Below, in pieces: positions 1 through 64,000 of a stretch of 64,000 bases of DNA. Positions within the stretch are counted from its first letter, which is position 1. Every line of letters starts with the position of its first letter. The stretch covers positions 1 through 64,000 of the IMG/VR virus record IMGVR_UViG_3300046171_000231, one strand, 5' to 3'. The notes below the pieces were generated by a model, which saw only the letters and a program-made list of their open reading frames with translations, was not told the DNA's origin and did not search any database. The position numbers and the translations under genes are program-made. Source of the DNA: a virus.

Positions 1-98
1 GATAGAAAACCTTCGCCACTCCCCGAGCTCTGAAATAATAACTGTAACCTTCTGTAATATTTGGGATGGATCTTATCGCAATCCAGCTGCCCCGTCAA
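1..98 (-). CDS. Possible partial small ORF running off the left edge
   Basis: An open minus-strand frame runs from a TTG at 98 to the window edge, about 32 codons. It starts two bases after the stop of the neighbouring small ORF, the tight spacing usual here. The translation (beginning LTGQLDCDKIHPKYYRRLQ) looks protein-like, but there is no ATG and no clear ribosome site. I do not recognise the family. The missing 3' end would decide it. Confidence 0.3.
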   Translation of the reverse strand, partial: MTGQLDCDKIHPKYYRRLQLLFQSSGSGEGFL

Positions 99-99
99 C

Positions 100-276
100 T
101 TAAGTTGTGCCACTTCGGATACTGTCCACTGGCACCCCGTTCTCTAGCAATTTCGTGTTAGAATGGATGAACTCATCGGGAAAGAGGTTAATGCTCTTCG
201 CCCAATCAATCTTTTCGACCTTCAGGTCATCCCAACATTCTATGTCTAGCGTGACTGTGTACACACGCTTATGCAT
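100..276 (-). CDS. Small conserved cyanophage-type hypothetical protein (58 aa)
   Basis: The product contains TVTLDIECWDDLKVEKIDW, a pattern I recognise from short cyanomyovirus proteins of unknown function. I chose the internal ATG at 276 because residues upstream of it are low-complexity Ile/His/Tyr and overlap the edge of the repeat-rich region. No strong Shine-Dalgarno is visible. It is the last recognisable minus-strand gene before the repeat cluster. Function unknown. Confidence 0.5.
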   Translation of the reverse strand: MHKRVYTVTLDIECWDDLKVEKIDWAKSINLFPDEFIHSNTKLLENGVPVDSIRSGTT

Positions 277-317
277 GATAATGTGTATCTCGAAGTGTAT
301 GTACATATGATAGCACA

Positions 318-538
318 CATCTAGATGACGTGTCAAGTATATGAGTATATGCACACATCTCGACTAGATGATATGATGTGCGGGTGTCTCGACTAGATTC
401 ATATTCACATACAGTATATGAGATAATGAATGATGATGAGAGTCTCGACTAGACTTATTATATGTGTGATATATCTCGACTAGCTTCTATGAGAATTATG
501 AGTATCTCGACTAGAAAATCTTATAAGTTCTCGACTAG
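318..538. repeat. Cluster of six TCTCGACTAG repeats (iteron-like)
   Basis: Six perfect copies of TCTCGACTAG start at 358, 387, 443, 474, 505 and 529, all in the same orientation, with start-to-start distances of 29, 56, 31, 31 and 24 bp. In copy 1 (CATCTCGACTAGATG, 356-370) and copy 3 (AGTCTCGACTAGACT, 441-455) the flanks form different inverted arms around a constant CGACT. A bare palindrome CATCTAGATG lies at 318-327. Binding sites of an origin, packaging or regulatory protein are possible. What is seen is only the repeat. Confidence 0.85.
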
Positions 539-1135
539 TTTTTATGTCAGGATTTCCAGAAATTTATGCCCGTGATGTTGACAAATCGCCCGTTCGATGC
601 TACGCTCGCTAAGTCCACAATACCCTAGCACATTACTTACAGATTCACTACACATTCTATATGGATTCTATACAGATTCTCAAACGCAATAAATTACTGT
701 TTTATATTTAAAAAACCTTTTATTAATTAAAATCAAAGGTATTCTGTATCATTCAATACATTATAGAGGTATGCAAGAGTATTTTCTTTCCTGAGAGATT
801 CTATACAGATTATAGGGGTAAAAACATTGATTTATTGTATCATTCTTGCTGTATATTGTATGACTTATATCACTTTACTCTACAATCTTATATACGCTCT
901 CATTCTCATCTTGCGACACTTAATTCTCTCTACATTCTACGACTCTTCGTGTGTGTTTATACCTTCGCTCTTACATCCCTTTAAAAATATCTACAGTTCA
1001 TCGAACAACCATAACAGAGTTATGTATAAGTCTTATGATTTAGGGGTAAAAAAAATCCGCTTGAACCCCTCGATAGACCACTCTATAAAATTCAGCGATT
1101 CTCTCTGATATGCGAGAGGGATAAACATAAAGGTC
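539..1135. other. AT-rich intergenic stretch without convincing genes
   Basis: No protein-like frame is evident on either strand; the longest (plus strand 827-1108) is hydrophobic low-complexity sequence. The stretch holds a 15-bp direct repeat GATTCTATACAGATT (664-678 and 797-811), an AT-rich palindrome near 716-732, and two copies of AGGGGTAAAAA near 813 and 1042. With the TCTCGACTAG array it forms the only gene-poor region of the window, about 860 bp in all. Confidence 0.6.
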
Positions 1136-1456
1136 TTACTGTATATCTGCGTATCTACCTTCTTGCGAGTGATACATCTGAACATCTATACTATCTCTAC
1201 GATTTGTGATATACTCTAATTGATTCCAGTTATGATGATAGCATAGTAAGAGTACATGACTCTTCTTATGTAATGATGTTTTTGATTGTTCGGGTGGCAT
1301 ATCCCGAACTCCAAGTTCAATGGTTATATAATGGTCTGTCTGTGGGAAACCTTTTTTCTTTGGTGTGTAGTTGCATTTAAAATAAACCCAACCTTCGTGA
1401 ACCATACCGAGTGCTGTAGTCCACTTGACGTAATCATCGACTTGTGGTTCGTACAT
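1136..1456 (-). CDS. Conserved cyanophage hypothetical protein (106 aa)
   Basis: The N-terminus MYEPQVDDYVKWTT and the segment HKKSHVLLLCYHHNWNQLEY match a family I know only as a widespread cyanomyovirus hypothetical protein. There is no membrane segment. The start ATG shares its A with the stop of the upstream 52-aa gene (TAATG), so translation is probably coupled. It is the promoter-distal member of the long minus-strand run ending here. Function unknown. Confidence 0.78.
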   Translation of the reverse strand: MYEPQVDDYVKWTTALGMVHEGWVYFKCNYTPKKKGFPQTDHYITIELGVRDMPPEQSKTSLHKKSHVLLLCYHHNWNQLEYITNRRDSIDVQMYHSQEGRYADIQ

Positions 1457-1614
1457 TAATCGGGAATTGCTCTGAGTTCATCTGGGTTGACACCCTCATT
1501 CATTAATTCTTCTAATATTTTCTTTGCTCCATCTTTGGATAGTTTAAATGAAGTTTCGCTTACTAAACCCCATCCTGTAGTAAACTTTTGCTCAACTCTG
1601 TACTTGCGACTCAT
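1456..1614 (-). CDS. Small conserved cyanophage protein (52 aa)
   Basis: Reads MSRKYRVEQKFTTGW and ends NPDELRAIPD, resembling short cyanophage proteins with a basic N-terminus, a central Lys/Glu helix and a conserved C-terminal LRAIPD-like end. It overlaps the next gene by one base (TAATG). Function unknown; no metal-binding or membrane motif is visible. Confidence 0.72.
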   Translation of the reverse strand: MSRKYRVEQKFTTGWGLVSETSFKLSKDGAKKILEELMNEGVNPDELRAIPD

Positions 1615-1625
1615 TGTGTAACTCC

Positions 1626-1808
1626 TTAAGTAAATTCTGATAGGTAATAGTCATAAGAGACATTATGCAATTTTGCTTGACTCTTGTAGTATAGTTGTTT
1701 ATACTTGCGTGTAGATTCTCTTCTGAGATAATTCATTTCCTCTACGTCTGCGTGTTGCATAAACGACTTCAAAGTAGTTATAAAGGTTTTGATTTCATCA
1801 TCTGACAT
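1626..1808 (-). CDS. Small hypothetical protein (60 aa)
   Basis: A short, mostly helical, charged protein (MSDDEIKTFITTLKSFM at the N-terminus, Tyr-rich C-terminus). It lies in the early run of small minus-strand genes, 11 bases upstream of the 52-aa gene. I do not recognise the family. Support is coding-like composition and position. Confidence 0.62.
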   Translation of the reverse strand: MSDDEIKTFITTLKSFMQHADVEEMNYLRRESTRKYKQLYYKSQAKLHNVSYDYYLSEFT

Positions 1809-1839
1809 TGTAACTACTCTGTTTGTGCTGTATTATATA

Positions 1840-1983
1840 TCAGTTGGTTTGACCTCCACATTCACATACATCATCCAAGTTCTTTATCTTTTCAAGGATG
1901 CTGACAACAAGTGGATGAGTGTCTCCCATCAGGTAAAATTCAATCTTCCTTAACTCTTCCTTTGATAGATTAATAAGTGGCAT
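1840..1983 (-). CDS. Small hypothetical protein (47 aa)
   Basis: MPLINLSKEELRKIEFYLM starts a short helical protein ending with a Cys pair (CECGG). Its ATG overlaps the preceding stop as TAATG at 1981-1985, which supports the start. The two C-terminal cysteines might bind metal, but a second pair is absent. Function unknown. Confidence 0.62.
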   Translation of the reverse strand: MPLINLSKEELRKIEFYLMGDTHPLVVSILEKIKNLDDVCECGGQTN

Positions 1984-2150
1984 TAGTTCATTCCTGATAA
2001 TAGTTTAAGTGCTTGATTTTCCTGTGCCTGATAGATTTTGTTCTCTATCTGCTCAATCATATACCTTTCGTGGTCATCATTGTATTCAAAGTCTTGGACT
2101 ATGAATTTAAGAAACTCTAACTGTTCATTGTTGAATGTAATCTTTTCCAT
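1983..2150 (-). CDS. Small hypothetical protein (55 aa)
   Basis: Start chosen at MEKITFNNEQ because this ATG overlaps the upstream stop by one base (TAATG); a longer frame exists but would overlap the upstream gene. The protein is helical and acidic in the middle (YNDDHERYMIEQIENK). Function unknown. Confidence 0.66.
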   Translation of the reverse strand: MEKITFNNEQLEFLKFIVQDFEYNDDHERYMIEQIENKIYQAQENQALKLLSGMN

Positions 2151-2344
2151 TAGTCCTCTGTCTCCAATAATACCCACTTGTTTGCTTCCTCTAAAACAGA
2201 TTGAACATCAAGTAAGTCCTCATTCTCATTTAGAATGTCCGAGTCCTGATAATCTATTGATGATTCAACAAGTGATTCAACCTTTTCATTGACAAGTTCG
2301 TATAGAGTGTCGAACTGCTCTTCTGTAAAATAAACTTTTCTCAT
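2150..2344 (-). CDS. Small acidic hypothetical protein (64 aa)
   Basis: MRKVYFTEEQFDTLYELV begins a strongly acidic helical protein. TAATG coupling links it to the next gene downstream. Six bases separate it from the 155-aa gene upstream. Small acidic phage proteins can mimic DNA or inhibit host enzymes, but nothing here assigns such a role. Confidence 0.7.
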   Translation of the reverse strand: MRKVYFTEEQFDTLYELVNEKVESLVESSIDYQDSDILNENEDLLDVQSVLEEANKWVLLETED

Positions 2345-2350
2345 TTGATT

Positions 2351-2818
2351 TTAGTGGATAATCTGGGGTCTAATTTGTCTGTGATGCCTAAGTCTTTCCA
2401 TTTTGTCCTTCATTCTCTCCTCTCGGAAATCATCAAGGTTATTAATGATAAGACTGATTCTTGCGTTTGCTTCCTTCAGTTCTTCATTACTGATAAAGAG
2501 TGAACTGTTCAGTAACTTCATTGTGATAAGTGCTGTTGGAACTGCGACTGCAACTCCTGTCAAAAATGATGTAATCATTACTCCCTCCAATTCTAATTCA
2601 AAGTCTTCTGCAACTGAAAGGAATGTACCTTCATCCCAAGACTTCATTTCTTCAAATGCACCTTCCTGACCATAAGTATCCTCTCCTTCCTGTATCATTT
2701 CGTGTATATGGTCAGATACAATACTTTTGAGTTCTTCAATGTCCATTATATCAACTGTCTCTTTGACAAATTTTCTTGCAAAGGTAACATAATCTTTGCT
2801 GTTAAGTTCTGATTTCAT
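2351..2818 (-). CDS. Hypothetical protein with one membrane helix (155 aa)
   Basis: An acidic helical N-terminal half of about 85 residues is followed by a hydrophobic segment near residues 90-113 (VMITSFLTGVAVAVPTALI) and a charged, probably coiled-coil, basic C-terminal tail. It looks like a single-pass membrane protein with a cytoplasmic helical domain. It sits in a co-oriented run of early genes. I do not recognise a named family. Confidence 0.76.
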   Translation of the reverse strand: MKSELNSKDYVTFARKFVKETVDIMDIEELKSIVSDHIHEMIQEGEDTYGQEGAFEEMKSWDEGTFLSVAEDFELELEGVMITSFLTGVAVAVPTALITMKLLNSSLFISNEELKEANARISLIINNLDDFREERMKDKMERLRHHRQIRPQIIH

Positions 2819-2820
2819 TT

Positions 2821-3021
2821 TTATGCTCCTTGATAGTAGTTAACTGGTTCTTCTTCAGTAACGCTAATCAGTTCGTGTCCTTCTGTGAAGTCAGATACAT
2901 CATAGTACTGATAGTTTCCATTTTGAAACTGTAGTCTTGCATCTTCTTCATTCTCTGCATAGATTTCGACATTTGCATAAGAGATAAATTTCTCTTCAAA
3001 GATAAATTTTGTTTTAGTCAT
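2821..3021 (-). CDS. Small hypothetical protein (66 aa)
   Basis: Start set at MTKTKFIFEEKF because GGAGG lies seven bases upstream. The longer TTG/GTG-type frame would run deep into the upstream gene. The product contains an AENEEDARLQF segment like small phage proteins that pair a beta-strand with an acidic helix. It overlaps the upstream gene by eight bases. Function unknown. Confidence 0.7.
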   Translation of the reverse strand: MTKTKFIFEEKFISYANVEIYAENEEDARLQFQNGNYQYYDVSDFTEGHELISVTEEEPVNYYQGA

Positions 3022-3322
3022 TGTTTGTTCCTCCAAATGCTTTTGAATAATAACCAACTTTTACATAGTCTCTCTTGAGTACACACATTGTGAATACATA
3101 TCCGAATAAGTGAGAATAATCATCAGGTGTCAACTCTGTGAATGATTCCCAATCTGAAACTGCGATTGCATTGTCCATATCACAACCATCGCCAGTAGCG
3201 TATGATGGTGCTGACATAAAAACTGCATCTTCATCAATCCAGAAGTGCATACCTAATGTTTCTGATACTGTGAACAGTATTGCTGTTCCGTCATCAGGTA
3301 GGATTTCCATTTTTGCGGTCAT
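3014..3322 (-). CDS. Hypothetical protein (102 aa), first gene of an early operon
   Basis: A compact mixed alpha/beta protein (MTAKMEILPDDGTAILFT). A sigma70-like promoter lies just upstream, with an AAAGGA ribosome site about ten bases before the ATG, so it probably heads the operon 3322-1136. No catalytic motif is recognised. Confidence 0.76.
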   Translation of the reverse strand: MTAKMEILPDDGTAILFTVSETLGMHFWIDEDAVFMSAPSYATGDGCDMDNAIAVSDWESFTELTPDDYSHLFGYVFTMCVLKRDYVKVGYYSKAFGGTNND

Positions 3323-3347
3323 AGGGGTTTTTCCTTTGTATATACCT

Positions 3348-3375
3348 ATTATAATCGAAATAGGTTGGTTTGCAA
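3348..3375 (-). promoter_or_regulatory. Sigma70-type early promoter
   Basis: On the minus strand a -35 TTGCAA (3370-3375) and a -10 TATAAT (3348-3353) are 16 bp apart, placed to transcribe the gene starting at 3322. The -35 follows immediately after the stop of the upstream gene. Confidence 0.75.
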
Positions 3376-3582
3376 CTATTGTTGTGACAGTAATTCAACT
3401 GTCTCTTCTCCATAAGCTTCTACACCAAAATGATTTACAATAACATCTTCAAGGTGGTCAATCTGTTCGTCAAACATTATGTCCACCAGTTCCTCTATCA
3501 ATACTGGTGCTGTCTCTGGAAAATCTTTTACAAGTGATGCTAATTCATACACCATATTTGCTTTGCGTGATTCTAAATTCAT
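3376..3582 (-). CDS. Small hypothetical protein (68 aa)
   Basis: An acidic helical protein (MNLESRKANMVYELASLV) ending in ELLSQQ. It overlaps the upstream gene by four bases (ATGA), indicating coupling, and its stop abuts the next promoter. I do not recognise the family. Confidence 0.68.
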   Translation of the reverse strand: MNLESRKANMVYELASLVKDFPETAPVLIEELVDIMFDEQIDHLEDVIVNHFGVEAYGEETVELLSQQ

Positions 3583-3782
3583 AGTGATTTGTCAATTACA
3601 TTGATTACATTTTTCTTAAGAGTCTCATCATAGACTCGAATTGATAGTTCTCCATCTGCATCTTTGAATCCATTGCGGTCAAGTGCATTACCGACTATCT
3701 CCCACACTTGATGTACTTCTTCATCGGTCATCATACTTGCAATACTATAGAAGTGGGGTCTTTTGTACTGTCTCTTTGCCAT
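3579..3782 (-). CDS. Small hypothetical protein (67 aa)
   Basis: Basic N-terminus MAKRQYKRPHFYSIASMM followed by an acidic helical body. It is joined by a one-base TAATG overlap to the membrane peptide upstream and by an ATGA overlap to the next gene. Function unknown. Confidence 0.68.
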   Translation of the reverse strand: MAKRQYKRPHFYSIASMMTDEEVHQVWEIVGNALDRNGFKDADGELSIRVYDETLKKNVINVIDKSL

Positions 3783-3874
3783 TAGTTCTTCTCCCTTGCA
3801 TCAAGGTATCTGGAAACACATATACCCCAAAAGGTAAATGCACCAAAACACGCTGTTCCGATTAGTAGTTCCAT
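3782..3874 (-). CDS. Membrane micropeptide (30 aa)
   Basis: Reads MELLIGTACFGAFTFWG then ICVSRYLDAREKN: one hydrophobic helix and a charged C-terminal end. The ATG at 3874 and a TAATG junction with the next gene support it despite its size. Several such single-helix micropeptides occur in this window. Function unknown. Confidence 0.58.
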   Translation of the reverse strand: MELLIGTACFGAFTFWGICVSRYLDAREKN

Positions 3875-4038
3875 TAGAAAAATCCTGCGTTGACTTCTGC
3901 GTCTTGTAGTTTCTCAAACACTTCGACTTGTGTTTCTGATAACTCAAAGTCCATATCTCTCAATATGTCATAGAGTTTGATAGTTTCATACAGTTCATCG
4001 CCTGTAAAGGAAACTGATACATTAAGTTTCTCAATCAT
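3874..4038 (-). CDS. Small hypothetical protein (54 aa)
   Basis: I placed the start at MIEKLNVSVSFTGDELYET (4038), one base after the upstream gene ends. An ATG at 4062 in the same frame would overlap the upstream gene by 23 bases. The pattern FTGDELYETIKLYDIL recalls a conserved cyanophage small protein. Function unknown. Confidence 0.63.
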   Translation of the reverse strand: MIEKLNVSVSFTGDELYETIKLYDILRDMDFELSETQVEVFEKLQDAEVNAGFF

Positions 4039-4039
4039 A

Positions 4040-4225
4040 TCAAGTATTCTGTGAGATAACATCCCAAGTAGAGATAAAGTCCTCTAACCAGTAGGATTGA
4101 TTTTGTGTAAGTCTGCCTTTAGTGTCAGCACCATAAAGAATCTCACTTGCACATCTATGTGGTAGTTTGTTCTTGGATAACCAAGCATCGTACACATCAC
4201 ATAAGAATAACATTTCTTTTGACAT
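4040..4225 (-). CDS. Small hypothetical protein (61 aa)
   Basis: MSKEMLFLCDVYDAWLS starts a soluble helical protein with three Cys residues. A strong leader (AAAGGAG then ATG) and a TATAAT box upstream suggest it heads a transcription unit. No family recognised. Confidence 0.72.
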   Translation of the reverse strand: MSKEMLFLCDVYDAWLSKNKLPHRCASEILYGADTKGRLTQNQSYWLEDFISTWDVISQNT

Positions 4226-4253
4226 AAGGGGGTTCTCCTTTGTTTATACTATT

Positions 4254-4259
4254 ATTATA
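4254..4259 (-). promoter_or_regulatory. TATAAT -10 box embedded in the preceding stop codon
   Basis: The minus-strand sequence GCTATAATAATAG holds a consensus -10 about 30 bases before the ATG at 4225. The TAA stop of the upstream gene lies inside the box. No good -35 is visible. The same arrangement recurs at 5195. Confidence 0.6.
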
Positions 4260-4683
4260 GCAAGTCCAAGTCCTTGCGTCTGTGTGTAGTGGACACCTCT
4301 TCATCTGTCACACCCATACTATCTACAAGTGCATCAACTTTGCTACCATAGTCATCAAGGTCTTTACCCTCTGATAGACTATCAAGGTAATCTTCTCTCC
4401 TGTCCTTTTTGAAATCACAATCAGCATACTCTTCGATTTCTTCGATTACATCGTCAAATCCATCATCCCAGTAGTTTTTTGCTTCATTGATGAACTGTTC
4501 CTCTGGTAGATTCTCAAAATACTGGTCAAGGTCATCTGTGACATATTGAACTAAGTCCTGAGTTTCCATATTGTCCACCATTCTCTCAACCAAGAATGAT
4601 TTAAGTTCATTGATTAGTGCGGGTGTAAAATCTTTTTTTACTTGACTCATTTTATTATGAGAGTAATATTCAAATTGTGTCAT
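4255..4683 (-). CDS. Acidic hypothetical protein (142 aa)
   Basis: Start chosen at MTQFEYYSHNKMSQVKK because GGAG precedes it and the upstream gene ends two bases earlier. The longer frame would overlap that gene. The protein is very acidic and helical (YWDDGFDDVIEEIEEYADC). It resembles uncharacterised cyanophage early proteins. Function unknown. Confidence 0.72.
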   Translation of the reverse strand: MTQFEYYSHNKMSQVKKDFTPALINELKSFLVERMVDNMETQDLVQYVTDDLDQYFENLPEEQFINEAKNYWDDGFDDVIEEIEEYADCDFKKDRREDYLDSLSEGKDLDDYGSKVDALVDSMGVTDEEVSTTHRRKDLDLL

Positions 4684-4684
4684 C

Positions 4685-4918
4685 TTAAATCTCCATAAAG
4701 ACTTCATCTTCATCAATACCACCAAGAAGTTGCTGTATTTCGTCATAGACTTCTCTACCACTACAACTCATTCTTTGGTAATCCCAACCTAAGTCATCTA
4801 TGAGACTATGTAATCTGTCTCCATATTCGTTGACTCGAAGTTCTTTTCCTTCAACTTTGATGAAAAACTCTCTTTTGTAGTTCAATCCAAATGTTTTGTC
4901 TTTGTTTTTTGTAGTCAT
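4685..4918 (-). CDS. Small hypothetical protein (77 aa)
   Basis: MTTKNKDKTFGLNYKREFF begins a basic N-terminal beta-rich part; the C-terminus is helical and acidic. It shares a TAATG junction with the upstream 83-aa gene. Family not recognised. Confidence 0.7.
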   Translation of the reverse strand: MTTKNKDKTFGLNYKREFFIKVEGKELRVNEYGDRLHSLIDDLGWDYQRMSCSGREVYDEIQQLLGGIDEDEVFMEI

Positions 4919-5169
4919 TAGTTTCCCTCCCAGTTGTGGTAATTAAATTCAGATATGTCAAAGTATAATGGGTCGTGTAGTCTTGCAACTTGTTCTGGTG
5001 TTTCATCGTCAGGGACAAATACGAACTCCTCGCAAAAATACTCTGCACTTCCTATACCCACTTTTTCAATGTGTTCTAGGATTTCATCAATTGCATCTTT
5101 GTTATCGTCAAGTTGTTTCTTGAGATACTTGATGTCTCTCTTAAGTTGTTTGTCAGATGAGATTTTCAT
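4918..5169 (-). CDS. Hypothetical protein with N-terminal coiled coil (83 aa)
   Basis: Residues about 5-40 (DKQLKRDIKYLKKQLDDNK and following) are predicted by eye to form a coiled coil; the remainder is acidic and aromatic. Preceded by AAAGGAG and a TATAAT box, it heads the operon 5169-4255. Function unknown. Confidence 0.72.
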   Translation of the reverse strand: MKISSDKQLKRDIKYLKKQLDDNKDAIDEILEHIEKVGIGSAEYFCEEFVFVPDDETPEQVARLHDPLYFDISEFNYHNWEGN

Positions 5170-5194
5170 AGGGGTTCTCCTTTGTTATATTACT

Positions 5195-5200
5195 ATTATA
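5195..5200 (-). promoter_or_regulatory. TATAAT -10 box overlapping a stop codon
   Basis: The minus strand reads CCACTATAATAG, where CTA TAA ends the methyltransferase gene and TATAAT would be the -10 for the gene starting at 5169. It is followed by a leader with AAAGGAG. Confidence 0.58.
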
Positions 5201-5771
5201 GTGGTAAAACTGCCATACTACCACTCTTAGTGGACACTTTCTTAGGTGGCACATCCAGCTCCTCCATTACAATTTGTTTTGGTAGTATGTTATAGCAATA
5301 GTAACTACTACTAAAAGTTATCTTGTCATTGTCTCTACCATCAGGACTAATAAACTTCATTCTCTTATCAAACATAAGCAACTGCAAGTCCTTATCCTTG
5401 AATAATTGTTTTGGTGCTGAATCATTCAACCAAGTGTTTGTCATTATCAAGGCAAAAGGTTTGCCAAAAGATAATGCTCTCTCAAAGTATTTTCTCTTAT
5501 TTGTGAATGGTGGATTTGATACCATTACATCCCAGTAATCAGGTTCAAAGTCAAAGAAGTCAATACCCATACTAATATGAGTAGCGATAACTTTATTTTG
5601 CTTCGATATTTGTTTAGTGAACTCACTATCAATGGTATCAAAAGGACACCATACAGTAGCACCCTCTGGAATATACTTCAGTATAGGTTTAACACCATAA
5701 TCAGGTGTGTAACACTCATCGTTGTTACCACCTGAGAACATTAACTTACCACTATCTAATTCTTGTACCAT
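5196..5771 (-). CDS. DNA adenine methyltransferase-like protein (NPPF motif, 191 aa)
   Basis: A Rossmann-type methyltransferase: near residues 84-88 the catalytic motif IV reads SNPPF, preceded by DECYTPDYGVKPIL and VWCPFD, the usual N-terminal signature of this cyanophage family. NPP(Y/F) enzymes methylate exocyclic adenine N6. Databases sometimes label relatives as sugar-phosphate nucleotidyltransferase, which the motif does not support. Its start overlaps the end of the PD-(D/E)XK-like gene upstream by 20 bases, so the two are co-translated and may form a modification/cleavage pair. Substrate and site are not visible. Confidence 0.72.
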   Translation of the reverse strand: MVQELDSGKLMFSGGNNDECYTPDYGVKPILKYIPEGATVWCPFDTIDSEFTKQISKQNKVIATHISMGIDFFDFEPDYWDVMVSNPPFTNKRKYFERALSFGKPFALIMTNTWLNDSAPKQLFKDKDLQLLMFDKRMKFISPDGRDNDKITFSSSYYCYNILPKQIVMEELDVPPKKVSTKSGSMAVLPL

Positions 5772-6246
5772 ATTCCTTGATTTGTTTTGTACTGATACTT
5801 ACCCCTATTCTAGGGTCTTTTTTGTGTGATGTTCCTTCATTAAACTGTTTCTTAATCTTCGGTAATAAAATCTTTAGTACGTTGTTAGCATTTAACTTCC
5901 ATACCTCTGCAACTCTACCACCATCAAATCTTGCATAATAATGGTTTTCATACTTACCAATTTTATCCTCTATGATATACCTAGCTTGGTCTTCCCAATC
6001 ATCTTGAACACTTATACCATTATAAGTTCCATTGACACTCTTACCTATGGTGGATTTGTATTCACATCCACCATCTTCATCTATTGCATCTTCCCCAGAA
6101 TAATCATCTGCAACTTTATGACCAAGTAAACCTGCCATATAGATTTCTCTTGACCTTGCATAAGAGAATGGGTCTCCCCAACCCTGTTCGTCACATAGGT
6201 CATACATTTGTTCGTAGAGGTCACGATACTTTTCTTCGGGGGTCAT
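5752..6246 (-). CDS. PD-(D/E)XK-like nuclease, type II restriction enzyme-like (164 aa)
   Basis: Residues about 53-64 give D, then a short acidic Gly-rich turn, then E-Y-K (GGCEYKST), the spacing of a PD-(D/E)XK active site. A following GKSVNGTYNGISVQ strand and ARYIIEDKIGKYENHYYARF helix fit that fold. I take the start at MTPEEKYRDL; another ATG lies two codons earlier. It overlaps the NPPF methyltransferase by 20 bases and has its own TATAAT box. A restriction-like role is inference; it could instead be a nickase or host-DNA degrading nuclease. Confidence 0.65.
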   Translation of the reverse strand: MTPEEKYRDLYEQMYDLCDEQGWGDPFSYARSREIYMAGLLGHKVADDYSGEDAIDEDGGCEYKSTIGKSVNGTYNGISVQDDWEDQARYIIEDKIGKYENHYYARFDGGRVAEVWKLNANNVLKILLPKIKKQFNEGTSHKKDPRIGVSISTKQIKEYGTRIR

Positions 6247-6267
6247 AATCATTTCGTAATTACTATT

Positions 6268-6273
6268 ATTATA
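6268..6273 (-). promoter_or_regulatory. TATAAT -10 box
   Basis: Minus strand TTTGCTATAATAATAG about 20 bases upstream of the nuclease-like gene at 6246. It shares the TGCTATAAT extended form seen at several other operon heads. Confidence 0.6.
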
Positions 6274-6322
6274 GCAAAGATTTTACCATATATCAATGTG
6301 GTGTGACAGTAATTTAACTGTC

Positions 6323-6490
6323 CTATCCACACTCACTTTCATAATTTGCCTGTGATATTATAATGCTATCCACTTTTTCTCTTACTAAATTACACCACTC
6401 AATATCTTCCTCATCAAGATTTGGATTTTCTTTAAGGTAATACTTTAATGCGTAATCTATAGTTGTTAGTTCATAATTGTCTAAATTCAT
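6323..6490 (-). CDS. Small hypothetical protein (55 aa)
   Basis: Start taken at MNLDNYELTTIDYALKYYL, preceded by GGAG at a good distance and overlapping the zinc-ribbon stop as ATGA. The longer frame would lie within the zinc-ribbon gene. Acidic helical protein; function unknown. Confidence 0.66.
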   Translation of the reverse strand: MNLDNYELTTIDYALKYYLKENPNLDEEDIEWCNLVREKVDSIIISQANYESECG

Positions 6491-6654
6491 AATAATCTCC
6501 ATTGATTTTTTTCTACCATAGCACCACACTCTTGACAACTGAGTGCTGACCAACTAAAGTGATATACTGTGGCAACTTTGTTACAATCAGGGCAAACTAT
6601 CTGTTTACCCCACATCCCTGCTCTGGTATGCTTATTTACTGTTTGTATTACCAT
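6487..6654 (-). CDS. Zinc-ribbon small protein (55 aa)
   Basis: Two CxxC knuckles, CPDC (residues 21-24) and CQEC (40-43), separated by 15 residues, make a classic zinc ribbon. A basic N-terminus (MVIQTVNKHTRAGMWGKQ) precedes them. I recall close relatives in cyanophages without known function. Zinc ribbons of this size bind nucleic acid or RNA polymerase; which one is not visible. ATG and TGA overlaps on both sides show it belongs to the operon. Confidence 0.75.
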   Translation of the reverse strand: MVIQTVNKHTRAGMWGKQIVCPDCNKVATVYHFSWSALSCQECGAMVEKNQWRLL

Positions 6655-6875
6655 TCTCCCTCTGGTTGTTTTGCTCTTGCCTTTTCAATCTTATTGTAAA
6701 ACTTATCAACAGTTGTTTCCAACTCTTTGAAAATTTCATCAATTTCTTCTACTAACTCTTCATCATCGTTACCTTGCACATAACCCTCTAAACAATAGAG
6801 AATAGTGCTTATCTGTTCTTCTCTCAAGGTCAACTTGAGAGGTGTCTGTGGAAATTCACTTCTAATTTTTGTCAT
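6648..6875 (-). CDS. Acidic hypothetical protein (75 aa)
   Basis: MTKIRSEFPQTPLKLTLREEQ leads into an acidic amphipathic helical core with a basic tail. It overlaps the zinc-ribbon gene by seven bases. Family not recognised. Confidence 0.7.
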   Translation of the reverse strand: MTKIRSEFPQTPLKLTLREEQISTILYCLEGYVQGNDDEELVEEIDEIFKELETTVDKFYNKIEKARAKQPEGEW

Positions 6876-6876
6876 C

Positions 6877-7203
6877 TTACTCTCCTACAAACTTGTAGTT
6901 GTACTCTTCAAGTAGAATGTCTCTGACTCTTTCTCTGTCAAGTGAGTCTCCGTCTCCCCAAGTGCAATTTGTAACTCTCTCATCACTACATTGTGAAAGA
7001 TAGAATTGAGTAGCACTATAGATGTCAACTGTGTTGAGTGGTTGACCTGTCTCTTTACTCATCATAGGATAGAGTGGGTCAACAACACCATAGAATGAAT
7101 CTACATACTTCACGAAATCTGTGAGCATATCATTGAGTGCTGTTGATGGTATTCCTGAGTTCATAGTAAGGGATTTCTTGATTACTTCTCTATTATAGGG
7201 CAT
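6877..7203 (-). CDS. Conserved cyanophage hypothetical protein (108 aa)
   Basis: I start at MPYNREVIKKSLTMNSG, which has AGG about eight bases before it. Alternatives upstream are an ATG at 7236 and a TTG at 7251 inside the preceding gene. The sequence DMLTDFVKYVDSFYGVVDPL recalls a conserved cyanomyovirus protein of unknown function. Confidence 0.68.
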   Translation of the reverse strand: MPYNREVIKKSLTMNSGIPSTALNDMLTDFVKYVDSFYGVVDPLYPMMSKETGQPLNTVDIYSATQFYLSQCSDERVTNCTWGDGDSLDRERVRDILLEEYNYKFVGE

Positions 7204-7238
7204 TTTATAACCTATGCGTGGTAGGTTGTGACACATAT

Positions 7239-8156
7239 TTAACTGTCCCAAGCTCCACTTGTAAGGAAGTTTAATCTGCTAAACTCATCCCTATCAACTA
7301 ATTTGTATATACCCCACCTATTCCACATTACATAACCTTCGCCATCTATTTCGCCATCGTCATTAAATGTTGACCACCAAGCATTGTGTTCACATCTTTT
7401 GAGTGCATCCATTTTGATTGACTTGACTAACTTCCAAAGTCTCATCAAGTTAGGGTCAATATTATGTGAGTGTGATATAGTATCAATCACATCATCTGTC
7501 ATTCTTGTTCCAAGACGAATACAATGATTAATAGTTTTCTTTAATTCTTGTGCTTTTTTATTGTCAACAAACTGAACCATAGTTGCCATTTGTTTTGCAA
7601 ACTGACATCTATCATATACAAATTCTTGAAACTTAGCGATTGCATCACATTGAACATACAATACTTTATCAAGGTCAGTTTCAAGTGTATGGTCTAATGG
7701 TACTGCGTGTGTCTCAACTAAGGTGTTACCTGTAGCGATATACTCTGTGTGTGGTGCAATAATAATATTATGGTCTATCTTAAATGGAAATAGATAACCT
7801 ATTGTATTCGGTTGGTAATAGTCATCGCCACCGATACCAAGTAAGTCTCCCTGATATATTGTATCTGTTCTGATTAGATTATCAAAACAAGAGTGTAATT
7901 TATTTGCCAAGTCTGGTTTTTCAGCATATAATATATCAATCTCTTCGTGAGAGTGACATACCATCTTCTTGACTTTATTGAATACTGATTTAGTTCCTAC
8001 GAAAAATTTATCATTTTCGGGATTAGTTCCCCATACAATAGCAGGGCAACCATCTATTTTAAGAGATACCTTTCCCTGTAAAGTAAACCAGTTAATTGCT
8101 GATAAGTCTCCAGTAAGAATAGTATCTTCGGGATGTTCAATGTGTTTGAGTTGCAT
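7239..8156 (-). CDS. Covalent nucleotidyltransferase (ligase)-superfamily protein, KxDG motif (305 aa)
   Basis: The order of motifs is that of ATP-dependent DNA/RNA ligases and capping enzymes: motif I KIDG at residues 33-36 (the Lys would be adenylated), a motif III-like YQGD at 101-104, a motif IV-like EGYVMW at 273-278 and a motif V-like YKLVD at 284-288. No C-terminal OB or zinc domain is apparent. I believe this is the cyanophage family listed as DUF6267, but cannot confirm it here. It may seal nicks in RNA or DNA or attach a nucleotide to another substrate. It sits in the early region between uncharacterised genes. Confidence 0.68.
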   Translation of the reverse strand: MQLKHIEHPEDTILTGDLSAINWFTLQGKVSLKIDGCPAIVWGTNPENDKFFVGTKSVFNKVKKMVCHSHEEIDILYAEKPDLANKLHSCFDNLIRTDTIYQGDLLGIGGDDYYQPNTIGYLFPFKIDHNIIIAPHTEYIATGNTLVETHAVPLDHTLETDLDKVLYVQCDAIAKFQEFVYDRCQFAKQMATMVQFVDNKKAQELKKTINHCIRLGTRMTDDVIDTISHSHNIDPNLMRLWKLVKSIKMDALKRCEHNAWWSTFNDDGEIDGEGYVMWNRWGIYKLVDRDEFSRLNFLTSGAWDS

Positions 8157-8243
8157 TTGTTTGAGTGATAGTAGTTTGCTTAAACTAATATTATTCTCTC
8201 TCTATTGACCTTATATTAACACATACGAGATTATATAGTAAAA

Positions 8244-8384
8244 TTATAACCCAAATGGTAATAATCTGACACCATTTTTTAACAAGAATGTGTCAATAAT
8301 TAGGTTTGCTATATTAGTTCCCCAATGTAGCATCCATAGAAATGAAACAATAAAAATTAGTTTTTCTTTGATTGATAATTTCAT
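8244..8384 (-). CDS. Membrane micropeptide (46 aa)
   Basis: MKLSIKEKLIFIVSFLWML starts a protein with one strong hydrophobic helix and a polar C-terminal loop ending PFGL. The ATG at 8384 follows the stop of the upstream gene by one base. Not recognised; coding support comes from the junction and composition. Confidence 0.55.
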   Translation of the reverse strand: MKLSIKEKLIFIVSFLWMLHWGTNIANLIIDTFLLKNGVRLLPFGL

Positions 8385-8385
8385 T

Positions 8386-8841
8386 TTACCTTAAGTATAA
8401 GTATCCACCCGCCCATCCTACACATCTAGGGTCAGTTAGAAATAACATATCCTTTTTATTACAAAAGCTATATCTAATGTGTTTTGCGGGTGCTTTCCAA
8501 GATGCAGGTTTGAATACATCCCCAGTTTTTTTATCTACAAATGAGTGAACTGTAGTATCTCTCCAATAACCAGTTTTTTCGTTATACTCTTCTCTGGTCA
8601 CTTTTAAATACTTCTTACCTTCACTATATCTAAATCTGTCTAGGTTTGCTTTACCTTGCATAATTTTAACAAGTTGATTTGCTGAATAAGTGCAATCAGG
8701 GTCACGTTGTAAGTTATGCTCAAGACTTCTAATTGTGTCCTGTTTGTAATTCTCATTGAGTGCTTTACAGTAGTCATCAACGTATCTGTTTAGAAATACT
8801 TGATTTGTTCTCTCTACTGATGCTCCGATTACTTTTTCCAT
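8386..8841 (-). CDS. Conserved cyanophage hypothetical protein (151 aa)
   Basis: Start taken at MEKVIGASVERTNQVFLNR; an upstream frame would cross the promoter. A central helical part is followed by a beta-rich C-terminus with SFVDKKTGDVFKPASW and a Gly/aromatic end (CVGWAGGYLYL). I know this only as a conserved cyanophage protein of unknown function. Confidence 0.75.
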   Translation of the reverse strand: MEKVIGASVERTNQVFLNRYVDDYCKALNENYKQDTIRSLEHNLQRDPDCTYSANQLVKIMQGKANLDRFRYSEGKKYLKVTREEYNEKTGYWRDTTVHSFVDKKTGDVFKPASWKAPAKHIRYSFCNKKDMLFLTDPRCVGWAGGYLYLR

Positions 8842-8867
8842 AGGGGTGTTTCTTTGTTTATACATTC

Positions 8868-8896
8868 ATTATAGCAATAAAAAAGGGGGTTGACCA
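8868..8896 (-). promoter_or_regulatory. Promoter directly behind a terminator
   Basis: Minus-strand -10 TATAAT (8868-8873) lies 27 bases from the ATG at 8841. A weak -35 (TGGTCA, 8891-8896) is 17 bp away and inside the terminator loop. Confidence 0.6.
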
Positions 8897-8905
8897 CCCC
8901 CTTGT
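8876..8905 (-). terminator. Intrinsic terminator of the 147-aa gene
   Basis: On the minus strand a seven-base-pair stem AAGGGGG/CCCCCTT with loop TGGTCAA is followed by a T-rich run. It ends the transcript of the gene at 8911-9354 and is followed at once by the next promoter. Confidence 0.82.
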
Positions 8906-8910
8906 GACAC

Positions 8911-9354
8911 TTATTCAACTGTCTGCTTTTTTGGGATTTCTACCTCCTTGACAATTACTCTGGTAATCTTACTATAATCTTCATTAAACTTTTGTTCGGT
9001 AGAGTATGCTACCCATCTGTCTGTGACAAACACATAAGAAAACTCTTGCCAACAATCTATTCGTGTGAACTCATCAAAGTTCTTACTTAATACTGGTTCT
9101 TCATTATCCCCACCATAATAACTAGGTTTTGGGTCAGCGATAGGTGTGAACTCTCCTGTTTCTACATTAAACTTACTATCAGAATAGCAATTACTCATAT
9201 TGCCACCATCTATAAGTTCAGTAACTTTCTCATAAGTGTTGTAGTGTTCTACAAGTTTAACACCTAATCCCTCTGGGTATCCATCAAAGTGATGATATAC
9301 TGAAAGGATTGAATCATCAGGTAATTGAATACCTATTCTTGCTCTGGTTGACAT
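8911..9354 (-). CDS. Conserved phage hypothetical protein (147 aa)
   Basis: The N-terminus MSTRARIGIQLPDDSILSVY followed by HHFDGYPEGLG is a signature shared by many phage proteins of unknown function. The remainder is beta-rich and acidic. It is flanked by a structured RNA candidate upstream and a strong terminator downstream, so it may be a single-gene unit. Confidence 0.76.
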   Translation of the reverse strand: MSTRARIGIQLPDDSILSVYHHFDGYPEGLGVKLVEHYNTYEKVTELIDGGNMSNCYSDSKFNVETGEFTPIADPKPSYYGGDNEEPVLSKNFDEFTRIDCWQEFSYVFVTDRWVAYSTEQKFNEDYSKITRVIVKEVEIPKKQTVE

Positions 9355-9374
9355 AAGAGTTGTTTGTTAATAAG

Positions 9375-9480
9375 GTGCGAGAAACAAAAATACGGACTTA
9401 CACTCAATGATTTCCCTTATCCTTTCGGAGATAGTTAGGACTTGCACCTAACCCATTGGATGCCGATTTTGTTTCCCCAC
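9375..9480 (-). ncRNA. Structured RNA candidate (about 105 nt), unclassified
   Basis: Between two minus-strand genes the minus strand folds into a closing stem of about 14 bp (GTGGGGAAACAAAA at its 5' side, TTTTGTTTCTCGCAC at its 3' side, one bulge), a CGG/CCG extension, a CAATG/CATTG helix, a six-base-pair hairpin GTTAGG-TGCAAGT-CCTAAC and a TCC-GAAA-GGA tetraloop hairpin. It does not fit a tRNA cloverleaf. A riboswitch-like leader of the 147-aa gene, or a stand-alone RNA such as the cyanophage manA or wcaG motifs, are options I cannot separate. Confidence 0.6.
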
Positions 9481-9482
9481 TA

Positions 9483-10040
9483 TTAATATAGCACTTCTAC
9501 AAGAGGATTCAACTTCTCTTGTGACACTTCAATTACTGGCATATAAAGGGTTCCATATTTACCGAATATTCGTCTAAACTTACCAAGTCTATCGCCAAGA
9601 TAAACTATTGCTGATTGAAATGGAGCTGCACCTTTTCCATTTCCAAATTTTAATCTTTTATTAATTGCTAGAAATGGATAGGTTGATATTGACTTCCACC
9701 ATCTTGTCGATACATCCATCTTAATCAACAGGACTAACTCTTTTGCGTGTCCTAGTTGATACTGTGATACTGCATAGGGTATCCACTCTTTACTATTACT
9801 ATATGGATGATTCATAAACACACTCTCGGCAACCCAATTTTGTGCTAAACCATTTATTTTCTCGTCAAAAAGTTTTTTAGCGGGTACATTGGGATTCTCG
9901 ATGTCATTACAACAGGGGTCTAAATCTAGTTTGTTATCGAAAAATTCTAGTACATCCCCTACAAACTCTGGTGGGGTGTTCCAACAATCAGTTCGAGTTC
10001 CTGTTGTTGCTGTTAAAGCTTTTAATGCTGTTGATGCCAT
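9483..10040 (-). CDS. dam: Phage DNA N6-adenine methyltransferase (Dam family, 185 aa)
   Basis: DCWNTPPEFVGDVLEFF, LDLDPCCNDIENPNVPAK, then VFMNHPYS match the phage Dam family: a substrate/AdoMet region followed by a DPPY-like catalytic motif, here NHPYS rather than NPPY. A GLAQNW segment precedes the motif, as usual. Such enzymes methylate adenine (often GATC) to protect phage DNA. A TATAAT box ends only seven bases before the ATG, so a near-leaderless transcript is possible. It is divergent from a plus-strand small gene. Confidence 0.82.
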   Translation of the reverse strand: MASTALKALTATTGTRTDCWNTPPEFVGDVLEFFDNKLDLDPCCNDIENPNVPAKKLFDEKINGLAQNWVAESVFMNHPYSNSKEWIPYAVSQYQLGHAKELVLLIKMDVSTRWWKSISTYPFLAINKRLKFGNGKGAAPFQSAIVYLGDRLGKFRRIFGKYGTLYMPVIEVSQEKLNPLVEVLY

Positions 10041-10064
10041 ACAGATATTATATCACACTTTCGG

Positions 10065-10084
10065 TATAATGTCCACACTAAATA
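10065..10084 (+). promoter_or_regulatory. Tandem host-type and late-type promoter elements
   Basis: Plus-strand TATAAT at 10065-10070 and a CTAAATA late-type box at 10078-10084 precede the plus-strand gene at 10105. Both elements could serve the same gene at different stages. Confidence 0.5.
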
Positions 10085-10104
10085 TTTACAGTTCGGTTAT
10101 CCGT

Positions 10105-10347
10105 ATGAAATTAATTGATGGTTGCCACTCTTTAAAACTAGAATGTGCATTAAGGGAATTAGGTTTTGTAGATGTTGGTTGGAAATGTGTTGCCAACGCA
10201 GGTATATTTCTAGTTTTGCCTTTCGGTTTACCCGAAAAACCAGAGGGGGATTTGCTCGGATTTCAAGTTGTTAAATCTAGTAGGGTAATAAGATTATCCG
10301 AGAGTGCCAAAAAAGCTTTGGACTTTGCTATTGAAATGTCTGGTTAG
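10105..10347 (+). CDS. Small plus-strand hypothetical protein (80 aa)
   Basis: ATG at 10105, MKLIDGCHSLKLECALREL; helical/beta mixed, ending LSESAKKALDFAIEMSG. It is the only plus-strand gene in the first 17 kb. Coding is supported by its own promoter elements, protein-like composition and a tail-to-tail overlap of only four bases with cp12. The open frame extends upstream only as antisense to dam. Not recognised. Confidence 0.58.
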   Translation: MKLIDGCHSLKLECALRELGFVDVGWKCVANAGIFLVLPFGLPEKPEGDLLGFQVVKSSRVIRLSESAKKALDFAIEMSG

Positions 10348-10571
10348 TCGTCATACACTAGACACTCTGGTTCATCAGGGTGCAAGTCGCAAAATAATTC
10401 TAGAGCATTTGGGTCGTGATGGTCGCCAGCTTTTATCTCTTCTGTGTGATGTCCGACATACTCTTGTAGTTCTTGAAGTTCCTCTTTGTAGTGTCTTCTA
10501 GCTGCTGAAGATACTGTTGGGTCTTCAATCTTCTTTTTATCGAACTCGATATGGTCTTCTATTGATTTCAT
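10344..10571 (-). CDS. cp12: CP12-like Calvin cycle inhibitor (75 aa)
   Basis: The C-terminus, ALELFCDLHPDEPECLVYDD, is the CP12 signature: C61 and C70 with eight residues between, and the terminal VYDD that enters the GAPDH active site. The N-terminal cysteine pair of plant CP12 is absent, as I recall for many cyanobacterial and cyanophage forms. CP12 bridges GAPDH and phosphoribulokinase and shuts down carbon fixation; phage CP12 is thought to steer carbon to the pentose phosphate pathway. A late-type CTAAATA box upstream suggests its own promoter. This gene is strong evidence for a cyanobacterial host. Confidence 0.88.
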   Translation of the reverse strand: MKSIEDHIEFDKKKIEDPTVSSAARRHYKEELQELQEYVGHHTEEIKAGDHHDPNALELFCDLHPDEPECLVYDD

Positions 10572-10597
10572 AATGTGTTTTTCGTTTGTGTTAATAC

Positions 10598-10604
10598 TAT
10601 TTAG
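10598..10604 (-). promoter_or_regulatory. Late-type promoter (CTAAATA) upstream of cp12
   Basis: Minus-strand ACCTAAATAGTATT lies 27 bases from the cp12 ATG. The box matches the late motif found before virion genes in this window. Confidence 0.55.
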
Positions 10605-10619
10605 GTTTTTAATGTTATT

Positions 10620-10796
10620 TTAATGTTCGGTCAAATCCCAATGCCATCTGATAGATTTGATAAAATCAAAGGTATCATCCATATAACTTCTATCATTATT
10701 GTCATATTTCCATTCACACAAGTAATTTCTCATTTCCTGTAGTGTCTGGAAATCTCCCTTATGGTCATAATTTTCGTCATACAAATGATACTTCAT
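10620..10796 (-). CDS. Small hypothetical protein (58 aa)
   Basis: MKYHLYDENYDHKGDFQTL then aromatic, Trp- and Tyr-rich sequence ending HWDLTEH. It begins two bases after the upstream stop. Aromatic small proteins of this style recur in cyanophages; function unknown. Confidence 0.62.
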   Translation of the reverse strand: MKYHLYDENYDHKGDFQTLQEMRNYLCEWKYDNNDRSYMDDTFDFIKSIRWHWDLTEH

Positions 10797-10798
10797 AA

Positions 10799-11032
10799 CT
10801 ATGGTAAATCGTGATTGAAAAATGTACCAAACATACCACTATCCCCATCCTTCCTCTGTTCTATTTGGTCTAAGACTTCACTTGCATCAATTACATTTTC
10901 AATCTGTGCTATCATATCAGCAATATTTTTACTGATAAATGGTTTCTCTGTTCTGGCTGCACACGCAAGAGCATTTTTTAAATCTTCTTGTGCATCCCTT
11001 AAAGATGACTTGACAGTTTCAGATAATGCCAT
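10799..11032 (-). CDS. Small conserved cyanophage protein (77 aa)
   Basis: MALSETVKSSLRDAQEDLK and ALACAARTEKPF form a helical hairpin; ends with an acidic Asp/Gly segment. I recognise the DAQ-DLKNALA-ARTEKP style from cyanophage small proteins of unknown function. TAATG overlap with the upstream gene. Confidence 0.7.
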   Translation of the reverse strand: MALSETVKSSLRDAQEDLKNALACAARTEKPFISKNIADMIAQIENVIDASEVLDQIEQRKDGDSGMFGTFFNHDLP

Positions 11033-11418
11033 TATGCTTTAACCCATCCTGTATCGGTCAGTTGATAACCATTTGCTATCAACTCATCTTCATCTAACAA
11101 CCCTGTATTCTCTGGTTCAGTTTGTACCTTACCACTATCTGGTAATTCAGTATAATCTATCCATTTTTTCGGGTCTGTAAGATAATCATCATCCAACGCA
11201 CCCGCATTGATTTCAACTACATTGTTTTTCTTGTCCACACCATATAATAAATCCAAGACTTCCTTACTGTGCCTTGCACATACACGATGGTATTGTGAAT
11301 TTCTTTTCAATGTCAACATAATACAATCCAGTATATCCTGTGGGGATTCAACTGTGAGTGCATCCTCGATAGAGTCCTTTAAATTATTAAGTGATGGGCT
11401 AGAAAATTCGTCTATCAT
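11032..11418 (-). CDS. Hypothetical protein (128 aa)
   Basis: A helical N-terminal region (PSLNNLKDSIEDAL, YHRVCARHSKEVLDLLYGV) and an acidic linker ending in NGYQLTDTGWVKA. No catalytic motif. Overlaps genes on both sides by one to four bases, so it is an operon member. Confidence 0.7.
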   Translation of the reverse strand: MIDEFSSPSLNNLKDSIEDALTVESPQDILDCIMLTLKRNSQYHRVCARHSKEVLDLLYGVDKKNNVVEINAGALDDDYLTDPKKWIDYTELPDSGKVQTEPENTGLLDEDELIANGYQLTDTGWVKA

Positions 11419-11573
11419 TTGTTCTTATCCAAGTGAATTGCTTTCTCCATGATACCTTGAATTTCTTTGGATGTCAAGTTGTTCATCCAACTCCATTCGG
11501 GGTCTTGTTTATCCCATTCGACAGTAAAACTACCGTCTTTATTTTGATTGATTTTCAGAGATTGGTTGCTCAT
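11415..11573 (-). CDS. Small hypothetical protein (52 aa)
   Basis: MSNQSLKINQNKDGSFTVEW followed by a Trp-rich acidic segment and a basic helix. The ATGA overlap with the 128-aa gene supports the reading. Function unknown. Confidence 0.65.
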   Translation of the reverse strand: MSNQSLKINQNKDGSFTVEWDKQDPEWSWMNNLTSKEIQGIMEKAIHLDKNK

Positions 11574-11694
11574 TACTGGAAAGTTTTAAAGTTCGTTTAA
11601 TTAGTCTTGCGTATTTCACTTCCGTATCGGTATATAATTCTGGGTTTGCTTTTGCTCTCTTAATCAATATCTTTGCTGCCTTCTTATCCTTCAT
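11539..11694 (-). CDS. Small basic hypothetical protein (51 aa)
   Basis: MKDKKAAKILIKRAKANPE and EVKYARLIKRTLKLS: a strongly basic helical protein that could bind nucleic acid. Its last 35 bases overlap the following gene in another frame, so the true extent is less certain than for its neighbours. Confidence 0.58.
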   Translation of the reverse strand: MKDKKAAKILIKRAKANPELYTDTEVKYARLIKRTLKLSSNEQPISENQSK

Positions 11695-11729
11695 CAAGTT
11701 TTAAGTTATATTAAGAATTATTTAGTATA

Positions 11730-12050
11730 TCAGGAATTAAAGATATTCTTGATGTCTCCTGATACCGATGAACTATCCTTTTTAATCTTAACTCTTGTCT
11801 TAAATCTATCATCGTGTTCTGATAATCTCATCTGAACATTTATCATTTCATCCTGTAATCTTTCTATCCTTTCATTCTGAGATTGTATAATTTCTTCCAT
11901 CATATATTGTTCCCCACTCATAGGGTCTTTCACTCTAACTTCAAACTGTTCTTCTGGTGTTAGTCTATTTCTGTATGGATATAACCAATCAGCAATTTCG
12001 TCTGCGACCATCCACGCAAACTCTCTAATTTTAAATAATACTTTCATCAT
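11730..12050 (-). CDS. Coiled-coil hypothetical protein (106 aa)
   Basis: An aromatic N-terminus with WMVADEIADWLYPYRNR, then residues about 50-85 (QNERIERLQDEMINVQMRL) forming a coiled coil and a basic tail. The aromatic helix may be membrane-peripheral. Overlaps the next upstream gene by 20 bases. Function unknown. Confidence 0.7.
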   Translation of the reverse strand: MMKVLFKIREFAWMVADEIADWLYPYRNRLTPEEQFEVRVKDPMSGEQYMMEEIIQSQNERIERLQDEMINVQMRLSEHDDRFKTRVKIKKDSSSVSGDIKNIFNS

Positions 12051-12207
12051 CTATCCCCATAATTGACATAATTGATAGTAGTGTATCATAAGGTATCCAA
12101 GCAGGCTCCTCATCGCCAAATCTAACTTCGACTTCCTTAATATTTTTCTGGTAAAATCTGCTATAAACAGTTCTTACGTTTTGAACGTATCTCAAAGGAC
12201 TAAACAT
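12031..12207 (-). CDS. Small hypothetical protein (58 aa)
   Basis: I choose ATG 12207 (MFSPLRYVQNVRTVYS) over a TTG at 12225, since GGAG lies upstream of the ATG. The product has a basic N-terminal half and an acidic C-terminus. A hairpin/TATAAT element precedes it, so it heads the operon toward cp12. Confidence 0.68.
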   Translation of the reverse strand: MFSPLRYVQNVRTVYSRFYQKNIKEVEVRFGDEEPAWIPYDTLLSIMSIMGIDDESII

Positions 12208-12224
12208 AATATATTGTTTCTCCA

Positions 12225-12258
12225 ATTATAAACCCCCTGACTTAAAAAGTCAAGGGGT
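12225..12258 (-). terminator. Hairpin fused to a TATAAT box
   Basis: A 12-bp stem (AACCCC and GACTT arms, one mismatch) with an AAA or TTT loop spans 12232-12258. On the minus strand it ends the small upstream transcript and runs directly into TATAAT (12225-12230), the -10 for the gene at 12207. On the plus strand the stem is followed by GTTTTTT, so it could also stop antisense transcription. Confidence 0.65.
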
Positions 12259-12327
12259 TGTTTTTTATTCTATTTTACTTAAGGTGGATGGTAGAATTGA
12301 TACATTTGCTAACTCGGTAAACTACAA

Positions 12328-12471
12328 TTAACGAATTAAAACCTCCTTACATATTCTCTTACATTCTGATTGTCTATCATCACATTCGATTAAGCACTCG
12401 TAATATTCTGTGATTAAATCGTTATCATCATTATAACCGTTGAGTTGATTTAGTGGAATTAAGTTGTGCAT
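12328..12471 (-). CDS. Small Cys-containing cyanophage protein (47 aa)
   Basis: The C-terminal half YYECLIECDDRQSECKRIC has four regularly spaced cysteines, a pattern I recall from tiny cyanophage proteins. The ATG at 12471 is followed by a neutral linker with Asn/Asp. It probably forms a disulfide-linked helical hairpin. Not in an obvious operon: a hairpin terminator follows. Confidence 0.6.
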   Translation of the reverse strand: MHNLIPLNQLNGYNDDNDLITEYYECLIECDDRQSECKRICKEVLIR

Positions 12472-12624
12472 TTTATCGAATAATAGTTGAATATTTGAAC
12501 CATAATACAGGAGTTTTAGTGCATCTTGTTTTCTCCAACTCTATACTATTATGTATGCAAATCCACACCGTATTTTCCGATACAATTTAACAAAAATTTA
12601 TGCCTACGCACATATACCTAGTGT

Positions 12625-12924
12625 CTAATCTCTTTGTCTCCAATCGTCTGACCTGTCAGGTTTGAACCAATCAACAATCTCATCTGGACTATTAAAACCC
12701 CTTTTGTGATTACTTGAATCGGGGTCTCCAATATTCAAGTTATTCAAAAAAGAATCATTCGGATTCCTTGATATTTTCCTTGCTTTGTTTAACATTCCTC
12801 TAGCACTTGTATTCGCCTTTCCCAATTTGTTTGCCCATATCATATCTTCTAATGAAACTTCTGTTCCCGAAGCAATGTCCTTGCAAATAGCTTCTAATCT
12901 TAGTCGGTATTGGGTAGATAACAT
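12625..12924 (-). CDS. Conserved cyanophage hypothetical protein (99 aa)
   Basis: MLSTQYRLRLEAICKDI, EVSLEDMIWANKLGKANT and a C-terminal SSNHKRGFNSPDEIVDWF match a conserved cyanophage protein of unknown function. A basic helical region in the middle could bind nucleic acid. A late-type AATAAATA box lies upstream. Confidence 0.74.
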   Translation of the reverse strand: MLSTQYRLRLEAICKDIASGTEVSLEDMIWANKLGKANTSARGMLNKARKISRNPNDSFLNNLNIGDPDSSNHKRGFNSPDEIVDWFKPDRSDDWRQRD

Positions 12925-12946
12925 AAGGTAATTTTATAGTTCACAT

Positions 12947-12954
12947 TATTTATT
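12947..12954 (-). promoter_or_regulatory. Late-type promoter (AATAAATA)
   Basis: Minus-strand AAAATAAATAATG about 23 bases before the ATG at 12924, the same placement as the late promoters before virion genes. Confidence 0.5.
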
Positions 12955-13033
12955 TTAATAGATTTACCCTAGTATTAATGTATTAGTATGAACACATTAC
13001 CGCCATTTTGTAAATGGTTTTGTATCAACAGCA

Positions 13034-13067
13034 ATCCTATCTTTCACTTCATCCTATCTTTCACTTC
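13034..13067. repeat. 17-bp tandem duplication at a gene's 3' end
   Basis: ATCCTATCTTTCACTTC occurs twice head to tail (13034-13050, 13051-13067). The unit is not a multiple of three. With one copy removed, the minus-strand gene would read on for about a dozen more codons (continuing IAVDTKPFTKWR) before a stop. Confidence 0.85.
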
Positions 13068-13316
13068 AATTAACTTTGCTGTCTCTAATTCATCACTCTC
13101 ATCTGCATAGGTATGATGTGTGACTTCCTTCAATGTTTTAAGGTATTCTAAAACGTGTTCTCTTATTTCCATCAGGTCATCATAACAACCTTGATTATAT
13201 GCACAACCACGCAAATCAGCATCAGGTTTCATTACTGACTCCGTAAATAAATCCAACGCTCGCTGATATTTTTCAGCAGAAGTTTCATTCTTATCAGATG
13301 AGTTTTGATCGTGCAT
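13044..13316 (-). CDS. Hypothetical protein, C-terminus altered by duplication (90 aa)
   Basis: MHDQNSSDKNETSAEKYQRAL begins a helical acidic protein. It ends EVKDRMK because a 17-bp tandem duplication shifts the frame; with one copy it would end with a conserved-looking tail. Overlaps the upstream gene by 23 bases. Family not recognised. Confidence 0.65.
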   Translation of the reverse strand: MHDQNSSDKNETSAEKYQRALDLFTESVMKPDADLRGCAYNQGCYDDLMEIREHVLEYLKTLKEVTHHTYADESDELETAKLIEVKDRMK

Positions 13317-13548
13317 TTTTCTTCTCCTTTTTAATTCCTTTTTGTATGTATATCATAGCACATTCAAAATTCTTTGAGAAGTGTTCAATGATACCATTAT
13401 GAACAATGGCAAATTTTCTTCCATCAGACGGAACTGCAGCCCACGAACCATCCTTTGTTACATAACCAGTTGGTTGACCAACTTTGGCATCTAACAAAGA
13501 GGGGAGTGTGGTAGGGTAAAAAGTTTGATAATTAACTTTTCTTGCCAT
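13294..13548 (-). CDS. Hypothetical protein (84 aa)
   Basis: MARKVNYQTFYPTTLPSLL, a central DGSWAAVPSDGRKFAIVHNG beta region and a basic C-terminus. The beta region looks like a small ligand- or nucleic acid-binding fold but I cannot name it. Coupled by TAATG to the upstream 46-aa gene. Confidence 0.66.
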   Translation of the reverse strand: MARKVNYQTFYPTTLPSLLDAKVGQPTGYVTKDGSWAAVPSDGRKFAIVHNGIIEHFSKNFECAMIYIQKGIKKEKKNARSKLI

Positions 13549-13688
13549 TAATATACTGCTGTTACACTTATAATCCTAGCGTTAGGATTTCTTGCAAGTG
13601 CTACTTGTCTTGCTTCCTGATAGTCAACTGCTCTAACTTCTTCGTTGAACACTTGACCTGCAACATACAGTTGTACTTTAACTCTCAT
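13548..13688 (-). CDS. Small conserved cyanophage protein (46 aa)
   Basis: MRVKVQLYVAGQVFNEEV then VDYQEARQVALARNPNARI then SVTAVY: a beta-alpha-beta miniature domain I recall as conserved among cyanophages. One-base overlaps with both neighbours. Function unknown. Confidence 0.7.
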   Translation of the reverse strand: MRVKVQLYVAGQVFNEEVRAVDYQEARQVALARNPNARIISVTAVY

Positions 13689-13786
13689 TAGAATAATCTC
13701 CCTTTAGTTACGAAATTTACGATTGCCATTGATGAACCAATACAAAATGTCATCAATGCAAATGTGAGTACGAATCCTTCAATCAT
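13688..13786 (-). CDS. Membrane micropeptide (32 aa)
   Basis: MIEGFVLTFALMTFCIG plus SSMAIVNFVTKGRLF: one hydrophobic helix and a short basic end. The TAATG overlap with the next gene supports it. Unrecognised. Confidence 0.55.
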   Translation of the reverse strand: MIEGFVLTFALMTFCIGSSMAIVNFVTKGRLF

Positions 13787-13812
13787 TTGTCTTTCTTTTG
13801 TTTACTCTTCTA

Positions 13813-14775
13813 TTATATAATATCTAAGATGTTAATGCAAGTCTCTTGTGCCACTTCTTGAACTGGTTTATATTCTTGCACTCTCTTCTGAATTAAGTTA
13901 CCATAATCTTCGTGTAGTTCGCACCCAATATAATCTCTGCCAAGTGCCTTTGCGACTGCAGCTGTAGTTCCAGAACCCATAAAAGGGTCAAGTATTATAT
14001 CTCCTATCTCACTCCCTGCAAGTATGCAAGGTTCAATCAAGTCAGGTGGATATGTAGCAAAATGAGCTTCACGATATGGTTTATTTGTTACTGTCCAGAC
14101 AGAGCGTTTATTCTTTGTTGGATATGATTTTGTAAGTCCGCTATGTGGTTGGAGTCCTGTTCCTTCGTTGTGATATTTTCCATTTGTTCTGTCTCTTGTT
14201 CCCCAATCTTTTGCGGGTTCTTTGATTGCTTCATTATTGTAGTAATACTTTTTGTTTTTACTGAATAAAAATATATATTCGTGTGCCTTCGTACACCTGT
14301 CTCTCACACTTTCTGGCATTGGATTTGGTTTATGCCATATTATATCTTGACGTAAATGCCATCCATCATTTCTCATTGCAAATGCGAACATCCACGGAAT
14401 ACCTATCAAATCCTTTTCTTTAAGTCCTTCTAATTTATTTGCTCTCTTCGCACATTTATCTGGTAGGTCTTGTTTCGTTTTAGATACTGATTGTTTGACA
14501 AGTGCTTGACCTTTACCAGGTCGATAGTTATAGTAACTATCCCCAAGATTAACCCAACAAGTTCCATCATCAGTAAGAACATTTTTTACCTCTCGGAATA
14601 CTGATACTAATTGTTCAATAAATTCCTCTGGAGTTTGTTCCTGACCGATTTGTTTATCCTCTCCACCATAATCTCTAAGTCCATAATAAGGTGGGGATGT
14701 GATGCAAGTCCTTGCCTGTTCATCAAACTCTTTGAGTGTCTCACGACAATCTCCAAATAAAATTGTGTCTCTCAT
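13813..14775 (-). CDS. Beta-class N4-cytosine-type DNA methyltransferase (320 aa)
   Basis: Motif IV TSPPY (residues 26-30) precedes the AdoMet-binding motif I DPFMGSG (263-269), the beta-class order; SPPY favours N4-cytosine methylation. Conserved IIWHKPNPMPESVRDR and AHEYIFLFSKN fit. The start overlaps the end of the MvaI/BcnI-like endonuclease gene as ATGA, and MvaI itself (CCWGG) is partnered by an m4C enzyme. It therefore most likely protects phage DNA from that nuclease. Target specificity is inferred. CCWGG sites are present in the window (for example 20656 and 34421). Confidence 0.85.
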   Translation of the reverse strand: MRDTILFGDCRETLKEFDEQARTCITSPPYYGLRDYGGEDKQIGQEQTPEEFIEQLVSVFREVKNVLTDDGTCWVNLGDSYYNYRPGKGQALVKQSVSKTKQDLPDKCAKRANKLEGLKEKDLIGIPWMFAFAMRNDGWHLRQDIIWHKPNPMPESVRDRCTKAHEYIFLFSKNKKYYYNNEAIKEPAKDWGTRDRTNGKYHNEGTGLQPHSGLTKSYPTKNKRSVWTVTNKPYREAHFATYPPDLIEPCILAGSEIGDIILDPFMGSGTTAAVAKALGRDYIGCELHEDYGNLIQKRVQEYKPVQEVAQETCINILDII

Positions 14776-15458
14776 TTAATAATCTCCTTAACAAATAATT
14801 TGTCCAAATGACTACCTTTCATACGAAATGCTGTTCCTCTGTCTCTAATACTCAAACCTTTATTATACTGTGTATAGAACCTAAAGTCAATGGATATAAT
14901 ATCATCTATAATTAACTGTTTGAACAGTTCTTTACTGGTTCCTGTAAGAATATATGCTTCGTTGAACCAGAAGTATATTTTATCTCCTTCTCTTTTTTCT
15001 TCTCCATATACTTTAATAGCTCTAGGAAATTTCTTGACAAACTGTGATGTTAGTGATTTCCAAGACCATTGACATAATATAGTATCATTCAATCTAACAT
15101 ACAATTTATCTGTTGTGTCTAACCATAGTTGTCTTTTATTTGGTGTTCTAGTTATTGTGGATTGTATTGTCTTTTCTCCTTTGTGTGTTGCGTGTTCCCA
15201 TCCATAATCATTTACTACCCTCTTTTGTGGTATTATCCACTCAGGAGATTTGTTGAACAAGGTCATTTTTGATTTTGTTCGCTTACTCTGAACTTTTATC
15301 TCATGCCCATCTATATCAGGAGCATCTATATTGTTCTCAGTTAAACCAAGTAAATCTTCAAAGGTATTACCAAATTTACCATCGCCTTTTCTTGTAATTT
15401 CAATAAAACCCTCTGATTTAATTTGTTTGTATCTTGGTATAAATTCTTGTATGTTCAT
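14772..15458 (-). CDS. MvaI/BcnI-family type II restriction endonuclease (228 aa)
   Basis: GNTFEDLLGLTENNIDAPD (residues 30-48), followed by GHEIKVQSKR with E53-x-K55 and MTLFNKSP (65-72), matches the MvaI/BcnI restriction family: the acidic residues near 48-50 plus ExK form the PD-(D/E)XK site. The C-terminal RDRGTAFRM also fits MvaI. Length is close to MvaI and BcnI. MvaI cuts CCWGG and BcnI CCSGG as monomers that nick each strand in turn. The gene directly precedes its likely methyltransferase with a four-base overlap. A complete R-M pair in a lytic myovirus is unusual; whether it is active is unknown. Confidence 0.83.
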   Translation of the reverse strand: MNIQEFIPRYKQIKSEGFIEITRKGDGKFGNTFEDLLGLTENNIDAPDIDGHEIKVQSKRTKSKMTLFNKSPEWIIPQKRVVNDYGWEHATHKGEKTIQSTITRTPNKRQLWLDTTDKLYVRLNDTILCQWSWKSLTSQFVKKFPRAIKVYGEEKREGDKIYFWFNEAYILTGTSKELFKQLIIDDIISIDFRFYTQYNKGLSIRDRGTAFRMKGSHLDKLFVKEIIK

Positions 15459-15459
15459 A

Positions 15460-15897
15460 TTACCTCTTCAAAAACTCATTTAAAATCCAACTACTACTAT
15501 TCATCTTATTATCGCCACCGACACCCCACTCAAAGACAACTCTTTCATTATCTTTAAATTTAAGATATTCTGGAACATTGGTGTCAACTCTATCTCCTCC
15601 ATTACAGAATATCACTCTATCATACATTTGTAAACACTTATGGATTGCCATACAAGATGTATTATCTGTATCATCATAAGTAATCGTCAAGTCAACTGGT
15701 TTAAGTTCTTTGACTATTAATCTTCTTTCTGCCATTGGTAAGAAATACTTTCCTTTCTTACGAATTAACCACTCATCAGAATTTAAACCGACACACAATG
15801 GTACGCTAGGGTTAAACTCTTTAGCATCCCTAAAATATGCGATGTGACCACTATGTATGGGGTCAAATCCACCTGTAACTAAAATAATTGCACTCAT
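15460..15897 (-). CDS. Cytidylyltransferase-like nucleotidyltransferase (145 aa)
   Basis: VTGGFDPIHSGHI (residues 7-19) contains the HxGH nucleotide-binding motif (H15-S-G-H18) of the cytidylyltransferase superfamily, and CVGLNSDEWLIRKKG plus MAERRLIVKEL match the HldE/TagD branch. Such enzymes activate a phosphorylated sugar or glycerol with CTP or ATP. In cyanophages the substrate is not known. One base separates it from the endonuclease gene; it overlaps uvsW by four bases. Confidence 0.8.
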   Translation of the reverse strand: MSAIILVTGGFDPIHSGHIAYFRDAKEFNPSVPLCVGLNSDEWLIRKKGKYFLPMAERRLIVKELKPVDLTITYDDTDNTSCMAIHKCLQMYDRVIFCNGGDRVDTNVPEYLKFKDNERVVFEWGVGGDNKMNSSSWILNEFLKR

Positions 15898-17073
15898 CTT
15901 GTAATAACTGTTGTAGCTGCTTGACCTTTGTTGAAGATAGTATCGACTACTGCTTCAACCTTTCTTGCGGTAGTAATACCAACATTAGAGTAAACTGGTA
16001 CGCATACAAGACCGAATACTTTGTCTGCATTACCCTTACGAATAACCCTACCAATAGTCTGACTAATACCTATGTAATCCATAGAACGCATAAACAATAC
16101 TGCTTCAAGTCCATTGACATTGATACCCTCTGAGAGTATGCTGTGATGAAGTACAACAAACTTCTTTCCGTTTCTACCCCACTCATTAAGAGTGTTAAAG
16201 AAAGTCTCTCTATCGACCTTCTCCCCATCAATCATAGCACCTGTCTTTGCTGTGATAAACATATAAGAGTAACCACGAATTGCTAACTGTTGTACGAAAT
16301 CAGTTTGAGAAATAAGTGAAACAATTTGTCTTGTTGACTTGGCACAAATTAATACTTTGTCCTTGTCAAGATTATCTATAGCACCAATCATTTGCTCATT
16401 ATCTCTGTCTGCAACTAACTCATCTTTCTTGAGTATTCTTGAACGATACACCTTAACTTTAGGTGGTAAAATATAACCTTGCTTGACTAACTTTGGTGCA
16501 GGTACTTGACATATCACACCACCATAAACCTCTGTCCAGTTCATACCTGGTCTTTACAGAGTCCTAGAGTGCTTTGGTGTTGCTGTAAAGAAGTAGCATC
16601 TATCAGCATACTGATGAGAAGTAATCAGTAGCAGGGTAAAAGTTTTTCTGTACTGAGTTGTGTGCTTCATCAAAGTAGATAGTATCAACATTGATACCAC
16701 TCTCTTCAATCCTGTGTAGTGAATGATAAGTTGTAAATATAATTCTTCTGCCACCCAAGTTCTGCTCAACAAACTGCTGTATTTGAAATGGATTAGTGCT
16801 ACTGAACACACCTTTGATTTTACCACTATGAACGTGCATTACATCTACATCATTGTACTTCTCATCAATGATTTCCATAAATTCGTGTGATAGTTGCTCT
16901 GCAAGTAGTATGCGTGGTGCAACTACAACAATCGTGCCATAATCTTCCAACTGCTTGACAGCATCCATAATCATACAGATGGTCTTACCACCACCAGTAG
17001 GAACAATGACTTGTCCTTTGTCATTGTCTAACATTGATTGGATTGCTTGCTCTTGATGGGGTCTTAGTTGCAT
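15894..17073 (-). pseudogene. uvsW: UvsW-like recombination/replication helicase, frame-disrupted
   Basis: The N-terminal part has Walker A VPTGGGKT, DEAH (YFDEAHN) and FTTYHSLHRIEE; then motif III FFTATPKHS lies in another frame (shift near 16609-16612, one extra base), and an in-frame TAA at 16554-16556 separates it from the C-terminal helicase lobe with SEGINVNGLEAVLFM and QTIGRVIRKG. All helicase motifs are present in order, so a single UvsW (SF2; branch migration and R-loop removal in T4) of about 390 residues is implied. Real decay, or two sequencing errors. A TATAAT box lies before the start. Confidence 0.85.
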
Positions 17074-17094
17074 TAGTGTTCTTTAGATGTCTTT

Positions 17095-17100
17095 ATTATA
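17095..17100 (-). promoter_or_regulatory. TATAAT -10 box for uvsW
   Basis: Minus-strand TGCTATAATAAAG, 22 bases before the uvsW ATG at 17073, directly following the terminator of the upstream gene. Confidence 0.62.
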
Positions 17101-17103
17101 GCA

Positions 17104-17128
17104 TTAAAAAACCCCTTGTGCAGGGGCT
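17104..17128 (-). terminator. Intrinsic terminator of the oxygenase gene
   Basis: Minus-strand CCCCT-GCACA-AGGGG stem followed by six T's. It ends the gene 17139-17762. Confidence 0.8.
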
Positions 17129-17138
17129 TGTGACAGTT

Positions 17139-17762
17139 TTAGGACTGTTTCTCCTTACATCCAAAGAAATGTGTTATGGCATATCTACCATATCCATCAT
17201 AATAATCTGAATCTTTTATAGAAACCTCACTTACTCCATGTTCTACCCAAGCTGGCATCATAATTAATGAATTATGGTCACAACTAAACTTATAATCATA
17301 CTTTGGGAAAATTAAATTACCTCCATCAAACTTCTTTGGTTCTTTATGAAAGTATGAAAATGCTAAAAATTCATAAAATGTATCAGTATGTGGTTTGTAG
17401 TAATCTCCATTATGATAATATCTAACTTTTGTAACATCATAGTTCGCTGATTTTGCAAAAGTGCAAGAATCATTCAACTTTGAAAATGGTTCTAACACTT
17501 GTTTATCAAAGACTTTTCTTGATACATTTAAGATGTTAGATATTTTTCTATTTTTTCCTGTGTAAACTGAGTCTAAATGTAATGCTTTTGCTTTAGTATA
17601 TCCAACTACTCCCTGATAATCCTCTACATCAAATAACTTATCTGGTTTTGTATAAAAATTTAATTCCTCCCATATAAGAGTCAACTCTTCTTCATCATAA
17701 AAATTATGAAAAATAAAGTGTGGGAATGGTTCTAGATAGGCATCAGCAGAGATGTTTTGCAT
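17139..17762 (-). CDS. 2-oxoglutarate/Fe(II) dioxygenase, prolyl hydroxylase-like (207 aa)
   Basis: The iron triad is visible: H125-T-D127 in YYKPHTDTF and H175 in PAWVEHGVSEV; R193 in GRYAITHFF would bind 2-oxoglutarate. GGNLIFP is the usual beta-strand before the distal His. Full-length for the phage prolyl 4-hydroxylase-like family, whose substrates are unknown. It faces the halogenase operon across a short divergent region. Confidence 0.83.
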   Translation of the reverse strand: MQNISADAYLEPFPHFIFHNFYDEEELTLIWEELNFYTKPDKLFDVEDYQGVVGYTKAKALHLDSVYTGKNRKISNILNVSRKVFDKQVLEPFSKLNDSCTFAKSANYDVTKVRYYHNGDYYKPHTDTFYEFLAFSYFHKEPKKFDGGNLIFPKYDYKFSCDHNSLIMMPAWVEHGVSEVSIKDSDYYDGYGRYAITHFFGCKEKQS

Positions 17763-17778
17763 TACTAGATAGTTGTGT

Positions 17779-17784
17779 TATAAT
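17779..17784 (+). promoter_or_regulatory. TATAAT -10 box of the halogenase operon
   Basis: Plus-strand TTGTGTTATAATAG seven bases before the ATG at 17791, implying a very short leader. It lies in the 28-base gap between divergent genes. Confidence 0.55.
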
Positions 17785-17790
17785 AGAATT

Positions 17791-18072
17791 ATGAGAAATA
17801 TTTTTAAGGAATCCAAATATCACTTAGAAGTAGAAACTGGATGGACTTATTGGTTTCATCTGAAACATTCTCTTATAAACTCATATAAATTGATAAAAAT
17901 ATCATTTAAGAGTCTAGTTCATGGGTTACTACCATTTATGTGGAAATCAGATGCACCCAAAGGTGTAATCATATTATACCACGAAATTATGAAAATACAA
18001 CATATACAAAAACTTGATAAACTCCGAAAATATCCAAAAAATGAACGATACATATCTAACGATACTGAATAG
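17791..18072 (+). CDS. DUF6356-like small protein (93 aa)
   Basis: ETGWTYWFHLKHSLINSYKL then SLVHGLLPFMWKS recalls DUF6356, a small family often found beside tryptophan halogenases, with a hydrophobic central helix pair. Start taken at MRNIFKESKYHLEV. It overlaps the next gene by 32 bases, so the three plus-strand genes are one operon. Function unknown; a membrane or partner role for the halogenase is a guess. Confidence 0.65.
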   Translation: MRNIFKESKYHLEVETGWTYWFHLKHSLINSYKLIKISFKSLVHGLLPFMWKSDAPKGVIILYHEIMKIQHIQKLDKLRKYPKNERYISNDTE

Positions 18073-18610
18073 TTACGGAGATATAGTTGAACTTAACTAT
18101 CAATTTGATGTACCATCTATCATAGATGAATTAAAGTCTGTTGATAAGTGGATAGATGGTTCTAATAATAAAAAAGGATTAACTCTTACTGGTAGTGTTG
18201 ATGACTTAGAATTGACACAAAGAAATGATAGTAGTATAAATGATAATCTTAAAAAATGTCCATCACTCCTTGATTTTTTTAAATTATGGAACAGCCTTGC
18301 TAAATGTCACGCAGTCAATATGAATAGTGGTAGTTTTTTTCGATTACATCGTGACGCATATAAAACAACCCAACAAATGAGAATATTCATACCACTTAAT
18401 AAAACAGAATTACACGAATTTGCATTTATATACGATAAGAATATAGTCGAACTCAAAGCTGGTAGAGCATACTTATTAAATACTAAAAAACAACACGGTT
18501 CATTTGCTATGGTTGATGACATTTATCATATTTTAATAGGAGTTTATATCAATCCTCACAACTTCAAAGTTGTTACAAATTTATTACCAAATTGCATAGA
18601 CCACGAATGA
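18041..18610 (+). CDS. Aspartyl/asparaginyl hydroxylase-like 2OG/Fe(II) oxygenase (189 aa)
   Basis: SGSFFRLHRDAY carries an HxD-type pair, MRIFIPLNKTELHEF the core strand, and AGRAYLLNTKKQHGSF a distal His typical of Asp/Asn beta-hydroxylase-like enzymes. ATG 18041 is chosen over a TTG at 18014. The stop overlaps the halogenase ATG (ATGA). The substrate is not evident; the operon suggests action with the halogenase. Confidence 0.72.
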   Translation: MNDTYLTILNSYGDIVELNYQFDVPSIIDELKSVDKWIDGSNNKKGLTLTGSVDDLELTQRNDSSINDNLKKCPSLLDFFKLWNSLAKCHAVNMNSGSFFRLHRDAYKTTQQMRIFIPLNKTELHEFAFIYDKNIVELKAGRAYLLNTKKQHGSFAMVDDIYHILIGVYINPHNFKVVTNLLPNCIDHE

Positions 18611-19776
18611 AAATCTGTATTATTGGTGGTGGTACAACTGGTTGGTGGTGTGCATCATATATGCAGAAATTTCTTGATGCAGATATTACACTCATAGAAA
18701 GTGATGAGATTCCAATAAGTGGTGTTGGAGAATCAACTTTACCACAAATCAAAACATTTTTTGACGAGTTAGAAATACCTGAGAGTGAGTGGATGAAAGA
18801 ATGTAATGCGATTCATAAGTATGGAAATATAAAATATGATTGGAATCACATAGGTTCTAAACCCTTCTATACAACTTTTTGGCAGAATAATCCTAAAGGA
18901 TTATTTGATGAGTGGTATCAAGCATATCAAGATGGAACTTTACTGAAAGAAGACCACGTTGAATTATATAATAACGAATACATTGGTTATCACTTAGATG
19001 CAACCTTGATAAACAATTTTATGAGAAATTATTGTAAAGATGTTAAACATATTGTAGATACAATCACAGAATTACCACAAGGTTATGATTTATATGTTGA
19101 CGCTACTGGATTTGAAAGAAGATTTACAAAAGATAATGAAGAGATAGAATTAAATCATCATCTTGTGAATAGTGCGTGGGTATATTCTCTTGAATATGAT
19201 GGTATAAACCCATTTACAAAATCTATAGCAAGAACAAACGGGTGGCAATTTGAAATTGATTTACAAAATCGAACTGGAACGGGTTACGTTTTTAGTGATA
19301 AATTTACTAATGACGATGATGCACTTAAAGAATTAAAATCTTGGACTACTCGTAAAATTATTACTGAACCAAAATTAATTAAATGGAAACCTAGTGTATT
19401 AAAAAATGCTTGGAGTGATAATGTTGTTACAGTTGGTCTTGGTCAAGGATTTATTGACCCATTGGAATCAAACGGGTTATATATGGTTGTCTATAGTATA
19501 ACTCTCTTGGTGAAATGTATTTTAAAAGGTTCGTCACCTCAAGCATATAATCGAACTATGTCAAAAGTTCATCGAGATAATTCTAATTACATATTACACC
19601 ATTATATGCTCTCACAAAGAGATGATACTGATTTTTGGAAATACTATAAAAAGTTTGACGCAACAAAAACAGTATGGGATGAGTATTTAAAGAAAACAAA
19701 TGAATACACAAATCTATATCCCGATGCAATATGGGCTCAATTAGGATTATATTTCGATGCTCCTAAACCTTCGTAA
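18607..19776 (+). CDS. Flavin-dependent tryptophan halogenase-like protein (389 aa)
   Basis: N-terminal FAD-binding GGGTTGWW (residues 7-14) and GVGESTLPQIKTFF followed by PESEWMKE match flavin-dependent halogenases. The halogenase box GWxWxIP appears as GWQFEIDL, a departure, while GLGQGFIDPLESNGLYM near the C-terminus is typical. It is shorter than the roughly 500-residue bacterial enzymes, as usual for phage relatives. Chlorination of Trp is therefore doubtful; another indole or protein-bound substrate is possible. Last gene of the plus-strand operon, ending convergent with the next gene (14-base overlap). Confidence 0.82.
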   Translation: MKICIIGGGTTGWWCASYMQKFLDADITLIESDEIPISGVGESTLPQIKTFFDELEIPESEWMKECNAIHKYGNIKYDWNHIGSKPFYTTFWQNNPKGLFDEWYQAYQDGTLLKEDHVELYNNEYIGYHLDATLINNFMRNYCKDVKHIVDTITELPQGYDLYVDATGFERRFTKDNEEIELNHHLVNSAWVYSLEYDGINPFTKSIARTNGWQFEIDLQNRTGTGYVFSDKFTNDDDALKELKSWTTRKIITEPKLIKWKPSVLKNAWSDNVVTVGLGQGFIDPLESNGLYMVVYSITLLVKCILKGSSPQAYNRTMSKVHRDNSNYILHHYMLSQRDDTDFWKYYKKFDATKTVWDEYLKKTNEYTNLYPDAIWAQLGLYFDAPKPS

Positions 19777-20236
19777 ATAAGGCAACAACACCTTCATTTA
19801 ATTCTACATCATATACTTTATCAGTTGATAGGTCTGCATAATCAAACTGAACTAATCTCCTGTTATTGATAAATGGATTTCCATCTAAACATATAATTAC
19901 TGACTCATTTTCAACTTTGAGCTCTTCATCTTTTAATAACCTACCATTCCAATCTTCATCTTTATTTTGAATATTGAATCCGAACATATAAAAATCATCT
20001 AATGCTTCATACATTCTAGGTGAATAAAGATAATCTTTCATCGAAAAGAAATCACCTGTTTTAACTTCAATAAATTCTGACTCGAAAGGTCTTGCAATTT
20101 TTGCTGAACCATTAAAAACATATTGATATATTGCACAACTCTCAGAATCTGGTTCGACCTCTATCAATCCCTTATCTGCCTTCAATGCACAAACTGAAAA
20201 GTTATCTAATTTTTTAAAATAATGTTGGCAACTCAT
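19763..20236 (-). CDS. Hypothetical beta-rich protein (157 aa)
   Basis: Segments such as SAKIARPFESEFIEVKTGDFF suggest a cupin-like jelly roll but conserved metal ligands are not obvious. It is the last gene of a minus-strand set with two oxygenase-like genes and converges on the halogenase gene. Family not recognised. Confidence 0.65.
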   Translation of the reverse strand: MSCQHYFKKLDNFSVCALKADKGLIEVEPDSESCAIYQYVFNGSAKIARPFESEFIEVKTGDFFSMKDYLYSPRMYEALDDFYMFGFNIQNKDEDWNGRLLKDEELKVENESVIICLDGNPFINNRRLVQFDYADLSTDKVYDVELNEGVVALFTKV

Positions 20237-20580
20237 AATTCAATCTTCCTCATACTTATTGGTTTTTTTCTCCAATCATCTACTTTTCCTATAACGACTT
20301 TGCCAACCATACTTTTTAAGTCTAATTCACCAGACATCTTGATTGGTTTATTTTCATCTAATATATCTTGTTTTTCATCTTGCCTTTCTATGAATCTAGA
20401 TGCACTTCTTTTCATTAAACTATCAACAAAACAGTCTGTGTCTCTCAAATCTAGAAGGTTACAATCTACAATTTTTGCAGAAGTTTCATCTATTGGTATG
20501 TGAGAATGTAATCTACAAATTTTGACTACAATACTATTTCTATCTTGTAGATATTCTTCTATTTTAAAAATTGCTTTCAT
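20233..20580 (-). CDS. Hypothetical protein (115 aa)
   Basis: MKAIFKIEEYLQDRNSIVV then KICRLHSHIPIDE; mixed alpha/beta with a basic C-terminus (DDWRKKPISMRKIEL). Overlaps both neighbours by four bases, so it is translated with them. Resembles small T4-like structural or fibre-accessory proteins but no name can be given. Confidence 0.66.
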   Translation of the reverse strand: MKAIFKIEEYLQDRNSIVVKICRLHSHIPIDETSAKIVDCNLLDLRDTDCFVDSLMKRSASRFIERQDEKQDILDENKPIKMSGELDLKSMVGKVVIGKVDDWRKKPISMRKIEL

Positions 20581-21101
20581 TCTTTTTCAAAATTAATTGA
20601 TAATGATATTCTCTTTTCATCTGACATATTTCTAGTTACGAAATGGTCAAGATAACCAGGAAAAATATAATATACACCTCTCTCTGGTTTAAACTTTGAA
20701 GTGTATGCAGAGTTATCATATTGATTTATTCGAGGTCTGAATACAATACTACCAGAACCATTTGGTATTTGTACATATACTACAGCAGAAACATATGAAT
20801 CATTATGATTATGTAGGGTAGCACTCATATTTTTTTCATGAATATGTCCCCAGTAAGTTTTAGGAATTATCTTTTCTTGTGTGACTGCAAAAAAATCAGT
20901 CTTAATCTCCTCAATAATTTCATTGACATAATCATTTGGTGGGCAAATAGAGTCTTCATAAAATGTACTATCAATATCACAATCAAATTTATTTTCATAA
21001 TTATCAAGTAATATTTTTGACAAAGAATCTAAATTTGTTTTTGTAAATCCTTTTATTAAATCAATCCTTGCCAAATTGATAAGTTCAACATTTCTATTCA
21101 T
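20577..21101 (-). CDS. 2OG/Fe(II) oxygenase-like protein, T4-like phage type (174 aa)
   Basis: ATLHNHNDSYVSAVVYVQIP, then GVYYIFPGYLDHFVTRNMSD and KRISLSINF follow the layout of the putative 2OG-Fe(II) oxygenases of phages (PF13759-like): first His in the HNHND segment, distal His in DHFV and an Arg in KRIS. The ATG at 21101 overlaps the upstream stop as ATGA; a TTG-started extension was rejected. Substrate unknown. Confidence 0.74.
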   Translation of the reverse strand: MNRNVELINLARIDLIKGFTKTNLDSLSKILLDNYENKFDCDIDSTFYEDSICPPNDYVNEIIEEIKTDFFAVTQEKIIPKTYWGHIHEKNMSATLHNHNDSYVSAVVYVQIPNGSGSIVFRPRINQYDNSAYTSKFKPERGVYYIFPGYLDHFVTRNMSDEKRISLSINFEKE

Positions 21102-21670
21102 TCCTGCATATGTCCCCAAGATGTTATGAGATACTTATGACCTCCTATTGGTGGATTACCACGATGTGTATGTGTGAATCCTGCAGGAAAAATTAAAACA
21201 TCACCTGCAATAGCTTCTTCTCTTCTATTTTGATATAAAAATTCTGTTTCCCCTCCTTCAAAGTCATCATTAACATATAATTGTACTACAAAAACTCGAT
21301 GGCAATTTTCTATTCCACCAGTTTCAAAATGCCAAGAATGAAATCCACCACCCATTGGTATTTTTTTTACTTTGATGTCATACATTAAAAACTTATAATC
21401 ATTCAATATACTAAATGCTTCTAAGTACTCATCAACACAAGGTTTGAAATGTGGTAGCACTAAGTTTGACATCTTAGAACTAGCAGTTTCATCCATATCC
21501 CAATCATGTGCTACATTAACCGTTATATGGTCTGTGTTGTGTAGAGATTTTTTATCATAAAACATCAAACTATGTTCTTCAAAATAGTTGATGTGAGATA
21601 TTATATTCTTACATTGTTCCTTTGTAAATGCTCCACGATATCTTCTTATTAAATCTGAATCAGTTGCCAT
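21098..21670 (-). CDS. 2OG/Fe(II) oxygenase, PiuC-like variant (190 aa)
   Basis: GGGFHSWHFETGG has H114-x-E116 in place of HxD, GGETEFLYQ and IFPAGFTHTHRG supply the distal His (167 or 169), and GHKYLITSW has Lys179 where Arg binds 2-oxoglutarate in classic members. The layout otherwise fits the prolyl hydroxylase-like phage family. It heads the minus-strand set down to 19763. Confidence 0.78.
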   Translation of the reverse strand: MATDSDLIRRYRGAFTKEQCKNIISHINYFEEHSLMFYDKKSLHNTDHITVNVAHDWDMDETASSKMSNLVLPHFKPCVDEYLEAFSILNDYKFLMYDIKVKKIPMGGGFHSWHFETGGIENCHRVFVVQLYVNDDFEGGETEFLYQNRREEAIAGDVLIFPAGFTHTHRGNPPIGGHKYLITSWGHMQE

Positions 21671-21722
21671 ATACTCACAAACAATATTATCTATTATACC
21701 ACTAAAAATCTAGTTTGTAAAG

Positions 21723-22703
21723 TTAGGATACTCCCGTTGCATTTTGATCACCTTGAATTGTTCCACTATTGTTTATCGTAACACTAAATCCAGAGTTTCG
21801 TCTAATTGCTGCACCATCTCCTCCACCAGATCCACCCCCAGCTTGAGAACTACCTCCTCCATTTGCTGCTTCTCCGAATTGTCCACCTTCTCCACCACTC
21901 GCACCATATGCTTGGTTTCCATTATTACCACCGCCACCACCGTCTCCAGCAGTAGTTTCATTACCACTTGACCCAGAACTTCCATTCGCACAACCATTAC
22001 CAGGTTGACCTCCATTTCCTGCAGGGAATCCAGCACCACCACCGCCTCCTCCACCAGAAGCTCTTCTGTCTGAACCCTTGTCAGTTTGGCGACCACCGCC
22101 ACCGCCACCGCCTCCTCCGAAGCCAGCACGAATGATTCCACCACTTAAAACATTTACTGTGACACCATTATGATCTATACCTAATCCACTTGTACCTGAA
22201 CCACCTGGTTGACCACCACCTAGACAAACACCTCCTTGTCCACCGTCTCCTCCAGCACCTAAAATTTGTCCTTCACCTCCAACATCTACTTGTATTGATG
22301 ATGATGAGTTCCAAGATCCTGTCCTTACAGCACAATTATTAACACTACTTTTATCTGAACCAAACTTTTTATTAACGTGTACTATGATTTTACTACCATC
22401 TTCTTTTTTACTTCTAAAACCACCAATCACTGTTAAATTATTATTATTCCACTTATCATTCTTCGCACTCTGACGAAATTCATCTCCACCAGAGTGCATA
22501 TCAACAATTATATTAAGTCTTTTACTATAAAAATCACTAAATTTTATCTGACCTGAAGTGGGAATACCAGAGTCTAAAGGTAAATTTGATAATTCACCAA
22601 CACTCTGTGATGTACGATAATCTCCAAGTGACCTCTCGCCATTTTGTCCAAACTCGTTCTCTATCTGAGAAAAAGATATTTGTCCAGAACCTTGTAATGC
22701 CAT
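21723..22703 (-). CDS. Glycine-rich adhesin-like tail fibre tip protein (326 aa)
   Basis: N-terminal MALQGSGQISFSQIENEFG and SGQIKFSDFYSKR are a common phage virion-protein signature, followed by a beta domain and a long C-terminal part with many poly-Gly runs (GGGGGGGGG, GGEGGQFGEAANGGGSSQ). Gly-rich motifs of T-even gp38 adhesins form polyglycine II sandwiches that contact the host, so receptor binding at a fibre tip is likely. Terminal gene of the fibre cluster 30663-21723, five bases after the 719-aa gene. Confidence 0.74.
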   Translation of the reverse strand: MALQGSGQISFSQIENEFGQNGERSLGDYRTSQSVGELSNLPLDSGIPTSGQIKFSDFYSKRLNIIVDMHSGGDEFRQSAKNDKWNNNNLTVIGGFRSKKEDGSKIIVHVNKKFGSDKSSVNNCAVRTGSWNSSSSIQVDVGGEGQILGAGGDGGQGGVCLGGGQPGGSGTSGLGIDHNGVTVNVLSGGIIRAGFGGGGGGGGGRQTDKGSDRRASGGGGGGGAGFPAGNGGQPGNGCANGSSGSSGNETTAGDGGGGGNNGNQAYGASGGEGGQFGEAANGGGSSQAGGGSGGGDGAAIRRNSGFSVTINNSGTIQGDQNATGVS

Positions 22704-22707
22704 AAAT

Positions 22708-24867
22708 TTAGGTGAAACAATCCTTCCAAGTTGACCCGTTGAATACTTGTAGTCTATTTACTGATGTATTATATACCATTGCACCTGCAATAACTCCAGA
22801 TAAGTTACCTCTTTGAGTCGTAGTGACTTTAGGTGGAATCATAAATCTTCGTGTTGCATCAGGACCTGCATTTTTAAAGTCAGCAGCACCAACAATAACA
22901 GTCGAACCAACTCCAATACCATCAACAACTATGCTTGATGAACTCGCATTGATTGTAACATTTTCTAATTCAGTTGAAGTTTTGATACCAATGCTACCTG
23001 ACCCAGTTACAAAAAATTGTTCAGCACCACTATTGACATAGAATGGTGTATCAAGTTCTTCGTCAGTACCAATACCAACGATATCTGTGAAAATCCTTCC
23101 ACCTACAGTAGCGACTCCTGAAACTGTTAGGTTATTTAATGTTGATATACCAACTGTTGTATTAGAGTTTCCATCAAGTGTTCCAGCTACGTTTCCAGTT
23201 AATGTTCCTTGTACATTACCAAGTAATGCTCCACCAACAGTTAGATTATTACCGACACTTACATTTCCACTAAATGAACCTCCACCTTCAACTTGTAAGT
23301 TTGTTGATGGTTGAGTAACACCAATACCAAGTGAACCTCCAATACCAGTTAATGTCATCAACCTTGCAGAGTTTGCACCACGATGCCAATGGAAGTCTCC
23401 TTTTATTCCACTTGAATTGCTTGCACTTATGTAATAGTTAAAGTTACCAGTTCCATAATTTAATACATCGAGAGATGTATCAGAACTATAAGGATAACCT
23501 AATCCACCACCATATCTGATTGCTCCATTATTTGTGTTTGTATTTCCTGTATCTCTACCAACTGATACCGCTGCAATACCAGTTTCACTTGTTACACGAA
23601 TCTCAGCATTACCAGACTTTCTAACTTGAATTTCATTTACAGGTGCTTCAGTTGTTCCAACTCCCATCTTTGCACCAAATGAAGTTGAAGATGCACCAAC
23701 AAAACCAACATTAATATTGTTATTGAATGTTGAGATACCTGTCACGATTAAGTTAGATATTGTTGCAACACCTACGTTATATCTTTCAGTTCCTGTACCT
23801 ACAACTCCGAATAAATCTTTATTAACTAATTCATACCAGTTATTTGCATGAGCATAGTATCCTCTTCCTGTACTATGAACGTGTGCGAACATTCCGTGAT
23901 AATCAGAAGCACTAGGTAAGTTGCTTTGATTCATATACAATGATGGAATCTTGTTCATTCCAGCAGGTGCTTCAATTACACCACTAAAGGTGGTTACTCC
24001 TGATACTGCAAATTGGTCATCAATCGTGACTGTTCCACCAGCAGAGTCAATTGTTAGATTTCCAGTAGATGTATCAATCTCGTTATCATTTGTTATACCA
24101 ATCTGAATATTATCAATCGTTGCTCCACCATCTACATCTAGTTCACCAGTTAAGTCTAGATTACCCTGTGCAACAATATTACTTGCAAATGTAGAAACAC
24201 CTGACACACTCATATTATCAATGTGAGTATGTCCATCAAAATCTACATCACCATTTACATCTAAAGTTATAAATGTCGATACACCTGCTGAATTGATATT
24301 TCCTACAACGTCACCTGTAATTCTTCCTGCTACATCACCTGTAACAGCACCTATGAAACTTGATGCTGTAACAATACCAGTCATATTGATATTGCCGACT
24401 GAACTGATACCTACACCTTTTTCTCCAGCATCAGCGTTATTACCAACTTGGAAGGTCGAACGGGGATCTTCGGTCCCCACACCCACGTTTCCTCCTGTGT
24501 TGTATATACTTGTGAATCCTAAACCAACATCCTTATCTTCCCATTGTGAAGTTGGCATACCTTGTAGATTTCTAGCATCACCAAAGTACGTTAATATACC
24601 AGCACCTTGTGCTGTAACAATTCCACTTAAAACACTAAGACCAGCACCAACAATTTGATTTGGAACAAATGTTGTTACTGTTAATACTCCTATTTGTGCA
24701 GTGCTTGAGCTAGTAAAACCAGTTACAACAATATTTCCTCTGACATCAAGAGCCTCATTTGGAATGGTGGTCCCGATACCCACCAGACCAGTATCAGTTA
24801 CTAACAGGTTGTCGTCATCAACCTGAACACCGTTACGAAAATTAAAATTCTTCTTGATATTTGCCAT
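22708..24867 (-). CDS. Repetitive tail fibre/virion structural protein (719 aa)
   Basis: Begins MANIKKNFNFRNGVQVDDDN; the body repeats GIGTT, GVSTF and GIVTASSFIG-like beta-helix units (VTGDVAGRITGDVVGN). Ends RGNLSGVIAGAMVYNT with INSxG-like closure, a C-terminal domain frequent in cyanophage fibres. No S74 domain. Late-promoter box AATAAATA just upstream. Part of the fibre cluster. Confidence 0.78.
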   Translation of the reverse strand: MANIKKNFNFRNGVQVDDDNLLVTDTGLVGIGTTIPNEALDVRGNIVVTGFTSSSTAQIGVLTVTTFVPNQIVGAGLSVLSGIVTAQGAGILTYFGDARNLQGMPTSQWEDKDVGLGFTSIYNTGGNVGVGTEDPRSTFQVGNNADAGEKGVGISSVGNINMTGIVTASSFIGAVTGDVAGRITGDVVGNINSAGVSTFITLDVNGDVDFDGHTHIDNMSVSGVSTFASNIVAQGNLDLTGELDVDGGATIDNIQIGITNDNEIDTSTGNLTIDSAGGTVTIDDQFAVSGVTTFSGVIEAPAGMNKIPSLYMNQSNLPSASDYHGMFAHVHSTGRGYYAHANNWYELVNKDLFGVVGTGTERYNVGVATISNLIVTGISTFNNNINVGFVGASSTSFGAKMGVGTTEAPVNEIQVRKSGNAEIRVTSETGIAAVSVGRDTGNTNTNNGAIRYGGGLGYPYSSDTSLDVLNYGTGNFNYYISASNSSGIKGDFHWHRGANSARLMTLTGIGGSLGIGVTQPSTNLQVEGGGSFSGNVSVGNNLTVGGALLGNVQGTLTGNVAGTLDGNSNTTVGISTLNNLTVSGVATVGGRIFTDIVGIGTDEELDTPFYVNSGAEQFFVTGSGSIGIKTSTELENVTINASSSSIVVDGIGVGSTVIVGAADFKNAGPDATRRFMIPPKVTTTQRGNLSGVIAGAMVYNTSVNRLQVFNGSTWKDCFT

Positions 24868-24882
24868 CAGTTATATTTTTAG

Positions 24883-27800
24883 TTATTTATTTGATTCAAG
24901 AGAGTTAACTTTAGCAGAAAGTTCTTTGACTGCTTCAATTAAAACTGGAATTAATCTATCATAACGAACACCGAGTGTACCATCGCCTCTTCTCTTGGAA
25001 ATACCTGGTAAATTAAGTGCTTCAACTTCTTGAGCGATAATACCAGTATCCATACCAGAGTTACCAAAGATACCTGCTTCTGGTTTCCAAGCAAATGTGT
25101 TTCCACTCAATGAGTTAATCAACCCAAGTGCATCTTCAATAGGTGATATGTCTTCTTTAAGTGTCATATCAGATGAACTGAATGCAACCACATCTCCACC
25201 TGCATTAATATTGCCACTTGCAACAATATTACCACCATTGTAGATGTTACCTTCAACCCCAAGTCCACCTGCGGTTAGAATCAACGCACCTGTGTCCTTA
25301 CTTGATGAATTTGTACTTGAATCAACATTCAATGTTCCATCTACTTCTGCATTTGCAGTGATGTGAACTTTGTTGTTTGATGAATCTAAAATTAAATCAC
25401 CAGTTGCGGTGTTGATTGTTGTACCAGCAGTCAATCCAAGTGTTATATTGTTTGCCCTAATATTATTAGTACAATTAAGTTGAGTTCCATTAAATGTTAA
25501 ACCAGCAGATGTCTCACCATTATTAGAACCATTCTTAAATACAACTTGATTGGCAGATCCAAAACTTAAATTAGCAGATGTTGATGAAGAAGTTGCATTT
25601 CCACTTAATGCACCAGAAAATGTCGTACAAGATAAAGTGTTAGTAGCAAAATTAAATGTTAAATCACTATCTGTTTTAGCAGTAATCATTGTGCCACTAC
25701 TTAAATCAGTGAGGACAACTCTTTCACTACCAGACGTAGCAGATGATAATGCAGCACCAGTATTAGTTAGTTGAGCACCGTTACCAATAAAGTTTGTTGC
25801 GGTGACATTATTAAATCCAGATAGATTTGATGCAGTATCACCAACTATATTTCCACCTATTTGAAGATCTTTAGCAAGACCCAGACCACCATCCATCACA
25901 ACTGAACCATTTGTGGGTGCAGTTGAGTTAGTTGTATTTCTAAACTTCGCATCTTGTGCACGAAGTGATGCTTCAGTAATAAGTTGCTTAGTGCTATCTG
26001 ATAATCTTAAATCACTGTTGAATGTAACAGGACCATCAAACTGTGATAGAATCTGTTTCGATGCTCCACCTTCAACTAAGAGTCTTTCTTTAACAACAAC
26101 TTCATCAAATACAGCACTCAAGCGATTTGGATCTTCACCTGTAACTGTTGCAACTGGAATATCAAATGTAGTTTGTTGTCCACTCGCAGATGCAATCTTG
26201 GTGTTTCCAATATAGAAATCACCTTTATCATTCATACCAGTGTAAACTACGTTACCACAAGATGTTTCTTGTGCTTGATTTAGGAACTCCTCTCTTTCTG
26301 TAAGTGATCTATTCTGTAACTGTGGTAAAGCAGTTGAATAGTTACCTGGACCAAAACCAACATATTCAAATGTATGTCCTGATGATCTAAGTATAGATGG
26401 TCTACGAAGTTCAACTGGTAATGGTTTGACCTTTTTAATTCTAGAATTAATAAGATGAGTTGATGTATTTGTTCCAAGTGAACCACGAATAACAGTTATC
26501 TCATCTCCACCTCCACCAGAAAGTGAGCTTGATGCGATACGCATAATCTCACCACCAATCTGAATGTATGAACCAAGTGGGAAACGATTAACGATTGATG
26601 TTGCAGTTGTTGTTCCATCAGGAAGTTTTACTTTAAATGATGCATCACCAGTTCCTACTGCTTCATTTAAAATTAGTGTTTCGTGGTCAAATATATTAAA
26701 TCCTCTTACATCTATATTTTCTCCAGCAACTCCTGAAATTGATTCATTGTCTGATAAACCATGTTTCAGAATGTATTTTGGATCTGCGATATTACCTGTT
26801 GTTTTAACAGAAAATTGTGTAATTCCAACAACTGATGTAACAACAAAATCACCGAGATTTGTATCACTGGTGTTTAATAATCTAAGTTGATTACCAACTG
26901 CGAGTCCGTGGTCTACAGATGTAGTAAATGTTGTGACTCCTGCAGTATTATCGGTTGTTGCAGATCCAACCGCAACCCAAGGACCCATATCATGAATCTG
27001 TTGTCCATCAAGTAAAGTATCAGCAGCAGATTTAGCAACAGTAATTTGTTTTGTACTATTAATACTTGAAATACGATGATAAGAGTCAGTTCCAGTTGTA
27101 ATACCAGTTACTTGAATATAATTTCCAGTTGCTGATGAAATACCAGCAGTTGCAATCGTAAGACTTGCATTTGGTGAACCACCAATACCACCCAAGGCTA
27201 CTGATTGACTATCAAAGAATAATGTCTCACCATTTGTATATGCAGAACCACCGTCAGTAATCTCAACTGAAGTTACAGCATTACTTGATACAACAACTTT
27301 TGCAGTCGCACCATCCCAAGGAGCAGTCGCTGGAGTTGCGTTAGTATTCAATAATCTTACATTATAATATGTTCCATCAGTATGACCTGAACCACCATTT
27401 AAAGTATTATGATACTTAAGTGAATCAAAACTATGTTCTTCATCAAGATTGATAACAGCGTTAGTACTATTATTTGTAACTGAAGTAATACCAATTGAAC
27501 CATCAAAATTCTTTAAGAATTGGTTTGTTGTTTCTCTAGTAATACTTTTCTTTAAATCATTGGTTATAACATCACCAATTGGGAATCTTTTTGCATAAGA
27601 TACCGCTGCTGGAGGGTTAGCATTTACATTATCACGATCATACTCAGGGAATAAGTTAACAATATTTTGATTATACTTTAATTCAGAAAATTCATTTGAT
27701 GGTTCATCCATCGCATTATTACTATTCAATACAAATAGATGGAAAACACCATCTTGAACATCCTGAATGTAAGGTGTAATAGTTTCAGTTCTGTATATAA

Positions 27801-30663
27801 AGAAGTTACCGCTATTATTATTACGATCAAATCGTGGTAATAATGTTGAACGGGTTTGTGTATTATTCGTAAATGTACCAGTGGTGTGTGTTACACCAGA
27901 TGTATCAGTTGGTGAATATCTAAATTCTTTATCATTAGTAATCTCAGAAACCAAGAATGTTCCATTATATCCTTTATCGTCAAGTGCTGTTGAGTTTGTT
28001 GAACTCTGAACATTCCTAACAACAATTTGATCGCCAACACCTAAGTTATGTGGTTTATCAGAACGTATTTTGGCTAATTGCTCAGTGGAATCAAAACTTG
28101 CCTGTGAAATAAATCTAGTATTACGGTCAAAACCATAATCATTTGATCCTATGGTAGTCTTACTAAAATCAGTATTTGCTAGAACATTAGTTGAACTTGA
28201 ATCTTGTAAAACAAATCCATCTGTTGGATCTCTACCATTTACTAATTCTTTTGGTACAACATATCTCAATTTGTATATTTTCTCATCTAAACTTCTATCA
28301 TCATCCTTTCTAAGAACGTATGTTATATCATCATCAGTTGCATTTGCATATATTGAAGAACCATTATGTATAGTATTACCAGCAGCTAAAGTATGAACAA
28401 ACCATTGACCAGCACTTGTGTCATATTGTATTGGATGTCCAGCATCGTTTGGTTTCTTATCAGATACTCTACTTACAATTCTAAACTTATCTGTTACATT
28501 ACTTGCTACAGTTTTAACAAAAACTGGGACTGCTAAATCAGCGTTTGTTTTTGATGATGCAATACGAATTTGATTTGCAGCTAAAGCAGAATCTTGTGCA
28601 CTTGTAATTGCGAAGTAAACTGTATGAGGGTCAATATTTTCTGGTAAATCACCATTATTCGCAATAATTCGTATTGATTCACCATTTGCAAGTTCGTGAC
28701 CTGCATTGATTGTGAATACTGATTTAGTTGATGCACTTGCATCTGAATGTATAGCTTCGTAATTCTTCTCACCAACATTTGTAGTTCCAGATGCACCATT
28801 TGGCATTACAATTGATGCAGAAAAAGTGCTTCCACCGTTATCAATATATAATTTTTCATCAAACCTTGCACCGATTCTAAAACCTTGGGAAATGTGTGCT
28901 GGAGGTAAACTTAATGTTGGTTGTGCAAATAAGAACAACTTTGTTGCTGTTGTTTCTGAGACATCAATCTGTAAATATTCAATTTGTTGCTCTGCAGATA
29001 CAACTGAACGAGGAGTAATAACAGATGTAATGAATCCTTTATTATCTTTTGCAAATGCTTCTTTTTTAAATCCTTCTGCGAGTAATGAGAATGTACCAAA
29101 GTTAGAGTTTGAGTTTGTAATTGATGCGTCAGCACCGTTTATCATCTCAAAGTGTGCGTGGAATCCAATCGCAAACACTGACACAATCTGTACAACAGCA
29201 TCATTACTTACTTTAATATGTGTAGTTCTAAATCCTTTTCTATAATTTGCTTCTTGGTCTAAGTGGAATACCGTCTCTGGATTTGTTGATGATGATTCAG
29301 ATGATAATAAAGCTCCTGTTTGTTTTGAAAAAGAAATACCACTATATCTTCTATTTGTTTTATCATATTTTACAAATGCTCTATCATCTTTTTGAAGTGA
29401 AACTGCAGTAAACTGTGCAGTAACCATTGATTTAAAACCAGTTGCTTTTGCACCATCTGCGTGTAAACCCTGCATACCAAATACAGAACGCATTGAGCAG
29501 TTAAAGACATATGGTGAAGCACCCGATACTGTATCAGTCTCAACTTGCACCTGCCCGTTTGCTGAACTTAAACCTCCAGCAGATCCTGCTGGTAAGTTAG
29601 GTCTAACAAATTCTAGAGAATATTGAAATCTTGTTGCATCAATAACATTTGATACTTTAGTTGATATATTATAGTCTGCTACGTTTACACCACGAATCTT
29701 AATAGGAGTTCCACCTGTGAGATTATGATCTACTGAAGTGGTAACTGTAACAACCTGACCTGGTGTTGCTCCATCACCTGATTCAATATTTGAAATATTG
29801 AGTGGGTCAGTTGCAAATGCACCAACAATTTCAAATTCTGGTCTTTGTGGAGAAAAACCTTTCGGTGCTGATGGATATTTTTGGTCTATCTCACGATTAG
29901 ATGCTCTATTAAATGCGTTAGTAAGTTTACTATAATAAATGTCTAAATCAGTTAAATTACTAAAATTATCAAGTGTATTGACACCATCTGCATATTCAAA
30001 TGCAGTTATTTTATGGTGAGAGAATGTTGGTTTTGACTGATTATTTGCACTAAAGTCTGATGGATCTGTATATACTAAACCTGATTCATCTCCATCAAAG
30101 AATGTGAACTGCCAGAAATAACAAGCACCAGTGATTCTGAATATAGCACTGCTTGGTGCATTATCATCTGTTGGGTTTGGAACATATAATGGTCTTATTC
30201 TTGTCTTCCTTAAATCAAGTCCAACTATTGATGTACCTCTTGGAACTACGATACCACCATTGACACTATTAAATTTGTAGAGAATATTATCTTCTTGTGT
30301 TAAATCAAAGTTAGAATTTAAGGTAAGTGTTAAAGTATTTTGTGCACCTGTTGCTGAACCACTTGGACTTATTGCTTTTGCGATACCTGATTCATTACGA
30401 ATACCAAAACCAGGTCTATTATCAATTATATGATCGCCTGGAAAAAGTAATATTGTTGTTCTTTCTACTAAGTCGTTATCATTTCCACGAAGATATGAGA
30501 ATCTAGCAGCCTCTATCAGTGCTCTCTGAATCGTTTTGAAGGGTTTGGTTAATGAATTACCTTGATTTTCAATACCATCAGTGGAATCAAGATCATTTGG
30601 ATTTACATAAAGAACACGACCCTCTGTATTCTTTATAAAATTCTCTAACTTATTAAGAGGCAT
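24883..30663 (-). CDS. Long tail fibre protein with S74 chaperone domain (1926 aa)
   Basis: N-terminus MPLNKLENFIKNTEGRVLYV leads into a pectin-lyase-like beta-helix region (KPFKTIQRALIEAARF), long beta-rich repeats, and a C-terminal peptidase S74 intramolecular chaperone: SSSDMTLKEDISPIEDALG with the Ser-Lys pair and GIIAQEVEALNLPG, then a coiled coil. Self-cleavage after folding is expected. It is the largest gene here and probably the main lateral or long tail fibre. A CTAAATAAAC late promoter lies about 50 bases upstream. Confidence 0.85.
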   Translation of the reverse strand: MPLNKLENFIKNTEGRVLYVNPNDLDSTDGIENQGNSLTKPFKTIQRALIEAARFSYLRGNDNDLVERTTILLFPGDHIIDNRPGFGIRNESGIAKAISPSGSATGAQNTLTLTLNSNFDLTQEDNILYKFNSVNGGIVVPRGTSIVGLDLRKTRIRPLYVPNPTDDNAPSSAIFRITGACYFWQFTFFDGDESGLVYTDPSDFSANNQSKPTFSHHKITAFEYADGVNTLDNFSNLTDLDIYYSKLTNAFNRASNREIDQKYPSAPKGFSPQRPEFEIVGAFATDPLNISNIESGDGATPGQVVTVTTSVDHNLTGGTPIKIRGVNVADYNISTKVSNVIDATRFQYSLEFVRPNLPAGSAGGLSSANGQVQVETDTVSGASPYVFNCSMRSVFGMQGLHADGAKATGFKSMVTAQFTAVSLQKDDRAFVKYDKTNRRYSGISFSKQTGALLSSESSSTNPETVFHLDQEANYRKGFRTTHIKVSNDAVVQIVSVFAIGFHAHFEMINGADASITNSNSNFGTFSLLAEGFKKEAFAKDNKGFITSVITPRSVVSAEQQIEYLQIDVSETTATKLFLFAQPTLSLPPAHISQGFRIGARFDEKLYIDNGGSTFSASIVMPNGASGTTNVGEKNYEAIHSDASASTKSVFTINAGHELANGESIRIIANNGDLPENIDPHTVYFAITSAQDSALAANQIRIASSKTNADLAVPVFVKTVASNVTDKFRIVSRVSDKKPNDAGHPIQYDTSAGQWFVHTLAAGNTIHNGSSIYANATDDDITYVLRKDDDRSLDEKIYKLRYVVPKELVNGRDPTDGFVLQDSSSTNVLANTDFSKTTIGSNDYGFDRNTRFISQASFDSTEQLAKIRSDKPHNLGVGDQIVVRNVQSSTNSTALDDKGYNGTFLVSEITNDKEFRYSPTDTSGVTHTTGTFTNNTQTRSTLLPRFDRNNNSGNFFIYRTETITPYIQDVQDGVFHLFVLNSNNAMDEPSNEFSELKYNQNIVNLFPEYDRDNVNANPPAAVSYAKRFPIGDVITNDLKKSITRETTNQFLKNFDGSIGITSVTNNSTNAVINLDEEHSFDSLKYHNTLNGGSGHTDGTYYNVRLLNTNATPATAPWDGATAKVVVSSNAVTSVEITDGGSAYTNGETLFFDSQSVALGGIGGSPNASLTIATAGISSATGNYIQVTGITTGTDSYHRISSINSTKQITVAKSAADTLLDGQQIHDMGPWVAVGSATTDNTAGVTTFTTSVDHGLAVGNQLRLLNTSDTNLGDFVVTSVVGITQFSVKTTGNIADPKYILKHGLSDNESISGVAGENIDVRGFNIFDHETLILNEAVGTGDASFKVKLPDGTTTATSIVNRFPLGSYIQIGGEIMRIASSSLSGGGGDEITVIRGSLGTNTSTHLINSRIKKVKPLPVELRRPSILRSSGHTFEYVGFGPGNYSTALPQLQNRSLTEREEFLNQAQETSCGNVVYTGMNDKGDFYIGNTKIASASGQQTTFDIPVATVTGEDPNRLSAVFDEVVVKERLLVEGGASKQILSQFDGPVTFNSDLRLSDSTKQLITEASLRAQDAKFRNTTNSTAPTNGSVVMDGGLGLAKDLQIGGNIVGDTASNLSGFNNVTATNFIGNGAQLTNTGAALSSATSGSERVVLTDLSSGTMITAKTDSDLTFNFATNTLSCTTFSGALSGNATSSSTSANLSFGSANQVVFKNGSNNGETSAGLTFNGTQLNCTNNIRANNITLGLTAGTTINTATGDLILDSSNNKVHITANAEVDGTLNVDSSTNSSSKDTGALILTAGGLGVEGNIYNGGNIVASGNINAGGDVVAFSSSDMTLKEDISPIEDALGLINSLSGNTFAWKPEAGIFGNSGMDTGIIAQEVEALNLPGISKRRGDGTLGVRYDRLIPVLIEAVKELSAKVNSLESNK
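24884..24891 (-). promoter_or_regulatory. Late promoter (AATAAATA)
   Basis: Minus-strand CAAATAAATAAC, 17 bases before the ATG at 24867 and overlapping the end of the 1926-aa gene. Confidence 0.65.
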
Positions 30664-30710
30664 CTTTTTTAACTACTATAAAATGTGATCGAATAGACCG
30701 TGCATACTAG

Positions 30711-30720
30711 GTTTATTTAG
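30711..30720 (-). promoter_or_regulatory. Late promoter (CTAAATAAAC)
   Basis: Minus-strand CTAAATAAAC between the 98-aa gene and the 1926-aa fibre gene, 48 bases before the fibre ATG. Confidence 0.7.
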
Positions 30721-30724
30721 CTGG

Positions 30725-31021
30725 TTACTCCTCCGTGTCTATATGAATTGAGATATCATCTGGCAATTCTTCTGGGTTCTCTAAATCAATTGGGAACAAA
30801 CACGGGTGTAATTCTTCTTCTACAAGATATCCATAATATTGGTACATCTCATCATCATTAAATGTAGGATGCTTATCTGCTTCTTTGATTAACTCTTGAT
30901 CTTCTAAATGACTATCAGGTAATTCGTCAAAGGTAAAAGGCATTCCGTTGATGAAATACATTTTGACAATTATACTTCTACCACGAAACCAACAGAAATG
31001 AGTGGTTATCTTGTATTTCAT
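30725..31021 (-). CDS. Hypothetical acidic protein (98 aa)
   Basis: MKYKITTHFCWFRGRSIIV then FINGMPFTFDELPDSHLEDQE; acidic C-terminus. One base separates its ATG from the upstream stop. An alternative start is the Met at 30961. Function unknown. Confidence 0.66.
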   Translation of the reverse strand: MKYKITTHFCWFRGRSIIVKMYFINGMPFTFDELPDSHLEDQELIKEADKHPTFNDDEMYQYYGYLVEEELHPCLFPIDLENPEELPDDISIHIDTEE

Positions 31022-31231
31022 TTATTTATCTGAGGTTATTGCCAAATCTGCATAAACAACCATTTCTGGTTCAAGCATTTTGTCACAAACTTCCAAAACT
31101 CTCATAAACTCATCACTATCTTCACAGGCAATTATCTTATTATCTCCGTTGTCGCTTTTTAATTTAAAGGTTCTAGAACAGATGTCTACTACAACCTCGA
31201 ATACGAAATCATCCATACCTTGATAATACAT
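31022..31231 (-). CDS. Small hypothetical protein (69 aa)
   Basis: MYYQGMDDFVFEVVVDICS starts a beta-rich domain with an acidic helix (CEDSDEFMRVLEVCDKML). A host-type TATAAT box lies seven bases upstream of the ATG, unlike the late-promoted virion genes around it. Function unknown. Confidence 0.66.
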   Translation of the reverse strand: MYYQGMDDFVFEVVVDICSRTFKLKSDNGDNKIIACEDSDEFMRVLEVCDKMLEPEMVVYADLAITSDK

Positions 31232-31238
31232 TATTCTT

Positions 31239-31244
31239 ATTATA
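31239..31244 (-). promoter_or_regulatory. TATAAT -10 box
   Basis: Minus-strand TATGCTATAATAAG, an extended -10, close to the ATG at 31231. Confidence 0.55.
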
Positions 31245-31266
31245 GCATATGTATAAAATCAGTCAA

Positions 31267-31479
31267 CTATGATAGTGTCAAACTTGTACTCCCAATACCA
31301 GCGACAGTGAATGTGAGTGTTGAACCAACCACACTTATCTCAACACCATTATAAGACTGAGCATAGGTATTACCATATATGAAAACGTCTTCTGTAAATT
31401 CAGTTGTATCGTTTATATAATTTACATTTCCACTATCATAATCTGGTGTAGGAACTCCACCATTCTTAAAATCACTCAC
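31267..31479 (-). CDS. Small virion-associated protein candidate (70 aa)
   Basis: MSDFKNGGVPTPDYDSGNV and a C-terminal NGVEISVVGSTLTFTV beta segment. Placed directly after the baseplate spike-like gene with a one-base overlap, so it is probably a baseplate accessory. Family not recognised. Confidence 0.66.
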   Translation of the reverse strand: MSDFKNGGVPTPDYDSGNVNYINDTTEFTEDVFIYGNTYAQSYNGVEISVVGSTLTFTVAGIGSTSLTLS

Positions 31480-32117
31480 TAGAATAATCCTCCAAGTTGA
31501 TTTTGTAAATCACCTGCTACATCCTGTAATTGACCTGCAGCTTGTTTAGCAGCATCTTGTATTTGACTTTTATCAAGATTATCAGCAATATTTTTTATTT
31601 GTCCACTGAATTGACTTGGATCAATAGTAGTTCCTTTGAAGACTGTTCCACTCCAACTTACATCACGAACAGTTATTTTTCCTCTTGGTGCACTTATGTA
31701 ACACTCATTTGATTTCATCGTGATTTTATTTGCTTTAACTGAGAAATTTGAACCTGCATTTACTGTTAAATCTTTTGCTGCATCTAACATAATGTTAGTT
31801 CCAGTCACTCTGACATCGCCATTACTCAATGCAGTTATCCAAACATCACCACTTGAACCTACAATATTTAAACATACACCACCACCTCCAACTTTTTTAC
31901 CACCAACTATCTCTATACATTGATCATTGTAAATATGAAATAATCCACCCTCTGTCATTCCATATGAACTTTGATTTCCATCTTTGGAACTAGCCAACAT
32001 ATTATAAACAATAGGTCCACTAAACCCCTCTTGAGGATTATTGCAGTCTAATTTAACGTTAGGAGTAAATGCCTCATAACTTCTCTCTTGCCAATTTTCG
32101 TTTGGTTTTGTTCCCAT
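31479..32117 (-). CDS. Baseplate spike-like virion protein (212 aa)
   Basis: Residues about 80-150 (GDVWITALSNGDVRVTGTNI, KDLTVNAGSNFSVKANKITM) make regular beta-strand repeats like the triple-stranded beta-helix of T4 gp5 C-terminal or related spikes. The C-terminal third is a coiled coil with QAAGQLQDVAGDLQNQLGG. It follows the gp5-like gene, supporting a spike or baseplate role. CTAAATAAAG late promoter upstream. Confidence 0.68.
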   Translation of the reverse strand: MGTKPNENWQERSYEAFTPNVKLDCNNPQEGFSGPIVYNMLASSKDGNQSSYGMTEGGLFHIYNDQCIEIVGGKKVGGGGVCLNIVGSSGDVWITALSNGDVRVTGTNIMLDAAKDLTVNAGSNFSVKANKITMKSNECYISAPRGKITVRDVSWSGTVFKGTTIDPSQFSGQIKNIADNLDKSQIQDAAKQAAGQLQDVAGDLQNQLGGLF

Positions 32118-32130
32118 ATTTTTTTACCTT

Positions 32131-32137
32131 TATTTAG
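32131..32137 (-). promoter_or_regulatory. Late promoter (CTAAATA)
   Basis: Minus-strand ATACTAAATAAAGG, 14 bases before the ATG at 32117, overlapping the 3' end of the gp5-like gene. Confidence 0.65.
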
Positions 32138-34689
32138 TATCCTCCTCCATATCCACCGCCACCTGACGATCCACCCCCACCTGATCCCGAAGACCCGCTA
32201 CTACCAGTATTGTTATTATTAGGAGGAGTGTAACTCGGTTGAGTCGTTTGTTGACTTGGTGTATCAGCCATTGTAGTTGAAGTATCGCTGCTTGGGATAG
32301 CTTGTATTGTGGTGTCGGAAACATTTTCTTGAATTTCTAGTGATGAAACTGTGGTTACAGATGACATTGATGCCATCATACCCCTTGATGTTCGACTTTC
32401 TTGGGGTGTATCATATATTATAAGATCACTATCTGAGTGTTTAGCACCTGTCATTTTTATACCATTAGACATAACGTGAAATACTCCATAATATGGTTCT
32501 CCATTCACAAAACCAACAATGCCATCACGAGGTGTAATACAATCTATGACCTGTTTTATCTCTCCCTGATACTCAGGTCTTGGAGTTAGTTGTGCTGATA
32601 ATATTGCACCAAATCCTGTAGTTGATTCACCATTAGGTCCTGTTATACTCAAGACTGGAAATTCTGTAACTTCCTTAACATTGTTTGTCGCAGGATTTGG
32701 AGGAATTACATTCAAGAGTTTACCATTTGAATCAATAAACTTCGTATAAACATTTCCCTGTTGGTCAGTGATAATATCTTCTTCTTTATAACCCTCACCA
32801 GGATTTACTACAACTACGTGATCGACTGTATAAGTATCATCATTTGTTTCAATGATTGGATAATTCTCTCCACCATTTACAACATATATGTCCGTGACTT
32901 GTCCATAAGTTGGTGATGTCTTATCATAATCTATAACTGCTCTTGCTAACCCACCATAACCTTGATTACAATTATCTACTATTTCAACAAATGGTGGTGT
33001 AGTATATCCTGAACCCATACTAGTCATTTTAACACCAATCAAACTCCCTGTCAATTCTGCTGCGGAATCTCCAACTAAACCACCTAAGATCGCTTGACCT
33101 GCTGCACCCTCACCATCTCCTCCAAAAACATTTACTTTTATACCAGAGCAATTAGTAGGTGTTCCAGTAAAACAATCACCTAAACCACTTCGATAACCAG
33201 GTGTATTTACCAGAGGAGACATGAAATCAAAAGCACCAAGACTCCCTGCTAAACTACCAATCGCACCAGCGATAGGAGGTATTTGAATATTTGGTAAATT
33301 TAAATTTACACCACTAAGTAAGTTATTTAAGACTCCAGTTCCACCCGCTGCTTCCTTCAATGATTCAGCTGCATTTGCCACACTCATAAGAGAACCTGAT
33401 AAATCTTCAAGTGATTTGACTGTAATACTTTTCGGTCCTTTACCAAGTGTCCATTGATTTGTTTTTTGTCCAATTATTGATGATGCGGTTGGTAAATCAC
33501 AACCACCTAACGCATCTGACAAACCAAGTAAACCATCTGCCTTATCTCTTAACATACCTCCAATGTCACCAGGAAAAATGTCAGAAACATCACCCATCAA
33601 AGGTCCTAATGCTCCATCTATACTTCCAATAATACTATTCATTATACCTGCATTAAATTGATCTCCTATACAGTCATTAAAGTTTTGAACATTATCTAAT
33701 AATGGAGCTAATAAATTTGAAATATTACCCTCTAACTTATCTGTTACATTTTTCATCATACAAGGTATGGCATTTTCGATGTTTAAGATTGAAGGCACTT
33801 TTGCTTTTTGTGCTAAACTAGCAGCTTTCTTTGCTAGTGCTATATTACCTGTTTTCTTTAAAACTTCACCATACTTATCTTTATAAAGTTTATGTAATCC
33901 CTGATTCATCTTAGGTGCCATCTCTGAGAAAGTTGAAGATATCATACCTGCTGACATACCAGTAGATAAACTTGCAATTGATTTTGAAGCATCACTCAAT
34001 ATCTTATTTTTCATCATCGGTGTGGCTGATTTAAAATTTTTCACTGCATTTGAAACTTCACCATTTATCTTATTTACTGCTGCTCTTGCTCCATTTGCAT
34101 CACCTGCAGTAATTGTCATTCCAACAATTGAACTCGCTGATTTTGTAACTTGTCCTGTTGCTTCCTCAATCTTTTTCGCAGTTTCGGCATCAACTTGTCT
34201 ATTAGTTGGACTTGAAAGTTTGTTTTGATCACCTGCTTCACTTTGAGCAATATTATCATTTGGTTTGACTTTACTTGTATATCCTGTAAATGGAGTAAAT
34301 GGTTGAGAGTATGATTTATCTTTTGACTTTGCAGCAGCAGGGGATGAACTTGAAAAAACCCCAAGTATAACTGGTTGTTGTGCATTATCACCATCTAAGA
34401 AAAATCCAAGAACTGTATCACCTGGTGATATCTTTGGTGGTTTACCTCTTCCAGCTCTACCTGAACCAGCCTCTGGAGATTTTAATACGTGTGCCCAAGG
34501 TAGTTCTTCATTTTTAAGTTCAACATCATCTTCTGGATGATATCCTAAAATTCTTACTTTAACTCTATCTCCCCATCCACCACCATTAATCTGCGAACCT
34601 TGTGCATCTTCTGGTGCGACTTGTCCTACCCACCAGCGAAAACCATCTCTACCAATGAAATTACTTTGTATTAAAGAATTTTCAATCAT
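32134..34689 (-). CDS. gp5: gp5-like baseplate hub/OB-fold spike protein (851 aa)
   Basis: The N-terminal 110 residues form the gp5/VgrG OB fold: RVKVRILGYHPEDDVELKNE, LPWAHVL, then GDTVLGFFLDGDNAQQPVILG. The rest contains long helical and beta segments and a Gly/Ser-rich tail. I see no T4 lysozyme-type catalytic domain; cyanophage gp5 is usually annotated as baseplate lysozyme without it. Overlaps the gp27-like gene by four bases, as expected for the hub pair. Confidence 0.8.
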   Translation of the reverse strand: MIENSLIQSNFIGRDGFRWWVGQVAPEDAQGSQINGGGWGDRVKVRILGYHPEDDVELKNEELPWAHVLKSPEAGSGRAGRGKPPKISPGDTVLGFFLDGDNAQQPVILGVFSSSSPAAAKSKDKSYSQPFTPFTGYTSKVKPNDNIAQSEAGDQNKLSSPTNRQVDAETAKKIEEATGQVTKSASSIVGMTITAGDANGARAAVNKINGEVSNAVKNFKSATPMMKNKILSDASKSIASLSTGMSAGMISSTFSEMAPKMNQGLHKLYKDKYGEVLKKTGNIALAKKAASLAQKAKVPSILNIENAIPCMMKNVTDKLEGNISNLLAPLLDNVQNFNDCIGDQFNAGIMNSIIGSIDGALGPLMGDVSDIFPGDIGGMLRDKADGLLGLSDALGGCDLPTASSIIGQKTNQWTLGKGPKSITVKSLEDLSGSLMSVANAAESLKEAAGGTGVLNNLLSGVNLNLPNIQIPPIAGAIGSLAGSLGAFDFMSPLVNTPGYRSGLGDCFTGTPTNCSGIKVNVFGGDGEGAAGQAILGGLVGDSAAELTGSLIGVKMTSMGSGYTTPPFVEIVDNCNQGYGGLARAVIDYDKTSPTYGQVTDIYVVNGGENYPIIETNDDTYTVDHVVVVNPGEGYKEEDIITDQQGNVYTKFIDSNGKLLNVIPPNPATNNVKEVTEFPVLSITGPNGESTTGFGAILSAQLTPRPEYQGEIKQVIDCITPRDGIVGFVNGEPYYGVFHVMSNGIKMTGAKHSDSDLIIYDTPQESRTSRGMMASMSSVTTVSSLEIQENVSDTTIQAIPSSDTSTTMADTPSQQTTQPSYTPPNNNNTGSSGSSGSGGGGSSGGGGYGGGY

Positions 34690-35999
34690 TTTGCTTTCCT
34701 CCCATCAGTATCTCTACAAAGTTGAAGTTTGGTGTAAGAACCTGTAGAATTAAAAAAATGAGTTAATTTTTTAATCAAGTACAAACCACTTTGTTCTTGG
34801 TCAGGTTCTTTTCTCTTTTCAACGTCAATTCTTGGAAATTCACATTCAAGTATATCACCTGCCATCAAATTTGTATTTAAAGGAATAGTCATAGTTAATA
34901 TTTGAGTGAACAGTGTATTATACCTCATCATTGCTTGTGAGTGTATTCTAGCAGGATCAGCATTACCTAATTCAGATACTTTTGAATCAGTTGTACCTAT
35001 ATCTAGTATGCCACAAACATAACGACTCGGTACTGACGCTAATGTTCTATTATCTTTTTGACTTAGTTGTGGCAAGACTATATCTATATCTGCACCTAAA
35101 TTTTCTATCTTACCTGAATAATCTTCTAATTTAAAAACTCTCTGTGATGCTGTTGTATATTCAAATGTAAGAGGGTTCATATAAATTCGATGACTGCAAT
35201 ATGCACCTCTTTCTAGATTTTCTAGTAAATTTTGATTTTTTGATGTTGAAAATTCTAAAATTTTAAAATCTTTTGTTGTATCATTACCATCTATAATACC
35301 TGGTGCGTAAGTATATTTTTGTTCATAAGGATCATTTCTTATGAGGGAATCTATAGACTTAAATCTAAATCCCTGTTGTGTTTCAAAGAAGAAATATCCT
35401 GCTGTTGCATCTCTACCAGAAACATTACCAGGCACTGATTTAGATGCTAACATTGTCATAACTGTGAATGGTTTTCTCATATTACCGTAAAATCCATACG
35501 GATTTTCAGTTTCATCAACATCATATAATTTATCTGTACTTAAATAATTTTTACATATATCATCAACACTATCTGAAATTTTAGTAGTTGGTAAAAATCT
35601 CTTCCCAACTCTTACAGTTTCATTTGTAATCGCTTCTCTGGATACAAGTTTAAGTGTAAACATCTCTCTTTCAGCATCTATCATTACATTTTCAATTGAT
35701 GCAACAAACATATTCTCTAATTCTAATCCTTTATTATCTGCAGAATTACCAGCAATTTTGATTGTCATTCTCTCACCACCCCTTAACGGAAATCCATTAT
35801 ATAATGATTGCATTTTACCGTCATCACCTTCAATAACGTTACCAGTATTAACAACAACTACCATTGCAGTTATCATAGGAGAATATACATCTTCATAGTA
35901 GTTAAAACTAACTACACCAGCAGATATATTGGCAGATTTAGAACCATCTACAGCCTCTAATTCAAATTTTTCGTACAGTGATTTATCTATTGCAGCCAT
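34686..35999 (-). CDS. gp27: gp27-like baseplate hub protein (437 aa)
   Basis: MAAIDKSLYEKFELEAVDGS and SFNYYEDVYSPMITAMVVV are the start of the T4 gp27/VgrG-N hub family. Later segments QNLLENLERGAYCSHRIYM and NLMAGDILECEFPRID fit. It forms the trimeric hub below the tail tube with gp5, whose gene follows directly. ATGA and TAATG overlaps with neighbours. Confidence 0.82.
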   Translation of the reverse strand: MAAIDKSLYEKFELEAVDGSKSANISAGVVSFNYYEDVYSPMITAMVVVVNTGNVIEGDDGKMQSLYNGFPLRGGERMTIKIAGNSADNKGLELENMFVASIENVMIDAEREMFTLKLVSREAITNETVRVGKRFLPTTKISDSVDDICKNYLSTDKLYDVDETENPYGFYGNMRKPFTVMTMLASKSVPGNVSGRDATAGYFFFETQQGFRFKSIDSLIRNDPYEQKYTYAPGIIDGNDTTKDFKILEFSTSKNQNLLENLERGAYCSHRIYMNPLTFEYTTASQRVFKLEDYSGKIENLGADIDIVLPQLSQKDNRTLASVPSRYVCGILDIGTTDSKVSELGNADPARIHSQAMMRYNTLFTQILTMTIPLNTNLMAGDILECEFPRIDVEKRKEPDQEQSGLYLIKKLTHFFNSTGSYTKLQLCRDTDGRKAK

Positions 36000-37381
36000 T
36001 ACGTATACTTAAGAGTTGATGAACTTTGCAGTTTCATTAATGTTTTTTCATCTTCAACTGCTGAAGATGTAAGTTTAGTTCCACCGCCACCACCTGATGC
36101 CATAGCGACAGACGGTGAAGACATATCAACTGGTTTTTCCATTATCATTACAGTTCTAGTTGGTTTTCTACTTGTTTTAACATCAACATCTTTTTTAGTT
36201 GGTGTAACAAGTGATGATAAATTAACCTTTCTACTTCCTCCTTGACCACTTTCAAAGTCAGCATTATACTCGTCAACAGAAGCAAGCATTGTACTCTCTG
36301 TAGGAGTGACACTTTCATTTATGTTTGCAACACTATTTGGTGTTCCTAAAAATGATGATTTTCTTCTGTCATTTCTATTTTTTGTTTTTTGATTTCTTTT
36401 AATTGATTCATCTTGTTTCTTTTTCAATACCTCTCTCGGATCTTCTATAGATGATGAAGCAGTTGCAGGTGCTGATTTTGCTCCTCCACCTCTCTGAGGT
36501 GTTACACCACCTGTATCTGTTTCAACTCCCTCTATACTATCAGATTCACCCTCAATTGAGACGGGATCTTCACCCTTACTTTCTACTGATTTACCAATGT
36601 CATTAACAACACCCTCTATTTCTCTTTTCTCTCCTTCATTACCATCAACAGAAGTAGGTTCTGCACCTGCGTCAGATACATTAGAAGTTTCTTTACTTTT
36701 CTGTTCTTGAGGGGTGTCAACTTCAAAACCAGGTGGATTTTCTAATCCAAAATTTTCAGGATCTGAAAATAAATTTGCAGACTCAGCTAACTCTCTCTGT
36801 GTTTTTTGTACATTTCCCTGAGTGCCTTCTAATTCTTTATCAATTTTACTTTTATTTGAAATAAAATCAAAATTTAATAATTTACCAAGTGTAGCACCAA
36901 TTATCGAACCGATTCCAAGCACAACATCTTTCACACCATTTACAAAGAATCCTAATATTCCTCCAACTCTTTTAATATTATTAATTAAAGTATTAATACC
37001 CATCAAAATTTTTGGAAGGTTTGTTGCTGCCCATCCTAATAACAATATACCTAAAAAGTCCAGTATTCTTCCTAAAAATCCTCTGGTACTCTTAGCAAGC
37101 AGAGAACCTTGTCTTTTGGATGTTCCAGTGACTGATGATGCTTCAAGTTCATCTTCTCTATCTTTTCTCCTTATATTTTCTTGTCTTCTTCTAAAAAATA
37201 TATTATCTTTACGAATCAAATTTCTTTTAAATTGATTTGTCTCTCTTAATTGTTTTTGTATATCTTGTGAACTACTTCGAGCACTTGATAATGATTTTGA
37301 AAATTTTGCAGCAGTGTTTGATATCGATTTAATGCTTATCGATGATTTAAGTGCAGAATTCCTTCTTGAAGAAATGGACAT
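35999..37381 (-). CDS. Virion structural protein with hydrophobic segments (460 aa)
   Basis: A basic, Ser-rich N-terminus, then a hydrophobic region at about residues 108-175 (RILDFLGILLLGWAATNLPK), then a long acidic, low-complexity C-terminal part. The hydrophobic block resembles SFFTFLTLGWLTNSLIN in the next gene upstream, suggesting paralogy. Position between the gp27-like and gp51-like genes suggests a gp28/gp29-type hub or tape-measure role, which is inference. Confidence 0.68.
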   Translation of the reverse strand: MSISSRRNSALKSSISIKSISNTAAKFSKSLSSARSSSQDIQKQLRETNQFKRNLIRKDNIFFRRRQENIRRKDREDELEASSVTGTSKRQGSLLAKSTRGFLGRILDFLGILLLGWAATNLPKILMGINTLINNIKRVGGILGFFVNGVKDVVLGIGSIIGATLGKLLNFDFISNKSKIDKELEGTQGNVQKTQRELAESANLFSDPENFGLENPPGFEVDTPQEQKSKETSNVSDAGAEPTSVDGNEGEKREIEGVVNDIGKSVESKGEDPVSIEGESDSIEGVETDTGGVTPQRGGGAKSAPATASSSIEDPREVLKKKQDESIKRNQKTKNRNDRRKSSFLGTPNSVANINESVTPTESTMLASVDEYNADFESGQGGSRKVNLSSLVTPTKKDVDVKTSRKPTRTVMIMEKPVDMSSPSVAMASGGGGGTKLTSSAVEDEKTLMKLQSSSTLKYT

Positions 37382-39070
37382 TATGCACTAGCTCCATAAG
37401 TTGATGTAGCATACATCGTATGAATATTATTATTATCAAATCCTATCTGTGGTAATCTATTTGTATCATCGTCTGGGGGTGCAACTCCACCACCTCCACC
37501 AGCATCTCCACCACCTCCACCTTGATTGGGAAAGTAATAACTTGTGGTGCTCCTTCTTCCATTGTTGATATAGTTTGTGCGATTTCTGAATTATTCTTAC
37601 TTCTTGGTGTAATTGATGAAATTAAAAGATTTGAACTTTGTGCTGCTATCAATTCCCTATTTTTCTTACCTATCTCAGAGAGAGGTCCGTATACAGTATT
37701 ATTTGATCCTCCATCAATTGAAATAGGATTAGCACCTACACTTTCTACCACCTTATCATCACTGAGAACCGCCTCCCCTGTTAAATCAATAGAATTGTCT
37801 GTTGGTCCTTCATCTTCTTGTTCATTACCAACTTTAAATCCAAACAGTGCTTTTATACCTTTAAATATACCCTTAAATGCTTCTTCACCAAGGAAACCAC
37901 CGATAATTCCACCAATAAGAGCACCTGGTGCAGCACCTATACCACCAACCTAATGCACCTAAAGTTGCTCCTAATGCTGCACCTGCTTTTGCTCCAGCAA
38001 AGAATCCTGCTGCTGCAGCGGCTTGCTGCACCCTACTCCCTCACCTCTAATAAAGTAAAGACAAATGAGAATAATGGTCCACCAACTTTACTTATAAACC
38101 TACTACCTTTTTTTATAAATCCTTTTATACCTGTATCTATAATTGGTTTGTAATCTTTTGCAGTATTTTTTGCAGTTTCCTTTGCTACTTTATCTGCAAT
38201 TGCTTTCTTTGGAAACTTTGTGTCTAAGAAATTTAAAATTTTACTAAATTGAGTTTTAACGAAACTAGTTCCAGCTATGGCAGCTGGTACAACCACTGCT
38301 CCAACCACTGCGTCTCCCACTGGTCCGCCTGTAGGAGATATTGCTTTCGCACCTTTTAATAATAATGTTCCAGCAGCGATACCAGCAGCTATTTTTGCAA
38401 ATGGAGTTCTAAGAAGTCCTCCTCTTGCAATTCTTAATGCACTTGTACTAAGAAAACCTAATCCAGTTAATATACCCTTAAAACCAACAGTCAACGCTGC
38501 GATTGTCGCACCTGCAATTATTAACTGTCTTTGAAATGTTGATTTTAATTGAGTGAATAAATCAGTGTTTTTATCTGCACCTGCATTGATTACATTGATT
38601 AGACTATTAGTTAACCACCCTAGTGTTAAAAAAGTAAAGAAAGAACCTAGATTTGCTAATCCACCTTGTACTTTCTGTGCCACTCTTCTAACTGGCATTG
38701 TAAGTGCTTGTTGTATGCGTGACTCTACTTGACTTTCTTTTCCTTCTCTTAATCCTTGCTCTGCTAAAATTCTTTCACGATTTTGTTTTGCTGCTTCTCT
38801 TTGCCTAGCTAAAGAATCACTTACTGCTAAATTTTCTTTGATTGATGCTAATGATCCACTTAAACCTGCAACTTGTGCATTTATATTTGTTAACTGTGCT
38901 GAAACGTTATTGAGTGCTAATGAATTTTGTTGTAGTAAATTAGTTGTTTGAGGATCTGGTTGAGCCTGAACAGGTGCACGACCACCACCAAGGACACTAG
39001 AAGATAAAGTTCTTCTAATACCTCTTAAACCTCCTGCAAGTGGCGATGCTAATCCTTGTTCCTCATCCAT
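37381..39070 (-). pseudogene. Virion hub/tape-measure-like protein, frame-disrupted (about 563 codons)
   Basis: Starts MDEEQGLASPLAGGLRGIRR; coiled-coil region near 50-130 and hydrophobic helices near 145-260. The first frame ends at 38033, but the protein continues in other frames as QQAAAAAGFFAGAKAGAALG and GAAPGALIGGIIGGFLGEEA and finally YFPNQGGGGG and TYGASA, stopping at 37381 with a TAATG junction. Frame changes are needed near 38040, 37949 and 37535. Three small indels in an essential-looking gene point to sequence errors. Resembles the 460-aa gene downstream. Confidence 0.72.
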
Positions 39071-39242
39071 TATTTTCTTGTTGTGCTTTTAGATTTTCTT
39101 CTTCAACATACTGTTGTAATAATGAAACATAGATTTCTCTCTCCCAAGGCATCATATTTTCTAACTCAGTTAAGCTATATTTATGATGCTGCATCAAGGC
39201 AAAATTTAATTTGTAGTATGACGCAAGATCTTCATGAGCCAT
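39063..39242 (-). CDS. gp51: gp51-like baseplate hub assembly protein (59 aa)
   Basis: KLNFALMQHHKYSLTELENM then MPWEREIYVSLLQQ is the conserved core seen in cyanophage gp51-type baseplate hub assembly proteins and in similar tail proteins of other phages. Position between gp26 and the hub genes agrees with T4 order. Overlaps the next gene by eight bases. Confidence 0.7.
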   Translation of the reverse strand: MAHEDLASYYKLNFALMQHHKYSLTELENMMPWEREIYVSLLQQYVEEENLKAQQENNG

Positions 39243-39244
39243 AC

Positions 39245-39967
39245 TTACCCGAAAAAATTCTGTAGCCCCTCTAGCACAATCTTGTTTTCCTTTTTAGTAT
39301 TTGGATTGATTACAGTCACAGTATGTGATAACTTTGGCATAGTCTCAAAGAACTTTTCAATCATTTTAAATTGTTTTGAATCTAATTGTTCTAAAAAGTC
39401 TTTTAATTCTTTTTTAGTACAATCAGCAGAACTCCAAGATTCTTCTTCAGAATATACTTGTTCAATACAAGATGCAATTAAATCGAATGTATCATCTACA
39501 TTCATATCATCAACAGCTCCAGCAAAGTTACTTTTGATAAATTCATTCAGTGATGGATACTTCATTCTTAATGTATAAGTATCGTCAAGTTTGATATCAC
39601 TTTCGTGATCTTCACTTTTTTGAACTTTAATGGAATCAATATTAATTAAAGCGGGAACTTGTGTTTTTCCATCATCTGGACAAGTAACCATAACTTCAAT
39701 ATCCTCTCCAACAGACTTTCCACGAATATTTAAAAACAAATACTCAATATCAAATGTTGATAATTTGTCAACTTTTATACCTCTGGTTAGTATACAGTGA
39801 GTGATAACATTTTTGACTGCATTAGCAATCTGCTTTGTATCTTGGGATTCCATTGCAAGAATGAGAATCTTCTCTTCTTTAACTAAAAAAGGTCTAAATT
39901 TTATTTTTCTGTTTGACGAAGGTAACACCAACTCATAAGTCGGTGTTGCAATTTTTGGTAAAGGCAT
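39245..39967 (-). CDS. gp26: gp26-like baseplate hub protein (240 aa)
   Basis: MPLPKIATPTYELVLPSSNR then FRPFLVKEEKILILAMES is the gp26 family signature. Remaining sequence has the usual acidic middle and helical C-terminus. gp26 takes part in T4 baseplate hub assembly. A perfect TATAAATA late promoter lies 26 bases upstream; gp51-like gene follows two bases after the stop. Confidence 0.8.
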   Translation of the reverse strand: MPLPKIATPTYELVLPSSNRKIKFRPFLVKEEKILILAMESQDTKQIANAVKNVITHCILTRGIKVDKLSTFDIEYLFLNIRGKSVGEDIEVMVTCPDDGKTQVPALINIDSIKVQKSEDHESDIKLDDTYTLRMKYPSLNEFIKSNFAGAVDDMNVDDTFDLIASCIEQVYSEEESWSSADCTKKELKDFLEQLDSKQFKMIEKFFETMPKLSHTVTVINPNTKKENKIVLEGLQNFFG

Positions 39968-39992
39968 AATAACTATTACACTTCAGTAAAAT

Positions 39993-40000
39993 TATTTATA
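39993..40000 (-). promoter_or_regulatory. T4-type late promoter (TATAAATA)
   Basis: Perfect TATAAATA on the minus strand 26 bases before the gp26 ATG. Confidence 0.78.
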
Positions 40001-40028
40001 GTGGTTTTGTAAACTTATTATAGCACAA

Positions 40029-40865
40029 TTATGGAGATATGCCAGGTGCTGTAGATGGATAATTAGCTTGAACAGTAACTGGAGAGAAACCACCCTTAGT
40101 CAATTGTCCATATTCACCTCTTGGATTATCCTGATTTAAATATCTACCCATTGATTGATAAGCAAGTGCATTTAATTGGTCATCTTTAAGAGATAGTCCA
40201 TCTCTATTTGGATTTCCACGACCAAATCCAAGATCATTGAATGCTCTTCTTAAATCTCTTGCTAATGAAGATGACTCACCAGAAATATATCTATCATAGC
40301 TAAATGATGCAGTTGCTTTAAGCACCTGTGAGTTACCATATTGAACTCTTGTTGAATTTAATGATAGTGGAAATAATCCTATAAATCTATATTCTAAGAA
40401 TTTTTTGTGATCTCTTTCAAACTTTACAATTGTTGTATCATTTGATTTATAATTCTTTGGATAATTAAGTTGGAAAAAATACGTATCACTACTAGGATCA
40501 ACTTGATTTCCTCCTGTGATATATTCCATCCAATGTTCTAAAAATTTAAGAGATTTATATTCATTATCTACATAAAATTCAAAATTTATTTGAGTAAAAT
40601 TACGAGTATGTGCAAATCTTTCAACAACTCCTTGATAATCTCCAGTAATATTTTGTGATGCCATTGCACTGCCTGGTAATACAGCATCATAACATAATAA
40701 TCCTACATTATCTGCAATGAATCTTGAATCAATACCTTTTCTTCTAAGATGATTTCTTAATCCACTAGGTGGTAAGGCAAATCTGACAAAATAATTTGAT
40801 GTCTGAGCTACATTCTGTAACTTAGGCAGTATATCTGATATCCCTCTTGGTCTTGGTGCTGGCAC
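40029..40865 (-). CDS. gp54: Baseplate/tail-tube junction protein, gp54-like (278 aa)
   Basis: SNYFVRFALPPSGLRNHL, then DAVLPGSAMASQNITGDYQG and INFEFYVDNEYKSLKFLEHW give the tail-tube fold shared by T4 gp19 and gp54; with gp48, gp53 and gp26 nearby gp54 is the best fit. The start is a GTG at 40865; no upstream ATG exists. A CTAAATAAC late promoter lies 24 bases before it, overlapping the promoter of the divergent gp4 gene. Confidence 0.72.
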   Translation of the reverse strand: MPAPRPRGISDILPKLQNVAQTSNYFVRFALPPSGLRNHLRRKGIDSRFIADNVGLLCYDAVLPGSAMASQNITGDYQGVVERFAHTRNFTQINFEFYVDNEYKSLKFLEHWMEYITGGNQVDPSSDTYFFQLNYPKNYKSNDTTIVKFERDHKKFLEYRFIGLFPLSLNSTRVQYGNSQVLKATASFSYDRYISGESSSLARDLRRAFNDLGFGRGNPNRDGLSLKDDQLNALAYQSMGRYLNQDNPRGEYGQLTKGGFSPVTVQANYPSTAPGISP

Positions 40866-40866
40866 T

Positions 40867-40895
40867 CTAAATACTTCTATAGTATAGTTATTTAG
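40867..40895. promoter_or_regulatory. Overlapping divergent late promoter pair
   Basis: Plus-strand CTAAATA at 40867-40873 lies 23 bases before the gp4 ATG (40896). Minus-strand CTAAATA at 40889-40895 lies 24 bases before the GTG of the gp54-like gene. The two boxes face across a 15-base spacer, so each transcript starts inside the other promoter region. Confidence 0.72.
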
Positions 40896-41330
40896 ATGGC
40901 TTATAGGGGAAAATACTATCCGTCATATCCTAAAAAGTACAAGGGTGATCCGACCAATATAATTTACAGGTCACTTTGGGAAAGAAAGTTTATGGTGTAC
41001 TGTGACAAGAATACTAAAATTCTTGAGTGGGGAAGTGAAGAGATTGCTCTCCCATATATCTCACCTCACGATAGTCGAGTACACAGATACTTCCCAGACT
41101 TTTATATTAAGGTTCAAGAGAACACAGGTAAAATAAAAAGATACCTGATTGAAGTGAAGCCACTTAAACAAACAACAAAACCAAAAAGACCAAAAAGACA
41201 AACCAAAGGTTACATTCGTGAAGCATTTGAATATGCAAGGAATCAAGCAAAGTGGAAAGCAGCAAGAGAGTATTGTGCTGACCGAATGTGGGAGTTTAAA
41301 GTAATTACAGAAAAAGAGTTAGACATATGA
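40896..41330 (+). CDS. gp4: gp4-like head completion protein (144 aa)
   Basis: IIYRSLWERKFMVYCDKNTK and the following strand with ISPHDSRVHRYFPDFYI and KRYLIEVKP are the T4 gp4 (gp50) head completion signature, which has a TnsA/PD-(D/E)XK-like fold: D in FPDF and E-x-K in IEVK. It caps filled heads before tail joining. Overlaps the next gene by four bases. Confidence 0.85.
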   Translation: MAYRGKYYPSYPKKYKGDPTNIIYRSLWERKFMVYCDKNTKILEWGSEEIALPYISPHDSRVHRYFPDFYIKVQENTGKIKRYLIEVKPLKQTTKPKRPKRQTKGYIREAFEYARNQAKWKAAREYCADRMWEFKVITEKELDI

Positions 41331-41674
41331 GTCGTATAGATCCTATAATGAAAAGATTCATCGGTAATGAAAGTGCTGATGATTTAGCAACAGATATACT
41401 CGAAGTGTTGACTGAGGGAAGTAATGTTCCTCAAGCAGGTAATTTTTATGTCTTTGTATACAACGCAAAAACACCTGGTATTGCGTATGACTCACACCCA
41501 CTTGTTGCTGTGACTGATGTTTTTCAATGGGGATTCAAGGGATTGAACTATCATTGGGGTGAAATGAGACAATATACCTTCCCAGAAGTGGTTGGTGGGT
41601 TGTATCAAGTAGATGAAATGGAACTAAGAGACTTAAGAACTTTACCTTTTGTCAAAATCCTACTAAATAGTTAA
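41327..41674 (+). CDS. Conserved T4-like phage hypothetical protein (115 aa)
   Basis: QAGNFYVFVYNAKTPGIAYD, PLVAVTDVFQWGFKGLNYHW and RQYTFPEVVGGLY make a compact beta-rich domain that I recall as conserved in T4-like phages next to gp4. It is co-translated with gp4 (ATGA) and its end carries the next late promoter. Function not known. Confidence 0.72.
   Translation: MSRIDPIMKRFIGNESADDLATDILEVLTEGSNVPQAGNFYVFVYNAKTPGIAYDSHPLVAVTDVFQWGFKGLNYHWGEMRQYTFPEVVGGLYQVDEMELRDLRTLPFVKILLNS
41663..41670 (+). promoter_or_regulatory. Late promoter (CTAAATAG)
   Basis: Plus-strand ACTAAATAGTTAAAAAATTAGG overlaps the end of the 115-aa gene, 19 bases before the ATG at 41689. The box is CTAAATAG. Confidence 0.68.
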
Positions 41675-41688
41675 AAAATTAGGTCGAT

Positions 41689-42948
41689 ATGTCGAGTAAT
41701 CGTAGAGCAAATGCTTCTAGAAGAAGAAAAGGAATCTACACAAGGCAAGAATTAATAAAAAAACACGGGTTAGCAACTTTTCATCCTGACCCTGAAGAAA
41801 ACCGCAAGCTTCAAGAAACTAAAGGAAAGAGTATAGATTTTACAGGTAACTATACAAACTCAGATGGAACTCAAGTAAAAAAGTCGAAATTTGCTAATGA
41901 TACTAAGACCACTGGATCAACTGCAAAAAAGAACTTACAAGTTAGAAAGTCAAATATAAAAACAAGATTAGGATATCCTCTTGCAAGAGGTCCAGGTGAA
42001 TTTACTGGAGATACGCTTATGATTAAGTGTATGGAATATGTTGCACCAAAAAATGGAACAGGACTTGGAATAAATTTTGATAGAACAACTCAAAAAGTTG
42101 CACAAGGTGGAGTATTAAATGGTAGGACATATAAAGCTGGTGATACTTATACAAAGTATTCTAATATTAGAATGAATGCAAATGATGCGAACAGTCGAAT
42201 GAGTCGGAATCAAAAAATAAAATATTATGTTGAGTTACCAATTCCTCAAGAAGTAAATGATTCCAATATTGTTACTTGGGGTGACGATACAATGAATATA
42301 TTTCAATTAGCAGGAGTTGCTGCTGCAACAGCAATACAGAATAATCCAAATAAAAGTTTTCAAAATGTACTAGATGTACTGCAAGGAGATATTCAATTAG
42401 ATAAATTATCACCCGATTTACAAAGAGCAATTCGTGCAGGATTTAGTGGTGCTGCGATTAATGCTTTAGGTGGTAATGTCAATCGTGCAGGATTAATTTC
42501 AAGAGCAACAGGTCAGGTTCTTAACTCTAACTTAGAATTACTATTTGGTGGAGTAAATCTAAGAACATTCCCATTCAGTATCACATTCACACCTAGATAT
42601 TATGAAGAAATGCTTGAGGTGAAGAGAATAATAAGACAATTTAAAATGGCGATGGCAGCAAAAGCAGGTCAAATGAATGGTGGTTCTGCATCAGGTATTT
42701 TTCTTCAAGCACCAGATGTATTTTCACTTCGTTATTTACATAATGGTCAAGACCATCCATTCTTAAACAGTTTTAAAATGTGTGCTCTTACTGGTATGAA
42801 TGTAAACTATACAAATGCTGGTGCATATGCAAGTTATGAAGATGGTTCTCCAGTTAGTATCAGAATGAATTTAACATTTAAAGAACTTAATCCAATTTAC
42901 TCTGAGGATTATGATGGTATGAGTGATGAACAGGGAGTCGGATTCTAA
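41689..42948 (+). CDS. gp48: gp48-like baseplate tail-tube cap (419 aa)
   Basis: Basic N-terminus ASRRRKGIYTRQELIKKHG, central FPFSITFTPRYYEEMLEVKR, and C-terminal ALTGMNVNYTNAGAYASYED with PVSIRMNLTFKELNPIY match the gp48 tail-tube-cap family: the C-terminal domain repeats the tube fold. Late promoter upstream; one base overlap with gp53 downstream. Confidence 0.75.
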   Translation: MSSNRRANASRRRKGIYTRQELIKKHGLATFHPDPEENRKLQETKGKSIDFTGNYTNSDGTQVKKSKFANDTKTTGSTAKKNLQVRKSNIKTRLGYPLARGPGEFTGDTLMIKCMEYVAPKNGTGLGINFDRTTQKVAQGGVLNGRTYKAGDTYTKYSNIRMNANDANSRMSRNQKIKYYVELPIPQEVNDSNIVTWGDDTMNIFQLAGVAAATAIQNNPNKSFQNVLDVLQGDIQLDKLSPDLQRAIRAGFSGAAINALGGNVNRAGLISRATGQVLNSNLELLFGGVNLRTFPFSITFTPRYYEEMLEVKRIIRQFKMAMAAKAGQMNGGSASGIFLQAPDVFSLRYLHNGQDHPFLNSFKMCALTGMNVNYTNAGAYASYEDGSPVSIRMNLTFKELNPIYSEDYDGMSDEQGVGF

Positions 42949-43673
42949 TGGGATATTTTAGAGAATTACCTAATATTGCTTATCAGTCTCCGTTGACTCA
43001 TAAAAACTCATCGAGAGATTATATATTAATCAAGAATTTATTTCGTAGAACAAAACTCTTTGATTTTCTAAAAGATAATGTTTCATTATTAAATAAATTT
43101 ACAATTGGTGACGGTGATCGTCCTGATATGATTGCAGAAGAATTATATGGAGATCCAACACTTGACTACATTGTTGTATTAGTTGCTGGAATTATTAATA
43201 TAAATCACGAATGGCCACTACAAGATTATAAAGTATATGATTTTGCTTTAGAAAAATATGGTTCAGAAACAGAGATGAATGCAAATCATCATTATGAAAC
43301 TTTTGAAATAAGAGATGATCAGAATCGTCTTATACTTCCACCTAATTTAATTGTTGATGTTGATTTTAAAATTGATGGTACTGCTCATAAATTTCCAGAA
43401 ACAACATACACATTGAGATCTCAATCAGGATATACAATGTTAGATGATAAAGATGAATTTGGAGTTCTCACTGATAATATTGCCCGTGCGGTGACAAATT
43501 TAGAATACGAATATAATGAAAACGAAAAGAAAAGAGAAATTGATATTTTGATACCTGGTTATATACAAACCTTTATAAATGATTTAAGAGATGTAGTAAG
43601 ATATGATAAGAGCTCAAGTTATATTGCCAAGAATCTAGCATCTACAGAAAATACTGAAGTAGTTAATCCATAA
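42948..43673 (+). CDS. gp53: gp53-like baseplate wedge protein (241 aa)
   Basis: MGYFRELPNIAYQSPLTHKN, then NLFRRTKLFDFLKDNVSLLN, RPDMIAEELYGDPTLDYIVV and EWPLQDYKVYDFALEKYGS are the gp53 wedge signature; the C-terminus is variable, as usual. gp53 joins wedges in the T4 baseplate. Coupled to gp48 by TAATG. Converges on gp32. Confidence 0.85.
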   Translation: MGYFRELPNIAYQSPLTHKNSSRDYILIKNLFRRTKLFDFLKDNVSLLNKFTIGDGDRPDMIAEELYGDPTLDYIVVLVAGIININHEWPLQDYKVYDFALEKYGSETEMNANHHYETFEIRDDQNRLILPPNLIVDVDFKIDGTAHKFPETTYTLRSQSGYTMLDDKDEFGVLTDNIARAVTNLEYEYNENEKKREIDILIPGYIQTFINDLRDVVRYDKSSSYIAKNLASTENTEVVNP

Positions 43674-43697
43674 AAAAAGGGGGTCGTTTGACCCCCT
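43674..43697 (-). terminator. Intrinsic terminator of gp32
   Basis: Between convergent genes a stem GGGGGTC-AAAC-GACCCCC is followed on the minus strand by seven T's, so it ends gp32 transcripts. On the plus strand it has no T-tract and would be weak. Confidence 0.82.
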
Positions 43698-43714
43698 ACA
43701 CAATTACTTTGTAA

Positions 43715-44602
43715 TTATTCTTCTGCGAGTTTCGCAAAGTATGATAGTGCATCATCCTCTTCTTCTGCAACAGCAGGAGTTGGTTTTGATACAGCAGCAG
43801 TTACTAACTCTTCTGCTTGACCACGATCATTATCTTCCTCTTCAAACTGTGGTGCAGCGGACTTCTTATTTCCAAGAACATAATCTAGACGAGTCTTTAA
43901 CTCATCATATGTCTTGAACTGGTCTGGTGCAACAATCTCAGATAGTGAGAACTGTTTTTTCCAGAGTGTTTCCATTGCATCATCGTCATCAAGTAGAGGA
44001 CTTTGTGCTGCAAATTCAGAACTATCATAGTTTCTGTATCCTGCAACATTCTTTGCTTTTAACTTGAAGTTTGCACCTTGCCAGAAATCGAATGGATCGA
44101 TTGCTTCCTCGTCCTCAAACTCAGGTTGCATCGCTGCAGTAAGTTTGTCAAAGATTTTCTTTCCATACTTGTATAGAAATACTTTACCTTCGTTCTCAGG
44201 ATTCGCAGGGTCTTTTACAACATAAATGTTGCTAACATAAGTTAACTTACGCTTCTGCTTTCTTGCTGTTTCTTTTCCAGCGTCAGTTCCGTTGTTCCAG
44301 AGTAATGAGTTATACTCAGAAACAGGGTCTTTCTGTCCAAGAGTAGTGAGTGAGTTCTCAATGAACCATCCACCAGGTCCTTGGAATGCGTGTGAATATA
44401 GTTTTACAAATGGTAAATCTTCACCTTCGGGTGCAGGTAGGAATCTGATAACAGCATAACCGTTACCTCCTTTGTCTACATCTAGCTTCCAGATACGGTC
44501 ATCAGCGTTACCGCCCGTGTTGTTCATCTTCTCAACTTCTTTAACTAGTTTTGCTGTTAAAGAGCCAAGTTTAGACTGCTTTTTAAGGTCTTTAAAAGAC
44601 AT
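43715..44602 (-). CDS. gp32: gp32 single-stranded DNA-binding protein (295 aa)
   Basis: Opening MSFKDLKKQSKLGSLTAKL, then NGYAVIRFLPAPEGEDLPFV, AFQGPGGWFIENSLTTLG and KVFLYKYGKKIFDKL match T4 gp32. The C-terminus is very acidic (AVAEEEDDALSYFAKLAEE), the tail that contacts other replication proteins. The protein contains no Cys at all, so the T4 zinc site is absent. It coats ssDNA in replication and recombination. A TATAAT box lies 40 bases upstream. Confidence 0.92.
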   Translation of the reverse strand: MSFKDLKKQSKLGSLTAKLVKEVEKMNNTGGNADDRIWKLDVDKGGNGYAVIRFLPAPEGEDLPFVKLYSHAFQGPGGWFIENSLTTLGQKDPVSEYNSLLWNNGTDAGKETARKQKRKLTYVSNIYVVKDPANPENEGKVFLYKYGKKIFDKLTAAMQPEFEDEEAIDPFDFWQGANFKLKAKNVAGYRNYDSSEFAAQSPLLDDDDAMETLWKKQFSLSEIVAPDQFKTYDELKTRLDYVLGNKKSAAPQFEEEDNDRGQAEELVTAAVSKPTPAVAEEEDDALSYFAKLAEE

Positions 44603-44641
44603 TTAGATACCTCGGATAAATTGGATATTTTGGATAATTAG

Positions 44642-44647
44642 ATTATA
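44642..44647 (-). promoter_or_regulatory. TATAAT -10 box of gp32
   Basis: Minus-strand TGTTATAATC about 40 bases before the gp32 ATG. Confidence 0.55.
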
Positions 44648-44659
44648 ACAGATTAATAA

Positions 44660-44992
44660 TTAATTGTCAATAGAGTTCTTAAGATTCTCGATAGTATTTG
44701 ACATACCACTGAATAATAGCAACATATCAGTTCCTTCTGGGAAACCCATAAGTTCAACTGATTTTTGCAAATGATTCTTAAGATCGATTGCTTCTTTATC
44801 ATCAGAAAGACTGATGCGAGTATACATTACTCGTTGCCTCTCTAATAATTCAGTAAGTTTTTCAATGTGGTCAACTTTGTCTTCACGACTAAAAGTTCCA
44901 AACTTCATTGCATTCTTGTAAATAGACAACTGCAATTCGTTTATCTCTTGTAGTTCTTCACGAACTATGTCTGAATCAAAAAATTCACTCAT
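44660..44992 (-). CDS. DUF1825 protein (110 aa)
   Basis: MSEFFDSDIVREELQEINEL, KVDHIEKLTELLERQRVMY and SLSDDKEAIDLKNHLQKSV match DUF1825, a family restricted to cyanobacteria and their phages in my recollection. Entirely helical. Function unknown. Another pointer to a cyanobacterial host. Overlaps the oxygenase-like gene by four bases. Confidence 0.8.
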   Translation of the reverse strand: MSEFFDSDIVREELQEINELQLSIYKNAMKFGTFSREDKVDHIEKLTELLERQRVMYTRISLSDDKEAIDLKNHLQKSVELMGFPEGTDMLLLFSGMSNTIENLKNSIDN

Positions 44993-45675
44993 AAATTTAA
45001 GTTGAATACATTATTATTTAGGTCTGTTGTGCCTACAACATCACCTTTTGATGTGAAATGACGACGTTTTGATATCTGAACTAATTGACTCCAAGACCTT
45101 TCAACATCATCACCAATATAAGCTTTATGTGGTACACAAGAGTTGTAGATAGTTATTGTATTTTTCACTGCAGGTGCTGTTCCCATATACTCAAATCCAT
45201 AAGATTCTACTTTAGATATTTCCCATTGTTGCCAAGAAGTTTCCCATTGATCCAATAGTTCTTCTGGTCTGGGAAAGTCAAATCTATCATGTTTCCAATT
45301 ATCTTTATAATTATAAAACTGAGTTCCTCTTGAACCTTCGGGATGTTCACTCAACCATAAATTACCAACCCAACCTGGAAAGTCAACGTGAGGTACATGA
45401 TGATATTTGTGATAATAATAATTTGACCTATCAAAGTAATTTCCCCAAGGGAGAACTCTTGATATATCTGTGCCATCGGGTACAACTAATTCTTTCACAG
45501 TATTTTCTATAAATTTCTCAACTTTATCATCAATCTTCCATCCAATGAACGGATTGTACTGACCTACAATATGATCTATCTTGATAGGTAAATATTCACC
45601 AATATCCTCTACGTTGACAGTCCAGTAACCAAAATCATTTTTTAGGTTTGTATACTTAACTTCACCAATTCTCAT
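44989..45675 (-). CDS. 2OG/Fe(II) oxygenase-like protein (228 aa)
   Basis: YHHVPHVDFPGWVGNLWLSE gives H96-x-D98; VPHKAYIGDDVERSWSQL supplies a distal His and an Arg, an arrangement like DUF6445-type oxygenases. NTITIYNS is the strand before the distal His. Located between gp59 and DUF1825 genes, where cyanophages often carry an accessory gene. Activity is inferred from motifs. Confidence 0.65.
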   Translation of the reverse strand: MRIGEVKYTNLKNDFGYWTVNVEDIGEYLPIKIDHIVGQYNPFIGWKIDDKVEKFIENTVKELVVPDGTDISRVLPWGNYFDRSNYYYHKYHHVPHVDFPGWVGNLWLSEHPEGSRGTQFYNYKDNWKHDRFDFPRPEELLDQWETSWQQWEISKVESYGFEYMGTAPAVKNTITIYNSCVPHKAYIGDDVERSWSQLVQISKRRHFTSKGDVVGTTDLNNNVFNLNL

Positions 45676-46268
45676 ACTTCAACTATTTCTCGTAATATTT
45701 TTTTGAATTGAAATACGTTTATACTAAGGAATGGTTTATATTTTCTTATTTTTAAACTTACGGTTTCCCATACAGGGTCAAGTAGCTTTTCATCAAACTT
45801 ATCTGAAAACGAGAATATGATATCAAAGATGACAAATGTTTCAAGTGATATGTCACCACCTAAGAATCTTTTCAATATAATAGGATGTCCTTTCCCACAT
45901 TCAAACAATTCTTCTAACTTATTTTCTTCTAACAATTTACTTGATTCTTCTTTGAATAAGTAAGAAATACTCTGTTGTCTTCTTGTCCAGTCTGCATAAG
46001 TTCTTTCACCAGAATTAATAATCTCACCTATCCACAAGTTCTTTGGATTATCTGTAGTCACAAAGTTTGCTAATAGAAAATCAACAATCTGATCATCAGA
46101 ATATTTTCTCGATGTTTTCTCGAACCAATACTTATCTTTCCTTTTATTAAAGGATGTCATAGTTGCACGAGATTTACCACCATACCTAAAAAAGTCATAC
46201 TTACGGTTCGTAAAATGACTTTTCATTGATAGATATGACTGGTAGGTTTCAAATGGAGTCACTTTCAT
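45672..46268 (-). CDS. gp59: gp59-like loader of the gp41 helicase (198 aa)
   Basis: MKVTPFETYQSYLSMKSHFT, YDFFRYGGKSRATMTSFNKR and KDKYWFEKTSRKYSDD are the gp59 signature; the rest is all-helical. ATG 46268, with AGAGGAAG before it, is preferred to a GTG five codons upstream. gp59 loads gp41 onto gp32-coated DNA; gp32 is encoded nearby, as in T4. Confidence 0.84.
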   Translation of the reverse strand: MKVTPFETYQSYLSMKSHFTNRKYDFFRYGGKSRATMTSFNKRKDKYWFEKTSRKYSDDQIVDFLLANFVTTDNPKNLWIGEIINSGERTYADWTRRQQSISYLFKEESSKLLEENKLEELFECGKGHPIILKRFLGGDISLETFVIFDIIFSFSDKFDEKLLDPVWETVSLKIRKYKPFLSINVFQFKKILREIVEV

Positions 46269-46452
46269 CTTCTTCCTCTTCACTATCTAATTCTGTAATT
46301 GAGTCAACAGGTACTTCTGCTTCTCCTATTTTATACCAGTGTTGGTCAACACCAATACTATCAGGTCTGACACCCAAGTATTTTAAGTCAGGGAAAGAAT
46401 GCTCACGAAGCATCGCTTGCAATCTCCAATGAATCAATTCTGATTTTTTCAT
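46249..46452 (-). CDS. Conserved cyanophage hypothetical protein (67 aa)
   Basis: MKKSELIHWRLQAMLREHSF then KYLGVRPDSIGVDQHWYKIG and an acidic tail. It lies between gp33 and gp59, overlapping gp59 by 20 bases. Its position and small size recall DsbA/gp33-region proteins of T4-like phages, but I cannot assign one. Confidence 0.72.
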   Translation of the reverse strand: MKKSELIHWRLQAMLREHSFPDLKYLGVRPDSIGVDQHWYKIGEAEVPVDSITELDSEEEEDESDSI

Positions 46453-46715
46453 TATAAAGGCAATTTTGCTCTTGATGTAGGTTTCATAAAGTTAAGACGG
46501 GTTGCATCCCATTTTAATCTTTCTTTTAAAGGTTTGGATATTAACTTCGATACTGATTCTACCTCAATATTGTTAGTTTCGCAATAGTAGCAGATTGCAT
46601 CAATATAATTGAAGTCTTCTTCTGCTGCGACAATCTTTTCGATTTCGATTGCAAATTTAGATGGTGTCAAGAATTTATTCTCGATTGCCTGTTCTAGTTC
46701 TTTATTCGGTTCCAT
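46452..46715 (-). CDS. gp33: gp33-like late transcription co-activator (87 aa)
   Basis: KFLTPSKFAIEIEKIVAAEE, YIDAICYYCETNNIEVESVS and KLISKPLKERLKWDA, ending RAKLPL, match cyanophage gp33, which links RNA polymerase carrying the late sigma to the sliding clamp. ATG 46715 lies inside the end of the PD-(D/E)XK gene (14-base overlap); a longer start was rejected. It fits the many late promoters seen here. Confidence 0.76.
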   Translation of the reverse strand: MEPNKELEQAIENKFLTPSKFAIEIEKIVAAEEDFNYIDAICYYCETNNIEVESVSKLISKPLKERLKWDATRLNFMKPTSRAKLPL

Positions 46716-47385
46716 AGATTTCCAGTTTATCTTGAACAAATTTGTTAATGTATTCTCCGAGGAGTTTGATGTACTTTGCTTTGTTGTATTCTTCATAGAC
46801 GATGCATTCTCCATTTTCACAGGACATAATAATTACTAATTTTTTAACAGATATACCCGTTAATTCATACAACATACAACCGTATGCCATACACTGGACG
46901 AAGTAATGTTCTATCCAGTCTCTTGGTTTTGGTTTCTTAGAAGTCTTAAAGTCTATTATCGCTAACTCGTCCTCGTATTCTGCAATACAATCAACAGTTC
47001 CAGCAATTCCTAGTTGCCTACTGTAGAGCGAACCCTCTAAAGCGTAAATATTATTTATATTACCAATTTTTTGTTTCGCCACACTGAACAGAAAATTAGA
47101 AATCGGAGGAACTTTTGGAAGTTTCTCATCATTCAATAAATGATGTTCAGTTAGAGTGTGAAAATCAGTACCACGGGTGGTAGCTGCCTTAGTAACACGG
47201 TTTGCTTCTTCATCACCTACTCTTTTTCGCCATTTAACAAATATTTCTTTATTAAAATGACTTGTAACAGATGTGATTGAAACTAATTTTATTAATTCAT
47301 CTTCGTCAGGAACAGAATAGTAGCGTACACCATCTATCGTTTCCCTTGTTAGTTTTGGAAGATCAATATCAACATGATTAAACAT
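46702..47385 (-). CDS. RecB/Cas4-like PD-(D/E)XK exonuclease (227 aa)
   Basis: GIAGTVDCIAEYEDELAIID then FKTSKKPKP, with QCMAYGCMLYE after it, is the RecB-type nuclease core: D in TVD, D-x-K in DFKTS, and the Q-x3-Y helix. The N-terminal half is helical with RGTDFHTLTEHHL, the first motif. Common in cyanophages, presumably for DNA processing or recombination. Joined to phoH by TAATG. Confidence 0.78.
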   Translation of the reverse strand: MFNHVDIDLPKLTRETIDGVRYYSVPDEDELIKLVSITSVTSHFNKEIFVKWRKRVGDEEANRVTKAATTRGTDFHTLTEHHLLNDEKLPKVPPISNFLFSVAKQKIGNINNIYALEGSLYSRQLGIAGTVDCIAEYEDELAIIDFKTSKKPKPRDWIEHYFVQCMAYGCMLYELTGISVKKLVIIMSCENGECIVYEEYNKAKYIKLLGEYINKFVQDKLEIYGTE

Positions 47386-48142
47386 TAAAGACCAATATCA
47401 AGTTTTGCAATAATATATTCTTTGACAAGTCCAGAACGAACTATATCATTGATACCAAACTCTATTATATCAAAGGATGGCATTTTACGCAAGATGTTAA
47501 GAAAGTCGTGTATGCCATTCCTGTCATTAGTTTTAACTAAATCAGTTTGACTAGCATCACCACAAAAAATAATCCTACTATTTTCACCAATACGAGTGAT
47601 GATTGAATCTAATTCGTGAAATTAAGATTCTGAAACTCATCAACAATTACAATCGCATTATCTAATGTAGTTCCTCTTATAAAAGAAGTACTCCAAAATT
47701 TTATACTTTCTTGTGCTTTCAAATTACCATATAACATTTCAAAGTCAGCATCAGTTGGCATTTGAAACATATATTTTACCATATTTTTATATGGTATCTG
47801 GTAAATATCAGCTTTATCTTCGTGGTCACCAGGTAAAAAACCAATCTCACGAGTTGAAACTAAAGAACGAACAAGATATATTCTTTCGTATGGTGTTGTT
47901 TCATCAAGAATATCTGCAAGAGCATTATATAATGAAATAAATGTTTTACCTGTACCTGCAGTGCCATATGCAACTAGATGTTTATCTTGAGCATATGCAT
48001 CAAAAAGTTTCTTTTGATTATCTGTGATAGGTTCAATATCAAGAAGGTAAGTATTTCCAATCGGTTTCTTACGTTTCATTTGTTTCGTAGTTAATCCGAT
48101 ACCTATGGGTTGATCCCCATTAGTCTTCTTTTTTCTTGGCAT
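47385..48142 (-). pseudogene. phoH: PhoH-like ATPase, one-base frameshift
   Basis: Walker A GTAGTGKTF and Walker B AIVIVDEFQNLNF are intact; then the frame ends in FTN*. One extra base near 47618 restores HELDSIITRIGENSRIIFCG, TDLVKTNDRNGIHDFL and GLVKEYIIAKLDIGL up to the TAA at 47385, overlapping the next ATG as TAATG. Full length is then about 252 residues, as expected of cyanophage PhoH. PhoH is a phosphate-regulon ATPase of uncertain function. A sequencing deletion is likelier than a true loss. Confidence 0.85.
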
Positions 48143-48146
48143 TTGA

Positions 48147-48395
48147 TTAAAGTGGTTTTACTCTAGAACCTGGTGATTTTTGTGCTTTTTTAAGCACATC
48201 GTTCCAACCTGGTTTACTCTTTCTTAACTTATCTTTCCATTCTCCGACTTCACCAACACCTGGCATTGTTGAAGGATCAGAATAATCTCTCAACCAATCA
48301 GGATTATCTTTACACCACTGATCCCATTTTGTGATACTCATCATCACTTCTTTCTGTTCACCAGTTTTTGTATTTACTACAGGGTATGTTGCCAT
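48147..48395 (-). CDS. Conserved T4-like cyanophage hypothetical protein (82 aa)
   Basis: MATYPVVNTKTGEQKEVMMS then WCKDNPDWLRDYSDPSTMPG and KPGWNDVLKKAQKSPGSRV; a phage family seen next to phoH and thyX in cyanophages. No catalytic motif. A CTAAATA late promoter lies before it. Confidence 0.76.
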   Translation of the reverse strand: MATYPVVNTKTGEQKEVMMSITKWDQWCKDNPDWLRDYSDPSTMPGVGEVGEWKDKLRKSKPGWNDVLKKAQKSPGSRVKPL

Positions 48396-48416
48396 AATAT
48401 TATAAAGTAGTATAGT

Positions 48417-48423
48417 TATTTAG
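48417..48423 (-). promoter_or_regulatory. Late promoter (CTAAATA)
   Basis: Minus-strand GTCTAAATAACT overlaps the end of thyX, 22 bases before the ATG at 48395. Confidence 0.65.
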
Positions 48424-49055
48424 ACCCATTCCAGAGCCGCAGATACAGTCGGAAACTGTTCGGTAAATAAAGACTTACAAGCATTTGCAATATCCATATG
48501 TTCTTTTTGTGTTCCGTGACCAGAACGTAAATCGATATAATGCACCCAAGAACGAACACTCCCAGACATATAAAGTCGAGTTGGTGTTGCTAATGGAAGA
48601 ACAAATCTCGCACATTCTTTTGCGATGCCTTCTCTCAATAGTTCATTATATAAGTCCATTCCTTCATTAAAATATAATTGAATTCTATCTTGTAAGAATT
48701 TAATTTGTTTTTCTGGTATATCATCAATACTATTCTGACGATTCTTTGTATCTTGCCTTCTCAATTCTGGTAGTGGTATACTTGCATCTAATAAATTTGT
48801 ATCAGCATATCTCTGACTAAACTCTTGGAATGTAAAAGAACGATGTCTTAAAATCTGTGCAGCAAGTCCTCTTGTAGTATTAATTTCAAGAGTCATAAAT
48901 GCTTGCTCAAAAATTGACCAATGCTGATGTTTGATGCAGTATTTTAAAAGACCTGCATAATTATCATTTTCCTGATTATTAGGATTGCTCACACGAGCAC
49001 AGTATGCCATGTGTTTTTCAGAATCTGGTGATACGCTAATTAATTTAACTTCCAT
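48420..49055 (-). CDS. thyX: FAD-dependent thymidylate synthase ThyX (211 aa)
   Basis: The ThyX motif RHRxxSxxxxSxRY appears as LRHRSFTFQEFSQRY; MAYCARVSNP at the N-terminus and LYMSGSVRSWVHYIDLRSGH at the C-terminus complete the family pattern. It makes dTMP from dUMP using FADH2 and methylene-THF, without thymidylate-linked DHFR. Full-length. Directly downstream of the oxygenase-like gene with no gap. Confidence 0.92.
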   Translation of the reverse strand: MEVKLISVSPDSEKHMAYCARVSNPNNQENDNYAGLLKYCIKHQHWSIFEQAFMTLEINTTRGLAAQILRHRSFTFQEFSQRYADTNLLDASIPLPELRRQDTKNRQNSIDDIPEKQIKFLQDRIQLYFNEGMDLYNELLREGIAKECARFVLPLATPTRLYMSGSVRSWVHYIDLRSGHGTQKEHMDIANACKSLFTEQFPTVSAALEWV

Positions 49056-49580
49056 TTAATTACTAAAACGTGATAAGTAAACAATGTCTCCTGATAGTAA
49101 TGTTCTACCATTTTTGATTGCAGGAGGAACCCAATGTGTGAAAAGACTTGGAAAAATTACCAATTGACCTTCTTTTATCCAATGTTTTTGATCATTAATA
49201 ATCAAAGGTGCACTTTCTTGTGGTGCATTTACATAATATGCAAAAGATAAAGCATGTGGAAAATGATTATGGGGTTCTATCCAAGAATTTATTGGATATG
49301 TTAAACCCCAATATGCGTCAATCTTAAAATTTTTTGTATTTCCTCTAGGGTTACTATTATACAGTGAATTACTGAAACGTGCAAGTTCAATTGCTGCGTC
49401 AGTTGTAATACTTTCAATCCAGTCAAATAATTTTTTTATCTCTGGAATATGTATATCAATATAATCATTTGTTTTATATGCTTTACCACCTTGAACAGCG
49501 AAGAATTCTTGAGTATTCAACCAAGAAAGGATATTTTCTTTTATATCAAGTGAGAATGGACAATCTAAAATTTCAATCAT
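49056..49580 (-). CDS. 2OG/Fe(II) oxygenase-like protein (174 aa)
   Basis: WIEPHNHFPHALSFAYYVNA carries candidate ligands H104/H106, EGQLVIFPSLFTHWVPP the distal His149, and R159 follows in KNGRTLLSGDI. The layout matches the PF13759-like family also seen at 20577-21101. Substrate unknown. Its start overlaps the small frameshifted gene upstream (ATGA). Confidence 0.75.
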   Translation of the reverse strand: MIEILDCPFSLDIKENILSWLNTQEFFAVQGGKAYKTNDYIDIHIPEIKKLFDWIESITTDAAIELARFSNSLYNSNPRGNTKNFKIDAYWGLTYPINSWIEPHNHFPHALSFAYYVNAPQESAPLIINDQKHWIKEGQLVIFPSLFTHWVPPAIKNGRTLLSGDIVYLSRFSN

Positions 49581-49748
49581 TTAAATCCTTTTGATGTTTG
49601 TTCTTGAATTCTTGCTAATTCATTTTTAGCAACTTCTAGTTGTTCACGAATTAATTTATTTTGTTCCTCATCGTACAAATAAGGTTGTTTGACTAATCTT
49701 TCTAAGCATTTTAACTAATCTTTTTACTCTGCTAATCGGGGTAGCCAT
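49577..49748 (-). pseudogene. Small cyanophage protein, one-base frameshift (about 56 aa)
   Basis: Starts MATPISRVKRLVKML, then loses frame; skipping one base near 49706 restores ERLVKQPYLYDEEQNKLI and ARIQEQTSKGFK to a TGA that overlaps the next ATG. The repaired product is a helical basic/acidic protein I recall from cyanophages. Its ATG overlaps the upstream small gene's end. Confidence 0.68.
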
Positions 49749-49895
49749 CGTCGTCCTCTAATATTTCATCATAATCTTGAGATATAGAAGGAGGTGGAGC
49801 AACATAAGATTCCACATCAGAAAAGACCTCTGCTTTATGTCATCTACCAATAATTCTAAGTTACGAACCATTAGTTTGAGTTTGTCTCTGTCCAT
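49732..49895 (-). pseudogene. Small cyanophage protein, one-base frameshift (about 54 aa)
   Basis: MDRDKLKLMVRNLELLVDDI followed by a frame change near 49836, where one missing A in a short A-run would restore KAEVFSDVESYVAPPPSIS and EILEDDDGYPD. The repaired protein is a conserved cyanophage type with a helical N-terminus and acidic C-terminus. Function unknown. Confidence 0.7.
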
Positions 49896-49914
49896 AGTTA
49901 TTATTGTTTCAACT

Positions 49915-49920
49915 ATTATA
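49915..49920 (-). promoter_or_regulatory. TATAAT -10 box after a terminator
   Basis: Minus-strand GTGCTATAATAGTTG, 20 bases before the ATG at 49895, directly after the terminator of the peptide operon. Confidence 0.6.
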
Positions 49921-49924
49921 GCAC

Positions 49925-49950
49925 AAAAAAAGGAGGGTAACAACCCCTCC
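49925..49950 (-). terminator. Intrinsic terminator of the riboswitch-led peptide operon
   Basis: Minus-strand GGAGGGGTTGTTACCCTCC stem-loop followed by seven T's. It lies eight bases after the stop of the 30-aa membrane peptide. Confidence 0.85.
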
Positions 49951-49957
49951 TTATAAT

Positions 49958-50050
49958 TTAGAACTTGTATCCATACAAGAATCTAGCTTCAGCGTAAATG
50001 ATAGTTAGAAATATAGCAGATGCTGCTAAAATTTCTGTTGTTACTAACAT
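49958..50050 (-). CDS. Membrane micropeptide of the riboswitch operon (30 aa)
   Basis: MLVTTEILAASAIFLTII then YAEARFLYGYKF: one transmembrane helix and an aromatic tail. The ATG shares its A with the stop of the 35-aa gene (TAATG), and a strong terminator follows, so it is the second and last peptide after the riboswitch. Unrecognised; a membrane effector of host nitrogen or photosystem function would be a guess. Confidence 0.65.
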   Translation of the reverse strand: MLVTTEILAASAIFLTIIYAEARFLYGYKF

Positions 50051-50157
50051 TACTTAGCGTGAGCGATGCCACGATATGTGAGTTCGACCTCTTTTGTTTG
50101 CTGAGCTTTTTTGTTGTTGGTGTCGTAAACAACACCACGATAAGTGACTTTTGCCAT
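50050..50157 (-). CDS. DUF4278-like downstream peptide (35 aa)
   Basis: Begins MAKVTYRGVVYDT and repeats TYRGIAH near the end; the paired YRG boxes recall DUF4278, a small cyanobacterial family. Preceded by TAGGAGAAAACC, a strong ribosome site, and by a tandem glutamine-riboswitch-like leader. Short peptides downstream of this RNA class gave it the name Downstream-peptide motif. The peptide's action is unknown; cyanobacterial riboswitch-controlled peptides (GifA/GifB type) inhibit glutamine synthetase, but this one has a different sequence. Confidence 0.76.
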   Translation of the reverse strand: MAKVTYRGVVYDTNNKKAQQTKEVELTYRGIAHAK

Positions 50158-50193
50158 TGGTTTTCTCCTAAAGTAATTGGATGTTTTTAATAT

Positions 50194-50240
50194 CCGTTCC
50201 TTCAGTCAACTTGTGCGTCTCCCGTGAGAGATGAACGAAC
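50194..50240 (-). promoter_or_regulatory. Glutamine riboswitch aptamer (Downstream-peptide/glnA-like), proximal copy
   Basis: The minus strand reads CGTTCATC, a hairpin CTCTCACGGGAG, GACGCACAAGTT, then GACTGAAGGAACGG. The outer CGTTC pairs with GAACG (P1), and the C/G hairpin, the GACGCAAGT-like internal loop and GAAGGAACG are features of the glutamine riboswitch as I remember it. It ends about 36 bases before the ATG of the 35-aa peptide. By analogy glutamine binding would alter translation or transcription of the peptide. Confidence 0.72.
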
Positions 50241-50284
50241 CCGTTCCGAGTCGGCTTACTTGCGTCTTATGTCTCTGATGAATT
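50241..50284 (-). promoter_or_regulatory. Second, distal glutamine-riboswitch-like copy, overlapping an upstream stop codon
   Basis: TTCATC, a variable loop, GACGCAAGTAAGCC, GACTCGGAACGG repeats the order of the proximal copy immediately 5' of it. P1 is poorer (TTC with GAA only). The TAA stop of the upstream 64-aa gene lies inside its loop. Either a degenerate tandem aptamer or the 5' extension of a single larger fold. Confidence 0.5.
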
Positions 50285-50461
50285 ACAAGCTTCTTCTACT
50301 TTATACTTGAAGTGGTTGATTAAACCCAACTTACTTGCATCATCAAGATATGGATCTTGTTTGATTTCATAAGCGAGTTCCATCCACCTATCACACTTAA
50401 TAGTCCAATGGACTGGTTCGTGACTAGCAATAAGAGTTAAAGCTGATAATAGGATGCCCAT
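50267..50461 (-). CDS. Conserved cyanophage hypothetical protein (64 aa)
   Basis: A hydrophobic N-terminus (MGILLSALTLIASHE) that could be a signal or anchor is followed by VHWTIKCDRWMELAYEIKQD and a charged helix, a pattern I recall from cyanophages. Its coding end overlaps the distal riboswitch copy. A good sigma70 promoter lies upstream, so gene, riboswitch and peptides share one transcript. Confidence 0.72.
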   Translation of the reverse strand: MGILLSALTLIASHEPVHWTIKCDRWMELAYEIKQDPYLDDASKLGLINHFKYKVEEACNSSET

Positions 50462-50479
50462 AAGATGAACGTTGTGTTA

Positions 50480-50508
50480 ATAGTAACACATTCACTCTAT
50501 ATATGCAA
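50480..50508 (-). promoter_or_regulatory. Sigma70-type promoter of the riboswitch operon
   Basis: Minus-strand -35 TTGCAT (50503-50508) and -10 TACTAT (50480-50485) with a 17-bp spacer, 19 bases before the ATG at 50461. Confidence 0.7.
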
Positions 50509-50617
50509 GTAGTTTTGTAATTTACGATACATTTTTATATATTCTTTACATTTAACTGATTTTTAACCTGTTTTTAATCTAAATAATTGGTTTTGTTTCG
50601 TGAAAACCCTACAGGAC

Positions 50618-50646
50618 AAAAAAAATGGCGGGATTTTTTCCCGCCA
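50618..50646 (-). terminator. Intrinsic terminator
   Basis: Minus-strand ATGGCGGG-AAAAAA-CCCGCCAT type stem-loop followed by eight T's, 11 bases after the stop of the 122-aa gene. A very strong terminator. Confidence 0.9.
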
Positions 50647-50656
50647 TATTTGAAAA

Positions 50657-51025
50657 CTACTTCCGTTTTTTCTTTTTGGGTGCTGCTTCACCACTGTATC
50701 CCCATAAGGATGGTTTAATCATTCCTTGTCCGTAGTCAATACGTTTGAGATTCGTAAACTTATCATAATACATATCAAACAACTTGACTCTAGGACCTCT
50801 AGTTAAATCTTGATGCTCTTTACCATCAACAGTATAGGTTACGATAGACGCATCAGTTGGTGCATCTTTTGTCCGTACATCAGCAGGAGAACCATTTTCA
50901 ACTAATATTTCTGTACCATATGATTCTTTAAGAGATTCTTTTTCAGTTGAAGTCCAATATGTTTCTCTCTTTTCTGGTTTCTCTGATTTTTCAGATTGTG
51001 ATAATTCACCTAGTGGTTTAGTCAT
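50657..51025 (-). CDS. Conserved cyanophage hypothetical protein (122 aa)
   Basis: Start at MTKPLGELSQSEKSEKPEKR, with GGAGG before it; a longer frame was rejected. Charged linker-like N-terminus, central GPRVKLFDMYYDKFTNLKRI and a basic C-terminus (AAPKKKKRK). I recall this as a conserved cyanophage protein. It may bind nucleic acid or the capsid interior. Overlaps the DUF6433-like gene by four bases. Confidence 0.74.
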   Translation of the reverse strand: MTKPLGELSQSEKSEKPEKRETYWTSTEKESLKESYGTEILVENGSPADVRTKDAPTDASIVTYTVDGKEHQDLTRGPRVKLFDMYYDKFTNLKRIDYGQGMIKPSLWGYSGEAAPKKKKRK

Positions 51026-51602
51026 GAACGTCCTCCCCAAGTAATTTGTGGATATGCAGCAGATACAATATCCTTTGTAATTTTATATCTATCAGTTAAT
51101 TTTTTATCTTTAACCAAAACAAGTATCTCTGCTTCAAGAGGATGTAATCCTTCAAGAATATTGATGAACATTGTCTCTCTACGGAGTCCAGAAAGTCCAC
51201 TGTTACCCTCCTTTTAAGAAGTTATAGAACTTTGTATACTCTCCACGAATTGATGCCTTCCCTTGGTCTTGAGACCCCAATGATGCTGAACCTGATTCTC
51301 TCATCATACCGACTGCATCATTAATTTTATCAGATAAAGAACCAGTCACACTATTATCTTCTCTTGTATTACCATAAGGAACTTCACCCTCTGGAAGTAA
51401 TGATACTATTGATTCATCAAAATTCCAAATCAATACTGCCATTATAGAATCGTGTGCATATGTTTTTAGAACTTCAATTTTCTTTGCTTTAGTTCTTTGT
51501 TTTGATGCAGCTTCCAATACCTCATAACAAAATGGAATGTTAGGTAACTTTTGGAATTGCTGTTGTTTTTGCTTTTACCACTTTTGGTTTAGTCGTCGTC
51601 AT
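51022..51602 (-). pseudogene. DUF6433-like cyanophage protein with two frameshifts (about 192 aa)
   Basis: Reading MTTTKPKVVKAKTTAIPK, then (after skipping one base near 51549) LPNIPFCYEVLEAASKQRTK, the central part to FYNFLKGG, and after skipping one G near 51207 NSGLSGLRRETMFINILEG and PLEAEILVLVKDKKLTDRY to the TGA at 51022. The repaired protein matches DUF6433 of T4-like phages, whose function is unknown. Two one-base insertions, one in a G-run, suggest sequence error. Confidence 0.74.
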
Positions 51603-51810
51603 CTTCGTCGTTGTTGTCATGATTTTCAAATCGGAATGCTACTATTTCGTCAGGAACTATATTACCATTTCTATCATACATCTCTGGATGAATTTTTTCA
51701 ACCTCTTGATAATTCATCATGTAATCCCTTGCAACCCATCCACCTATTACTCCTACGATTAGAAACAATATAAACAGAAATGCTGCGAACACAATGCTTA
51801 CTGCTAACAT
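51589..51810 (-). CDS. Single-pass membrane protein with acidic tail (73 aa)
   Basis: One transmembrane helix at residues 3-27 (FAAFLFILFLIVGVIGGWVA), then YMMNYQEVEKIHPEMYDRNG and a very acidic end (NHDNNDEDDDD). This arrangement is conserved in cyanophages in my recollection. GGAGAATT precedes the ATG. Overlaps the next gene by 14 bases. Confidence 0.76.
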   Translation of the reverse strand: MLAVSIVFAAFLFILFLIVGVIGGWVARDYMMNYQEVEKIHPEMYDRNGNIVPDEIVAFRFENHDNNDEDDDD

Positions 51811-51823
51811 AATTCTCCTGAGA

Positions 51824-51973
51824 TTATTTTTTGGTTTTTACATTCACATAAAAGTCTAAGTGAATGTTTATGTCCTTGTTAAAAAAAGAGATCATCTTAT
51901 CTAACAATAGACGAAATGTTTTAGGTCTCTTTGTTTTACCTCCTGAGAGAATCAACTCAAAACCACGATCAAT
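51824..51973 (-). CDS. Small protein with uncertain start (about 49 aa)
   Basis: The frame reading RGFELILSGGKTKRPKTFRL, LLDKMISFFNKDINIHLDFY looks genuinely coding, with a conserved-looking core, but has no ATG or GTG at a sensible place; I give an ATT at 51973. A lost base near the start could hide the true ATG. A CATAAATA late promoter lies just upstream. Function unknown. Confidence 0.42.
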   Translation of the reverse strand: MDRGFELILSGGKTKRPKTFRLLLDKMISFFNKDINIHLDFYVNVKTKK

Positions 51974-51987
51974 GTGGTCAGTTGATT

Positions 51988-51995
51988 TATTTATG
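51988..51995 (-). promoter_or_regulatory. Late promoter (CATAAATA)
   Basis: Minus-strand GACATAAATAAATC between the glutaredoxin stop and the small ORF downstream. Confidence 0.55.
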
Positions 51996-51998
51996 TCG

Positions 51999-52238
51999 TT
52001 ATTTTGCGATTTCGTTTTCTCGCAAGAATTGGATTGTGTCAGAACAACCTCCTAGTTTTTTACCATCAACCACCACTTGTGGGAAAGTTGATCCTTGACC
52101 AAATTCATCCTCAAATGAATTACGATCAAAGTGTTCATTTAAATTATACACTACATAACTGGTTTTTGTCAAGTCTAAGACTTGTTTTATCTTTTCACAA
52201 TATGGGCAACTCTCTTTTGAATAAACTGCGAAGTTCAT
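51999..52238 (-). CDS. Glutaredoxin (79 aa)
   Basis: CPYC active site at residues 11-14 (SKESCPYCEKIK), the cis-Pro segment FPQVVVDGKKLGGCSDT and a C-terminal helix are those of a monothiol/dithiol glutaredoxin, like T4 NrdC. It would reduce ribonucleotide reductase or other proteins. Full-length. TATAAATC late-like box upstream. Confidence 0.88.
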   Translation of the reverse strand: MNFAVYSKESCPYCEKIKQVLDLTKTSYVVYNLNEHFDRNSFEDEFGQGSTFPQVVVDGKKLGGCSDTIQFLRENEIAK

Positions 52239-52254
52239 ATGTCTTGTTAAATAA

Positions 52255-52263
52255 TGATTTATA
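52255..52263 (-). promoter_or_regulatory. Late-like promoter (TATAAATC)
   Basis: Minus-strand TTTATAAATCATT, 17 bases before the glutaredoxin ATG; one base off the late consensus. Confidence 0.5.
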
Positions 52264-52305
52264 AATTTAATGTTTTCTTATTATATCACACTATTAAATT
52301 TTTAG

Positions 52306-55300
52306 TTATGAACCTTCTAGAGCTTCTATTCTTGTAACTGCCTCTTGTAAAGCTGCGACAAGTAAAGGTACAAGTCTACTTTGATCTATTCCTTGATATT
52401 TTGGATCGCCAGATTTGATGTTCTTATTAGGTTCATCTTCTGAATATACTTCATCTTTTGTTCCTGTAATTGCTTCTGGTACTGCTGTTACTTCATGTGC
52501 TATAAATCCATCACGAGTGCTACTTATATCTCCTATCCAATTAAATCTTGAAGGTTTTAAAGTTTTTAATCTTGCAATACCATCAGATATTGGTACTATA
52601 TTTTCTTTTAATCTATAGTCAGATGATGTGTTATAAGTAACACTGTTAGTTGCAATATCAATGGTTCCACCAGCACCCCAACCTTTTCTAAATTCAACTA
52701 TATCTCCATCAGTACCATTTCTGTTGAGTAGGATTGGATTACCACTAATTCTTGAAACTATAACTTGTGGACCTCCACTTAAAGATGAACCATAGATTGT
52801 TGCACCTGAATTACCAAATAAAGTTCCATAATTACCAATACGTATATCACCACTATCCTCGATTCTCATCGCCTCAGTAAATGAAGTTCCTGAGTTAGGT
52901 TTCACATAAAATCTTGTATTACCAGATCTTCCATCTAACATTATTGAAGAACTATGAAGTGATGATATAGGAGTTGCATCGTTACCATTTGCATCAAATT
53001 TATGATTAACACCTAGAATTGTATATAATCCATTAGAATCATCCCAAGTAGATTGTGTATAAGATGAATCAGAATAATGTCCATCAATACCAAATCTTGG
53101 AACCGCAGACCTCTCTGCTTTAATTGATAGCATTGTCGCTGGTTGACTTTTGTTAATGCCAACTCGACCATTATGATCAATTCTGACTCTTTCTACAGTT
53201 ACGGCTGGATTTGTATCATCAGGACTAGTTAAGAGTCTTATAGATGATCCATGAGGATTTGCACCAACACTTGCAATGTCAAGCATTCTACGATATCTGT
53301 CACCACCTGCTGTTGTTCTTGCAGTATAGTGAGTTAAAAACGCACCTTCACTTTGATATGAAAGAGTAGTATTTGTTTGTTGCGTTCCATTATCTCTTAC
53401 AAATAGATAACCCTCTGATGTGATGCGAAGTCTTTCTGCACCAGAAGTTCCAGAGGTAATATAAACTTCCGTTCCTTCTGCACCTATAGTTGCACGACCA
53501 TATCCACCAGTAGTATTATCTAAAAAGGAAATTGCTGCTTTAGCATCTGATGAACGAGCAACAATAACAGTATTTTGTGTTCCACCATCAACTTCTAAAG
53601 CATATGTTGGAGAGGTGCTATTAATACCAATTTTACCTGCTGATGTGATGCGAAGTCTTTCTGTACCCTGTGTTGCAAATGATACTGGAGTACCAGTTCT
53701 GTAACACCAAAAATCAAATCTTTCATTAGTTGCACCTCCATTAACAAGACCAACTCTTCCTTCAAGACCTGTATTGCTACCATCATTTGCTTCATTACCA
53801 TTCCAAAATGTCATGTATGGCGTTGCAGTAGCATTTGTATTGGTATCCTTGATCATGAACATTCCACGCCAAGGATCGTTGGTTCCTGCTACAGCTAGTC
53901 TCGTACCAGACACTGTATTAATGTTCAACCTAGTAGAGACAGTTGATACACCAGCGACATTTACATTGTCTAAGTTTGTATGACCATCTACATCTAAATC
54001 ATTATTAATACTTACATTACCACTTGAGTTGATGCGAAGTCTTTCACTACCAGCAGTTTCAAATGAAATTGTATCATTACTGGGGAATCTTATTTTTGTA
54101 TTTGCATCATCCCTATGAATTATTGAATCATTGAGTGTTACATCACCATAAACATTGAGTCCTGAATCATATGTGCCTATTTGAAGAACATTATTATGAT
54201 AAAGATTTGCTCCTCCACCATTAGTTCCTCTAAAATATAATTTTGAAAGATCAGCATTACCAATATCAACTCTTGTTGCACCACCAATTTTTAAATCGCC
54301 TGTTCCAGTATCTGTAATATAAGAGTGGCTGCCATTGTGATATATTTTTAGATCTTCTGAATCTCCAACTGATATCCTGTTACTACTACCACCACCATCA
54401 GGAACTCTAATACCTTGTCTTGCAGTTATAATTCCAACAGCAGAAACACCAGCACCAACGTGAATATCTTTTTGTGCTGTTATAATGCCAACTGAATCTA
54501 CGTTAGTTACATCTTCATATGTCAATACACCACCGACTGATAGATTCCCAGTAAATGTTGCAGATGTTCCTACTATATTACCTGAAAAACCACCACTAAA
54601 AGTAGATGCTGTAACAATTCCAGATGCGTTTATATTTCTAGGTGTAATATCTCCAGTGGTAATGTGGTCTGATGCACCTAATACAACGTTACCTGTACGT
54701 CCATAGAAACCACTTACATCCCCTGTTGCTGCTCCAGAGAATCCAAGATGTCTAACTTGTATTCAATCACTAAGGACTTGGAGGTGGTGAACTAAATTCA
54801 ATTACTGTATCTGCAAGGATTCGATATGCTCTGGTTGTATCTTTATCACTTGGGTGTTGTACCACACCATCAAGTGTAACCATAACACTTTGATTATTTG
54901 GTACTTCTCTTGATAATGTAAACTGAGTCGTAGTACCATCACCAGTAAATTGGTCAATTTTTAAATCAGATATATCAAAAGTCTCAATCGTATTTGCAAT
55001 TATGTTTCCCCAGAAAATATCATCTGCAGTTGGTGCGGTTTTGAATTGAATTTTACGACTGTCAACAACTAAAAAACCCTCAGTATATGAGGAGTCTAGA
55101 TTTGCTTTTTGTATTACATTATTGATTGCTATTTGGAGTTGAGCTGAATTAACTATGTCAGCAGAAGATCCTCCACCATGAGTTATCTTGAAAGGTTGTA
55201 TTAACACCGTCAAATGCAGCAGTTAATGTATGTGATGAACCAGAACCTACAGATGATAAATTTATATTTGTATTATTATTTGCGTTTGCTAAACTTGTTG

Positions 55301-55568
55301 CTAACTTAAATGTATTAGCAGTATCAAAAGTTACAAAATATGCTGTTCCACTTGTTAATCCACCAATATTTCCACCACCACCATTTGAATATGTTACTCT
55401 CTGTCCTTGAATAAAACGATGCTCTGGTATTCTGATTGTCTCGTCAGCAGTTGATACAATAGTCGCTGATGATCCATTAAAGGTCGCAGTATAAGATGAG
55501 ATGTCATCTAACACTTTGAAATTGCTGGTATGATCACCTGCTATATGATTTCGACCAATATAAGGCAT
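52306..55568 (-). pseudogene. Tail fibre with S74 chaperone domain, frame-disrupted
   Basis: N-terminus MPYIGRNHIAGDHTSNFKVL is the cyanophage fibre opener. The first frame breaks near 55190 (one extra base; continuing KITHGGGSSADIVNSAQLQI), and again near 54765, after which IQVRHLGFSGAATGDVSGFY runs open to the end. The body has LTYEDVTNVDSVG modules and at least four ERLRI-type repeats; the C-terminus is a peptidase S74 domain (SSDYRLKENIVPISDGIARL). About 1087 codons if joined. A single fibre with indels is more likely than separate genes, since the second part lacks a start codon. Confidence 0.76.
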
Positions 55569-55572
55569 TTAT

Positions 55573-55929
55573 TTACGATGGTTTAGTTGGCCAAGATGGA
55601 TTTCTTGGATCAGTTGTATTTGCTGGTAAATCTCTTAAGGCTTGACGATATGTTTGCCACTCTGTTTTCTTTGAAGTTGATAAAGGACTATCATTTCCTA
55701 GTGTCCAATCACATCTACCTAACCTAACATCTCTTGAAGTTCGTAACTTATCCCAATCAGCACTCGTAATGCTATCATCAGGTTTAGTTAAAACACCATC
55801 AACAAGTGTCCAGTCTCTAGAAACTGAATCATCATCACAATCCATCCAAGTGAAACTTGAATGAACCTCAAAAGAAGCATCATGTATGTCAACTACTTCA
55901 TTATTAAAAATAAGAACTTTTTTTGCCAT
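55573..55929 (-). CDS. Phage tail assembly chaperone-like protein (118 aa)
   Basis: RTSRDVRLGRCDWTLGNDSP, then WQTYRQALRDLPANT and DPRNPSWPTKP is the C-terminal signature of the phage tail assembly chaperone family (Phage_tail_APC type). The N-terminal half is a beta-rich domain. It lies between two fibre genes and probably helps fibre assembly. TAATG overlap with the upstream fibre. Confidence 0.75.
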   Translation of the reverse strand: MAKKVLIFNNEVVDIHDASFEVHSSFTWMDCDDDSVSRDWTLVDGVLTKPDDSITSADWDKLRTSRDVRLGRCDWTLGNDSPLSTSKKTEWQTYRQALRDLPANTTDPRNPSWPTKPS

Positions 55930-58900
55930 TATGCGTATTCCTCCACTACGACTATGCCATTTTTACCACTTGAACCTTGGTTATTAGTGCTGGCATGAGT
56001 TCCAGCACCTCCAGCACCTGGTGCTCCATCGGTGCCTCTGTTTCCCCAAACTGAACCACCATATGGTCCTCCACCCCAGTAACTTGAACCTCCTGTTCCA
56101 CCAGATTCTTCATTAGCTTGTCCATCAATGTTACCAGAGACTCCACCACCACCTCTAAAATTTAAATTACCACCAGATCCTACACCACCATTTCCACCGA
56201 CTGCCCAAGTGCTAGGTCCACTACCACCACTTGCAGAACAATATGAACCAAATGATGAAGTTCCTCCTCCACCCGCACCAGCAGAGTTGTTTCCAGAAGC
56301 ACCTACACCACCAGCTCCAACAGCGACTGTTACAGATGATACACTTGAAACATCAATCAATTCAATTGCAGTACCACCAGCACCACCTCCACCTTGAGCA
56401 TCATCACCGTTGTGAGCACCACCACCAGCACCTCCTCCTGTTACAATAACTCTAACTTTTGTGATTCCAGATGGTTTAGTCCAAGTAAAGTTTCCACTTG
56501 AAGTGAAATATTGAACTGATTGAAGACCGCCTCCAACACCAGTTAGTGCAGAACCATCAATAGCTGGTAATGCACCTGTAAGTCTTCCTGCTATAATTTG
56601 ACCAGAACTATTTACGATTGTATTGCCATCTGTATCAAAACCTCCATCAGCCCTCATTAATAGAGGGGTATAAACTCCACTAGTAAATTCAGAATTATTA
56701 TTTAATCTTAACCATCCGTCATTGTTAGCTGTTGAAAGTGCTGTTCTACTATTAAAAGCTATCCCTCTATTATTATTCGTTGAGTTATGTGAAAAGTTTA
56801 TAATATCTTGTGAACTTGAACTAAAAGTATAATCTCCAGACATTGTATCACTTGCATCAGACCTTACAAAAGAAGTTGAGTCAACACCATCTAAAGTGTC
56901 CGCATCTAGTCCACTGCCAGAACCGTCATTTCCAGCATGCCAAACAGTTCTTTCATTACCACCTTCAGTAAATGTTAATCCATTTGCTCCACTTGCAATT
57001 CTTAAATATTCACCACTTTCTTCATTTACCAATTGTAAATATCCAGAATCCTCCCATTGAATATATGCTTTATCTGTAGTCCCTTCTCTAAATCTTATAT
57101 AAGGATCATTTGAACCTTGTAGAACTATTTTTGCATCAGCACTACCATTAATTGTTAAAGGATAGTTACTTGAAGAAGTAAGAGTTATAACTCCACTTGC
57201 AGTGTCATTAGCATCTGATCTTAAGAAAGAACCAGAATCAAGGGAATCTAATGTTGTTGCATTAACATTAGTAATATTTGCACCATTACCAGAAAATGAT
57301 GTTGCAGTTACAACTCCTGCATTACCAAGATGAATATTACTACCTACACTTATAAAGTCATCAATATCAGCATAAGGTGAAATTACACCACTTCTCGCTG
57401 TTACAACTCCAACTGAATCTATATTAGTTACGTCTTCATATGTTAATGTTCCACCGATTGATACGTTACCAGGAACTGTTAAAGAACCACCGATACTCAC
57501 ACCAGTCGAAGTTGTGGTTAAACGAAGAACATCATCTTGATATAATTCAACCGCACCATCGACAGTCGCTTTGATCATCTCTTCACCATCACTCTTCTGG
57601 ATGATGATACTTCCTGCACTTGCTTGTATTTTTAAATCACCAGCACCATTTTCTGCGATGTATGAATGGTTTGAGTCATGATATATTTGTAAATCTTCCG
57701 AACTTCCGAAACGTGCTCTGTCACCATCTAATAAATTAACGTTACCGTGGAATGTTGAAACACCTGCAACATTTAATTGTTTTGTAAAATGTGTGGTTCC
57801 AGTAACAGTAGAAATACCTGCAACTGTGAAATTACCAGATACAGAACTTAATGCTAGTTATTTCAGTATCAACATAAGTCTTAACTGCTTTCTGTGTTGG
57901 AACTTTTGTATCACTATTCTGAGAAAGAGTTCCATCTGTTGAGAACTCACCAACAGCAGCACCAATCAAACCACCAACAGAACCAAGTCTTAATGATTCA
58001 AGACCTGATAAGTTAAATGCTGATGCATCCAATGTAACGTTACCTGTTGCTTGGTCTACTTTAAATTGGTCTCCAACATAAAAGTTACCTAGTTCATCGG
58101 TAGCAGTATAGTAAACTCGTCCTGGGTCAGTGGAGTTTGTAACAACTTGGTCTGCCTGACTTGGATTTTGTGATGGATTGTTTGGCCAGTTTGTAGTATC
58201 AGTTCCACCTGTTCCAACTTGTAGGAAGTCATGACCTGTCAATCTGACAAGACTAAATTCTTTTCTGACAATAACACCAACGTTAGCAGCAACTGGAGTT
58301 GCTCTTGATGTTGAAAATACTAATACATGATATGCAACACTGTTTGCAGTAACTGAACTGACTGATTGGATTTGAAATGCATTACCATCAGTCGTTGCAA
58401 ATTGAAGAGAGTCACCAGCATCAGGTGATGTGGAGAATGTTGTTACAAGTATTCTTCCAGATTGATTAGTTTCAAATGAACCACCAGCAGCAAGAGTCGC
58501 AGTTGCACCTGATGAACCACCAGTTACAGTTTCAGTTGCTTGGAATGTACCAGACTTTTGAACAATATATAATACCTTTGGTTCTGACTGAACGTTTATA
58601 ACATAAGCAGTCGCACCAGATGTTCCACCTGTAATCTGTTCACCATTCGTAAATGAGGTTGTAAGAACATTAGTATAGGTAAGCATTGTACCTTTAATAG
58701 TTCCTGTATTTGCAGTTTCACCTGCATCAAATCCTGCAGAGTACACAGCATATTCACCATATGCGTTACTTGAGTTTAGTGAACGTATCTTGGAACCACC
58801 TATACATGCAAAACCAACTGTACAATAATAAGTAAACGATGAAATCATTTCAGCGTTAGCATTACCTTTTAGAAATACTCCTAATCCATCACTGTGAACA

Positions 58901-59745
58901 GCAGTGTATGTATGGAATAACATACTACGATTACCAGATGCGTGAAGTGCACCATCAAGGAGTGCACCTGTTGCTCCATTTCCAAATGATGTACAGTTGT
59001 AAATGTATGGTGATTTTCCAAGTATTGGGCTAACAGCACTAAAACCAAGATATACTCCACCAATTGTTGCACTCTCAGGTTTATAAGCAGGACTTCCTGG
59101 TGTATAACCACCCATTCCATCCATCACAAGATCCTGCAATACACTTGCATTACTCATTTTGAATAGAGTTGAACGATTATTTTGTATCGAACCACCTGAA
59201 TCTAATCCAGATGCTGGTTTAACTATTGTTGCTCTTAAACTATCACCTGCAACAGTTGTATGTGCAGGAACTACAATCGGCAATTGTGCTTCTTCATATA
59301 CACCTGCTTTTACAAATATAATCGCAGGTGCTGTTGCTGATGGTGTGCCAATATTAGCAACTGCATATTTGATGGATCTAAATGGTCTGTCTATTGCAGA
59401 ACCAAAACCACTTGCATCAGTTCCACTTGTAGAAACATAATATACATTTGCTATTGAACCAGTATCACCATATACTAAATCAGAACCATTTGATTTTAAT
59501 ACCTTTCCAGACGCACCTAAACTTAATTTTTGTATTGTTCCACTTGCATTATAAAATAATATATCTCCTCTTGTACCTGTATTTAAATTCGTACCACCTT
59601 GTAAATTTAATTGTGCTCCAGTTGATAATGTAGTAATACCTGTCAAGTTTAAACCACTTCCAGTCAAATCTAGAGTATCAGTTGCTGCTAACTCTTGGAT
59701 TTGATTGGAATTGCTATTCAGTATTAACGGAAATCTATTCGCCAT
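55929..59745 (-). pseudogene. Large tail fibre protein with Gly-rich tip, one frameshift (about 1272 codons)
   Basis: N-terminal MANRFPLILNSNSNQIQELA, then a pectin-lyase-like beta-helix (RPFRSIKYAVANIG, GVYEEAQLPIVVPA). At about 57853 one extra base breaks the frame; it resumes SVSGNFTVAGISTVTGTTHF and continues through LTYEDVTNIDSVG modules to a Gly-rich C-terminal tip like the 326-aa adhesin (GGGAGGTAIELIDVSSVSSV), ending VVVEEYA. Probably a receptor-binding fibre. Late promoter CATAAATA upstream. Confidence 0.78.
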
Positions 59746-59767
59746 TATATCGTTAAAGCTTTCTTTT

Positions 59768-59775
59768 TATTTATG
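59768..59775 (-). promoter_or_regulatory. Late promoter (CATAAATA)
   Basis: Minus-strand CACATAAATAAAAAG, 23 bases before the fibre ATG at 59745. Confidence 0.68.
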
Positions 59776-60169
59776 TGAGGTTGAAACCGATAGTATGTTT
59801 AGTACCACTACGATCTTGTACAGACATAGTTCTTCCATGTAAATCAAGAGTTTGTGCTCCTGATCTTGCACCCACCGTTAGAGTTTTTAATGGTGTTGTA
59901 TTTGTCGTGGCGAGAACTACACAAAAAAAGTTAGCACCAGACTGTGGTGCTGATGCAAAAGTTATTTGGTCATCATTAATCGTAAATGAAGTGAGTGGTT
60001 CTTGAATAACACCACCTAATGATACAAGCAAAGTATATGGATTACCAGGAAAAAATGCCTGACCACCAATCGTCAAGTTAAAGATAGTTTTACTATTATT
60101 AAATTGTAAACTTACATCATCAAGTTTCGCAAACGCACCTGACGATTGTTGACGACCAATATATGCCAT
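59771..60169 (-). CDS. Virion fibre adaptor-like protein (132 aa)
   Basis: MAYIGRQQSSGAFAKLDDVS and QAFFPGNPYTLLVSLGGVIQ match the first domain of cyanophage fibres (compare MPYIGRNH of the 55568 fibre). As a stand-alone copy it may cap or connect a fibre. The C-terminus is basic and Gly-containing. TATAAATA late promoter upstream. Confidence 0.72.
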   Translation of the reverse strand: MAYIGRQQSSGAFAKLDDVSLQFNNSKTIFNLTIGGQAFFPGNPYTLLVSLGGVIQEPLTSFTINDDQITFASAPQSGANFFCVVLATTNTTPLKTLTVGARSGAQTLDLHGRTMSVQDRSGTKHTIGFNLT

Positions 60170-60190
60170 CTAAATTTTAATCTTTTTTTC

Positions 60191-60198
60191 TATTTATA
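60191..60198 (-). promoter_or_regulatory. T4-type late promoter (TATAAATA)
   Basis: Perfect TATAAATA on the minus strand 22 bases before the ATG at 60169. Confidence 0.75.
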
Positions 60199-60199
60199 A

Positions 60200-60412
60200 T
60201 CAAGATTCAACTGGTTCTGCAGGAGCAACCTCTGGTGCTTCCTCTGTAGGCAATTCTACACCAGTTTGTTGTAGATATTCAATGATACCTTGAAGTTTCA
60301 AAAGCATATCTCTTTTTGATTTTGCTTGTCCTTCAAGTTGATTTATTTCATTCACAAGACCTTGTGCTTGCTCTGTTACAGACTTTAAATGATTTTGTTG
60401 ATCAGTTGCCAT
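60200..60412 (-). CDS. Coiled-coil small protein (70 aa)
   Basis: Residues 5-50 (LKSVTEQAQGLVNEINQLEG, KRDMLLKLQGIIEYLQQTG) form a coiled coil; the C-terminus is acidic and Pro-rich. Common near cyanophage fibre genes. Probably structural or chaperone-like. Confidence 0.7.
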   Translation of the reverse strand: MATDQQNHLKSVTEQAQGLVNEINQLEGQAKSKRDMLLKLQGIIEYLQQTGVELPTEEAPEVAPAEPVES

Positions 60413-60470
60413 TACTAAAAATATATTTGACTTTATTATATATCAGAGTTTTCAAAGTGTCAAGTGACGG

Positions 60471-60992
60471 TTAACCTGATACTTCCATAACAGTTAATGT
60501 TGAAATTGTATTCCAAGTAGAATCACCAGGTAATCTATTAATCCAAAGAGTTCCAGAATTAGTAAATCCAGTAACTTTATATGTGATTGCACTAGTGGTT
60601 GCAGGACTGTCTAAAACATTCATTGATGCTGGAATACCCATAGAAGTGTTATTAGAATTATAAAAAACAGTTCCACCCATTCTACTATCAGAGTTAGCAG
60701 CAGTTAGTGTTATATCAGTTGAATCTCTGTAAATACGGAAAGTATTGGCAGCATTACCAGTAGTACCATGACATCCGATATGCATTTGAACTAAAAATTT
60801 ACTATCAGATCTTGTAGGTGTGATTGAAACACTAAGTCCCGTAATGTCAACAACCCAAGTATATGGTGAACCTTGAGAAGCAATTGATTGAGTATCATTT
60901 TTTATAGCATATTTTATTTGAATGATACCACCAGAACTACCAGAAGGCAATCCATCTCTTGGAACGATTCGATTAGTTCTTAATTCTGACAT
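60471..60992 (-). CDS. Fibre-tip-like virion protein, paralogue A (173 aa)
   Basis: MSELRTNRIVPRDGLPSGSS then GGIIQIKYAIKNDTQS, DSPATTSAITYKVTGFTNSG and TISTLTVMEVSG. The N-terminal ELRxxxIVPxDGxP-GGIIQIK and C-terminal TVMEVSG are shared with the next gene. ATG 60992 overlaps the upstream stop (TAATG), so the earlier frame was rejected. Likely a beta-sandwich decoration or host-contact protein. Confidence 0.72.
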   Translation of the reverse strand: MSELRTNRIVPRDGLPSGSSGGIIQIKYAIKNDTQSIASQGSPYTWVVDITGLSVSITPTRSDSKFLVQMHIGCHGTTGNAANTFRIYRDSTDITLTAANSDSRMGGTVFYNSNNTSMGIPASMNVLDSPATTSAITYKVTGFTNSGTLWINRLPGDSTWNTISTLTVMEVSG

Positions 60993-61459
60993 TATGCTGA
61001 TACCTCCATTACAGTTAAAAAAGAAGTACAAGGCCCAGAACCATAGTAATTATTAATCACATAATTACCAGTATTACAGGCAGTTTGTACACCATAAGTA
61101 ACTGCACTAGTCGTTGCAGGTGAGTCTAGATATGAAAAAGTACAATAACCACCGTGAGCAGAGTCTCCTCTAAATCCACCTTTATTATTAAACATCGCTG
61201 TTCCATTCCTTGTCAATTCAATACCAATTATATTTGAAGATCTACATTCAACAGATATATTCACAGTAACCAACATTTTACTTGTATTAAATTTTGGTGT
61301 CATAACAACAGTCCATCCACTAATTGCAGCCATTGTTGTATTACTCAAAGATGGATGAGTGTTGTATGATGATTGCTTTATCTGTATAATGCCTCCACCA
61401 CCACCAGTGGGAACACCATCGGTTGGAACTATTTTATCTACTCTTAATTCTGATGCCAT
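60992..61459 (-). CDS. Fibre-tip-like virion protein, paralogue B (155 aa)
   Basis: MASELRVDKIVPTDGVPTGG then GGIIQIKQSSYN, DSPATTSAVTYGVQTACNTG and TSFLTVMEVSA; same plan as the neighbouring 173-aa protein. TATAAATA late promoter upstream. Confidence 0.72.
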   Translation of the reverse strand: MASELRVDKIVPTDGVPTGGGGGIIQIKQSSYNTHPSLSNTTMAAISGWTVVMTPKFNTSKMLVTVNISVECRSSNIIGIELTRNGTAMFNNKGGFRGDSAHGGYCTFSYLDSPATTSAVTYGVQTACNTGNYVINNYYGSGPCTSFLTVMEVSA

Positions 61460-61472
61460 AATATTTTTCTTT

Positions 61473-61480
61473 TATTTATA
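61473..61480 (-). promoter_or_regulatory. T4-type late promoter (TATAAATA)
   Basis: Minus-strand ACTATAAATAAAAG, 14 bases before the ATG at 61459. Confidence 0.75.
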
Positions 61481-61481
61481 G

Positions 61482-61997
61482 TTACTGTTTAATTTCTGTA
61501 ATCTCAAAAATACTAGTAGTAGCATTGCCATAAGTATGCCACCATACCACTGCACTACCTCCATCATTCTTATATCCTTGAAGTTTATATGTATATGTGC
61601 TGGTATTACCTTGAACCCACTGATGTGACCAAGCAAATCGACTTGGTAATGCATCTGCAGTATCAGGTTGTACTTGTTTACCAGTCCTTTCAATTTCAGT
61701 ATCACTACCACCACTTGGTTGATAAGCATATCTGAAATAAAAATGAGCACCAGATTGTGCACCAACCGAGTAATTCATGTACATATTGATTATCGAGTTT
61801 GAATATAATGGTGTGAAAGATACTGTATTCACATCATCCCAACCACCATTTGAATTTCGGGATATATCAGTTGTACCTGCGTTACCACCTCTTTCAACCT
61901 TAACTCTTTGAATTACAGCACCTTTACAACCACTACCTTCGGGTAGTGTTAATTTTGAACCAGTTATTGTTCCATCTGCGTGAAATGTGATTGACAT
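61482..61997 (-). CDS. Fibre-tip-like virion protein, paralogue C (171 aa)
   Basis: MSITFHADGTITGSKLTLPE, KGAVIQRVKVERGG in place of GGIIQIK, SQTYTYKLQGYKND-like middle (STYTYKLQGYKNDGG) and FEITEIKQ at the end follow the plan of the other paralogues more loosely. Stands between the 98-aa gene and the promoter of paralogue B. Confidence 0.66.
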   Translation of the reverse strand: MSITFHADGTITGSKLTLPEGSGCKGAVIQRVKVERGGNAGTTDISRNSNGGWDDVNTVSFTPLYSNSIINMYMNYSVGAQSGAHFYFRYAYQPSGGSDTEIERTGKQVQPDTADALPSRFAWSHQWVQGNTSTYTYKLQGYKNDGGSAVVWWHTYGNATTSIFEITEIKQ

Positions 61998-62004
61998 AAT
62001 TCTC

Positions 62005-62301
62005 CTATACGATTACCCAAGTACCGTCAAGGGTCATCACTGTGTTAAGTGATACAGGTCCTGCATTCAATGCATTTACACCAGTAGTTATATAATAACC
62101 ACCCGAACGACTTAAATTATTACTGAATAATAATGAACCATCACCAATATACAAACCGACTAATGAACTTGCAGCACCGACTAAAGTGGTGTTCAATTCT
62201 AAATCGTTGGTTGCAATACCGACTGTTCCTTTATTATCTACAACAAGTCCATCTCCTGTGGAGTTAAGGTGTTGTACTTTGTTTACTTTTAATGTGCTCA
62301 T
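62005..62301 (-). CDS. Small fibre-associated protein (98 aa)
   Basis: MSTLKVNKVQHLNSTGDGLV then a GVNALNAGPVSLNTVMTLDG C-terminus, which matches the end of the gene at the right edge (KNAMSAGPIAINAGIAVTV). Such modules end in GTWVIV/CSWTIV and look like small repeating virion proteins. Confidence 0.68.
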   Translation of the reverse strand: MSTLKVNKVQHLNSTGDGLVVDNKGTVGIATNDLELNTTLVGAASSLVGLYIGDGSLLFSNNLSRSGGYYITTGVNALNAGPVSLNTVMTLDGTWVIV

Positions 62302-62303
62302 GA

Positions 62304-62982
62304 TTAACTTGTGCTGTATGCAGTAAAACTGTAACGACCAGTTGCAAAATTAACTCCTGCCCATCCATAAAATCTAATGGTAGTTAGATTATTTCCAGAT
62401 AAGTCCAAAGCACACATTGCTTTTAAGTAACCTGTTTGAGTGCGTCTATGTGAATCTATCTGAACTATCCAGTAGTTAGTAGCAGAAGAAGACTCAAAAG
62501 AAGCAAATACTTCTCCTGTGTCACTGGAGGCATTTAAATTATAATATCCAAATCGTATTTCATTCTGAGCAGTTTGATATCTTCCTGCAGTACTACCCCC
62601 ATATGAAACTTCAGTAAAATTATATTTACCACCAGAGGTAATCATTCCAGCAGTTGTTCCTACCTGAAAAGAAGGAGTTCCACTGGCACTCATTGATATA
62701 TTATGTCCAACAAAATCAACTTTATAACAATTAGCTGGTAATGTAAAGTCATAAGAACTACCACCACTAATATCAGCATTAACGGATCTTGTTACTATTA
62801 AATTACCTTGCGTATTTGAAACTGAGGCAAAACTAAGTGCACCACTGCCATCCGTGACCATAGCTTGCCCAGAAGCTCCCGTCGGCACCAGGTAACTTGA
62901 AAGTTTTACTTGCAGCTAAAGTATCAGGTGTTGTTAACTTGACCTTATTACCATTTGAATGTGTAAGATTTAGTTCGCTCAT
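62304..62982 (-). pseudogene. Fibre-tip-like virion protein with one frameshift (about 225 aa)
   Basis: Starts MSELNLTHSNGNKVKLTTPD then TLAASKTFKLPGADG; one extra base near 62874 must be skipped to reach ASGQAMVTDGSGALSFASVS and the beta domain to FTAYSTS. The ATG overlaps the stop of the gene upstream (ATGA). LPGADG-ASGQ is a typical fibre-tip motif. Confidence 0.7.
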
Positions 62983-63590
62983 CCTTTAACCTCCATGGCT
63001 GTAATGTAACTTATATGACTGTTATCATTATCCCCATTTTCATTACCGTTTTGTTGACGATTTAAAGCTATAGAAGTGTTAGTAGCCATCGCAGTAATTT
63101 TATAAGTATGCGAACTTGTATCACCAGCCGTTTCCATATAAAAAACTGGAGTAGTTTGAGTATCCCAAGCACTTCTACCACAAGAAAGTCCAGATGTAGA
63201 CCTTGTAGCACTACCTACGGATTGACCAATAGCACCTGAAAGAACACTACCATCTTTATAAAGAAATACATGAACGTCACCTCCACTACCTTCTCCAATA
63301 CTAATAGTACCCATTATAAGTATTTTATTACTAGCACTAGATGCTTGTATAGCTACTTCTGGTCCACTAGTAAATTGATCGGCAAGTTTTTGTTCTTGAC
63401 TGTTTTCTATACCGCCTTGTACTTGAATTATTGAACCAGAGGGCAATGCAGAAGACGTTATCGCACCACTTGATAACTTTGCACTTGTTACTGCATTTGA
63501 TGCTAATGTATCTGCATCCACAGATCCATCTGGCAGTCCACCGACTGCTAATCCTGTTATACTTCCGTCTCCGTTAATAGTTACTGGCAT
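62979..63590 (-). CDS. Fibre-tip-like virion protein, paralogue D (203 aa)
   Basis: MPVTINGDGSITGLAVGGLP, LPSGSIIQVQGGIENSQEQ and a C-terminal SHISYITAMEVKG align by eye with paralogues A-C (GGIIQIK and TVMEVSG). Late promoter TATAAATA upstream; overlap of four bases with the next gene. Confidence 0.72.
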   Translation of the reverse strand: MPVTINGDGSITGLAVGGLPDGSVDADTLASNAVTSAKLSSGAITSSALPSGSIIQVQGGIENSQEQKLADQFTSGPEVAIQASSASNKILIMGTISIGEGSGGDVHVFLYKDGSVLSGAIGQSVGSATRSTSGLSCGRSAWDTQTTPVFYMETAGDTSSHTYKITAMATNTSIALNRQQNGNENGDNDNSHISYITAMEVKG

Positions 63591-63609
63591 AAGATTATTT
63601 CCTCATCAA

Positions 63610-63617
63610 TATTTATA
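63610..63617 (-). promoter_or_regulatory. T4-type late promoter (TATAAATA)
   Basis: Minus-strand CGTATAAATATTG, 20 bases before the ATG at 63590. Confidence 0.75.
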
Positions 63618-64000
63618 CGATAGTCCAAGAACATCCTGATGGAACAGTGACTGCAATTCCAGCATTAATTGCAATTGGTCCTGCACTCATCGCATTCTTT
63701 GTTGAAGTAACTTGATAGTTGACTGCCACTGCCTTATCATTTTCAAAGAAGACCGTGTTTGTTGATGCACCACCAACAGGAGCACCAGCAGGTAGATTTG
63801 ATAAACTTGAACCATCACCACTGAAAGATGTTGCAGTTAATATTCCAGTTACGACAGCTCCCGTTTGTGTGGTTTCAAATTTCTTGGCATTATCCCAGTA
63901 CAATTCTACACCACTGTCAGGTAATACTTTTAATCCAACATCGGTATCTTTGGGCTTTATAATTATAGGTACTGCACCATTACTCTGTAAAATATTCTCA
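63613..64000 (-). CDS. Fibre/virion protein, 5' end outside the window
   Basis: The frame is open from the right edge: NILQSNGAVPIIIKPKDTDV then GVELYWDNAKKFETTQTGAV, TGILTATSFSGDGSSLSNLP, and a C-terminal GPIAINAGIAVTVPSGCSWT. ELYWDNAKKFETT is a widespread cyanophage fibre repeat. At least 128 residues are visible; the start lies beyond 64000. Confidence 0.72.
   Translation of the reverse strand, partial: ENILQSNGAVPIIIKPKDTDVGLKVLPDSGVELYWDNAKKFETTQTGAVVTGILTATSFSGDGSSLSNLPAGAPVGGASTNTVFFENDKAVAVNYQVTSTKNAMSAGPIAINAGIAVTVPSGCSWTIV

Follow-up and report, generated by a model that had tools for sequence, protein, structure and literature searches.

The closest characterized relatives of the endonuclease described here are R.MvaI, which cuts CC/WGG, and R.BcnI, which cuts CC/SGG. 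Both belong to family PF15515, and these solved members of the family work as monomers, cutting first one strand and then the other. Virus-borne systems in which a restriction endonuclease gene (R) lies adjacent to a methyltransferase gene (M) have been described in chloroviruses and marseilleviruses, relatives of which carry M alone or neither gene, as is also the case here (PMC7019647, PMC7253447). Chlorovirus restriction enzymes degrade host DNA; mutual exclusion was reported not to depend on them (PMC7019647). The marseillevirus restriction–modification (R–M) system does not degrade host DNA; it has been suggested to act as a weapon directed at co-infecting viruses, against which orphan methylases would be a self-defence (PMC7253447). 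The roles proposed for these systems, host DNA degradation or competitor exclusion, are those considered below, but chloroviruses and marseilleviruses are eukaryotic viruses with enzymes of other families (CviAI-like and others), whereas the present locus combines an MvaI/BcnI-family nuclease with a phage methylase in a bacteriophage. The cyanophage isolates P-SSM2, P-SSM4, P-SSM7, S-SSM4 and P-HM1 encode an orphan methylase (phrog_67, T4-GC 38) of the same family as M (77–87% identity) and have no MvaI/BcnI nuclease alongside it; here R is inserted directly upstream.

The window analysed is a stretch of 64,000 nucleotides from a viral record of 235,761 bp. The genome encodes a T4-type major capsid protein, gp23 (E=2.7e-152), and its gp32, gp26 and PhoH regions resemble those of cyanomyophages. 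On these matches it is a T4-like cyanophage, as an earlier note, made from the window alone, had proposed. The features of the locus are as follows.

13813..14775, minus strand: M gene, beta-class amino-methyltransferase, 320 aa, cyanophage orphan methylase of phrog_67 / 'T4-GC 38' (PF01555, phrog_67)
14772..14775, minus strand: ATGA overlap of the R stop codon (TGA) and the M start codon (from the sequence)
14772..15458, minus strand: R gene, MvaI/BcnI-family (PF15515) PD-(D/E)xK restriction endonuclease, 228 aa (Pfam, PDB phmmer, AF2/Foldseek)
14776..15466, minus strand: segment missing from the empty site of the close relatives L067 and L068 (blastn of flanks, ORFs)
15460..15897, minus strand: cytidylyltransferase-like protein (PF01467, 1.9e-8), upstream neighbour of R, outside the R–M pair; abuts M in R-less relatives

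Elsewhere in the same genome, at about 231.6 kb (L002:1141–1734, minus strand), there is a gene for a 197-aa MutH-like protein. It matches NCBIfam MutH over most of its length (E=2e-6), falls in phrog_15364, a group of unknown function, and occurs in 25 Synechococcus phage records, mostly as 'hypothetical protein' and once labelled MutH.

The assignment of R to the MvaI/BcnI family is confirmed by profile, active site and predicted fold, and nuclease activity is predicted. The PF15515 match (E=2.4e-40; 139.4 bits against a cut-off of 25) spans profile positions 3–227 of 227, and phmmer recovers R.MvaI (PDB 2oa9, 5.7e-18) and R.BcnI (2odh, 1e-11). The likeness thus runs over the whole length in sequence and fold, although R is phage-borne and only about 25–27% identical to the solved enzymes. 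R contains FEDLL (residues 33–37), a PD-4aa-ExK motif (D48, E53, K55), TLFNKSP (66–72) and GTAFR (208–212). The PD-4-ExK spacing equals that cited for R.BcnI (PMC4081073), while the TLF and G-T-A-F-R blocks are in common with R.MvaI. The active-site residues, E34, D48, E53 and K55 in a MutH-like arrangement, do not vary in any of the 22 sequences aligned, at identities down to 29%. An AlphaFold (AF2) model built on an alignment of 21 viral homologues has a pLDDT of 90.2 and a pTM of 0.82; its top Foldseek matches are MvaI (2oaa, 1.5e-19, TM 0.71) and BcnI (2odi, 2.4e-17), followed by MutH. The earlier note had named this family from the motifs FEDLL, ExK, TLF-KSP and GTAF. All four are found in R, the HMM search and the structure prediction both recover the family, and E53 and K55 are retained across the relatives. 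The reading frame is intact, and a dN/dS of approximately 0.2 against close relatives (0.18–0.21 at dS 0.54–0.68) indicates that purifying selection acts on R.

M matches PF01555 (N6_N4_Mtase, 1.8e-58) and phrog_67 (7.4e-79), and its motif order, TSPPY (26–30) and then DPFMGSG (263–269), is that of the beta class. The TSPPY motif favours m4C and is typical of N4-cytosine methylases, and M is probably an enzyme of this type. GenBank names of its homologues conflict, being either 'dam' or 'cytosine methyltransferase'. Identity to the orphan methylases of cultured cyanophages is 87% for S-SSM4, 85% for P-SSM7, 79% for P-SSM4 and 78% for P-SSM2. The window also encodes a second DNA methylase, of the Dam family (9483–10040, minus strand; PF05869, 9.2e-17; phrog_111).

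R and M lie on the minus strand at the positions given in the earlier note, with the four-base overlap that it described, and its claim of a complete pair holds in that both genes are intact and adjacent. The ATGA overlap is likely to couple translation of the two genes. R relatives, clustered at 90% identity, form 21 clusters including that of the window, 20 of which have enough downstream sequence to judge; in 18 of these the same M follows directly with the same ATGA overlap. Amongst the M-paired clusters, identities are approximately 40–83% for R and 61–88% for M. All 29 distinct full-length M genes that have R beside them show the −4 overlap. However, 67 of 122 nuclease-free copies of M share a four-base overlap with some other upstream gene, and the overlap was therefore rejected as proof of an R–M unit: the adjacency stands in favour of a pair, but the overlap taken alone is weak evidence for one.

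In each of the two remaining clusters an MvaI/BcnI-family nuclease stands alone, its active site intact (L051:10001–10693 and L056:9974–10675). No M was found anywhere in either contig (a 126,920-bp T4-like contig for L051 and a 22-kb contig for L056), though the contigs may be incomplete. The solo R of L051 sits amid T4-type replication genes (clamp, clamp loader, DNA polymerase). In P-SSM4, also a T4-like cyanophage, the same orphan methylase is directly preceded, in the same slot, by genes annotated 'restriction endonuclease II' and 'DNA methyltransferase' (PSSM4_046/047; L062:2359–4004). No Pfam or PADLOC model matched these two genes, so that by these tests they are not of the MvaI/BcnI family, unlike R here. 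The position upstream of M seems to be a place where DNA-modification genes are exchanged.

Comparison with five cellular MvaI/BcnI systems (Polynucleobacter, another Burkholderiales genome, Halorubrum, Geobacillus and Lactococcus plasmids) reveals a common R family and different partners. All five cellular methylases carry the TSPPY (m4C-type) motif but are otherwise unrelated to the phage M: their best PADLOC models are PDLC03371, 03305 or 03322, while all phage methylases tested, with or without R, fall to PDLC03387. In addition, the cellular M is convergent or divergent to R in four of the five systems, whereas the phage genes are co-directional and overlapping. The earlier note's description of the pair as MvaI/BcnI-type needs correcting in this respect, M being a widespread cyanophage orphan and outside the subfamilies found with the cellular enzymes. 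From this small sample, the phage pair looks like a cellular-type nuclease united with a phage methylase. What appears to be new is the joining of a mobile restriction enzyme to a phage methylase, a partnership that differs from those of cellular MvaI/BcnI systems.

The nuclease is far rarer than the methylase in phages, as had been suggested: amongst 50,697 annotated phage records, tblastn found a relative of R in one, even at E<=10; 629 contain some relative of M. The single R relative (52% identity) is in marine virus AG-345-L05 (Kyanoviridae). We did not accept that AG-345-L05 is an infected Prochlorococcus cell, as plate AG-345 derives from an extracellular sort gate (PMC6122165). In IMG/VR, about 40 contigs contain R relatives, with identities of 29% to 83%.

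Two close relatives, L067 and L068, preserve an exact empty site. Their M is 97% identical to that of the window in protein and approximately 93–94% in DNA, and the L067 flanks are 94–96% identical to the window on both sides by blastn. In both relatives the cytidylyltransferase gene abuts M directly with ATGA, and in the window R is inserted exactly at that junction. By this alignment R is a clean one-gene insertion beside M, absent in close relatives. On a tree of 151 methylases, R presence switches at least 11 times, compared with 24–29 for shuffled labels, a count that cannot separate gain from loss; the methylases are limited to the best 80 matches of two queries, and frequencies amongst them are not estimates for nature. 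In the marine cyanophage part of the tree, the nearest relative of every methylase accompanied by R (window, L139, L088, L016, L057, L018, L020 and L013) is R-less. Searches upstream of the 122 orphan M genes found no R remnants.

R has also moved between methylase lineages, because the R of L013 is close to that of the window (82% identity, dS 0.54) while its M is more distant (77% identity, dS saturated). Since R is found beside diverged M lineages, such moves would be lethal unless the various methylases share protective specificity. The R gene of L015 (4087–4773), compared with window positions 14772–15458, is a mosaic, with DNA identity of 94% over the first 30 codons, 44–62% in the middle and 81% near the end. 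This suggests recombination inside R, possibly tied to a change in specificity. In the reading that we prefer, R is an optional module that has repeatedly joined or left a pre-existing cyanophage M gene.

The recognition site was approached through site avoidance. The earlier note pointed out that CCWGG occurs in the window; there are 36 occurrences, and 148 in the 235,761-bp genome, while CCSGG is absent from both. In phages bearing M, observed/expected CCWGG is 0.54–0.60 with R and 0.51 without it, an equal depletion, and CCWGG ranks only 35th of 72 or 51st of 73 motifs when depletion with and without R is compared. Specificity could not be read from avoidance of CCWGG, CCSGG, CCGG, GGCC or other palindromes, and this route was rejected, as CCWGG depletion does not track R. 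The lack of CCSGG follows from the avoidance of CCGG by most T4-like cyanophages examined, with or without R. The residue after TLF is N in R, T in MvaI and H in BcnI, so that central-base specificity is not confidently transferable, although the GTAFR block is MvaI-like. Marine Caudovirales genomes with methylated CCWGG have been reported (PMC9516812).

Some shorter palindromes are nearly missing from the 235,761-bp genome: CCGG occurs once, GCGC and CGCG not at all, against 79, 67 and 40 expected under a Markov model. In 50-kb stretches of other cyanophages, CCGG numbers 0 in P-SSM2, P-SSM4, S-SSM4 and S-PM2, 1 in Syn9 and 37 in S-SKS1, and TCGA is absent from the S-SSM4 stretch. These counts point to strong avoidance of particular 4-mers, which differ between cyanophages.

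With a probability of roughly 0.6, we consider that R and M form a virus-borne Type II R–M pair that would cut unmethylated rival-phage DNA, host DNA or both. M would mark the phage genome during replication, so that virion DNA reaches the next cell pre-protected. R would be made from the same transcript, translationally coupled to M. It could safely precede M in the operon because the phage DNA arrives already methylated. As a monomeric MutH-like nuclease, R would nick and then cut its short site wherever the mark is missing; its targets would be the DNA of co-infecting phages with no matching methylase and perhaps the host chromosome as well. Cyanophages with M alone would be immune to competitors that bear R. 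Adjacency need not mean shared specificity, because M is usually an orphan with a function of its own.

The same pair could serve mainly to break down host chromosomal DNA, supplying nucleotides and helping the phage to take over transcription, rather than to exclude rivals. Cyanomyoviruses are without denA, ndd and denB, with which T4 degrades host DNA, and an alternative route has been suggested (PMC2984593). Chlorovirus restriction enzymes have this role (PMC7019647). We regard this as rather unlikely to be its main job, as most T4-like cyanophages manage without R, which was found in only one of the phage records searched; the marseillevirus system spares host DNA (PMC7253447), and a widespread orphan M suits immunity better than nucleotide recycling. 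It is improbable that R and M are not cognate, with R a MutH-like site-specific nicking enzyme of replication, recombination or repair that merely occupies a variable slot upstream of M. The fold, the two solo clusters (one amid replication genes) and the many unrelated genes that fill this slot with the same overlap all fit such an enzyme; yet 18 of 20 evaluable R clusters lie directly on M across very different phages, the closest solved relatives are double-strand restriction enzymes rather than MutH, and a distinct MutH-like protein is already encoded in the genome.

The exact one-gene insertion, the clean empty site and the repeated gains or losses of R across the M tree would also be expected of a selfish free-standing endonuclease that spreads in a homing-like manner, by cutting R-less genomes at or near M and being copied in; homing enzymes of the free-standing kind abound in T4-like phages. 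This is very improbable here: the solved MvaI/BcnI enzymes recognize 5-bp sites, far too short for homing, and R-less relatives carry M and would hence be protected. No homing-endonuclease family was found among the Pfam and phrog profile matches. That R is inactive or decaying, with only M of consequence as an anti-restriction enzyme against host nucleases, is scarcely credible. R is dispensable, in that most relatives lack it, but its intact frame, invariant catalytic residues and dN/dS speak against decay, as does the lack of R remnants beside orphan M genes.

Within the R–M reading, a weapon-and-immunity arrangement is attractive, given that R is repeatedly present in some phages and absent from others beside an M that is widespread. 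It is possible, though we hold it at less than even odds, that R acts as a mobile, toxin-like module docking at the start codon of M, and that lone cyanophage methylases are kept as immunity to rivals bearing R. The idea of restriction as a viral weapon has been proposed for giant viruses; it was not found for cyanophages in the open-access literature searched.

Many cyanophages and other phages carry orphan methylases, whose purpose is a matter of debate. In the present case a nuclease has repeatedly joined or left one methylase gene, near-identical relatives preserve the exact empty site, and the pattern of R and M presence and absence makes the role of the cyanophage orphan methylases testable. 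The locus suggests a concrete case of phages using restriction enzymes on each other or for takeover of host DNA, and R would offer a route of host-DNA degradation to T4-like cyanophages, which are without the T4 genes for it. If true, the weapon-and-immunity reading would account for a class of orphan methylases in phages to which no role had been assigned.
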